The position numbers and the translations under genes are program-made. The notes beneath the pieces were generated by a model that worked only from the letters and a program-made list of their open reading frames with translations, was not told the DNA's origin and ran no database searches. This document shows, in pieces, positions 1 through 35,998 of a stretch of 35,998 nucleotides of DNA. This DNA comes from Kandleria vitulina DSM 20405 (GTDB taxonomy: Bacteria > Bacillota_I > Bacilli_A > Erysipelotrichales > Coprobacillaceae), in assembly GCF_000702065.1 (NCBI RefSeq), contig NZ_JNKN01000022.1:1-35998 (forward strand). The letters are read 5' to 3'. Positions within the stretch are counted from its first letter, which is position 1; the number at the start of each line of letters is the position of its first letter.

Positions 1-7
1 TTATCAC

Positions 8-409
8 CTACGGTCTTGTTTTTTGGGTATCTACATACCATTTAATAGTCTCGGAACTTACATTACCTGCTGTGCTTACAAAGTAGTTACGAGTCCAGAG
101 ACTCGGCATTGCTTTGAGCTGAGGAAATTCTTCCCTTAATTGGAGCGAAGTGCAACCTTTAATCTGCTTCATTATGTTTGGAATAGACATAGTTGGCAGT
201 ACACTTACAAAAATATGTACGTGGTCTATATGACATTCCAAAGCAAGGATTTCAATACCTTGTTTATCACATTCAGCAATAGTAAGCTCTTTAAACCTAT
301 CCTCAACACCTTGAATGTTAAATATTTTTCTGCGGTATCGAGGACAAAACACAAAATGGTAGTTGATCAATGATACGGTCGTCTTTGTATGTTTGTATTC
401 ATTCTTCAT
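8..409 (-). CDS. tnpA: IS200/IS605 Y1 (HUH) transposase TnpA
   Basis: This is a 133-residue REP-like single-strand transposase, the usual family length. The HUH metal motif is His63-Val-His65, within DHVHIF. The catalytic tyrosine is Tyr125, in the terminal helix motif IKWYVDTQ. The N-terminal HFVFCPRYRRK segment is also typical. The enzyme cuts and rejoins the top strand at hairpins near the element ends. The gene looks intact, so it could act on this copy and on related copies such as the one at the right edge of the window. No strong ribosome binding site precedes the ATG. A leader inverted repeat (427-434 with 452-459) may limit translation, as is known for IS200. Confidence 0.95.
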   Translation of the reverse strand: MKNEYKHTKTTVSLINYHFVFCPRYRRKIFNIQGVEDRFKELTIAECDKQGIEILALECHIDHVHIFVSVLPTMSIPNIMKQIKGCTSLQLREEFPQLKAMPSLWTRNYFVSTAGNVSSETIKWYVDTQKTRP

Positions 410-426
410 AAATATATAGTAGCATG

Positions 427-517
427 TTTGTAGATGTTAGTCGATGAAATTTCTACAAAAGTAGTAAAGAGATGGGCTATCATCCTCATGGTTGAAACCG
501 TGGGTTTTCTCGCCCAC
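427..517 (-). other. IS left-end hairpins and tnpA leader structure
   Basis: Three structures lie between the element boundary and tnpA. CATGGTTGAAACCGTG (487-502) folds into a 7-bp stem with one G-T pair. GTGGG (500-504) pairs with CCCAC (513-517), so it competes with the first stem. TTTGTAGA (427-434) is perfectly repeated inverted at 452-459. The first two are where transposase-recognised left-end hairpins are expected. The third lies in the tnpA 5' leader and could hold down translation. Confidence 0.6.
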
Positions 518-724
518 ATGGGTTATAATATCATCACGGTGCGCTTCTTTATAGATGATCTGATCCACTTCATCATGACCCATATCACAATAGATTGTCT
601 CATATTCTCCATTGATAATATGGGAATAATCACAAAAGACAATCATTTCTATGTTGTAGTCTAATGCCAACTGGTAAAGTTCTTCTTTATTAGGACAAGC
701 ATCCCCATCAATAAGCAGTCTCAT
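437..724 (-). pseudogene. UPF0178 (YaiI/YqxD) family gene truncated by the IS
   Basis: The first ~67 residues read like the start of the UPF0178 family: an N-terminal MRLLIDGDACP motif with the paired acidic residues, then DEVDQIIYKEAHRDDII. The family usually runs to about 145-155 residues, with a conserved DYGLA-type block right after this point. Here the frame instead runs for 28 residues into the IS left end and stops at 437. Genuine coding therefore ends near 524, and the missing 3' half should lie beyond the other end of the element, outside the window. The start ATG overlaps the rhomboid stop by 4 bases, so the two genes were translationally coupled. The product is probably inactive. 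The family's biochemical role is not firmly established. Confidence 0.8.
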
Positions 725-1290
725 TTTAATAGTCCTACTAGATATAAGATAAATGTAAACAGATATCCTCCTATTAATCCTCCAATATGTCCAGTCTTTG
801 ATATTCCTGGCATTAGGAAGGTAAATAGAAGATTGATGATAATAATATAAAGATAACCTTGAAGAATTAACATGAAATAATTATCTTTACTGAAAAGCGC
901 TAATCCTATCATTGCGCCAAAGTAAGCAAAAGCAACGCCTGATGCCCCAATGGTCATATGATTATCTAGCCTTGGGAAATACATTGGTGCCAATACTGTA
1001 AATAATGATGATGTCAGCATCCCCATTATAACAAGTGGAATATAGTAAATTCCTAGCATAGATTCGAAATAATTTCCGAGGAAATAAATACAGTACATGT
1101 TCATAAATAGGTGCATGATGTTTTCATGAATGAAATGACAGGTAATCATACGCCACCATTCACCTTCACGTACTTTAGGAACATAAAGTGCACCCAACTT
1201 CATTATAGATGTTGTGTGATCTTCTTTTGATATAAAGTTGATATAGATAAAAACAACGACACAAATAAAAATATAACTATTTGTTATCAT
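721..1290 (-). CDS. Rhomboid family intramembrane serine protease
   Basis: This is a 189-residue multi-spanning membrane protein with the rhomboid core. The GASG motif gives the likely nucleophile Ser117, His168 in GHIGG is the dyad partner, and His60-x3-Asn64 in the HLFMN segment matches the conserved oxyanion helix. An EWWRM motif (44-48) in loop 1 is also present. About six hydrophobic segments are visible, with no extra N-terminal domain, so it is the minimal bacterial type. It would cleave transmembrane proteins within the membrane; its substrates are unknown. It follows ispF by 11 bases and overlaps the next gene by 4 bases, so it is probably part of the ispF transcript. Confidence 0.9.
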   Translation of the reverse strand: MITNSYIFICVVVFIYINFISKEDHTTSIMKLGALYVPKVREGEWWRMITCHFIHENIMHLFMNMYCIYFLGNYFESMLGIYYIPLVIMGMLTSSLFTVLAPMYFPRLDNHMTIGASGVAFAYFGAMIGLALFSKDNYFMLILQGYLYIIIINLLFTFLMPGISKTGHIGGLIGGYLFTFILYLVGLLK

Positions 1291-1301
1291 ATAAGATCTC
1301 C

Positions 1302-1775
1302 TTATTCATCTTCTAATAGACAAACTGACTGAGAAACAATGCCTTCTCCTCTACCAACAAATCCCATCTTTTCTCCTCTTGTAGCCTTGATGTTAATCTG
1401 TGATTCATCACAGTGTAAGACGTTAGCTACATTTTTTCTCATTAAAGGAATATAAGGTGCCATCTTAGGCTGTTCTGTCATGATGATTGCATCAATGTTT
1501 CCTACTTTATAATGATTCTCTTTCATTAATCGATAGCATTCTTCTAACAGAATCATGGATGAAATCCCCTTGTAGCGAGGATCAGTATCAGGAAAATGTT
1601 TTCCAATATCACCTAATCCCATTGCACCAATAATACATTCAATAATAGCATGTAAAAGTACATCCGCATCGCTGTGTCCTTTTAATCCTTTTTCATAAGG
1701 TATTTCTACACCTCCGAGGATGAGTTTTCTTCCTTCTACTAGCTGATGAATATCAATTGATTGTCCTATTCTCAT
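1302..1775 (-). CDS. ispF: 2-C-methyl-D-erythritol 2,4-cyclodiphosphate synthase
   Basis: IspF makes the cyclic diphosphate intermediate of the DXP isoprenoid pathway, with CMP as leaving group. The 157-residue product starts [10 protein letters not shown], where Asp8 and His10 are metal ligands. It has the [11 protein letters not shown] block (third metal ligand) and the C-terminal [17 protein letters not shown] block. I chose the ATG at 1775 because GAGAGG sits 6 bases upstream and the protein then begins as the family does; a GTG at 1793 would add six unusual residues. The gene lies about 60 bases downstream of pyrG, just past its terminator, so it relies either on readthrough or on a promoter overlapping that terminator. 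Confidence 0.95.
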
Positions 1776-1807
1776 ATTATGCCTCTCTTTCACACATATT
1801 CTAACAC

Positions 1808-1837
1808 AAAAAAAGAACAGGGTTATATTTCCTGTTC
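1808..1837 (-). terminator. pyrG terminator
   Basis: GAACAGG (1815-1821) pairs with CCTGTTC (1831-1837). On the minus strand the stem is followed by seven Ts (1808-1814). It abuts the pyrG stop codon directly. Confidence 0.85.
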
Positions 1838-3442
1838 TTATTTTCCGTATTTCTTATCGTGAGCAGCATTAACTAATCCCTGGAATAATGGATGTGCTCT
1901 ATTTGGACGTGATTTGAATTCTGGATGGAACTGACATGCAATGAAGTAAGGATGTTCTGGTACTTCAATGATTTCCACCAAGTCTCTCTTAGGATTCTTT
2001 CCTGAGATAACAAGTCCTGCATCGACAAGAATATCTCTGTAGACATTATTGAATTCATAACGATGTCTATGTCTTTCTTTGATTGTTTCTTCTTTATATA
2101 AAGAAGCTGCTTTTGTATTTGGTGCGATAGCACAAGTATAATCACCTAAACGCTGAGTACCACCCATTGTTTCTAATGACTGATCGTTCATTAATGTGAT
2201 CAATGGTGTCATACAGTTCTTATCGAACTCTAATGAGTTAACATCTTCTAGATGACATACATTTCTAGCAAATTCAATAGAAGCTAACTGCATACCTAAA
2301 CAGATTCCTAAGAATGGAATATCATGTTCTCTAGCATACTGGATAGCAGTGATCATACCTTCAATACCACGGTATCCAAATCCACCTGGCACTAAGATAC
2401 CATCAGCATCTTCTAATACCTTAGCAACATTTTCCTTGTTGATTTCTTCAGAGTTTACCCATTCAATTTCAACTTCACTATTAGCATAGTATCCGGCATG
2501 ATGTAATGATTCATTAACTGAAATGTAAGCATCAGGTAACTGGATATATTTACCAACCATCTTGATTTTTACTTTATCTTTTAGATTCTTAACTCTTTCA
2601 ATTAATTCATCCCATTCTTTCATATCAGCTTCTGGAGCTTCTAAATGGAAATGTTCTAATACAAGATCATCCATATGCTGCTTATGTAACATTGAAGAAA
2701 GTTCATATAATACATCTACATTATAGTTAGAAATTACAGCCTTTGTTGGAATATTACAGAATAATGAAATCTTATCTTTAAGATCCTGAGTAATTTCATG
2801 ATCACTTCTACAAACAACGATATCAGGCTGGATACCATATCCTAACATCTGTTTAACTGAATGCTGAGTTGGTTTAGTCTTAACTTCCTTAGATCCACCT
2901 AAATATGGAAGAAGAGTTGTATGGATATATAAAGTATTATCATATCCTAAATCAAGTCTTACCTGTCTGATTGCTTCAATAAATGGTAATGATTCAATAT
3001 CACCAACTGTACCACCTACTTCTGTGATGACAATATCAGCATCACTAGAAGAAGCAGCTTTATAAATACGATCTTTAATTTCATTTGTAATATGAGGAAC
3101 CACCTGAACTGTTGCTCCTAAATAATCCCCACGTCTTTCTTTAGCGATAACTGTGCTATAGACTTTCCCAGTTGTAACTGATGAGTTCTTATTTAATTCT
3201 ACATCGATAAAACGTTCATAATGACCTAAGTCAAGGTCAGTTTCTGCCCCGTCCTGTGTTACGAAGACTTCCCCATGCTGGAATGGAGACATTGTACCTG
3301 GGTCAACGTTGATATATGGATCAAGCTTCTGCATGAATACCTTGAACCCTCTGTTTTTTAAAATTCTACCAAGTGATGCAGCAGTTAATCCTTTACCTAA
3401 CCCTGAAACAACACCACCGGTAACAAAAATAAACTTTGCCAT
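1838..3442 (-). CDS. pyrG: CTP synthase
   Basis: This enzyme converts UTP to CTP using ATP and glutamine. The 534 residues match the family length. The N-terminal synthase domain begins [17 protein letters not shown], containing the nucleotide-binding loop, and continues with the [21 protein letters not shown] block. The C-terminal class I glutaminase domain has the nucleophile motif GICLGMQ near residue 380 and the closing CQFHPEF motif. AGGAGG lies 8 bases before the ATG. The promoter and leader upstream look like the CTP-sensing attenuator known from Bacillus pyrG (separate entries). Confidence 0.98.
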
Positions 3443-3461
3443 GTCATATTCCTCCTAAAAT

Positions 3462-3489
3462 AAAAAACGCACCACATTTGTGGGTGCCC
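3462..3489 (-). promoter_or_regulatory. pyrG leader attenuator, probably controlled by reiterative G addition
   Basis: The predicted transcript starts GGGC at 3489-3486. It immediately forms a hairpin over 3469-3487 (five G-C-rich pairs plus an inner helix, with a bulged C), followed by six Us (3462-3467). Its 5' arm is C-rich (CACCCAC). In Bacillus subtilis pyrG, low CTP makes polymerase stall before the C at +4 and add extra Gs, which pair with a C/U-rich arm and block the terminator. The arrangement here matches: GGG then C at +4, and a terminator starting within the first bases. The mechanism itself is inferred. Confidence 0.75.
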
Positions 3490-3524
3490 TCGTATACTCT
3501 AGCAAAAAACATTTTACGTTGCAA
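3489..3524 (-). promoter_or_regulatory. pyrG promoter
   Basis: The -35 box is TTGCAA (3519-3524), followed by a 17-base spacer and the -10 box TAGAGT (3496-3501). Six bases further on is a GGGC start (first G at 3489). The spacing fits a housekeeping sigma promoter and fixes the initiating GGG. Confidence 0.75.
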
Positions 3525-3580
3525 CTATTTTCTCACAAATTAAAAACAATTGTTTTATTGATAAAAAATCAAGTGCTTTA

Positions 3581-3609
3581 TTGATTATTTTTAACAGTTA
3601 TTTTATCAT
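3581..3609 (+). promoter_or_regulatory. Promoter of the two-component operon
   Basis: TTGATT (3581-3586), a 17-base spacer and TATCAT (3604-3609) lie just upstream of a GGGAGG ribosome site and the response regulator ATG. Confidence 0.6.
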
Positions 3610-3631
3610 TAGGAAATAAGGGAGGCACATT

Positions 3632-4336
3632 ATGGATAACAATAAAACACCTCATATTCTTGTAGTCGATGACGAAAAAGAAATCTGTGATTTAATAGAA
3701 ATCTATTTGACTCAAGAAGGGTTTCAAATTGAAAAAAGATATAATGCATACACTATATTAAGAGATATCGAAAAATTTAAGATTGATCTTGTCATCCTTG
3801 ATGTCATGATGCCAGATATCGATGGCTTAGAAGCATTAGAGATGATCAGAGAAAAATATAACATTCCTGTTATATTCCTTTCAGCTAAATCATCAGAAGA
3901 CGATAAGATCGTAGGACTATTAAAAGGAGCCGATGACTATATTGCAAAACCATTCAATGCAATGGAACTTGTTGCACGTGTCAAATCACAGCTAAGAAGA
4001 GCTTCTACATATAATCGTCCAATTGGAGAAGCCAACTCCATCATTCAGGCTAATGATCTTGTCATTGATACTAAAAAGAAACAGGTTCTTCTTGATGGTG
4101 AATCTGTTAAATTGACAAGAATTGAATACCAGATTCTTATTCTTCTTGCAAGTGATCCTGAAACAGTCTATTCAACAGAAGATATCTTTACAAAAATCTG
4201 GAAAGAAAAACCAACGAATGCCAATAATACCATCATGGTACATATTAGAAAGCTTAGAGAAAAGATAGAGAGAGAACCGAGAAAGCCTAGACATGTAAAG
4301 ACTGTCTGGGGAATCGGATATAAATTCAGTCTATGA
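3632..4336 (+). CDS. OmpR-family response regulator, VanR-like
   Basis: This 234-residue two-domain regulator has a receiver domain (about 7-123) with the acidic pair Asp13-Asp14, the phospho-acceptor Asp57 in VILDVMMPDIDG, and the conserved Lys in IAKPF near residue 106. A winged-helix DNA-binding domain follows (about 135-233), ending HVKTVWGIGYKF. The overall sequence resembles VanR-type regulators, but there are no vanHAX resistance genes here, so the regulated process is unknown. GGGAGG lies 6 bases before the ATG. The stop overlaps the sensor kinase start by 4 bases, indicating translational coupling. Confidence 0.93.
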   Translation: MDNNKTPHILVVDDEKEICDLIEIYLTQEGFQIEKRYNAYTILRDIEKFKIDLVILDVMMPDIDGLEALEMIREKYNIPVIFLSAKSSEDDKIVGLLKGADDYIAKPFNAMELVARVKSQLRRASTYNRPIGEANSIIQANDLVIDTKKKQVLLDGESVKLTRIEYQILILLASDPETVYSTEDIFTKIWKEKPTNANNTIMVHIRKLREKIEREPRKPRHVKTVWGIGYKFSL

Positions 4337-5463
4337 TGCAAAAAATCAGACATCTGTTTGTGACATCATTCAGATGGCGAATCCTCATCAACATTTCTAT
4401 TAGCTATGTAGTAGCAGTCATTATCTACGGTTTACTTTCTATATTATTATTGCACATGAACATTTTAGGCAATACACGCATAAGAGATGTCATCTGCTTT
4501 ATGGTTGCCATGATTTTCTTTATTATTTCTTTCATGAAGTTAATCAATATCAACTTTCATTATATTAATCAAATCAACCAGAAGATTCAGCAAGTTACCA
4601 TGGGTGACTATGATACCTACTGTGAAATTGAATATGATGATGAATTAGGAATGGTAGCCGCAAATATTAATGCTTTAGCTAATACTCTTAAACATAAAGA
4701 AGAAGAGAGTGCCATTCTTAAAGAAAATGAACGACTTGCCTATGATGCAGAAAGAAATGCTGAAAAGCAAAAGAATGAATTGATTACCAATGTAGCTCAT
4801 GATTTAAGAACACCTTTAACTACAATTATCGGCTATCTTGATCTTCTACGTCAAAATAAGAATCTTGATAGTGATAAGGTTCAAGAGTATGCCAACATTG
4901 GCTATGATAAAGCTTTAAGACTAAAATCAATGATGGATGATCTCTTTGAATTCACAAAGATTGATAATCCAAATATGATCATGAATCTCAATATTATCAA
5001 TATTGCTGAATTGTTATTGCAGATGGAAGATGAATTCTATCCTTCATTTGAAGAACATGATATAAAACCAGAATTCATTATTCCTGCTTCTACTATGAAT
5101 GTAGTTGGAGATGGACAGCTTCTTGCAAGAGTATTTGAGAACCTTATTTCAAATGCCTTAAAGTATGGCTATAATCACTCTACATTAAAAGTAGAAGCTC
5201 TTACTGATGATGATACAATTACTGTAAAAGTCATCAATGAAGGAGATACAATCAATAAAGAAGATATCCCTTACCTCTTTGATAAGTTCTATCGTACTGA
5301 TGAATCTAGAGGTACTTCACAAGGTGGTACTGGATTAGGATTGGCTATTGCCAAGAATATTGTGAAGATGCATAAGGGACAGATATTGGTTACAAGTCGA
5401 GATCATATAACAACTTTTATTGTCATTCTCGCAAGATTTCATAATGAAGAATCAGAGGCATAA
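4333..5463 (+). CDS. Membrane sensor histidine kinase, VanS-like
   Basis: This 376-residue kinase has two N-terminal membrane segments (about 18-41 and 52-71) with only a very short loop between them, so there is little extracellular sensing domain. A HAMP-like linker (about 75-125) and a coiled stretch follow. The H-box has His156 in NVAHDLRTPLTTIIGY, the N-box has Asn274 in LISNALKYG, the F-box is FDKFYR (316-321) and the G-box is GGTGLGLAIA (331-340). It should phosphorylate the regulator encoded just upstream. The missing sensor domain suggests it detects something in or near the membrane. The stop codon lies in the loop of its own terminator hairpin. Confidence 0.93.
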   Translation: MMQKIRHLFVTSFRWRILINISISYVVAVIIYGLLSILLLHMNILGNTRIRDVICFMVAMIFFIISFMKLININFHYINQINQKIQQVTMGDYDTYCEIEYDDELGMVAANINALANTLKHKEEESAILKENERLAYDAERNAEKQKNELITNVAHDLRTPLTTIIGYLDLLRQNKNLDSDKVQEYANIGYDKALRLKSMMDDLFEFTKIDNPNMIMNLNIINIAELLLQMEDEFYPSFEEHDIKPEFIIPASTMNVVGDGQLLARVFENLISNALKYGYNHSTLKVEALTDDDTITVKVINEGDTINKEDIPYLFDKFYRTDESRGTSQGGTGLGLAIAKNIVKMHKGQILVTSRDHITTFIVILARFHNEESEA

Positions 5464-5476
5464 GCCTCTGATTTTT
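5451..5476 (+). terminator. Terminator of the two-component operon
   Basis: ATCAGAGGC (5451-5459) pairs with GCCTCTGAT (5464-5472) around an ATAA loop, followed by a T run. The kinase stop TAA (5461-5463) is in the loop. Confidence 0.9.
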
Positions 5477-5515
5477 ATTCAGTCAAAAAAAAGCAAAAAA
5501 ACTTTTCAAAAGCTA

Positions 5516-5544
5516 TTGACTCTTTATACTTCTTCATGTAAGAT
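5516..5544 (+). promoter_or_regulatory. Promoter of the five-tRNA operon
   Basis: TTGACT (5516-5521), a 17-base spacer and TAAGAT (5539-5544) lie about 30 bases before tRNA-Val. Confidence 0.8.
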
Positions 5545-5575
5545 ATAAATCGTTCTCGATAGAGAAAAAACCGAT

Positions 5576-5651
5576 GGGGGCTTAGCTCAGTTGGGAGAGC
5601 ATCTGCCTTACAAGCAGAGGGTCAGCGGTTCGAGCCCGTTAGCCCCCACCA
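5576..5651 (+). tRNA. tRNA-Val (anticodon TAC)
   Basis: This is a 76-base cloverleaf with acceptor GGGGGCT/AGCCCCC, anticodon loop CTTACAA, a TTCGAGC T-loop and an encoded CCA end. It is the first of five tRNAs in one transcript. Confidence 0.97.
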
Positions 5652-5667
5652 TTTATTTTCATAAAAT

Positions 5668-5743
<76 letters not shown>

Positions 5744-5747
5744 TTCT

Positions 5748-5831
5748 GGGGAGGTAGCGAAGTGGCTAAACGCGGCTGACTGTAACTCAGTTCCTTTTGG
5801 TTCGATGGTTCGAATCCGTCCCTCCCCACCA
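5748..5831 (+). tRNA. tRNA-Tyr (anticodon GTA)
   Basis: This is an 84-base tRNA with acceptor GGGGAGG/CCTCCCC, anticodon loop CTGTAAC, the long variable arm of bacterial tRNA-Tyr and an encoded CCA. Confidence 0.97.
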
Positions 5832-5853
5832 TTACTTATTTAATAACTATTTT

Positions 5854-5942
5854 GCCTCGGTGGCGAAATTGGTAGACGCACGGGACTTAAAATCCCGCGG
5901 ACTTCAAACTCCGTGCCGGTTCGACTCCGGCCCGAGGCACCA
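5854..5942 (+). tRNA. tRNA-Leu (anticodon TAA)
   Basis: This is an 89-base class II tRNA with acceptor GCCTCGG/CCGAGGC, anticodon loop CTTAAAA, a long variable arm and an encoded CCA. Confidence 0.97.
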
Positions 5943-5947
5943 TCAAT

Positions 5948-6021
5948 GCGGGTGTAGTTCAATGGTAGAACTTCAGCCTTCCAAGCTGACTACGTGGGTT
6001 CGATTCCCATCACCCGCTCCA
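5948..6021 (+). tRNA. tRNA-Gly (anticodon TCC)
   Basis: This is a 74-base cloverleaf with acceptor GCGGGTG/CACCCGC, anticodon loop CTTCCAA and an encoded CCA. It is the last tRNA before the terminator. Confidence 0.97.
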
Positions 6022-6030
6022 TTTAAAATC

Positions 6031-6058
6031 AAAGTACGTCAGAGATGATGTACTTTTT
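6031..6058 (+). terminator. tRNA operon terminator
   Basis: AAAGTAC (6031-6037) pairs with GTACTTT (6050-6056), followed by a short T run, ten bases after tRNA-Gly. Confidence 0.75.
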
Positions 6059-6085
6059 ATTTTGGCTCTATACCATTGCTTACGT

Positions 6086-6110
6086 AACACTTCTTCGGAA
6101 GTGTTTTATT
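6086..6110 (+). terminator. Second terminator-like hairpin, UUCG loop
   Basis: AACACTTC (6086-6093) and GAAGTGTT (6098-6105) form a perfect 8-bp stem closed by a TTCG tetraloop and followed by TTATT. It may be a backup terminator for the tRNA operon. Confidence 0.65.
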
Positions 6111-6169
6111 ATACATTATTGATACACGTACGATTTATTAATCATTGAAAAGATGTCTCTATTTCTAAA

Positions 6170-6203
6170 AAAAGACGACAGGATCAATTTCCCATCGTCT
6201 TTT
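6170..6203. terminator. Terminator-like inverted repeat
   Basis: AAAAGACGA (6170-6178) and TCGTCTTTT (6195-6203) are perfect inverted repeats around a 16-base loop, with an A run on the left and Ts on the right. It could work in either direction. No gene directly feeds it. Confidence 0.5.
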
Positions 6204-6278
6204 GATAGTCATATAAATGTGCTGTAGTAATAATGTTGAAAAAAATTCAACCAATATCTTATTCCAATAGATATATTT

Positions 6279-6308
6279 ACGTGGTGCAGATGATCATCAC
6301 GTTTTTTT
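6279..6308 (+). terminator. Terminator-like hairpin with seven Ts
   Basis: ACGTGGTG (6279-6286) pairs with CATCACGT (6295-6302, one G-T pair), followed by TTTTTTT (6302-6308). It has strong terminator form, although no gene lies between it and the tRNA operon end. A weaker A/T hairpin follows at 6343-6363. The rest of 6310-6441 shows nothing I can name. Confidence 0.55.
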
Positions 6309-6441
6309 CGTTCGATTTCTAAGATCAATTCAATATCATTATGTGAAAAGAAACATTTTTCACTTTTCTTTGTTCAACACCGTAATCCTTATCATCTGCC
6401 TGCTCGTATTGAGTCATTCATGACAAAATGAATTGTGACTC

Positions 6442-6924
6442 CTAGAAAATTAAAACAACATGATATCCTACATTCATTTCTTCATTGTATATATACAGCT
6501 CATAGGACATATCGTTTGAAATATTATGATGGATATACCTGGTCTTAGGAGAGGACCTTAAGGAAGACAGTTCCTCATTGACACTGTCAAAACTATCGTC
6601 ATCCTCTTGATCTCCCCAATCTGTATTATAAAATGTTTCAATATCATCTTTCTTTTTTTTGTTGAGTTGACTGAATGGAACAAAGTTTTTAAGCTGTTTC
6701 GGTTTTTTTAATGTGAATCTGCATAAATTTGTCATATCATTTTCAAAGCTTGCTTCACTTATATATATGGATTTGTAGCTAAAATCAGTATCCACTTGCA
6801 GAGCTATTCTCTTTTTGTTGTTTTTGTAGTTGGGGAGTGAAAGAAACCAGCATGTATGAATCACGCAGAATACTGCAATCACGCCGGCAATCAAAGCAAT
6901 TCTAAACTTCCTGTTCATTATCAT
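6442..6924 (-). CDS. Hypothetical single-pass membrane protein
   Basis: I do not recognise this gene. From the ATG at 6924 it encodes 160 residues; I chose this start because AAAGGGG lies 7-8 bases upstream, whereas the ATG at 6981 has no such site. The product has a short basic N-terminus (MIMNRKFR), one hydrophobic segment of about 20 residues ending near residue 30, then a polar, lysine-rich and later acidic (DQEDDDSFDS) extracytoplasmic part. It looks like a signal-anchored or exported protein. It stands alone, flanked by gene-poor AT-rich DNA on both sides, which suggests an accessory gene. Confidence 0.6.
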   Translation of the reverse strand: MIMNRKFRIALIAGVIAVFCVIHTCWFLSLPNYKNNKKRIALQVDTDFSYKSIYISEASFENDMTNLCRFTLKKPKQLKNFVPFSQLNKKKKDDIETFYNTDWGDQEDDDSFDSVNEELSSLRSSPKTRYIHHNISNDMSYELYIYNEEMNVGYHVVLIF

Positions 6925-7350
6925 TTGTAAATCCCCTTTCACATTTTGGATATTATTGACGAAATTTTCATGTGGCATCACAAGCTTTTTTTATTCAGAT
7001 GAATGCTGAAGCCATTTGTGTGCCACCAAGAGACATGTACTAACCTGCAATAGAATTACGAATGATAAAACAATGTAAAATATATATGTAGACTACATGA
7101 AAATGGAATGTCAGACAGACTTGTTGATGATGAACTCAACATACTTTTTATAATCCCCATCGCTTTTCTATTATTAACTAAATTATACATCATATATTTC
7201 ATAACTATAAAAAAATATATATATTTTTGAAAATACTTAAAGTGAAAATTTAAATTCCACTTCTGGCAGTGAAAAGTAGAACTTAGTCTTTCATATAATT
7301 CTACTGAAATTTACTCTTACAGTTGCGTTTGCTTTTACGATCTCAAGATA
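6925..7350. other. AT-rich gap without recognisable gene
   Basis: This gap contains runs of A/T and short open frames without ribosome sites. A TATAAT-like hexamer on the minus strand near 7182-7187 might serve the hypothetical gene. Nothing else is supported. Confidence 0.4.
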
Positions 7351-7375
7351 TAAAAAATGACCTAAAATAGGTCAT
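7350..7375 (-). terminator. Terminator of the fatty-acid operon
   Basis: ATGACCTA (7357-7364) and TAGGTCAT (7368-7375) form an 8-bp stem. On the minus strand the Ts at 7352-7357 follow. It overlaps the stop codon of the last gene by one base. Confidence 0.85.
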
Positions 7376-7836
7376 TAGTCTTTCTTTAATAATTCCTCTC
7401 TATAATCTTTTAATCCTTCTTGAACACCTAAAAATGTTTCCTGTACCCAATTGAACTGTTCATCCGTCATTCTTTTAGCATAGAAATCTGATAGTTTTTT
7501 GGCAAATTCATTATGTACTGCCAATGCTTCATAGCCTTTTTGTGTAATGTTTAAAATTGTAAATCGATGATCTTTTTCATAACGTTCTTTAGTTAAGAAG
7601 CCTTTTTTAATAATAGATTTTACATTAGTAGTCAATGTACCTACAGTAACACGCAAACGATCTGCGACTGCCCCCATAGTAGGGAACTGTTCTTTTGATA
7701 CTGCTTCAATAACATTGATTTCTGTTAATGATAATTCAGGATAAGGACCTTTTTTTAGGTAATCTTCTTTTACTTTTTTGGCTAAATAGAACGTATCTGT
7801 TATTATGTCCATTAAATCTTTTTCTTTATTTATCAT
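7375..7836 (-). CDS. MarR-family regulator, FabT-like (distal copy)
   Basis: This 153-residue winged-helix regulator has the DNA-binding core around residues 40-100 (LSLTEINVIEAV, TMGAVADRL, VTVGTLTTNVKSIIKKGF) and a basic wing with EKDHRF. It resembles FabT, the MarR-type repressor of fatty-acid genes in streptococci. It is the last gene of the fatty-acid operon, 30 bases after birA, and is read through from it. GGTG sits 7 bases before the ATG. A second MarR/FabT-like gene lies inside the same operon at 14835-15326, so the operon carries two candidate regulators. Its ligand and targets are inferred only from context. Confidence 0.85.
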   Translation of the reverse strand: MINKEKDLMDIITDTFYLAKKVKEDYLKKGPYPELSLTEINVIEAVSKEQFPTMGAVADRLRVTVGTLTTNVKSIIKKGFLTKERYEKDHRFTILNITQKGYEALAVHNEFAKKLSDFYAKRMTDEQFNWVQETFLGVQEGLKDYREELLKKD

Positions 7837-7866
7837 ATTTGTTCACCACACAATATTTTACATATT

Positions 7867-8559
7867 TTACGCGTCAAAGGAAAGTGATTTGTATTTAATT
7901 TTTTTATTTCTTAATGAGATTGTGTTGATTGATACTTTATATTTTTCATTTGTTGCTGTAGTAATGGTGATTGTACCATCCGCATTTAGTCTTTCATATT
8001 GAATATAGCCATGCTCTTCATCTTCTACAAGAACATCCTTAAGATAAGAACAGCTATTGATTTTATCAAGCAGATCATGTTCATAATCTTTCTTGCAGAA
8101 AGAGAAATAGGTCTCATAGATTGTCTTTAACAGTTCTTCTTTACTGCATTTAATAGGTAATCCGGCATATTCTTTATTGTTTATGTTAAGACCTACCCCA
8201 ATGATAAGATAATGCTTATCTTTCTCATAAATCGTCTCAGTCAAGATTCCTGCGACCTTTTTCTTGTTGACATATATATCATTAGGCCATTTAATTTTTG
8301 CATCTATCTGCTGCGATTTTAAGGCACAAACGATGCTGTAGGCCATGATCATAGTCAGTGTGACTCCGTCTCTTTTATCTTCAACAAAAAGGGAGAAGAT
8401 CAAGTCTTCTCCCTTTTTTGATATCCACTGATGATTGCCACGACCTCGGCCTTTGCTTTGATACTCTGTTGTGACAATTGTTGGAGAAAGACATTCTTTA
8501 TAATGTTCTTTCAGATAATCATTCGTTGACGGAATTGTCTCAAACGATATAATTTGCAT
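7867..8559 (-). CDS. birA: Biotin--[acetyl-CoA carboxylase] ligase, no DNA-binding domain
   Basis: This enzyme activates biotin with ATP and attaches it to the lysine of the biotin carrier protein. The 230 residues contain PSTNDYLK (10-17), the GRGRG biotinyl-AMP loop (37-41), KWPND (90-94) and GVGLNIN (121-127). The N-terminal helix-turn-helix of repressor-type BirA is absent, so it is a pure ligase. It starts directly after the fabZ stop, in the same operon as accB, its substrate gene, and bioY (biotin uptake) lies at the upstream end of the cluster. Grouping these genes fits matching biotin supply to fatty-acid synthesis. Confidence 0.95.
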   Translation of the reverse strand: MQIISFETIPSTNDYLKEHYKECLSPTIVTTEYQSKGRGRGNHQWISKKGEDLIFSLFVEDKRDGVTLTMIMAYSIVCALKSQQIDAKIKWPNDIYVNKKKVAGILTETIYEKDKHYLIIGVGLNINNKEYAGLPIKCSKEELLKTIYETYFSFCKKDYEHDLLDKINSCSYLKDVLVEDEEHGYIQYERLNADGTITITTATNEKYKVSINTISLRNKKIKYKSLSFDA

Positions 8560-8988
8560 TTATTCTCCAATAGCGAATGTTAATTCTGCCTTAACGACAA
8601 CTTTACCATCAACTTTAGCAACAGCTTCTCCTACACCGATTGATTTTCTCATTCGTGTAAGTGTACATTCTAATTCAACAACATCTCCAGGTGTAACCTG
8701 CCCTTTGAATTTACATTTATTAATACCTGCAAAGAATACAATTTTTCCTTTGTATTCTTCCTGTGAAAGGATTGCGACACATCCTGTCTGAGCAAGCGCT
8801 TCTACAATAAGAACGCCTGGCATAACATGATGTTCTGGGAAATGTCCCATGAACTGCATTTCATTAACTGAAATACATTTAATCCCTTTGGCATATTCTC
8901 CTGGCTTATAGTCAGTAATACGATCTACAAGGGCAAAAGGATAGCGATGAGGATTAATTTTTGCGATTTCATTACTATTAAGCTGCAT
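8560..8988 (-). CDS. fabZ: 3-hydroxyacyl-ACP dehydratase
   Basis: FabZ removes water from 3-hydroxyacyl-ACP in the elongation cycle. From the ATG at 8988 it has 142 residues. I chose this start because AAGGAG lies 7 bases upstream; the longer frame from 9027 lies inside fabF. The hot-dog fold active site is visible: His49 in GHFPEHHVMPG and Glu63 in LIVEALAQ, glutamate rather than FabA's aspartate. The start overlaps the fabF end by 11 bases and birA follows without a gap. It is the only dehydratase in the cluster. No fabA or fabM is present, so the source of unsaturated chains is open (see the FabX-like gene). Confidence 0.95.
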   Translation of the reverse strand: MQLNSNEIAKINPHRYPFALVDRITDYKPGEYAKGIKCISVNEMQFMGHFPEHHVMPGVLIVEALAQTGCVAILSQEEYKGKIVFFAGINKCKFKGQVTPGDVVELECTLTRMRKSIGVGEAVAKVDGKVVVKAELTFAIGE

Positions 8989-10222
8989 GGTCAATCTCCT
9001 TAAAAATAATTGTAGCATTATGTCCACCGAATCCTAATGAGTTACTCATTGCAACATGGACATCTTCTTCAATTCCTTTATTTGGAACAATATCAAGATC
9101 ACATTCAGGATCTTTTTCTTTATAGTTGATTGTTGGTGGTACAAAATGATCTTCAATAGCCTTAACACTAAATACTGCTTCAATACCACCTGCAGCACCT
9201 AAACAATGACCAGTATTTCCTTTTGTAGAACTCATTTTTAACTTGTAGGCATGATCTTTGAAAACAGCTTTAACAGCCTGTGTTTCACCTAAATCATTAA
9301 GATGAGTAGATGTACCATGAGCGTTGATATAATCAACATCTTCAGGTTTAATATGTGCATCATTTAAAGCATTCTGCATAGATCTAGCGCCACCTTCTCC
9401 TTCTGGAGCTGGAGCTGTAATATGATGAGCATCACATGATACACCATAACCGATCATTTCTGCATAGATCTTAGCACCTCTTGCTTTAGCATGTTCATAT
9501 TCTTCAAGAATAAGAATACCAGCACCTTCACCCATGACAAATCCATTTCTTTCATTGTCAAATGGAATAGAAGCTCTAGATGCATCATCTGATTCAGATA
9601 AAGCTTTCATAGAAGTGAATCCACCGATACCAAGTCTTGTGATAGATGCTTCACATCCACCAGCAATCATGACATCCTGATAACCATCTCTGATATTTCT
9701 AAATGCATCTCCAATAGCGTTAGTACCACCAGCACATGCAGTAACTGGACAAGTACATAAACCTTTTGCATGATGCATAATCGCAATATGACCAGCAGCT
9801 AAGTTAGAAATTGTCATTGGGATAAAGAATGGTGATACACGATCAAACCCTCTCTTTGTACCTTTTTCAAAGTTAGTTTCAATTGATCCTAATCCACCAA
9901 TACCACTTGATACAACGACACCAAATCTTGTTTGATCAATAGCATTAGTATCAAGACCTGAATCTTTAACCGCTTCATTAGCAGCAATGATACCTAACTG
10001 AATAAAACGGTCCATCTTCTTAGCTTCTTTTTTATCAATATAATCAGCGACAGTAAGATCCTTGACTTCCCCTGCCATCTTTACTTTAAAGTTTTCTGTA
10101 TCAAAATGAGTAATAGGAGCAATACCATTCTTGCCTTCTCTAATAGCCTTCCAAGACTCTTCTACATTATGACCAACAGCATTGATTGTTCCTAACCCCG
10201 TAACAACAACTCTTCTTTTCAT
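8978..10222 (-). CDS. fabF: Beta-ketoacyl-ACP synthase II
   Basis: FabF is the elongating condensing enzyme, joining malonyl-ACP to acyl-ACP. From the ATG at 10222 the protein has 414 residues. That start has AAGGAG 7 bases away, whereas the ATG at 10228 is too close to it. The catalytic Cys is Cys163 in TACAGGTNAIG, and the two histidines are in NAHGTSTHLND and GNTGHCLGAAGG. There is no second ketosynthase of FabB type here, so FabF probably elongates both saturated and unsaturated intermediates, as reported for other Firmicutes. Confidence 0.97.
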   Translation of the reverse strand: MKRRVVVTGLGTINAVGHNVEESWKAIREGKNGIAPITHFDTENFKVKMAGEVKDLTVADYIDKKEAKKMDRFIQLGIIAANEAVKDSGLDTNAIDQTRFGVVVSSGIGGLGSIETNFEKGTKRGFDRVSPFFIPMTISNLAAGHIAIMHHAKGLCTCPVTACAGGTNAIGDAFRNIRDGYQDVMIAGGCEASITRLGIGGFTSMKALSESDDASRASIPFDNERNGFVMGEGAGILILEEYEHAKARGAKIYAEMIGYGVSCDAHHITAPAPEGEGGARSMQNALNDAHIKPEDVDYINAHGTSTHLNDLGETQAVKAVFKDHAYKLKMSSTKGNTGHCLGAAGGIEAVFSVKAIEDHFVPPTINYKEKDPECDLDIVPNKGIEEDVHVAMSNSLGFGGHNATIIFKEIDHAA

Positions 10223-10233
10223 ATTCATTCTCC

Positions 10234-10986
10234 TTACATGGCCATTCCGCCATCAACACATAACACCTGACCAGTGATATAACGTGCTTCATCACTTGCT
10301 AAAAAGGCAATTGCTTCAGCGACATCCTGACACTGTCCAAATGAACCTAATGGAATCTGTGATTTCATTGTTTCTACAATCTCTTCAGGCAATGAAGAAG
10401 TCATAGCTGTTTCAATAAATCCAGGTGCTACCGCATTTACAGTTACACCACGAGAACCAAGTTCTCTTGCCAATGACTTAGTCATACCGATTACGCCAGC
10501 CTTGCTTGCTGAATAGTTAACCTGGCCAGCATTGCCCATAACACCAACAACTGATGATAAAGAAATAATACGACCAGATTTCTGTTTCATCATTAAACGT
10601 GAAGCCTGTTTCATGCAAAGGAATGTACCTTTTAAATTGACATCGATGACATCATTAAAATCTTCTGTCTTCATACGAAGAATAAGATTATCTCTAGTAA
10701 TTCCTGCATTATTTACTAGAATATCAAGACGTTTAAAGTGAGACTTAATTTCCTTGAACATTCTTGTATTATCATCTTCGTGACAAATATCTCCTTCTAC
10801 AAGAAGAACTTCAACACCAAATGCTTCACATTCTTTCTTTAAAGCTTCAGCTAAATCACGATTATTGTTATGATCACGGAAATTAATCACAACATTGGCA
10901 CCATAGCGAGCTAATGTTAATACTGTTTCACGTCCAATACCACGAATACTACCTGTTACAAAAGCGACTTTATTCTTAAGATTCAT
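10234..10986 (-). CDS. fabG: 3-oxoacyl-ACP reductase
   Basis: FabG is the NADPH-dependent ketoreductase of the elongation cycle. The 250-residue SDR has TGSIRGIG (11-18) for the cofactor, NNAG (92-95), and catalytic Ser145, Tyr158 and Lys162 with the correct 13- and 4-residue spacings. The C-terminus is ITGQVLCVDGGMAM, as in FabG. It lies between fabD (2-base gap) and fabF (11-base gap to the chosen fabF start) in the same direction. Confidence 0.97.
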   Translation of the reverse strand: MNLKNKVAFVTGSIRGIGRETVLTLARYGANVVINFRDHNNNRDLAEALKKECEAFGVEVLLVEGDICHEDDNTRMFKEIKSHFKRLDILVNNAGITRDNLILRMKTEDFNDVIDVNLKGTFLCMKQASRLMMKQKSGRIISLSSVVGVMGNAGQVNYSASKAGVIGMTKSLARELGSRGVTVNAVAPGFIETAMTSSLPEEIVETMKSQIPLGSFGQCQDVAEAIAFLASDEARYITGQVLCVDGGMAM

Positions 10987-10988
10987 AT

Positions 10989-11912
10989 TTATCCTCTCAA
11001 TTCTGAAACAGCTTTTTCAAGTGTTTCCTGATCTTCAACCTGATAAAGCTTGATCTTACGATCAATCTTTTTAACAAAACCACTTAATACTTTACCTGGA
11101 CCAACTTCAATAATTGTATCTACTCCATGATCAATCATATAACGAATGCTGTCTTCAAAATAAACAGGACTCATAACCTGCTTTTCTAGCATCTGTGCTA
11201 CAGTGACACCTTCTTCAAGTTCTTTACCAGTACTATTGAAAATAACTGGAAGCTTCATGTCCTTGAAATCAACATTCTTAAAATATTCATGTAATTCTTC
11301 ACTTGCACTCTTTAATAATGCAGTATGGAAAGGTCCACTTGTCTTTAATGGAATAGCACGTCTTGCACCAGCCTCTAAAGCAAGCTGACTTACTTCATCG
11401 ACTGCTTCTTCTTCTCCACCGATAACAAGCTGTCCTGGACAGTTGTAATTAGCAATAGAAACAACGCCGCTATTTACTTTTGAAATAGCTTCATTTAATT
11501 TATCTCTATCTAATCCAATGATAGCAACCATCTTGCTCTTTAAGCCTTCAACTGCTTTTTCCATAGCTTTTCCACGTACACGTACAAGTTCAACAGCTTC
11601 TTTTGGTGTTAATACACCAGCACAAGATAATGCTGAATATTCACCTAAAGAAAGACCACATGTATAATCTGGAACAATTCCTCTATCATTAAGTAAACGA
11701 GTAGCCATCACTGCTACCGCAACCATACATGGCTGTGTATTAGCAGTCTGTGATAGTTCTTCTTCGTTTCCTGAAAACATCATTTCTTTAAAGTCAAAGT
11801 CGAGAGAGATATCATCTATTACTTCTCTTGCTTCAGGATAATTATCATATAGTGATTTTCCCATCCCAACATACTGACTACCTTGTCCTGCAAAGATCAA
11901 TCCTAATTTCAT
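10989..11912 (-). CDS. fabD: Malonyl-CoA:ACP transacylase
   Basis: FabD loads malonyl groups onto ACP. The 307-residue protein has the FAGQGSQ start (8-13), the nucleophile elbow GLSLGE with Ser88, Arg113 for malonate recognition, and His196 in SGPFHTALL. The usual GHSLGE is GLSLGE here, a variant also seen in other Firmicutes. Its ATG overlaps the stop of the FabX-like gene by 4 bases. Confidence 0.96.
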   Translation of the reverse strand: MKLGLIFAGQGSQYVGMGKSLYDNYPEAREVIDDISLDFDFKEMMFSGNEEELSQTANTQPCMVAVAVMATRLLNDRGIVPDYTCGLSLGEYSALSCAGVLTPKEAVELVRVRGKAMEKAVEGLKSKMVAIIGLDRDKLNEAISKVNSGVVSIANYNCPGQLVIGGEEEAVDEVSQLALEAGARRAIPLKTSGPFHTALLKSASEELHEYFKNVDFKDMKLPVIFNSTGKELEEGVTVAQMLEKQVMSPVYFEDSIRYMIDHGVDTIIEVGPGKVLSGFVKKIDRKIKLYQVEDQETLEKAVSELRG

Positions 11913-12970
11913 TTCTCTCCTCCTGTTAACTCTTCAATGAGTTCCTTAACACTTACAATCTTATTAATGCGTGCACCGTTGGCACCAGCAAAAACAAGAC
12001 CATCATCGACACGTCCTTCTACAGCATCAATTAATGCTTTCGTAATACAATAAGGCGCATCAACGATATTACATGATGAAATACAACGATAACATTTCTT
12101 GATTGGCTGTTTAGCCTGAGCTACCTTTTCCATGAATTTTGTCTTGATGGCTCTACCAGGCATACCTACTGGTGATTGTACAATCATGATGTCTTCTTCT
12201 TTCGCATTCACAAAATACTGCTTATATGCTTCATCAGCATCGCATTCATGAGTTGCAATAAAACGTGTTCCAATCTGTACACCATCGGCACCTTTTTCTA
12301 AAGCCTGTTCAATATCTTCTTTAGTATAGATTCCGCCAGCTACAAAAATAGGAATGTGCTTATTATATTTTTCTACATAAGGCTGAATAGCCTTCTTTAC
12401 ATCAGGAAGAATATCAAGTAGTTCCTTGCATTTTCCTTCAGCGATTTCTTCTTTCTTAAAGCCTAAATGACCGCCAGCTTTCCATCCTTCAATAACAATG
12501 AAATCAGCAGTTCTTTTAAACTTACGATCCCATGAACGAAGAATAAGATTCGCTGCTTTACCAGAAGAAACAATAGGAGCAATCTTTGTTTTAGCATTCC
12601 CTACAAGTTCAGGTAACTTCATAGGAAGACCTGCTCCTGAAATAATAGCATCGGCACCACTCTTAACAGCCTGTTTGACATGTTCAGCATAGTCAGATAA
12701 TGCTACCATGACATTTACTCCAACCATACCTTTTCCGTGAGCAATTTCTTTTGCTTTCTTGATTTCCTTATCAAGTGCACGTAAGTTAGCTTCCTTGACA
12801 TTCTTATCGAAATCTTTTTCTTTAAAGCCAATCTGAGCTGAAGAAATGATACCCATAGCACCTTCCTTGGCAACATGACCGGCAAGATTTCCTAAGGAAA
12901 CACCAACACCCATGCCTCCTTGAATAATAGGAACACGAAGTTCACGATTTCCTATTTTTACTGTTCTCAT
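11909..12970 (-). CDS. NPD/nitronate-monooxygenase-family flavoprotein with C-terminal Cys cluster, FabX-like
   Basis: This 353-residue FMN TIM-barrel protein of the 2-nitropropane dioxygenase family is related to FabK but longer. It has the N-terminal [12 protein letters not shown], the catalytic-type His168 in [10 protein letters not shown], and the FMN phosphate loop [10 protein letters not shown] followed by [14 protein letters not shown]. Near the C-terminus are four cysteines, Cys293, Cys296, Cys300 and Cys308 (C-x2-C-x3-C-x7-C), which FabK lacks; they look like an iron-sulfur ligand set. Helicobacter FabX, an FMN and 4Fe-4S enzyme of this family, dehydrogenates and isomerises decanoyl-ACP to start unsaturated fatty-acid synthesis. 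Overlaps of 4 bases with fabK and fabD tie this gene to the pathway. The FabX role is inference; a second enoyl reductase or nitronate oxidase is possible. Confidence 0.8.
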
Positions 12971-13902
12971 AGATTAACCTCAGCGATCTTTTTCTGTTCT
13001 TCTTTTAATTCTTTAAAGAGATTTTCAATAATATTAGCAAGTGTATCTTCCTTATTGACCATACCTGCTACCTGACCTGCCATAAGTGATCCAGTATCTA
13101 CATCACCTTCTACAACAGCTCTTCTTAATCCACCAAGAGTGAACTTTTCGAGTTCCATCATGCTTGCGCCTTCTTTTTCTCTCTTGATATATTCCTTAGC
13201 CATTTTATTCTTGATGATTCTGACAGGAGTACCAGCAATACGACCAGTTACAGTTGTACCAGTATCCTTAGCTTTCAATACTTCCTGACGATAGTTTTCA
13301 TGAATTGGCGCTTCTTTAGCAGCCAATAACATAGTTCCAACCTGGAATCCATCTGCTCCTAATGCAAGCGCAGCAAGAGCCTGCTTTCCACTTGCAATTC
13401 CTCCTGCACCAATAACAGGAATATTAACTGCAGCCTTTACCTGAGGTAAAAGTGCCATAGTTGTTAATTCACCAACATGTCCACCTGATTCTGTTCCTTC
13501 TGCAATAACAGCATCAGCACCAGCACGTTCCATTCTTTTTGCAAGAGCAACACTTGGTACAACAGGAATAACAATGATGCCAGCTTCTTTCCAAGCTTTC
13601 ATATATTTACCTGGATTTCCTGCACCAGTTGTAACAACCTTGATTCCTTCATCAATAACAAGCTGAGCCTGTTTGTCAGCTTCTGGATTCATTAACATCA
13701 AGTTGACACCAAATGGCTTATCAGTTAAGCTTTTAGCTTCCTTGATTGCATCCTTTAACATTTCAGCAGTCATTCCACCAGAACCGATAAGACCTAATGC
13801 TCCAGCATTACTTGAAGCAGCAGCAAATGCTCCGGTTGCAACACGTGCCATACCACCTTGAATTAGTGGATATTTTATATTCAATGTTTCATTTAACCAC
13901 AT
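12967..13902 (-). CDS. fabK: Enoyl-ACP reductase, FMN type
   Basis: FabK performs the last reduction of each elongation cycle, using FMN and NAD(P)H, and replaces FabI in many Firmicutes. The 311 residues show [14 protein letters not shown], the catalytic His142 in [16 protein letters not shown], and the FMN-binding IGAGGIASG and [14 protein letters not shown] blocks. The length fits the family, and no cysteine cluster is present, unlike its neighbour downstream. It follows fabH by 12 bases and overlaps the next gene by 4 bases. FabK-type enzymes are insensitive to triclosan. Confidence 0.95.
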
Positions 13903-13914
13903 ATCATTTTCTCC

Positions 13915-14835
13915 TTACCATTCCAGTAGATTGGCTCCATAGGCCAAACCGCCGCCAAAGCCTACCAGCATGATCTTCATGCCACGCTTCAGCATGCCTT
14001 TCTCGTTCATTTCTGCCAATGCTAGAGGAACACTTGCCCCTGAAGTATTGCCATAACGATCCAAGTTAATATAGAACTTCTCTGATGGAATCTTTAATTT
14101 TTTGTAGACATGGGAAATAATTCTCCCATTTGCCTGATGTAATACAAAATAATCAATATCATCATATGTAAGATGAGCTTCTTTTGTTAAATGCTCAATA
14201 CATTCCGCAATCGAAGATGTCGCAAAACGGAAGACCTCTCTTCCCTGCATTCTCATATAGCCTTCTTCCCTACTTGCAAAAAGTGGGTCAGCCTGTCCTC
14301 TTGCTCCATGATAATCAAGATAAAGAGCATCTGCTTTCTCTAATACAACTGCTCCTGCTCCATCACCAAAGAGTACACATGTTGATCGATCAGTAAAATC
14401 CATAATTGAAGATAATGTTTCAGCACCTACTACAATGGCATATTTCTTTTTACAGAAATGCATGTAAGATCTAGCTAAAGATAAAGCATATTCAAATCCA
14501 CTGCATGCTGCATTGATATCTAGGGCAAACACCTCTTCATCAAGACCAAGTCTTTCTTGTAAAAGACAAGCTGTTGAAGGAGTAAAATAAGTATTTGTAA
14601 TAGATGCTACAAGAATCATTCCTACCTGTGATTTATCAATATCCTTTAAAGCATTCTCACATGCTTTAAAAGCTAGATCTGTGGTATCTTCCCCTTCAGC
14701 AAAATGTCTTGTCTTGATACCTGTACGCGTAGAAATCCATTCATCGCTCGTATCAATCTTTTTTGCAAAATCATCATTTGTAACAACACGAGGAGGGACA
14801 TAATACCCTGTACTTACGATTTTTATGCCATCCAT
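13915..14835 (-). CDS. fabH: Beta-ketoacyl-ACP synthase III
   Basis: FabH starts fatty-acid chains by condensing acyl-CoA with malonyl-ACP. The 306-residue protein has the triad Cys111 (AACSGFEYAL), His233 (LHQAN) and Asn263 (YGNTSGAS). The family start motif ISTRTGIKTRH is present. The ATG overlaps the stop of the FabT-like regulator by one base (TAATG), so the two are coupled. A fabT-fabH pair is the arrangement known from streptococci. Confidence 0.96.
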   Translation of the reverse strand: MDGIKIVSTGYYVPPRVVTNDDFAKKIDTSDEWISTRTGIKTRHFAEGEDTTDLAFKACENALKDIDKSQVGMILVASITNTYFTPSTACLLQERLGLDEEVFALDINAACSGFEYALSLARSYMHFCKKKYAIVVGAETLSSIMDFTDRSTCVLFGDGAGAVVLEKADALYLDYHGARGQADPLFASREEGYMRMQGREVFRFATSSIAECIEHLTKEAHLTYDDIDYFVLHQANGRIISHVYKKLKIPSEKFYINLDRYGNTSGASVPLALAEMNEKGMLKRGMKIMLVGFGGGLAYGANLLEW

Positions 14836-15326
14836 TAAAGTTCCTCCTTCACACCTTCAAAGAATTCAGAAATCTTCTTCAATGTACTTAATAACAATTC
14901 ATCTGAAACGATATGCTGATCTTCACAGGCGTGATCTATTAATTCTTCAAAAAATTTTTTTCTACATCTTACGGCCTTAAGACCGACAGGTGTTAATTTT
15001 ACTCTAACTATACGTTTATCAATTTCATCACGAATACGCTGTGCATAGCCCTTCTTTTCTAGCTTGCTCATAGTAATCGTAATTGTTCCATTAGATAATC
15101 TAGAACGATGAGCAATATCTCCCATTGTTGGACATTGCATCTGTGTCGTAATATCCAAGATACGTAATTCATTAGAAGAAAGGTCCTTAATACCTTTCTG
15201 TTTTAGATAATAATCTTCAAGGACATGCATCTTCTGAAACAAGCATGTAAAACTATCATTAATTAATTCTCTTTGAGAAATAGTACTTTTAGCCACGATA
15301 GTCACCAATCTTTCTGAATTTCGCAT
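14835..15326 (-). CDS. fabT: MarR-family fatty-acid regulator, FabT-like
   Basis: This MarR-type winged-helix protein of up to 163 residues has LSSNELRILDIT, TMGDIAHRSRLSNGTITITMSKLEKKGYAQR and a DKRIVRVKLT wing. Streptococcal FabT represses fab genes with acyl-ACP as corepressor and is encoded just before fabH, as here. The start is uncertain: the ATG at 15326 would overlap accA by 38 bases without a clear ribosome site, and GTG codons at 15305 and 15296 are alternatives. Palindromes of TTTGAnnnTCAAA type before accB and acpP are plausible targets. Confidence 0.85.
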   Translation of the reverse strand: MRNSERLVTIVAKSTISQRELINDSFTCLFQKMHVLEDYYLKQKGIKDLSSNELRILDITTQMQCPTMGDIAHRSRLSNGTITITMSKLEKKGYAQRIRDEIDKRIVRVKLTPVGLKAVRCRKKFFEELIDHACEDQHIVSDELLLSTLKKISEFFEGVKEEL

Positions 15327-16236
15327 ATCTTCTATTAAGAAGATCTTTTTTAGACACTCTTACTAAAGCATCAAGCTGTTCAGTAATTACCTGTCTAATT
15401 TTTCTATAAGTAAGCGCTGGGTCCTTATGTACACCACCTAACGCTTCAGGAATAATTTCATCAATAATGTGTGCTTCATAGAGATCCTTGGCAGTCATCT
15501 TCATGACTTCACAAGCTTCTCCAACACGTTCACCCTTAGTATCTTTCCATAAGATAGAAGCAAATCCTTCAGGAGATAATACTGAATACACAGCATTTTC
15601 AAGCATCGCAATATGATCGCCGATACTGATTGCTAAAGCGCCTCCTGAACCACCTTCACCGACAACGAAGACGATAACTGGTACTGTTACATCGGATAGA
15701 AGCATAAGGCTCTGCCCAATAGCTTCACCAATTCCATTTTCTTCTGCCTCAATACCAGGATAAGCACCCGGTGTATCTACAAATGTAATAATGGGGCGAT
15801 TAAATTTTTCTGCCTGCTTAATAAGTCTCATCGCTTTACGATACCCATCAGGTGATGCCATACCAAACTGGCATTTCATATTATCATCAAGATTACGACC
15901 TTTCTGATGACCAATTACAGTAACTGGAAGGTGATTAAAATATCCAATTCCTCCGACAATTGCCTGATCATCCTTGAAGAAACGATCACCATGCATTTCG
16001 ATAAAGTCATCAAATAAGTTCGCAATATATTCTTTAATATGGGGTCTTTCACTTTTTCTTGCTAGATAGACACGATCATATGCACTTAAAGAGGAGTACG
16101 TATGTTCTTTATATCGTGTGATCGTATCTTCAATTCTTTTTCCTTCAACAGCATCAATAAGATCAGGATCGTTCTTAATGCGCTGTAGCTTTTCTTCTAG
16201 CTCTTTAATTTTCTTTTCTTTTTCTTTTAAAGACAT
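15289..16236 (-). CDS. accA: Acetyl-CoA carboxylase carboxyltransferase subunit alpha
   Basis: With AccD this forms the carboxyltransferase that moves CO2 from biotin to acetyl-CoA. The 315-residue protein begins with a coiled, charged helix (MSLKEKEKKIKELEEKLQRI). It has the crotonase-fold landmarks TFVDTPGAYPGIEAEE and GEGGSGGALAI, and DAVYSVLSPEG-like NAVYSVLSPEGFASILWKD. It is 10 bases downstream of accD. Confidence 0.97.
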   Translation of the reverse strand: MSLKEKEKKIKELEEKLQRIKNDPDLIDAVEGKRIEDTITRYKEHTYSSLSAYDRVYLARKSERPHIKEYIANLFDDFIEMHGDRFFKDDQAIVGGIGYFNHLPVTVIGHQKGRNLDDNMKCQFGMASPDGYRKAMRLIKQAEKFNRPIITFVDTPGAYPGIEAEENGIGEAIGQSLMLLSDVTVPVIVFVVGEGGSGGALAISIGDHIAMLENAVYSVLSPEGFASILWKDTKGERVGEACEVMKMTAKDLYEAHIIDEIIPEALGGVHKDPALTYRKIRQVITEQLDALVRVSKKDLLNRRYAKFRKIGDYRG

Positions 16237-16246
16237 AAGCTGCCTC

Positions 16247-17107
16247 CTAACTGTGCAGATGCAATAGGGTAATCAATGTTTCCCTAGATTTATTTCTTTC
16301 TACAATTAAATCTACAAAACCATGTTCTACCAAGAATTCAGATCTCTGGAATCCTTCTGGAAGTTTCTGACGAAGTGTTGATTCAATAACACGAGGACCA
16401 GCAAATCCAATAAGTGCACCAGGTTCTGCAATATTAATATCTCCAAGTAATGCAAATGATGCTGTTACACCACCTGTTGTAGGATGTGTCAAATAAGAAA
16501 TATAAAGTAGACCTGCGTTCATATGTCTTTTCAATGCAGCACATGTTTTACCCATCTGCATAAGTGAGAAGATGCCTTCCTGCATTCTTGCTCCACCACT
16601 TGATGAAAAGATAATCAGTGGTCTTTTCTTTCTTGTTGCATATTCAATAGCACGTGTAATCTTTTCACCAGCAACAGTACCCATTGAAGCCATCATGAAA
16701 TGATTATCCATAACAACTACAACAGTCTTGATATGGCCGATTCTACCACTTGCTACAATGACACCATCATTCATGCCAGTTCTTTTCTTGGCTTTTTCAA
16801 GCTTTAGGTCATAATCAGGAAAATCAAGTGGATCATTCGTTTTCATTGAAGACCAATATTCCTTGTATTTTCCATTATCAAATAACTGTTCAAGACGTTC
16901 ATGACCACTTATATACATATGACGTCCACATTTAGGACAAACATACATATTCTCTTTTATATGAGAAGACAAAACCAGCCCTTCACATTGAGGACATTTG
17001 GTATAAATACCATCAGGAATCTCCACATGTTTAGATGCTGGTTTTTTTCCAAGATAATCTTTAAACTCATTAAGTCTATGACGGCGTTCTTTCAGTAATT
17101 TATCCAT
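16247..17107 (-). CDS. accD: Acetyl-CoA carboxylase carboxyltransferase subunit beta
   Basis: This is the partner of AccA. It has 286 residues with the N-terminal zinc ribbon Cys38-x2-Cys41 and Cys57-x2-Cys60 that is standard in bacterial AccD. The crotonase core follows: [27 protein letters not shown] and a [13 protein letters not shown] oxyanion region. The start overlaps accC by 8 bases. Confidence 0.97.
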
Positions 17108-18461
17108 TGTCTGTTACCATCTCTTCTAAATGTTTTTCAATAAAGCTTGTATTAAATCTTCCTTTAATATAATCGGGCTGATGAAGAATATAGAACTGAA
17201 TTGTCTGGTTTGTCTTAATGCCATCAATAACAAGTTCACCAAGTACCCTTCTCATTCTTCTGATTGCTTCCAGACGAGTTGGTGCATGTACAATGACTTT
17301 TGCAGCCATAGAATCATAGAATGGAGAAATCTGATATCCCTGATAAATAAAGGTATCAACTCTCACTCCTGGTCCTCCTGGAATATGAAGAGATTTAATT
17401 GTACCTGGACTTGGTGCAAAATTATTGTGTGGATCTTCTGCATTAATACGACATTCAATAGCATGTCCATTTAAATGGATATCTTCTTGTGCATAGTTAA
17501 GCTTTAACCCTGAGGCAATACGAATCTGTTCCTTGATAAGATCGATACCTGTGACCATTTCAGTGACAGGATGTTCAACCTGAATTCTCGTATTCATTTC
17601 AATAAAATAATATTCTCCTTCAGGAGAAAGAACAAATTCAACGGTTCCGGCATTGGTATAGCCTGCACCTTTAGCTGCCTTAACGGCATCATTACCCATA
17701 CGTTCTCTTAATTCTTCACTTAAAGCCTTACATGGAGACTCTTCAATCATCTTCTGATTTCGTCTTTGAATTGAACAATCTCTTTCTCCTAAGTGAATAA
17801 CATGTCCATGTTCATCAGCTAAAATCTGGAACTCTACATGTTTAGGATTAAGAACTAATTTTTCAACGTACATATCATCATCACCAAAAGCTGCTTTTGC
17901 TTCTGCCTTGGCTGTTTCGAAAGCTTTCTTTAATTCCTCTTCCTTGTAGGCACGACGCATACCACGTCCACCTCCACCAGCACTTGCCTTAATCAGTACT
18001 GGATAGCCAATGCGATCAACAACTTCTTTTAATGCTTCATATGTATTGACAGATCCTTCACTACCTGGAACAACTGGAACACCAGCTTCAATCATCATTT
18101 CTCTGGCCTTTGACTTATTACCAAGAGCATCGATAACTTCAGGCTTAGGCCCAATAAACTTCATGCCACATTCTTCTACAAGCGCCGCAAATTCTGTGTT
18201 TTCAGAAAGAAAACCAAAACCTGGATGAATGGCATCACAGCCAGTCTGGCTTGCAGCTTCAATAATTGCGCCCATGTTTAGATAGCTTTCTGCTGGACGT
18301 GGTCCGCCAATGCACACAGCTTCATCCGCAAGCTGTGTGTGCAAAGACGTACGATCAGCAGTTGAATAGATCGCAACCGTCTCTATCCCAAGCTCTTTAC
18401 ATGTACGAATAATACGTACCGCGATTTCTCCACGGTTTGCAATAAGTATCTTCTTTAACAT
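17100..18461 (-). CDS. accC: Biotin carboxylase
   Basis: AccC carboxylates the biotin on AccB using ATP and bicarbonate. The 453 residues form the ATP-grasp fold: N-terminal [18 protein letters not shown], the glycine-rich ATP lid [11 protein letters not shown], the HVEFQILAD strand and [12 protein letters not shown], then the [13 protein letters not shown] catalytic block and the C-terminal [13 protein letters not shown] segment. It lies 2 bases after the accB stop and overlaps accD. Confidence 0.98.
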
Positions 18462-18463
18462 AG

Positions 18464-18919
18464 CTATTCCTCAATGATCATGATCATCTGATCAAATTCC
18501 ACCATATCTCCTGAATCAGGTACGATTCTTGCAACCTTACCATTACATGGTGCCTTGATTTCATTCATGACTTTCATAGCTTCAATGATACAAAGTGTCT
18601 GTCCTTCTTTGACAGTATCACCTTCCTGAACAAATGGTTGCGCATCAGGAGAAGGAGCACGATAGAATGTTCCTACTAATGGCGATTTCACTTCTGTTCC
18701 TGTAATAAGATCAGGAGTCCCTGCGCTCGATTGAGCAGGTGTTGGTGCTGGTGCAGCTGGTGCTGATGCAACAGGTGCAGGAGAGACAGGAGCCTGTACA
18801 AGTACAGGCTGATTAGTTCCTTCTTTTTCCATTTCCAGCTTAAGATCATTCATTTCAATTTTCATCTTACTGATTTCCGCTTCTTCGAAAGCTTTAATCA
18901 AATCTTTTACTAAATCCAC
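18464..18919 (-). CDS. accB: Biotin carboxyl carrier protein of acetyl-CoA carboxylase
   Basis: AccB carries biotin between AccC and AccA/AccD. It has 151 residues: an N-terminal helical part, an Ala/Pro-rich flexible linker (about 43-65), and a biotinyl domain with the modified Lys116 in IEAMKVMNE. Translation begins with GTG at 18919, supported by AAAGGAG about 7 bases upstream; no ATG lies nearby. Two FabT-like palindromes stand directly before that ribosome site. Lys116 would be biotinylated by the BirA encoded downstream. Confidence 0.96.
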
Positions 18920-18929
18920 TGTCTGTCTC

Positions 18930-18956
18930 CTTTGATTATCAAAGTTTGAATTTCAA
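18930..18956 (-). promoter_or_regulatory. Tandem FabT-like palindromes before accB
   Basis: CTTTGATTATCAAAG (18930-18944) is a perfect palindrome with 7-bp arms. TTGAATTTCAA (18946-18956) is a second with 5-bp arms, centred 14 bases away. Both fit the TTTGAnnnTCAAA shape described for FabT sites. They sit between the acpP stop and the accB ribosome site, so the repressor could act on an internal promoter or block elongation. The recognition by FabT is inferred. Confidence 0.65.
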
Positions 18957-18976
18957 GTTATAATTCTAAAAAAATA

Positions 18977-19204
18977 TTAGGCGTTTTCTTCAACGTAATC
19001 TACGATGTCTTTAACAGTCTTCATTTCGCCTGCTTTTTCATCAGGAATTTCAATTCCGAATTCGTCTTCGATTGCCATGATTAATTCTACTGCATCTAAT
19101 GAATCTGCTTCTAAGTCATCAGATAATGATGCTTCTAATACTACCTTATCTTCGTCTACACTTAATGAATCAATAATAATTTCTTTTACTTTATCAAATG
19201 TCAT
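18977..19204 (-). CDS. acpP: Acyl carrier protein
   Basis: ACP holds growing acyl chains on a phosphopantetheine arm. The 75-residue acidic protein has the attachment site Ser35 in ADSLDAVEL and normal helices around it. It is first in the operon, 57 bases before accB, where FabT-like palindromes allow separate tuning. A GAGGAGG-type ribosome site lies about 7 bases before the ATG, consistent with high expression. Confidence 0.97.
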
Positions 19205-19236
19205 AATATTTTCCTCCTCTTATTGATTACAGGTGC

Positions 19237-19265
19237 ATGATAACACTAATGTTTTGATTTGTAAA
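19237..19265 (-). promoter_or_regulatory. Promoter of the fatty-acid operon
   Basis: On the minus strand, TTTACA (19260-19265), a 17-base spacer and TATCAT (19237-19242) precede acpP. A FabT-like operator abuts the -35 box. Confidence 0.7.
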
Positions 19266-19266
19266 T

Positions 19267-19284
19267 AGTTTGATATTAAAAACT
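19267..19284 (-). promoter_or_regulatory. FabT-like operator before acpP
   Basis: AGTTTGATATTAAAAACT has inverted AGTTT/AAACT ends and a TTTGA-n3-TaAAA core with one deviation from the TTTGAnnnTCAAA pattern. It lies one base upstream of the -35 box. It also overlaps the bioY terminator stem. Confidence 0.5.
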
Positions 19285-19303
19285 TATATTTTACCAAAGT
19301 TTT
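19278..19303 (-). terminator. Weak bioY terminator
   Basis: AAAACTT (19279-19285) and AAGTTTT (19297-19303) can form a 7-bp A/T-rich stem ending in a T run on the minus strand. It starts within the bioY stop codon. It is weak, so some readthrough into the fatty-acid operon is likely. Confidence 0.45.
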
Positions 19304-19856
19304 AATTTGCGCTATTTAATGAGACTTTTTTGTTTTGATACACAAATCTTTTTAACTTTTTTGCAAGCATAACAGATACAATGACCTTTGCAAGATCACC
19401 TGGTAAAAATGGAATTACACAAGCAGTAAGCGCAACGATAATCGATGATTTTGTGACAAATACAAAATATACTGTTCCGATTGTATAACATACAATTGAA
19501 CCAACAAGAAGTGCTAATCCCCATCTTACATACGATTCTTTTTCTCCGGCAATAAGGTTAATTAAATATGCCATAATTGGGAAACTGAATAAGAATCCTC
19601 CTGCTGGACCAACAAGTGCTGCAACGCCACCACTAAATCCACTAAATACACTTAATCCGATAGCCCCCATCAATATGTATAATGATGTGCTGATCAAAGT
19701 AACACGACGGCTACTTGTTAATGCGATAAAATAAATTGCAAGTGTCTGCATAGTAATTGGTACTCTTGTAGGAAGCTGAATGCTGATCTGTGCAAATACT
19801 GCAATCAAGCAAACAAACAACGCACACTGTACCATCTCTTTTGTTTCTAACTTCAA
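19302..19856 (-). CDS. bioY: Biotin transporter BioY (ECF S component)
   Basis: BioY binds biotin in the membrane and works with a shared ECF energising module, not encoded here. The 184 residues are almost wholly hydrophobic, with about six membrane segments. Family signatures are RVPITMQTLAIYF near the start, YILMGAIGLSVFSGFSGG and LVGPAGGFLFSFPIMAYL in the middle, and FLPGDLAKVIVSVMLA near the end. The start is a TTG at 19856, supported by AAGGGGG about 8 bases upstream. It lies upstream of acpP, next to genes that use and attach biotin. Confidence 0.95.
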   Translation of the reverse strand: MKLETKEMVQCALFVCLIAVFAQISIQLPTRVPITMQTLAIYFIALTSSRRVTLISTSLYILMGAIGLSVFSGFSGGVAALVGPAGGFLFSFPIMAYLINLIAGEKESYVRWGLALLVGSIVCYTIGTVYFVFVTKSSIIVALTACVIPFLPGDLAKVIVSVMLAKKLKRFVYQNKKVSLNSAN

Positions 19857-20039
19857 AATATATACCCCCTTGTTGGTTATAATGCCACAAATATCATTAA
19901 TAGTAAAGAACTCTTTTACATTTAGTTTGCTATACTAGTTACTTTTCTTATTGAGACTTAGTGAAATTGCTTTTAAACAGGGGAACTTTCGCCATTCTTT
20001 CATTTCATAAAAAAAATCAAAAAATACTAAAAAAAAGTA

Positions 20040-20068
20040 TTGCCAACCTCTAAAATATATGATAAATT
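20040..20068 (+). promoter_or_regulatory. Promoter of the tRNA-Asn/tRNA-Glu pair
   Basis: TTGCCA (20040-20045), a 17-base spacer and TAAATT (20063-20068) end 21 bases before tRNA-Asn. Confidence 0.7.
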
Positions 20069-20089
20069 ACTAATGCACACGAAAGAGAT

Positions 20090-20166
20090 GCCTGTTTAGC
20101 TCAGTTGGTTAGAGCATCTGACTGTTAATCAGGGGGTCGTAGGTTCGAGTCCTACAACAGGCGCCA
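20090..20166 (+). tRNA. tRNA-Asn (anticodon GTT)
   Basis: This is a 77-base cloverleaf with acceptor GCCTGTT/AACAGGC, anticodon loop CTGTTAA, T-loop TTCGAGT and an encoded CCA. Confidence 0.97.
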
Positions 20167-20168
20167 GT

Positions 20169-20244
20169 GGCGGATTGGAGAAACGGTTAACTCACATGCC
20201 TTTCACGCATGCATTCACGGGTTCGAATCCCGTATCCGTCACCA
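20169..20244 (+). tRNA. tRNA-Glu (anticodon TTC)
   Basis: This is a 76-base cloverleaf with acceptor GGCGGAT/ATCCGTC (one G-T pair), anticodon loop CTTTCAC, T-loop TTCGAAT and an encoded CCA, two bases after tRNA-Asn. Confidence 0.96.
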
Positions 20245-20256
20245 TTTGTAGACATG

Positions 20257-20286
20257 ACACACATTCTTACGAATGTGTGTTTTTTC
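20257..20286 (+). terminator. Terminator of the tRNA pair
   Basis: ACACACATTC (20257-20266) and GAATGTGTGT (20271-20280) form a perfect 10-bp stem, followed by six Ts. Confidence 0.9.
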
Positions 20287-20293
20287 TTTATGC

Positions 20294-20326
20294 AAAAATA
20301 CCAGAGCGTTATGCGCTCTGGTATTT
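20294..20326 (-). terminator. Terminator of the alkyltransferase/DJ-1 gene
   Basis: A 13-bp stem (20296-20308 with 20314-20326) is followed on the minus strand by Ts. The stop codon (20309-20311) lies in the five-base loop. Confidence 0.88.
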
Positions 20327-21319
20327 ATTATATAGCATACCTTCTTTTAAGCTTTCAGCATCTTTTCCAAGGATTTCCACTAATGCATAAGCAAATGCCA
20401 TGGCTGTAGCTGGTCCTCTAGAAGTGATCATTTTTCCATCAATGACAACAGCATCTTCTTTGTAGTTGCCTTCTTTTAAATAAGATTCAATCTCTTCACC
20501 AGGGTAAGATGTTACATTTTTTCCTTTTACAATACCAGCTTTTCCTAAAACCATAGGAGCAGCACAGATAGCAGCCACGTACTTATCTTCTTCAAAATAT
20601 TTTTTGAATAGATCTGTTACACGCTGATCATCTCTTAAGACCCAAGCTCCTCCTCCACCAGGAGCAATAAGCATATCATAGTGATCCATGTCTTCAAAAC
20701 ATTTATCAGCCATAACCTTAATGCCTCTAGAAGAAGTTACTTCTAATGTTTCATTTACTGAGACTGTATCTACATCAAGATCAGCTCTTCTTAAAATATC
20801 TACTACCCCAAGTGCTTCGATTTCTTCAAAACCGTTTGCTAATAAAACCGCAGTTTTCATTTTGTCTCTCCTTTCCAATTTCAGCAATAACAGTTTACGT
20901 TCTCTTCCACCGGCATATCCCCCAATATCTCCACTCGTTGAGATAATGCGATGACATCCTACAATGATAGGAAAAGGATTCTTCTTACATGCCTGGCCAA
21001 CAGCCTGATAGGCTTTCATAGATAACTTTTGGGCAATATCCTTATAACTTGCACATTGTCCATATGAAACATCCGCAATGGCCTTCCATACTTTCTTTTC
21101 AAAAGGAGTTCCAATAAAGCGAAGAGGCAAATCAAAATGTGTTCTTTGATGCGCCAAGTATTCTCTTATTTCCTTGATAGCTTTCTTCTTAATAGATGTT
21201 TCTTGGTATATCCCCTCTATTTTCTTATAAGAAACTCTCGTCAGGATCTCGTTTTCACTTTCAATATAAAGTGTTCCTATTCTTGTTTCATAAGCATAAA
21301 CTGTTCTACTTACTATAAT
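20309..21319 (-). CDS. O6-alkylguanine-DNA alkyltransferase (Ogt-like) fused in frame to a DJ-1/PfpI protein
   Basis: One uninterrupted frame joins two proteins. The first ~150 residues resemble Ogt/MGMT suicide repair proteins: TRIGTLYIESENEIL, GTPFEKKVWKAI, ASYKDIAQ, QAVGQACKKNPFPIIV, then GCHRII with the acceptor Cys and GGYAGG. The usual PCHR is GCHR here. After LLKLERRDK a 183-residue DJ-1/PfpI domain starts (MKTAVLLANGFEEIEAL), with a nucleophile Cys in AAICAAPMVLGKAG. An AAAGGAG site 7 bases before that internal ATG (20860) allows DJ-1 to be made alone too. The Ogt homology continues 54 codons above the first standard start (TTG at 21157) to a TGA at 21323, with only ATT or ATA near 21319-21314, so the true start is uncertain. 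Confidence 0.8.
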   Translation of the reverse strand: MIVSRTVYAYETRIGTLYIESENEILTRVSYKKIEGIYQETSIKKKAIKEIREYLAHQRTHFDLPLRFIGTPFEKKVWKAIADVSYGQCASYKDIAQKLSMKAYQAVGQACKKNPFPIIVGCHRIISTSGDIGGYAGGRERKLLLLKLERRDKMKTAVLLANGFEEIEALGVVDILRRADLDVDTVSVNETLEVTSSRGIKVMADKCFEDMDHYDMLIAPGGGGAWVLRDDQRVTDLFKKYFEEDKYVAAICAAPMVLGKAGIVKGKNVTSYPGEEIESYLKEGNYKEDAVVIDGKMITSRGPATAMAFAYALVEILGKDAESLKEGMLYNKYQSA

Positions 21320-21900
21320 GTATCATCCATTCCTTTCATTATCAAATCTACACAATGGTCAATGCCAAGCTTTCCGCTATTTAAGCTCATATGATAATTT
21401 GTGGCATCTCCCCACTTATAGTTTGTGTAGTAGCGATAGTACGCTTTACGTCTTTTATCTTTGTCTTTAATACGTTTTTCAGGACTATCTGTTCTTTCTC
21501 CATACTTATTGACAATACGTTCTGCTCTAAAATCCATATCCGCATGGATAAAGACATGGAAGACATCTTCTCTATCCTTTAAAATATAGTCCGCACAGCG
21601 TCCAACAATGATACAGTTGCCTTTATTTGCTAAATTAGTAATAGCCTCTCTCTGGGCAATAAACAGCTGATCTGAGACAGATCCACCAGCATTTGTCCAC
21701 ATGAAGCTAAATAGATTCTTTTTGTTGGCATCTTCGCCATGTTCTTTAATGTAATCTTCTTCTAGGCCACTTTCCATTGTCATTTTCTTTACAAATTCAT
21801 AATCATAGACATCATAGCCCAATTTTTCACCAAGGGCTTTTCCAATAGTACGACCACCACTTCCAAATTCTCTTGTAATAGTAATAACGCGATACTTCAT
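21313..21900 (-). CDS. Cytidylate kinase-like family protein
   Basis: This 195-residue P-loop protein has an N-terminal nucleotide loop TREFGSGGRTIGKALGEKLGY and a later IIVGRCADYIL strand, then a lid-like basic region (KRIKDKDKRRKAYYRYYTNYKWGD). These fit the cytidylate-kinase-like family that is widespread in gut Firmicutes; it is distinct from the housekeeping Cmk, and the substrate is unproven. The stop at 21313 overlaps the possible start of the alkyltransferase frame, suggesting coupling. Confidence 0.88.
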   Translation of the reverse strand: MKYRVITITREFGSGGRTIGKALGEKLGYDVYDYEFVKKMTMESGLEEDYIKEHGEDANKKNLFSFMWTNAGGSVSDQLFIAQREAITNLANKGNCIIVGRCADYILKDREDVFHVFIHADMDFRAERIVNKYGERTDSPEKRIKDKDKRRKAYYRYYTNYKWGDATNYHMSLNSGKLGIDHCVDLIMKGMDDTL

Positions 21901-21977
21901 ATTATCCCTCTTTTCTTACTCTTTCTACTTTTATTATAAAAAATCCTAGTTAAAAAGAGGAGAAAAATCACCAAGAT

Positions 21978-22007
21978 AAAAAATAAAGCAGGCCTTAGCC
22001 TGCTTTA
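21978..22007 (-). terminator. Terminator of the arginine operon
   Basis: TAAAGCAGGC (21984-21993) and GCCTGCTTTA (21998-22007) form a perfect 10-bp stem followed on the minus strand by Ts. The argB stop codon is the base of the stem. Confidence 0.92.
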
Positions 22008-22859
22008 CTCTTTAAATAATGTACCCGAACCTTCATTAGAGAAGATTTCAATCAAGATAGAATGTGGAATACGTCCATCAATAATAACTGCTTTTCTTAC
22101 TCCATTATTAAGAGCATTGGTAATACAGTCCACTTTTGGAATCATTCCTCCAGCAATTACGCCCTTTTCTTTTAGCGTGTTGACATCATCAATTGTCACT
22201 GATGAAATCAATGACTGTTCATCATCTTTATCTTCTAATAAGCCAGGAATATCACTGACTACAAGAAGGTTCTCTGCATTTAATGCTGCTGCAATCGCTG
22301 CGGCAGCAGTATCTGCGTTAATATTGTAAGAATGACCTTCTTCATCCATTCCGACACTTGCAACTACGGGGATATAATCTTTTTCTAGAAGATCCATCAA
22401 TACTTCTGCATTAACTTCTTCAATTGCTCCTACATACCCAAGTTCTTTATCAGCACATTTAGCCTTCAATAGCATATTATCTATACCTGAAAGGCCTACG
22501 GCCTTATTGCCGTGCGTATGAATTCTTTTAACAAGGTTCTTATTGACTTTACCAGCCAATACTTCCTGTACAATTTCTATTGTTTCTTCATCGGTATATC
22601 TTAAACCGTTAATAAACTTTGACTCTTTATGCGCTCTTTTTAATGCATTATTGATTTCAGGTCCTCCTCCATGTACAAGGATGACATGAATGCCAACAAG
22701 GTTCATTAGACAGACATCATTGATGACATTATCAATAAGCACTTCATTAACCATTGCATTACCACCATATTTCACAACAACGATCTTATCGTGATATTCC
22801 TGCATATAGGGTACAGCTTCTGATAAAATCTGCGCTTTTAATACAGCATGCTGCGTCAT
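22005..22859 (-). CDS. argB: Acetylglutamate kinase
   Basis: ArgB phosphorylates N-acetylglutamate, the second step of arginine synthesis and a common feedback point. The 284-residue amino-acid kinase has KIVVVKYGGNAM (nucleotide site), LVHGGGPEINNAL (substrate site), NADTAAAAIAAALNAENLLVVSDIPGLL, and GVIAGGMIPKVDCITNAL near the C-terminus. It is last in the operon, 11 bases after argJ. Confidence 0.97.
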   Translation of the reverse strand: MTQHAVLKAQILSEAVPYMQEYHDKIVVVKYGGNAMVNEVLIDNVINDVCLMNLVGIHVILVHGGGPEINNALKRAHKESKFINGLRYTDEETIEIVQEVLAGKVNKNLVKRIHTHGNKAVGLSGIDNMLLKAKCADKELGYVGAIEEVNAEVLMDLLEKDYIPVVASVGMDEEGHSYNINADTAAAAIAAALNAENLLVVSDIPGLLEDKDDEQSLISSVTIDDVNTLKEKGVIAGGMIPKVDCITNALNNGVRKAVIIDGRIPHSILIEIFSNEGSGTLFKE

Positions 22860-22870
22860 AAAATCTCCCC

Positions 22871-24088
22871 CTATGTTCTATAGTCTCCGTTGATCTTTAC
22901 GTAATCATATGTAAGATCACAGCCCCATGCTGTGGCATCATGATCTCCATCATGTAAATCAATATGAATATCTATTTCATCTTCATGTAAAATAACAGCT
23001 GCTTCATCTTCAGAGAAGGCTACACCTGCTCCTTCTTTGCAGACAAGGATTTTTCCCTTGCTTGATGATAATGAAACTTCTACCTGATTAATATCAAATG
23101 ACGCATCACTATAGCCAATAGCACATAAAATACGTCCCCAGTTTGCATCTTCACCAAACATTGCTGATTTAAACAATGATGAAGTAATAACTGATTTAGC
23201 TACAATACGCGCATCCTTGATGCTTCTTGCATGATTAACATGGCAAGTCAAAAGCTTTGTAGCCCCTTCTCCATCTTTAGCAATTCCTCTTGATAAAGAT
23301 TCACAGATAGAATACAAGGCATCTCTTACTTGATGATAAGCACTATCTTTTAATACAATCTTATCATTGCCAGCCATGCCATTGCACATAACAACGAGCA
23401 TATCGTTAGTTGAAGTATCTCCATCCACAGATACCATATTGAATGTTTCATCAACAATCTCACGTACCATTGGTTCAAGAAGATCTTTTGAAATATTGAT
23501 ATCAGATGTAACAAACGCAAGCATAGTTGCCATGTTAGGATGAATCATTCCTGATCCCTTAGCAATAGCACCAATATGACAAGTGTGTCCATCGATATCA
23601 AATTCTACAGCGTATTCTTTCTTGACTGTATCAGTTGTCATAATAGCATTAGCTGCATCATCTGATCCTTCATCATGAAGTGATGAAACCAATTCTTTCA
23701 TGTGATTCTTAAATGGATCAAGTGTCATCTTTTCACCGATGACTCCAGTAGATGCAACAATGATATCTTCTTCATTAAGAGATAATTCATCAGCTACAAG
23801 CTGACATGTCCCTTCTGCAATTTCAATACCATTATCATTGCATGTATTAGCATTCCCGCTATTACAGATGATAGCTTGTGCTACACCATTTTTTAAATGT
23901 TTCTTTGTAACAAGAAGCGGAGCTCCTTTTACTTTATTTTGAGTGTAAGTTGCTACACTTACACATGGTTGATCTGAAACGATAAGTGCCAGATCTTTTT
24001 TTGTTTTGCTTTTTCCTCTTATATTAGCAATGACACCTCCGGCTTTAAAGCCGAGAGGTGCACAAATGCCGCCTTCAATATTTTTCAT
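22871..24088 (-). CDS. argJ: Bifunctional ornithine acetyltransferase / N-acetylglutamate synthase
   Basis: ArgJ recycles the acetyl group from N-acetylornithine to glutamate. The 405-residue precursor has the self-cleavage motif PNMATMLAFVTSD, with the nucleophile Thr188 that becomes the N-terminus of the beta chain. The SGNANTCNDNG and STNDMLVVMCNG blocks are also typical. With ArgJ present the pathway runs in cyclic form. It lies 10 bases after argC. Whether it can also use acetyl-CoA cannot be read from sequence. Confidence 0.97.
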   Translation of the reverse strand: MKNIEGGICAPLGFKAGGVIANIRGKSKTKKDLALIVSDQPCVSVATYTQNKVKGAPLLVTKKHLKNGVAQAIICNSGNANTCNDNGIEIAEGTCQLVADELSLNEEDIIVASTGVIGEKMTLDPFKNHMKELVSSLHDEGSDDAANAIMTTDTVKKEYAVEFDIDGHTCHIGAIAKGSGMIHPNMATMLAFVTSDINISKDLLEPMVREIVDETFNMVSVDGDTSTNDMLVVMCNGMAGNDKIVLKDSAYHQVRDALYSICESLSRGIAKDGEGATKLLTCHVNHARSIKDARIVAKSVITSSLFKSAMFGEDANWGRILCAIGYSDASFDINQVEVSLSSSKGKILVCKEGAGVAFSEDEAAVILHEDEIDIHIDLHDGDHDATAWGCDLTYDYVKINGDYRT

Positions 24089-24098
24089 GATATTCCCC

Positions 24099-25127
24099 CT
24101 AGAAAGATGGCCCTACCATCTGTAAGCCAGTCTCTTCTGGTAATCCATACATAAGATTCATATTCTGAATAGCCTGACCAGCTGTTCCTTTGATCATATT
24201 GTCAATTGTAGAGGCAATAATCAATGTATGGTCCCTTTCATCCATATGCAATGAAATATGACAATCATTGGTGTATGTGACAAATTTCAAGTCTGCGTTC
24301 TTTCCTAATGGAAGCACATGGACAAATCTTTCATTTTGATAAGTTTCCTTATAGATTTTATAGATTTCATCTAAATCCTTATCGACTTTCACATAAATAG
24401 TAGACACGATTCCTCGATTAACAGGAAGAAGATGAGGTACAAAAGTCACTGTGACTTTTTTATCAGCCATAAGACTTAATTCCTGTTCAATTTCTGGTGT
24501 GTGACGGTGATTGCCAGCCTTATAAGGATGGAATGATTCGTTTGTTTTTGTAAAATGTGTATCTTCCGTAAGCTTCTTTCCTGCTCCGGTAGTTCCTGAG
24601 GCCGAATTAATGATAATATGGTCTGACGCATTCAAATGATGCGAAAGAAGTGGATATAGACCGAGGCATACGCTTGTTGGATAACAGCCAGGATTGCCGA
24701 TTATACTTGCTTGTTTAATGGCATCTCTGTGTAATTCAGGCAGGCCGTATACTTGTTTTTGGTGAAGGTCTTTATCTTTATATTCCCCTTTATACCATTC
24801 TTTATAATCTTCTTCATTGTGAAGACGGAAGTCGGCACCAAGATCGACGAACTTCTTTCCCTGTTCGTCGCACATCTTGGCATATTTTTCAGATAATCCT
24901 GATGGCAAACCAGCAAAGATGATATCTGCTTTTTCAATAACTTCTTCATCACTCACAAATGTTAAATCACAATGTTCATAATAGGAAGGATAGAGATCAG
25001 ATACTTTTTGTCCCAATGCACTTCTTCCTCCTACTGCAACAACTTCACAGTTGGGATGAGACAGCAATAATCTCAATGTTTCATTGCCGGCATATCCGCT
25101 TGCGCCAATGATACCTGCTTTAATCAT
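24099..25127 (-). CDS. argC: N-acetyl-gamma-glutamyl-phosphate reductase
   Basis: ArgC reduces acetylglutamyl phosphate to the semialdehyde with NADPH. From the ATG at 25127 it has 342 residues and starts directly with the Rossmann motif MIKAGIIGASGYAGNE, as the family does; the longer frame from 25160 lies within argH. The catalytic Cys is in GNPGCYPT, and the HRHTPEIEQE motif carries the active histidine. The start overlaps argH by 8 bases. Confidence 0.96.
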   Translation of the reverse strand: MIKAGIIGASGYAGNETLRLLLSHPNCEVVAVGGRSALGQKVSDLYPSYYEHCDLTFVSDEEVIEKADIIFAGLPSGLSEKYAKMCDEQGKKFVDLGADFRLHNEEDYKEWYKGEYKDKDLHQKQVYGLPELHRDAIKQASIIGNPGCYPTSVCLGLYPLLSHHLNASDHIIINSASGTTGAGKKLTEDTHFTKTNESFHPYKAGNHRHTPEIEQELSLMADKKVTVTFVPHLLPVNRGIVSTIYVKVDKDLDEIYKIYKETYQNERFVHVLPLGKNADLKFVTYTNDCHISLHMDERDHTLIIASTIDNMIKGTAGQAIQNMNLMYGLPEETGLQMVGPSF

Positions 25128-26502
25128 GGTAATCTGACACCTTCTTTTCAATTCTTTCAATATTTTCCTTTTCTACCTTTGAAGAAGGCCCCCCGACGAC
25201 TTGTCTGCTATTCAAGCATGTTTCTAATGCAACAGCATTATATACATCTTCTTCAAACATATTATGGAACTTCTTATATGTATCCAATGAAAGTGATTCT
25301 AATGTTTCATTGTTTTCAATACAATAGGCTACTAGCTGTCCAGTGATCTTATAAGCATCTCTGAATGCTAGTCCTTTCTTTGTTAAATAGTCTGCGCAAT
25401 CAGTGGCGTTGATAAATCCTCTTGCGGCAGCTTCTCTCATTTTTTCTTTATTGACATTCATTGTATCTAGCATTTCAGTGAATACTGGAAGACATAATTT
25501 TACCTGATCAATCGCATCGAAGAGGTTTTCTTTATCTTCCTGCATATCTTTATTATATGCGAGAGGCAATCCTTTCATCATTGTCAATAGAGTAGAGACA
25601 TCTCCGATGACTCTGGCACTCTTTCCTCTTACAAGTTCAGCGATATCTGGATTTTTCTTTTGCGGCATAATCGACGAACCAGTAGCAAAAGCGTCATCTA
25701 GTTCAATGAACTTGAATTCCCAAGAGCACCAGAGAATAATTTCTTCTGAGAAACGTGAGAGATGCATCATTATTAGTGCCAATGCATTGGCACATTCAAT
25801 GGCGTAATCACGATCTGATACACCATCTAATGAGTTGTACATAATATCGTTCATTCCTAGCTCTTCAGCTACAAAATGACGATCTAGTGGATAAGTGGTA
25901 GTCGCAAGGGCTCCACTTCCTAATGGTGATACATTGACTCTTTTATCAATGTCTTTTAATCTGTCCATATCTCTTAAGAACATGGATGCATATGCCATCA
26001 AGTGATGGGCAAACGTAATTGGCTGTGCTCTTTGAAGATGGGTATATCCTGGCATGATGGTTTCTAGATGCTGAGAAGAAATCTTAGTCAATGTAAGAAC
26101 CATATCTTTCAAGAGAGACTGTAGTTCTTTAATTTCATCATGAACATAAAGACGTAAGTCTAATGCCACCTGATCATTTCTTGAACGACCTGTATGAAGT
26201 TTCTTTCCTGAAACAGGATATCTTTTTGTAAGTTCTGCTTCAATGAACATATGAATATCTTCTGCGTTAGGATCAAATAGAAGCTTTCCTTCTTCTATTT
26301 CATGAAGAATATCATTGAGTCCCTTATAGATTTCATTATATGCCTGTTCATCAATGATCTTCTGTTTCATCAGCATCTTTGCATGTGCCAATGATCCACG
26401 TATATCCTGTTTATACATTCTACAATCAAAAGAAAGTGATGAGTTAAATGCATTTACATCCTCATTGATTTCTTTTGAAAATCTACCTGCCCATAATGCC
26501 AT
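25120..26502 (-). CDS. argH: Argininosuccinate lyase
   Basis: ArgH splits argininosuccinate to arginine and fumarate. I chose the ATG at 26502 (460 residues) because an AGGGGG site lies 6 bases upstream and the protein then begins MALWAGRFSKE, as usual. Signatures are HTGRSRNDQVALDLRL, PGYTHLQRAQP, and the fumarase-superfamily loop GSSIMPQKKNPD with the catalytic Ser. It follows argG by 10 bases. Confidence 0.97.
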   Translation of the reverse strand: MALWAGRFSKEINEDVNAFNSSLSFDCRMYKQDIRGSLAHAKMLMKQKIIDEQAYNEIYKGLNDILHEIEEGKLLFDPNAEDIHMFIEAELTKRYPVSGKKLHTGRSRNDQVALDLRLYVHDEIKELQSLLKDMVLTLTKISSQHLETIMPGYTHLQRAQPITFAHHLMAYASMFLRDMDRLKDIDKRVNVSPLGSGALATTTYPLDRHFVAEELGMNDIMYNSLDGVSDRDYAIECANALALIMMHLSRFSEEIILWCSWEFKFIELDDAFATGSSIMPQKKNPDIAELVRGKSARVIGDVSTLLTMMKGLPLAYNKDMQEDKENLFDAIDQVKLCLPVFTEMLDTMNVNKEKMREAAARGFINATDCADYLTKKGLAFRDAYKITGQLVAYCIENNETLESLSLDTYKKFHNMFEEDVYNAVALETCLNSRQVVGGPSSKVEKENIERIEKKVSDYHD

Positions 26503-26512
26503 ATTAATCCCC

Positions 26513-27727
26513 CTATGCTTTCTTTGCTTTAGCCTGTGCAATCATCTTGATTGGCAATCCGTAAAGGTTGATGAATCCTGCAGAATCTGCCTGGTTGTAA
26601 TCTTCATCTTCACCAAATGATGCTGTCTGTTCAGAATATAATGTTGAATCAGAAGTCATACCTGCACCAATGATGTTTCCTTTATATAATTTTAACTTAA
26701 CTGTACCATTAACATTTTCCTGAGTTTTATCTACGAATGCATTTAATGCTTCTGTTAATGGAGAATACCAGTATCCATTGTAAAGAATATCAGCTAATTC
26801 TAATGCGATCTTCTGTTTAAAGTGCTGTGTGTATTTATCAATAGTGATTTCTTCTAGATCAGCATGTGCTTTATAAAGAATAGTTCCACCTGGTGTTTCA
26901 TACACACCTCTTGATTTCATACCTACAAGTCTGTTTTCTACCATATCGATAATACCGATACCGTTAGCGCCACCAACTTTATTTAATGCTTCAATTAAAG
27001 CGACACCATCCATTTTTTCTCCATTTAAGGCAACTGGAATACCTTTTTCAAATGTGATTTCAATATAAGTTGGCTTATCTGGTGCCTGTTCTGGTGATAC
27101 ACCTAATTCTAGGATTTCATCATACTTAGGTTCATTTGCTGGATCTTCAAGATCAAGACCTTCATGTGATAAATGCCATAAGTTCTTATCTTTAGAATAG
27201 TTTGTTTCTCTATTGATCTTTAGAGGAATATTTCTTGCTTCAGCGTAATCAATTTCATCATCTCTTGATTTAATATCCCATACTCTCCATGGTGCAATGA
27301 TTGGCATATCAGGTGCAAATGCCTTGATAGCTAATTCAAATCTTACCTGGTCATTTCCTTTACCTGTACATCCATGACAGATAGCGTCAGCACCAACTTC
27401 TTTAGCAACTTCTACAAGTTTTTTACCAATGATAGGTCTAGCTAAAGATGTACCTAATAAATATTTACCTTCATAAACAGCGTTAGCTTTGACAGCTGGG
27501 AAAATAAAGTCTTCTACGAATTCTTTCTTAAGATCTAATTCAATATACTGAGATGCACCTGTTGCTAAAGCTTTAGCTTCAAGTCCATCTAATTCATCTT
27601 TCTGTCCAACGTTTGCTGCTACAGCGACAACTTCACATCCGTATGTCTCCTTAAGCCAAGCGATAATAATTGATGTATCTAATCCTCCACTATATGCAAG
27701 TACTACTTTCTTAAATATTTTTTCCAT
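26513..27727 (-). CDS. argG: Argininosuccinate synthase
   Basis: ArgG joins citrulline and aspartate using ATP. The 404 residues contain the PP-loop [28 protein letters not shown] and [20 protein letters not shown] lies about 10 bases before the ATG. It is the first full gene of the arg operon, behind a T-box leader and a short leader ORF. argD and argF/ornithine carbamoyltransferase genes are not in the window. Confidence 0.98.
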
Positions 27728-27759
27728 AATATATTCTCTCCTTTTTCTTTACTTTCTAT

Positions 27760-27795
27760 TTATGTTCTGCATTTCTCCATTCGCCGTACTTTCAT
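27760..27795 (-). CDS. Possible 11-residue Arg-rich leader peptide before argG
   Basis: Between the T-box terminator and argG lies an ORF encoding MKVRRMEKCRT, ending in TAA. It has an ideal ribosome site (AGGGGG, 6 bases before ATG), as good as that of argH. Three of its eleven codons are for arginine (CGG, CGA, AGA), two of them adjacent and of types that tend to be rare in AT-rich genomes. This suggests that translation of the leader senses charged tRNA-Arg, adding a second layer after the T-box. The coding role is not proven; a chance ORF is possible. Confidence 0.5.
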   Translation of the reverse strand: MKVRRMEKCRT

Positions 27796-27815
27796 CTTAA
27801 TCCCCCTAAATATAC

Positions 27816-28040
27816 AAAAAACGTCTCCAGATTACTCCAGAGACGCCAATAGACGCGGTACCACTCTCGTTAATATCAATAGATATTCCCTCTTGTTCTT
27901 AACGCGAACTAACGTTTCATCCTACTGATTTCAGACGAACACTCGCGAGTGCGTTTTCACCTATTTCCATCTAACAGCCTTCCACTCTGCGCTGTCTCGC
28001 TTGAGACTTCCGATAGGTTACTTTTCTCGGTCTTCGTTTT
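27816..28040 (-). promoter_or_regulatory. T-box riboswitch, arginine-specific
   Basis: The leader has the conserved T-box sequence TGGTACCGCG (minus strand, 27854-27863). It is followed by a terminator of 10 pairs (27822-27845) and six Us. Stem I can be drawn with CGAG/CTCG below and CCTAT/ATAGG above an internal loop carrying AGTA on one side and GAA on the other. In that loop CGC (27951-27953), followed by A and the lower helix, occupies the specifier position, which reads arginine. Uncharged tRNA-Arg should bind, stabilise the antiterminator and turn on argGHCJB. The T-box call is firm; the specifier is from hand folding. Confidence 0.9.
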
Positions 28041-28053
28041 TGTGTATGGTGTT

Positions 28054-28081
28054 ATATTAGCACATAAAAATAAAATGTCAA
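28054..28081 (-). promoter_or_regulatory. Promoter of the arginine operon
   Basis: On the minus strand, TTGACA (28076-28081), a 16-base spacer and TAATAT (28054-28059) place the start just before T-box stem I. Confidence 0.75.
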
Positions 28082-28142
28082 ACACTTTTATCTAAAAATA
28101 TAATTTTATTAGATTTTTGTCGTTTTATCATAAAATAGAAGA

Positions 28143-28171
28143 TAAAATAAAAGACTACTGCTGTAGTCTTT
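28143..28171 (-). terminator. Rubredoxin terminator
   Basis: AAAGACTAC (28150-28158) and GTAGTCTTT (28163-28171) form a perfect 9-bp stem with Ts following on the minus strand. Confidence 0.85.
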
Positions 28172-28184
28172 CATTTAGTGGTTA

Positions 28185-28304
28185 TTATTCTTCTTCAACT
28201 TTTTCAAACTGATCTGGACCAACGCCACAGATTGGACATTCGTAGTCTTCTGGTAATTCGTCACCTTCATAGACATAACCGCATACTGTACAAACCCATT
28301 TCAT
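28185..28304 (-). CDS. Short rubredoxin-type iron protein (39 residues)
   Basis: This small electron-transfer protein has two Cys knuckles for one iron: CTVCGY (Cys5, Cys8) and [11 protein letters not shown] (Cys23, Cys26). It lacks the ~14-residue middle loop of normal 52-54 residue rubredoxins and so matches the C-terminal domain of rubrerythrins, here as a free protein. AGGAGG lies about 9 bases before the ATG, and it has its own terminator. A role in oxygen or peroxide defence, or as a small electron carrier, is likely but not shown. Confidence 0.92.
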
Positions 28305-28442
28305 AGTGTGTCTCCTCCTTCTTTATTAATAGGAATGATTCCTACTTATATAATATTCATATTATTTCTATCTTTCAAGAAATATGCTTCTATAATTATT
28401 ATAAAGTTTATCATTTTAAAAAAAAGAAAATTCGCACATTAC

Positions 28443-28471
28443 AAAAAAATAGCGAGACCTATTGGTCTCGC
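28443..28471 (-). terminator. Terminator at the end of the feo cluster
   Basis: GCGAGACC (28452-28459) and GGTCTCGC (28464-28471) form an 8-bp stem followed on the minus strand by seven Ts. The stop codon of the small Cys-rich protein (28459-28461) overlaps its loop. Confidence 0.9.
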
Positions 28472-28638
28472 GCTTTTCTGTACTCGTCTACAAAATCAAG
28501 ATGACATAAAGGATCATGACATTCATGACAATGTCCACCACATGATCCAATAGGATTCTTTTTATCAAAGAATCTACGATAGATAACATAAAGCAACCAC
28601 AATCCAATTGCGATGCTTATTAGTATTGTAAATAACAT
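28459..28638 (-). CDS. FeoB-associated Cys-rich membrane protein
   Basis: This 59-residue protein has one N-terminal membrane helix (about 2-20) and a basic stop-transfer patch (YRRFFDKK). A cytoplasmic tail follows, rich in Cys and His (Cys33, Cys37, Cys40, Cys45, with four histidines between 36 and 46). This is the pattern of the FeoB-associated Cys-rich family. I chose the ATG at 28638 because AAGGAAG lies 8 bases upstream; a GTG at 28659 has no such site. The tail could take Fe2+ from FeoB. It is separated from the rest of the feo genes by a long inverted repeat. Confidence 0.85.
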   Translation of the reverse strand: MLFTILISIAIGLWLLYVIYRRFFDKKNPIGSCGGHCHECHDPLCHLDFVDEYRKARDQ

Positions 28639-28684
28639 CAATGTCACTTCCTTTTTCACTATAATAACATAAAACTGACTCCAT

Positions 28685-28775
28685 GATAGACCATCTCACG
28701 GTACTAACAATTAAAGGGTGTATTAATTAAAGAATATATCGGTGTGTGTAAATTATTGATATGAGGTGGTCTATC
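28685..28775. repeat. Long inverted repeat (14-bp arms) between feo-cluster genes
   Basis: GATAGACCATCTCA (28685-28698) and TGAGGTGGTCTATC (28762-28775) are inverted repeats with one G-T pair and a 63-base AT-rich loop. The repeat fills most of the gap between the two small membrane-protein genes. It could be an RNA structure for processing or decoupling, or a small mobile remnant. No ORF is inside. Confidence 0.7.
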
Positions 28776-28798
28776 ACAGAGTTAGTTATAACTCTGTG
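28775..28798 (-). other. mRNA hairpin enclosing a stop codon, no T tract
   Basis: CACAGAGTTA (28775-28784) and TAACTCTGTG (28789-28798) form a perfect 10-bp stem with a four-base loop holding the stop of the 119-residue gene. No T run follows, so it looks like a structural or RNA-processing element rather than a terminator. Confidence 0.6.
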
Positions 28799-29145
28799 CA
28801 AGTATAGCCAAGCTGTCTCACTAACTCCATGTACTTCTGAGGGTTTGGTGGTTCATTGGTAAATATGTGTAGTGTCTTCTTAGAAAGATCTGCAATAGCA
28901 TACTTGTTTTCTTGACTGTTGAAGGCATTAGTCAACTTGGTTGCACAGTTCTCACAGACCATGTCTTCTACCTTAAAGCAACAGTCATAGGAATAATGAG
29001 ATGGGTTTGTATCGTTTGATTTTATTTTTTTAATAGTCTCACATTCCCCGCAGCAGCCGTTATTCTTTGTCTTGATGAATCGTCTTACTCCAAATACGAA
29101 TAGGACGATCACCAAGAAAAGGATAATAAAGTCTATAGTATTCAT
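28786..29145 (-). CDS. Membrane-anchored heavy-metal-associated (HMA-like) protein of the feo cluster
   Basis: This 119-residue protein combines an N-terminal membrane helix (about 5-22), a basic patch and a Cys cluster (Cys31, Cys32, Cys35), as in FeoB-associated proteins, with a C-terminal HMA-like domain (about 55-119). The latter has VCENCATKL, with Cys64 and Cys67 in the metal-binding loop, and a second half ending VRQLGYTCTEL. HMA domains usually bind Cu+ or other soft metals. Here it directly follows feoB (1-base gap), suggesting a role in iron delivery, sensing or protection from other metals. I do not know a named family with exactly this layout. Confidence 0.75.
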   Translation of the reverse strand: MNTIDFIILFLVIVLFVFGVRRFIKTKNNGCCGECETIKKIKSNDTNPSHYSYDCCFKVEDMVCENCATKLTNAFNSQENKYAIADLSKKTLHIFTNEPPNPQKYMELVRQLGYTCTEL

Positions 29146-29146
29146 A

Positions 29147-31246
29147 CTACACTTCCAATGCGGCAGCTGCGCCTTTCGCCTTTGGAGCTGGTCTTACAAC
29201 CATATAAATTGCGAAGAAGATAATAACAATGGAAATAATCTGTGTAAGACCAAATGAAGCTCCGTAGAATAGCCAGCTTCCCATATTATAGAAAACGAAT
29301 GATAATGCGTATCCTAATACAACCTGATATAAGATTGCGAATACGCCCCACTTTTTATCACCCATTTCTCTCATGATTGCACCCATTGCGGCAGTGCAAG
29401 GAGGATCGAATAAGTTAAGAGTCATGAATGAGAAAGCAGCCACTGGCGTAAACAATGAAGCAATTCCTGCTTTTCCAGCTAATGTATCGACAATAGCTGG
29501 TGCTAATTCTTTTGCACCTTCTGCTACCAGAACAGCGACACCGCCCTGCCAGTTACCAAATCCTAAAGGTTTAAACAATGGTGCGATAAATTCACCAATT
29601 GATCTTAACATAGAATGAGCAATTTCTGCAGATTCACCATCAATATACTGCAATGACCAAGTATGGTTACTTAAGAACCATAAGATAACTGCGAAAGTAA
29701 AGATGATTGTACCAGCTTTAATTACATATTCTTTAGCTCTATCCCATACTCTTAACAGGACAGTCTTAACTTGTGGAACATGGTAAGCAGGAAGTTCCAT
29801 AACGAATGGTGCAACTTCACCTGCAAAAGCTCTTGTTTTCTTTAAAGCAATACCAGATAAAATGATGATAGCCATTCCTAAGAAATACATTGCTGGTGCT
29901 AGCCACCACATTTCTTTAAAGAATGCTGCAGTAATAATAGTAATGATTTCTAATTTAGCTGAACAAGGGATAAATGTCGCTAACATGATTGTCATACGAC
30001 GATCTTTTTCATTTTCAATAGTTCTTGTTCCCATGATGGCTGGTACACCACATCCTGCTCCAATGAGGATTGGAATAAATGATTTACCTGATAAACCAAA
30101 TTTACGGAAGATTCTATCCATGATAAAGGCAACACGTGCCATGTATCCTGAATCTTCAAGGATGGAAATAAATAAGAAGAGGATAAGAATCAATGGTAAG
30201 AATGTTAATACAAATCCACAAGTATTAATGATACCGTTGACGACTAGATCAGTGATCCATGAATTAACTCCTAATGATTTTAATAACCCTTCTACAAAAG
30301 GCATAATCCATTCTCCAAAGAGTGTTTCTTCAACCCAGCCTTGAGCGATACCACCAATATCGATAGTAGCTTTAAACATTAAAGTCATAATAACCGCAAA
30401 GATTGGCAAAGCAAGAATTCTGTTTGTAACAATCTTATCGATCTTATCAGAAAGACTAGCTTGTGTACTTGATTTTCTAGTAACACAATCATTAACGATG
30501 TTGCTGATATATTCATATCTTGTAGTTGTGATGATTGATTCAGAGTCATCATCTTCATCATCTTCTATCTTCTTGATGTTTTTTTCATATTTAGCTAATA
30601 AAGAAGAAAGATTTAATTCATTAATAACCTTTTCATCTCTTTCAAACACCTTTACCGCAAACCATCTTTTCATACGCTGATCTACGTTAGATAATTCAGA
30701 TTCGATAGATTTGATTGTAGAAAGAAGTGGACCTTCATATAATTCTGGTCTATTCAATACTTTCTTATTGGCAATAGAAATCGCTAATTCTGCAACTTCT
30801 CTTGAACCTTTTCCTTTTAATGCAGAAATAGGCATCACATGACATCCTAGCATTTTTTCTAATGCATTCATGTCAATATGGTCACCATTCTTTTCGACAA
30901 GATCCATCATATTGACAGCGACTACCATTGGTAAACCTAATTCTAGTAGCTGTGTTGTTAAGTAAAGGTTACGTTCAATGTTTGTACCATCGATAATATT
31001 AATGATGGCATCAGGTTTTTCATTGACAAGATATCTTCTAGAAACAACTTCTTCCATAGAATATGGAGATAAAGAGTAAATACCAGGTAAATCCTGAATA
31101 ATGACATCCTTATGTTTCTTAAGTTTACCTTCCTTCTTTTCTACTGTAACACCAGGCCAGTTCCCTACATATTGAGAACTTCCTGTTAAATCATTAAATA
31201 ATGTTGTTTTCCCGCTGTTTGGATTCCCAGCTAATGCTATTTTCAT
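29147..31246 (-). CDS. feoB: Ferrous iron transporter FeoB
   Basis: FeoB imports Fe2+ and is the main iron route in anaerobes. The 699 residues comprise an N-terminal G domain with G1 GNPNSGKTT (7-15), G3 DLPG (52-55) and G4 NMMD (112-115), and a helical spacer with an unusual acidic run (IEDDEDDDSES). The membrane domain then carries both Gate motifs: IPCSAKLEII with GAGCGVPAIMGTRTIE before it, and FDPPCTAAMGAI near the end. AAAGGGAG lies 7 bases before the ATG. It is preceded by feoA and its own operator-like repeat. Confidence 0.97.
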   Translation of the reverse strand: MKIALAGNPNSGKTTLFNDLTGSSQYVGNWPGVTVEKKEGKLKKHKDVIIQDLPGIYSLSPYSMEEVVSRRYLVNEKPDAIINIIDGTNIERNLYLTTQLLELGLPMVVAVNMMDLVEKNGDHIDMNALEKMLGCHVMPISALKGKGSREVAELAISIANKKVLNRPELYEGPLLSTIKSIESELSNVDQRMKRWFAVKVFERDEKVINELNLSSLLAKYEKNIKKIEDDEDDDSESIITTTRYEYISNIVNDCVTRKSSTQASLSDKIDKIVTNRILALPIFAVIMTLMFKATIDIGGIAQGWVEETLFGEWIMPFVEGLLKSLGVNSWITDLVVNGIINTCGFVLTFLPLILILFLFISILEDSGYMARVAFIMDRIFRKFGLSGKSFIPILIGAGCGVPAIMGTRTIENEKDRRMTIMLATFIPCSAKLEIITIITAAFFKEMWWLAPAMYFLGMAIIILSGIALKKTRAFAGEVAPFVMELPAYHVPQVKTVLLRVWDRAKEYVIKAGTIIFTFAVILWFLSNHTWSLQYIDGESAEIAHSMLRSIGEFIAPLFKPLGFGNWQGGVAVLVAEGAKELAPAIVDTLAGKAGIASLFTPVAAFSFMTLNLFDPPCTAAMGAIMREMGDKKWGVFAILYQVVLGYALSFVFYNMGSWLFYGASFGLTQIISIVIIFFAIYMVVRPAPKAKGAAAALEV

Positions 31247-31263
31247 AAATACGCTCCCTTTTT

Positions 31264-31279
31264 GTTAGTTAACACTAAC
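31264..31279 (-). promoter_or_regulatory. DtxR-type operator-like repeat before feoB
   Basis: GTTAGTTAACACTAAC has perfect 6-bp inverted arms (GTTAGT/ACTAAC). It shares the GTTAG/TTAAC wording of the repeats before feoA2. It lies between the feoA stop and feoB start, so feoB may have separate iron control. Confidence 0.6.
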
Positions 31280-31284
31280 CTAAC

Positions 31285-31311
31285 ATTAAAAATAATTGTC
31301 GCTTATGCGAC
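31285..31311 (-). terminator. Weak terminator-like hairpin between feoA and feoB
   Basis: GTCGC (31298-31302) and GCGAC (31307-31311) pair around the TTAT loop, which contains the feoA stop codon. An interrupted T run follows on the minus strand. It is probably partial, reducing feoB readthrough. Confidence 0.5.
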
Positions 31312-31524
31312 TTCGATTAATTCTGCTTCACTTTTTCTAATTGAAAGCTCATATCCTCTTACATTCAATTGAATCGGATCCCCTAATGGTGCTACTTTTA
31401 CAACTTTGACATCAGCGCCCTTGATGAGCCCCATATCCATGATACGTTTTTTAGTAGCTCCTTTTCCATGCAGTTTTACTACCTTGCATGCATCTCCTAT
31501 TGAGATGTCCTTTAATGTTTTCAT
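31303..31524 (-). CDS. feoA: FeoA family protein (proximal to feoB)
   Basis: This is a 73-residue SH3-like cytoplasmic partner of FeoB. The ATG at 31524 is supported by AAGGGGG about 8 bases upstream. The fold signature is visible: KKRIMDMGLIKGADVKVVKVAPLGDPIQLNVRGYEL, with the GDPIQL turn typical of FeoA. It is the second of two feoA genes in the operon, 13 bases after the first. It may regulate FeoB GTPase activity. Confidence 0.93.
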   Translation of the reverse strand: MKTLKDISIGDACKVVKLHGKGATKKRIMDMGLIKGADVKVVKVAPLGDPIQLNVRGYELSIRKSEAELIEVA

Positions 31525-31537
31525 GTATATTTCCCCC

Positions 31538-31750
31538 TTAAACCAATACACGTTTTGCCATTGTTGCATCTAAAGCAACACGGCTTTCTTTGACTTGAAG
31601 AATCACACTGTTTCCGGATTTGCTGACAACTTTAACAGTGGATCCTTCTACAAATCCAAGCTCGTTAAGATGATTTCTGATCAAATCCTTTCCTTTAATC
31701 TTACGTACTGTTACAACTTCATTTTCATGACATAAGTTAATTGGCATCAT
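31538..31750 (-). CDS. FeoA family protein (first in operon)
   Basis: This 70-residue FeoA-like protein has LIRNHLNELGFVEGSTVKVVSKSGNSVILQVKESRVALD. It lacks the GDPIQL-type turn, so it is the more divergent of the two FeoA proteins. I chose the ATG at 31750, where GGGGAG is 6 bases away, over the ATG at 31756, which overlaps the ribosome site. It starts the feo operon and is directly controlled by the DtxR-type operator region. Paired FeoA proteins are common in Firmicutes, but their division of labour is unknown. Confidence 0.88.
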   Translation of the reverse strand: MMPINLCHENEVVTVRKIKGKDLIRNHLNELGFVEGSTVKVVSKSGNSVILQVKESRVALDATMAKRVLV

Positions 31751-31765
31751 GTTCATCTCCCCTCA

Positions 31766-31822
31766 GTTAGATGATTCTAACTATTTCAAAGTTAGTTTAA
31801 CTTAACTTTAATAAAATGTCAA
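31766..31822 (-). promoter_or_regulatory. feo operon promoter with overlapping DtxR-type operators
   Basis: The promoter has TTGACA (31817-31822), a 17-base spacer and TAAACT (31794-31799) on the minus strand. A 22-base inverted repeat (31788-31809, arms AAAGTTA/TAACTTT) covers the -10 box. A second repeat, GTTAGATGATTCTAAC (31766-31781), lies just downstream. This layout fits repression by the iron-loaded regulator encoded divergently. Confidence 0.75.
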
Positions 31823-31864
31823 TCGTTTTCTATAAATCAAATCGCTCGTATTTGATTTTATTTA

Positions 31865-31873
31865 TGATATAAT
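31865..31873 (+). promoter_or_regulatory. Extended -10 promoter of the DtxR-type gene
   Basis: TATAAT (31868-31873) is preceded by TG one base away (TGATATAAT). No good -35 box is seen at 17 bases, as is allowed for extended -10 promoters. Confidence 0.55.
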
Positions 31874-31894
31874 GTCGTATGAGGTGAAATTAAG

Positions 31895-32266
31895 ATGAGT
31901 GAATCTACTGAAATGTATCTTGAATCTATTCTAGTAATCCAGAAGAGAAAAGGTGTAGTGCGTTCTATTGATATTGCGCATGAATTGAATTTTTCTAAGC
32001 CTACTATCTCTCAACAGATCAAACGTCTCAAATCACTTGATTATATTAATGTGAATGAGCATAATATTATCTCATTAACTGATAAAGGTATGGAAATAGC
32101 TTCTATGATCTATGAAAGACATAATGAGCTATCACGTATTTTTAGATATATTGGTATTCCTGAAGATGTTGCTACAGAAGATGCATGTCGTGTGGAACAC
32201 TATATTTCTCCTGAGACTTTTGAGGCCTTGAAAAATTATTTCGACCCGCTTATTAATAAAAAATAA
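31895..32266 (+). CDS. DtxR-family iron-dependent repressor (short form)
   Basis: This 123-residue protein has an N-terminal winged helix (about 5-65; FSKPTISQQIKRLKSLDYI is the recognition part) and a metal-binding dimer domain. The aligned ligand positions are Met7, His76, Cys98, Glu101 and His102 (DACRVEHYISPE). Met and Cys at the first and third positions are the DtxR/IdeR iron-type set, whereas MntR has acidic residues there. It lacks the C-terminal SH3 domain of DtxR; the feo operon encodes SH3-like FeoA proteins separately. It is divergent from feoA2 and likely represses feo when Fe2+ is plentiful. Confidence 0.9.
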   Translation: MSESTEMYLESILVIQKRKGVVRSIDIAHELNFSKPTISQQIKRLKSLDYINVNEHNIISLTDKGMEIASMIYERHNELSRIFRYIGIPEDVATEDACRVEHYISPETFEALKNYFDPLINKK

Positions 32267-32290
32267 AAACACGCCTAAGCGTGTTTTTTT
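32256..32290. terminator. Bidirectional terminator
   Basis: ACACGC (32269-32274) and GCGTGT (32279-32284) pair around CTAA, extended by A/T pairs, with T runs on both strands. It serves the DtxR-type gene and the convergent membrane-protein gene. Confidence 0.88.
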
Positions 32291-32754
32291 TATACGAGAC
32301 TAAATCCTAAGAAACTTGCTGCCATCATGATGCATCCTGCCAAAAGTACACCTAGCATACATGCAGCGACTGTTTGCTTGAAGTCCATATCAAGAATACT
32401 TGCCGCAAGTGTTCCTGTCCATGCACCAGTTCCTGGTAATGGGATTCCCACAAATAACAATAATGCTACAAATGTTCCTCTTCCTGCTTTTTCTGTTAGT
32501 TTCTTGCCGCCTTTTTCTCCTTTTTCTAGGCACCAAGTAAAGAATTTACCAATGACTTTCTTGTCTTTTCCCCATTCAAGAATTTTTCTTGCAAATAAGT
32601 AGATAAATGGCACTGGCAACATGTTACCGATAATACAGATAATATAAGATTGCACTAATGGTAATCCTAAGAACTGTGAATAGGGAATTGCTCCTCTTAA
32701 TTCAACGATAGGTACCATGGATATAAGAAATAACTGAATATATTTAATTAACAT
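32290..32754 (-). CDS. Small multidrug-export-like membrane protein (COG2426 type)
   Basis: This 154-residue protein has about four membrane segments. It has the family's glycine/proline-rich blocks: VELRGAIPYSQFLGLPL near the start, then EKGGKKLTEKAGRGTFVALLLFVGIPLPGTGAWTGTLAASIL. These fit the small multidrug export protein family (distantly DedA-like). Despite the name, transport of drugs is not well shown for it. The stop abuts the bidirectional terminator, and the gene seems to be transcribed alone. Confidence 0.85.
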   Translation of the reverse strand: MLIKYIQLFLISMVPIVELRGAIPYSQFLGLPLVQSYIICIIGNMLPVPFIYLFARKILEWGKDKKVIGKFFTWCLEKGEKGGKKLTEKAGRGTFVALLLFVGIPLPGTGAWTGTLAASILDMDFKQTVAACMLGVLLAGCIMMAASFLGFSLV

Positions 32755-32792
32755 CTATTCATTCTCCTTTTTTCTAACGAGTATTATCATAT

Positions 32793-32822
32793 ATGAAAAA
32801 AAGTCCTTTTAAAAGGGCTTTT
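32793..32822 (-). terminator. Terminator-like palindrome
   Basis: A mostly A/T palindrome (32797-32820, with CCTTTT/AAAAGGG at its core) is followed by a T run on the minus strand. It would end transcription from the glycosylase side. Confidence 0.6.
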
Positions 32823-32831
32823 TATTATTTT

Positions 32832-33000
32832 TTAATATTCCTTGAAGTTTTCTCTTATTCTTTCTATATCATCATTGACACTTAGACTTAACATCAAAAG
32901 TATTCGTGCTTTATTTGGGGATCAAATACTTTTTCATCATATACGATGGCTTCTTTGACTCTAGAACAACACCTGCACTAAATACTCCACCATATCTCAA
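32832..33000 (-). pseudogene. Possible decayed 3' end of an unidentified gene
   Basis: The minus strand here gives protein-like pieces in different frames. They are ILRYGGVFSAGVVLES, then EAIVYDEKVFDPQIKHEYF, then LLMLSLSVNDDIERIRENFK ending at the TAA at 32832. Their order suggests one ancestral C-terminus broken by two or more frameshifts. The last piece is loosely like the end of L-asparaginases, but I am not sure. It overlaps the last bases of the glycosylase gene. Confidence 0.35.
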
Positions 33001-33533
33001 TATAGACTTTTGCGATCCCCCTTAAGATTACTATTACTATATTTATTAATCGTTTTCCAATTTTCAATAAGTCTTTCCATCGAGTAAGCGGCATTAGCAG
33101 GTGATGTAGAAGGAAGAACTTCAGCTTTGATCTTAGTAGATGATTCCTGATAGATATGATAATAACGATAAGATGCTTTCCCATTACAGATAATACGTTT
33201 AATCTGTGTACTTTCAATTAATCCAGCTATATCATTAGGAACAACATCCTGGATGGAATCATCAGCACTGTTGACAATAGTACAGGAGTGAATAGTATCC
33301 CATAAAGCAATATGATGTTCTAGCAGCATTTTTCTTTTTTCTTCATTGGTTACTGGTTCATCACATTCCAACAACTGTGCCATCATTTTCCAGAATCTAT
33401 TTCTAGGATGACCATAATAGAACTGCACTTCTCTTGATTTTACAGAAGGAAAACTTCCTAATATAAGTATCTCACATTGTTCATCTACAATAGGTGCAAG
33501 TGGATGAATCTGCTTATCTCTTCTTGTTGACAT
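32997..33533 (-). CDS. DNA-deoxyinosine (hypoxanthine)/mug-type DNA glycosylase
   Basis: This 178-residue uracil-DNA-glycosylase-superfamily protein has an N-terminal block LAPIVDEQCEILILGSFPS and YYGHPRNRFWKMMAQLL. The middle ALWDTIHSCTIVNSADDSIQD and the C-terminal LPSTSPANAAYSMERLIENW complete the family pattern. It would remove deaminated purines (hypoxanthine) or mismatched uracil. I chose the ATG at 33533 over a TTG at 33539; AAGGATGG lies upstream. The start overlaps the SDR stop by 20 bases. The last ~13 residues are not family-like and run into the decayed gene, so its 3' end may have been rearranged. Confidence 0.85.
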   Translation of the reverse strand: MSTRRDKQIHPLAPIVDEQCEILILGSFPSVKSREVQFYYGHPRNRFWKMMAQLLECDEPVTNEEKRKMLLEHHIALWDTIHSCTIVNSADDSIQDVVPNDIAGLIESTQIKRIICNGKASYRYYHIYQESSTKIKAEVLPSTSPANAAYSMERLIENWKTINKYSNSNLKGDRKSLY

Positions 33534-34263
33534 GGGCAACCATCCTTGTCATGTATTTCCTTGGCAATACGCGTGAAGCGATATTTAATAAAAGACCTGA
33601 CAGGCCGTGAATCGCTATGTAGCGATTGGCCAATAATGACTTTACGCCATATTTCGCAACTTCGTTTGCGCTTGCTGGAGGAAAATACTTCCACATTACT
33701 GAATCTTTCAGATGTGCTGTTTTCATAAATTTTGTTTTAGTAGGACCAGGACAAAGACATGTGACACTTACGCCATAGTCTTTTAGTTCTTCATGTAGTG
33801 CTTCTGAAAAGGAAAGTACAAACGCTTTTGTAGCATAATAGATGGACATATAGGGACCTGAGGTGAATGCCGCAATGGAGGCTACATTCAGGATTTTCCC
33901 CTCTCCTCTTTCTTTCATTTCATTGCCTACATAGTAACAGAGTTTCATCAGCGCTTCGATATTTAATCGTACCATATCTTCTTGTTTTTTATAGTTGGAA
34001 TCAAGAAAAGCACCTGAATCTCCAAATCCTGCATTGTTAAAGAGAACATCTATTTTTTCTTCTTTTATTATTTGAAGTAAATCATCACAATGTTCAATTA
34101 AATCACATTCAATGATTTTCGCATTTTCATATTGTTCTCTTAGTTCTTCTAGCTTCTCCTTGTTTCTTCCTACAAGAATAAGATCATATCCCTTATTAGA
34201 AAAAACACGAGCTGCTGCTTCTCCGATGCCGCTTGTTGCACCGGTAATTAGTACATTTTTCAT
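33514..34263 (-). CDS. Short-chain dehydrogenase/reductase family oxidoreductase
   Basis: This 249-residue SDR has the cofactor motif TGATSGIGEAAA (7-18), NNAGFGDSG, and the catalytic Ser in NVASIAAF with Tyr-x3-Lys in IYYATKAF. Together with PGPTKTKF these mark the classical SDR group often called DltE/YdfG-like. The substrate is unknown. It lies one base downstream of the deformylase-like gene and overlaps the glycosylase, so all appear co-transcribed from the RpiR-type regulator. Confidence 0.9.
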   Translation of the reverse strand: MKNVLITGATSGIGEAAARVFSNKGYDLILVGRNKEKLEELREQYENAKIIECDLIEHCDDLLQIIKEEKIDVLFNNAGFGDSGAFLDSNYKKQEDMVRLNIEALMKLCYYVGNEMKERGEGKILNVASIAAFTSGPYMSIYYATKAFVLSFSEALHEELKDYGVSVTCLCPGPTKTKFMKTAHLKDSVMWKYFPPASANEVAKYGVKSLLANRYIAIHGLSGLLLNIASRVLPRKYMTRMVAHVNKKR

Positions 34264-34264
34264 A

Positions 34265-34690
34265 TTAGATTAATACACCTTCTAGATGATCCATTTCATG
34301 CTGAATAATCTGGGCAGTAAAACCTGTATATGTCTTTATTTTCTTTTTAAAGTTTTCATCAAGATAAGATACCTTGATTTTCTTATAACGGAAAGTATCT
34401 TTGGCCTCTTCACGAGGATGTGACAAGCATGATTCTTTTGTCGCATACTTCCCTTCTTCTTTCATGATAATGGGATTATACATAATTTGTATTTTCTCAT
34501 TATCTACAAATGCAATAACAGCCTTATTGACACCAATCATATTGGCAGCCATGCCAACACATGTTCCTTTTTCAAAATAATAGTAAGAAAGCGTATCATA
34601 TAGATCACTAGCTACCTGCCCATCATCATTTGTTGCTTTGGCTGCTGTTCTGCTTAATAAAAACTGATCTGTAACTATTTCCTTAATCAT
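34265..34690 (-). CDS. Peptide deformylase family protein with altered motif 1
   Basis: Deformylases remove formyl groups from nascent proteins using a Cys-His-His bound metal. This 141-residue protein keeps motif 2 (ESCLS, Cys88) and motif 3 (QIIQHEMDHLEG, His131, Glu132, His135). Motif 1 is CVGMAANMIG instead of GxGLAAxQ, so Met51 stands where the oxyanion-stabilising Gln is expected. Similar divergent deformylase-like proteins occur beside a standard Def in Firmicutes. It may have low or changed activity. Its ATG overlaps the RpiR-type stop by 4 bases. Confidence 0.85.
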   Translation of the reverse strand: MIKEIVTDQFLLSRTAAKATNDDGQVASDLYDTLSYYYFEKGTCVGMAANMIGVNKAVIAFVDNEKIQIMYNPIIMKEEGKYATKESCLSHPREEAKDTFRYKKIKVSYLDENFKKKIKTYTGFTAQIIQHEMDHLEGVLI

Positions 34691-35451
34691 CCGTCCACCT
34701 TCAAATAATATTTATAATAATATCTAATTCTAAGTAAATCAAAAATTCTCATCAATTGATAATTGAATTGAATGCCATCATATTTTCCAAGAACATAAAG
34801 CATATGATTAGCTTTATGATCACCGTAGGCATCTATTTTTCTGTTTTGTGTAATGATGACTATATTAGAGCGTTCAATATAGGCATCTTCAAGACAATGA
34901 TCACTTCTTTTCATCGTACGTCCTGTCTGGGTTAAGAAGAAGACAATGTCATCTTCATAAAATTCAAAGGTTTTATCATTATGATGATATTCAACAACCT
35001 CTTTCCCTAAGTTTATTAAGTCTGTCTGGAAATCTACAGCTAGACAGCTTGGGAAATGTGAACCAATGATAACGATACGATTAGCTTGATAGATTTCATC
35101 TACGATATCATCAATTTCTTTAAGAAACTCAGCTTCATTCATTGTTAATTGTAGATCTTTAAAATAATCTCTTAACTGTAAGCCAATCATTCTTAACTGA
35201 ATTTCATTGTTTCTCAATTCTTTTTCAGAAACCATCTGGTCTCTAAAATCATTGAATGTCTTAAAACCTAAACGGCGATAGAACATTTCTACATCTTCTT
35301 TATGAAAAGCACCTTCTATGCAGACATCATCAAGGGTATAACAGCCGATTTTTGTATATCTTTTAACAATGAACATGCCAATGCGATACATGACATCATC
35401 TACAAGTGCTCCATTAAGAAACTTTAATATTCTAGATAAAACTATATCCAT
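34687..35451 (-). CDS. MurR/RpiR-type regulator (SIS domain)
   Basis: This 254-residue protein has an N-terminal helical region resembling the RpiR helix-turn-helix (YTLDDVCIEGAFHKEDVEMFYRRLGF). A C-terminal SIS sugar-phosphate-binding domain follows (ANRIVIIGSHFPSCLAVDFQTDLI, FFLTQTGRTMK). Both are divergent, so specificity cannot be named. I chose the ATG at 35451, where AAGGTG lies 5-6 bases upstream, over 35469. It is first in a run of four overlapping or adjacent genes; no sugar genes are next to it. Confidence 0.75.
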   Translation of the reverse strand: MDIVLSRILKFLNGALVDDVMYRIGMFIVKRYTKIGCYTLDDVCIEGAFHKEDVEMFYRRLGFKTFNDFRDQMVSEKELRNNEIQLRMIGLQLRDYFKDLQLTMNEAEFLKEIDDIVDEIYQANRIVIIGSHFPSCLAVDFQTDLINLGKEVVEYHHNDKTFEFYEDDIVFFLTQTGRTMKRSDHCLEDAYIERSNIVIITQNRKIDAYGDHKANHMLYVLGKYDGIQFNYQLMRIFDLLRIRYYYKYYLKVDG

Positions 35452-35525
35452 ATGTTCACCTTCTTTCACATATTATATTATAGCATTACTCCTTTTCAAT
35501 TTAGCAACAATTTCTTGACATTAAA

Positions 35526-35549
35526 AAACTTCTCATTATGAGAAGTTTA
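35526..35549 (-). terminator. Terminator-like palindrome of the truncated small gene
   Basis: AAACTTCTCAT and ATGAGAAGTTT form a near-perfect palindrome with A/T runs on both sides. The stop codon of the small ORF (35536-35538) lies at its centre. Confidence 0.65.
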
Positions 35550-35697
35550 ACAATTCTGTAAGCATACATCCTTTATCAATTTTGTGACACATTGTTCTTT
35601 TTGCACATTCATAACGTTCAAACTGCTTTTTCGCATTTTTAAGATTGCCATATACTTTCCAGTATCCTACATACTTACATTTTTTTTGATTAGTGAA
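35536..35697 (-). pseudogene. 3' part of an unidentified small gene cut by the IS right end
   Basis: An open frame without any start codon runs from the IS edge to a TAA at 35536. It encodes about 48 non-IS residues, including CKYVGYWKVYGNLKNAKKQF and ERYECAKRTMCHKIDKGCML, with four cysteines. The frame begins exactly where the transposon right end stops, so the 5' part is probably on the far side of the element. I do not recognise the protein. Confidence 0.55.
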
Positions 35698-35860
35698 CTA
35701 CCACCCACCTAAAGGTAGGTGGCTTCTAAGAACCTGACGGTTCTATTTAAGAAGTTTGATATTTAAGTTTCCACCCGACAAGTCAGGCAATCCTTATTCT
35801 TACAGGCGTGTCCACTTCGCCTCTACCGTATAGGATGTTAACATCCACAACGCTACTTTT
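35695..35860 (-). ncRNA. Predicted TnpB omega-RNA (reRNA) scaffold and IS right-end hairpin
   Basis: TnpB nucleases use an RNA made from the 3' part of tnpB and the element's right end, with the guide read from the flanking DNA. Here the region after the tnpB stop has a stem AGAACC/GGTTCT (35729-35744) inside an outer CTTCT/AGAAG pair (35723-35754). The terminal hairpin at 35701-35722 has nine pairs and one mismatch. The guide would start just past the element, at about 35695 and below on this strand. The span is approximate. Confidence 0.55.
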
Positions 35861-35998
35861 ACGCATGATGTTCAATGCGCCATTAACATCCGCATTGATT
35901 ATTTTCCCGCCTGCGGTTTTATATTGCCCTCTGTGTATTCTTTTGCCGCTAAACTGATATTCTCTTGGATTATCAGCATTGTAAACAGGAATGTCATC
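35783..35998 (-). CDS. tnpB: TnpB RNA-guided nuclease, C-terminal 71 residues (partial)
   Basis: The visible C-terminus has YQFSGKRIHRGQYKT and the RuvC-III block INADVNGALNIMRKS, where the Asp of NADVNGA is the last catalytic acid. It ends VRIRIA at the TGA (35783-35785). The 5' part, with the other catalytic residues and the start, is outside the window. TnpB is the IS605-encoded, Cas12-like nuclease that helps retain the element at its site. No tnpA is seen next to this copy within the window. Confidence 0.93.
   Translation of the reverse strand, partial: DDIPVYNADNPREYQFSGKRIHRGQYKTAGGKIINADVNGALNIMRKSSVVDVNILYGRGEVDTPVRIRIA

Follow-up and report, generated by a model that had tools for sequence, protein, structure and literature searches.

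A conserved Arg-Arg leader ORF behind arginine T-boxes of Erysipelotrichales, a candidate second arginine sensor in series

In the gut bacterium Kandleria vitulina DSM 20405, an 11-codon ORF lies between a T-box riboswitch and argG. Is this ORF a translated leader that senses arginine a second time, behind a transcriptional sensor of the same amino acid? The proposal came from a sequence-only reading of a 35,998-nt stretch of contig NZ_JNKN01000022.1 (the window, to which all coordinates below refer). Its coordinates and reading of the ORF were exact. The Shine-Dalgarno (SD) sequence AGGGGG precedes the ATG by six bases, and argG starts 32 nt after the stop codon. On the minus strand the order is promoter, T-box with terminator, SD, leader ORF, argG, argH, argC, argJ and argB:

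28081-28054, minus: sigma-70-like promoter, TTGACA and TAATAT 16 nt apart, TG ahead of the -10 (10 of 12 matches; a consensus match only)
28043-27836, minus: full-length T-box riboswitch RF00230, covariance-model score 128.7 bits, E 1.7e-28
27953-27951, minus: T-box specifier codon CGC (Arg), from the cmscan alignment, aligned with relatives
27847-27820, minus: T-box terminator hairpin, 12-pair stem and T run
27807-27802, minus: SD of the leader ORF, AGGGGG; a purine-rich SD is kept in relatives
27795-27760, minus: leader ORF MKVRRMEKCRT-stop, 11 codons (ATG AAA GTA CGG CGA ATG GAG AAA TGC AGA ACA TAA)
27786-27781, minus: Arg-Arg codon pair CGG CGA, the conserved part of the ORF
27727-26513, minus: argG, argininosuccinate synthase (NCBIfam equivalog), the putative regulated gene
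26502-22005, minus: argH, argC, argJ and argB, same direction, 3' of argG (NCBIfam)

The T-box scores above the RF00230 gathering threshold of 93 bits and contains the T-box core. Its specifier matches the amino acid of the downstream gene argG, arginine, and the 12-pair stem with its T run (27847-27820) forms a terminator able to compete with the antiterminator. The ORF does follow this terminator and precede argG, with 32 nt between its stop codon and the argG ATG (27727). The three Arg codons counted in the sequence-only reading are present, but only CGG CGA is conserved; the third, AGA, is not. A small rubredoxin-like ORF, judged by eye, is located just 5' of the T-box promoter (28186-28305, minus).

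Conservation in relatives had been named as a check. The argG upstream regions were gathered across the order by ArgG similarity, blind to the ORF, and 47 of them contained a T-box core. A leader made of SD, start codon and Arg-Arg pair was present in 30 of these 47 unselected loci, with the pair at most six codons from the start and always CGR CGA. When the tails of these loci were dinucleotide-shuffled, the mean was 0.15 leaders and the maximum 2 for CGN-CGN, against the 30 observed. A chance ORF was rejected by these shuffles; the leader ORF is real. Among 15 argG leaders of the family, CGR-CGA is found in 100%: variation within the pair is confined to the third position of the first codon, where it is synonymous (G 0.80), and the flanks vary. 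The leader is absent from the other 17 loci, two of which (L139 and L272) keep a one-Arg remnant, MxxDRK. The T-box can thus work alone.

The search was extended to 315 genomes of the order (Erysipelotrichales) with a pattern combining the T-box core and CGRCGA. It matched 106 genomes, far above a reversed-pattern control. Of 90 pattern loci read, 88 are leaders, starting with ATG (83), GTG (4) or TTG (1). In all 88 the Arg-Arg pair is in frame, 0-6 codons after the start; it is CGA CGA in 77 and CGG CGA in 11, and half of the leaders have a third Arg. They span at least 24 genera, as counted from genome handles. The genes behind them are argG or substrate-binding lipoproteins of amino-acid ABC transporters, related to the lysine/arginine/ornithine type; the latter belong to amino-acid, probably arginine, transporter operons. 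Stem I alignment gave a CGC or CGT (Arg) specifier behind the leaders, L177 being left out of this reading, and the two matches without a leader (L142 and L168) both carry non-Arg specifiers. Loci picked by transporter similarity have the same leaders in most cases, with L319, L321 and L340 as exceptions. The check in relatives therefore came out in favour of the ORF: pair, frame and ribosome site are kept behind the Arg T-boxes of many genera, not only before argG but in a second gene context too. Judged from sequence comparison, the Arg T-box followed by an SD, a start codon and an early in-frame Arg-Arg pair is a conserved module of the order, placed before argG and ABC transporter operons.

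Seven Arg-type loci without a leader (L259, L319, L321, L340, L040, L297 and L301) have the gene ATG 59-84 nt after the T-box core, which is the position of the leader elsewhere. This arrangement suggests a clean loss or gain of the leader cassette. At ten other loci (L172, L180, L183, L184, L189, L191, L194, L198, L207 and L223) the Arg leader runs on in frame, uninterrupted by a stop codon, into the substrate-binding lipoprotein. If these fusions were translated in full, the signal peptide would be preceded by an N-terminal extension.

Two Arg T-boxes were found in the window genome, and both are followed by a leader. The second has a CGT specifier and the leader MIKMGMNRR-stop, with the pair CGG CGT before the stop codon, and precedes an ABC transporter operon related to transporters of arginine and other amino acids. 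Arg codons directly before the stop are also seen in several transporter leaders of the family (MIKMGMNRR-stop, MSFVNRVNLLR-stop, MEWMVFLR-stop and MRMSLRR-stop; CGG is favoured), the loci with leaders of this ending being L380:980-1131 (window genome), L382, L385 and L141. Non-Arg T-boxes of the window genome with a readable core have no leader and the gene ATG is about 60-70 nt after the core. This sample is partial: among both the 19 loci of the window genome and the 30 others sampled, the core pattern failed to detect several. The leader as a universal T-box feature was rejected: readable non-Arg T-boxes place the gene directly at the leader position. A Trp-Trp control pattern gave 3 matches in 294 genomes of the order, and the two that were read are genes with no leader. 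Outside the order, the CGRCGA pattern, the one Arg codon pair covered by these scans, gave 4 matches in 395 genomes of the class and 1 in 295 of the phylum; the printed stretches, from which the matches were judged, are not leader-like.

In 71 of 77 loci the leader starts 53-109 nt ahead of the gene start, while the leader stop wanders from 149 nt 5' of the gene, through an ATGA overlap with the gene start (10/77 loci), to in-frame fusion (10 loci); most leaders end 20-60 nt 5' of the gene. Four loci of one genus (L155, L156, L157 and L159) have 114-149 nt untranslated between leader and argG, compared to the usual 20-60 nt. Since the stop wanders and the start-to-gene distance is held, the conserved parts are the SD, the start, the Arg pair and the distance to the gene. 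This geometry agrees with a ribosome that stalls early and has to stay clear of another one initiating on the gene. Masking of the gene SD by a terminating ribosome cannot hold at every locus, because the stop is inconsistently placed relative to that SD.

RNA folding was then considered. No terminator is located 3' of the window leader, nor the alternative hairpins of a classical attenuator. Across 44 loci, the region between the leader SD and the start of the gene is no more stably folded than shuffled versions (mean z 0.03), the gene SD has an accessibility of 0.82 compared to 0.60 in shuffled sequences, and no fold couples the leader to the gene SD or masks that SD. The arginine-dependent fold sequestering the gene SD, known from speF, was likewise not found at these 44 loci. 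The lack of a downstream terminator and of folding beyond shuffles means that the leader is not a fold-switching attenuator, and a second attenuator behind the leader was rejected on both counts.

We consider it probable, from the comparative evidence, that the ORF is a translated Arg leader peptide and the second of two serial Arg sensors. The sequence-only proposal of a translational Arg-tRNA leader stacked behind a transcriptional T-box gains support from the conserved pair, frame and SD behind Arg T-boxes. When Arg-tRNA is scarce, the T-box would let RNA polymerase read through, and ribosomes starting on the leader would stall at the Arg-Arg pair, about 60 nt 5' of the gene start codon. 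Such a ribosome would leave the gene ribosome site free and may also shield the 5' part of the message. With abundant Arg-tRNA, ribosomes would traverse the leader towards or over the gene ribosome site and so cut the output from transcripts leaking past the terminator. T-box and leader would act in the same direction, both turning expression on under arginine shortage; we infer that stalling under arginine shortage raises expression, in line with the T-box. More tentatively, and with somewhat less than even confidence, we propose that the module joins an uncharged-tRNA sensor and a charged-tRNA sensor for one amino acid, in series throughout the order and without any link through RNA folding. 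The downstream message would be freed or shielded solely through the site of the stall, wherever the leader ends.

Codon usage and tRNA genes bear on what is sensed. Among 309 Arg codons in the window genes, CGA occurs 11 times and CGG never; the leader pair uses exactly CGG CGA. The draft window genome has tRNA-Arg with anticodons TCT and CCT only, in a set that must be incomplete, as tRNAs for Met, Ile and Cys are also missing. The single-contig relative G001 has tRNA-Arg(ACG). Once converted to inosine, this tRNA would read the specifier (CGC/CGU) and CGA alike, and the same tRNA may thus be sensed twice, by the T-box and by the leader.

A stalled ribosome could act on mRNA stability and not on initiation, shielding the 5' part of read-through transcripts from RNases when arginine is short, while freely read message decays. 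We regard this as somewhat unlikely. All it requires is that ribosomes stall early and that the SD closely follows the terminator, both of them conserved features, and it tolerates any stop position. It also has a precedent in Salmonella speF, where Arg-Arg pausing in orf34 yields RNase G-resistant mRNA (PMC6386406); the speF effect, however, requires an alternative RNA fold and a stop codon at a particular position, neither of which is conserved here.

Translational coupling, in which ribosomes finishing the leader re-initiate on the gene and the leader raises expression when arginine suffices, is improbable. The ATGA overlaps at 10/77 loci, the A-rich spacer and the open gene SD would suit it. 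However, one frame ends in ATGA by default, since these genes begin with ATG A, and most leaders end 20-60 nt 5' of the gene or, in some cases, are fused to it in frame. Moreover, coupling has a sign opposite to that of the T-box and leaves the Arg pair unexplained.

There is very little chance that CGRCGA is kept as a nucleotide element, for terminator pairing or as a protein site, and not as codons. The near-constant use of CGR CGA, with other Arg codons rare, and the ability of GACGA to pair with UCGUC of many T-box terminators would be accounted for in this way. Yet the distance from start codon to CGRCGA varies in whole codons only, the sole variable base is a synonymous third base, the second copy in the window genome is CGG CGT, and no fold enrichment was seen. 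CGGCGA is also kept where terminators are devoid of CGTC (GCACCTCTGG, L025, L028, L031 and L032). Pairing of such an element with the terminator was rejected, as RR codons persist in the absence of a complement and their spacing shifts by whole codons. Finally, a short, unselected ORF without function, to which the 17/47 argG T-box loci lacking it might point, is hardly credible and already contradicted by the comparative data: 30 leaders against 0.15 expected, a second gene context and restriction to Arg T-boxes.

The candidate leader sensor can be set beside known systems. In Bacillus subtilis rtpA (yczA, anti-TRAP), a Trp T-box and a Trp leader peptide provide tandem sensing by transcription and translation (Chen and Yanofsky, Science 2003; Mol Cell 2004, as cited in PMC11255114). 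The remark in the sequence-only reading that two sensors in series would be unusual stands insofar as one precedent is known, but rtpA shows that the plan is not without precedent. As in rtpA, a T-box terminator is followed by a short ORF with its own SD and a run of cognate codons, and then by the gene; by analogy, one amino acid would be read both as uncharged tRNA, in transcription, and as charged tRNA, in translation. In rtpA, the leader ends just a few bases 5' of the SD of the gene. Here the gap is 32 nt and varies in relatives, so that a terminating ribosome is not placed to cover the gene SD, and for this reason we do not assign the Arg tandem to the exact rtpA mechanism. Unlike rtpA, which concerns tryptophan and a regulator gene, the present tandem concerns arginine and genes of biosynthesis and transport, is spread across the order, and has an Arg pair within codons 2-8 and a stop whose position varies. 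To our knowledge, the Trp system of B. subtilis rtpA is the only known tandem of T-box and leader peptide. No published Arg T-box with an Arg leader was found in a literature search whose reach excluded key T-box surveys. Amino acid, genes, spread and geometry of the Arg tandem thus appear new relative to rtpA.

Ribosomes pausing at two Arg codons of Salmonella speF orf34 change what becomes of the mRNA, and CGACGA works in place of the native codons (PMC6386406). The Salmonella/E. coli orf34 (speFL) shares with the present leaders two consecutive Arg codons, which there sense arginine by pausing (PMC6386406). Unlike them it lacks a T-box. It is also longer and comes with a conserved peptide domain, Rho, RNase G and alternative RNA folds (PMC6386406), and no such feature is seen here. 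The leaders also resemble the classical attenuators trpL and hisL, in which a cognate-codon leader peptide precedes a biosynthesis operon; unlike these, they have no terminator/antiterminator 3' of the leader, the sole terminator being upstream and the T-box's own.

The natural series of changing stops, in-frame fusions and losses lets models of occlusion, coupling and mRNA protection be compared. The purpose of the stacked check is perhaps to block protein synthesis from transcripts that leak past the terminator. The Arg tandem recurs in at least 24 genera and before two kinds of gene, which suggests that adding a translational check to a T-box is a solution of general use.
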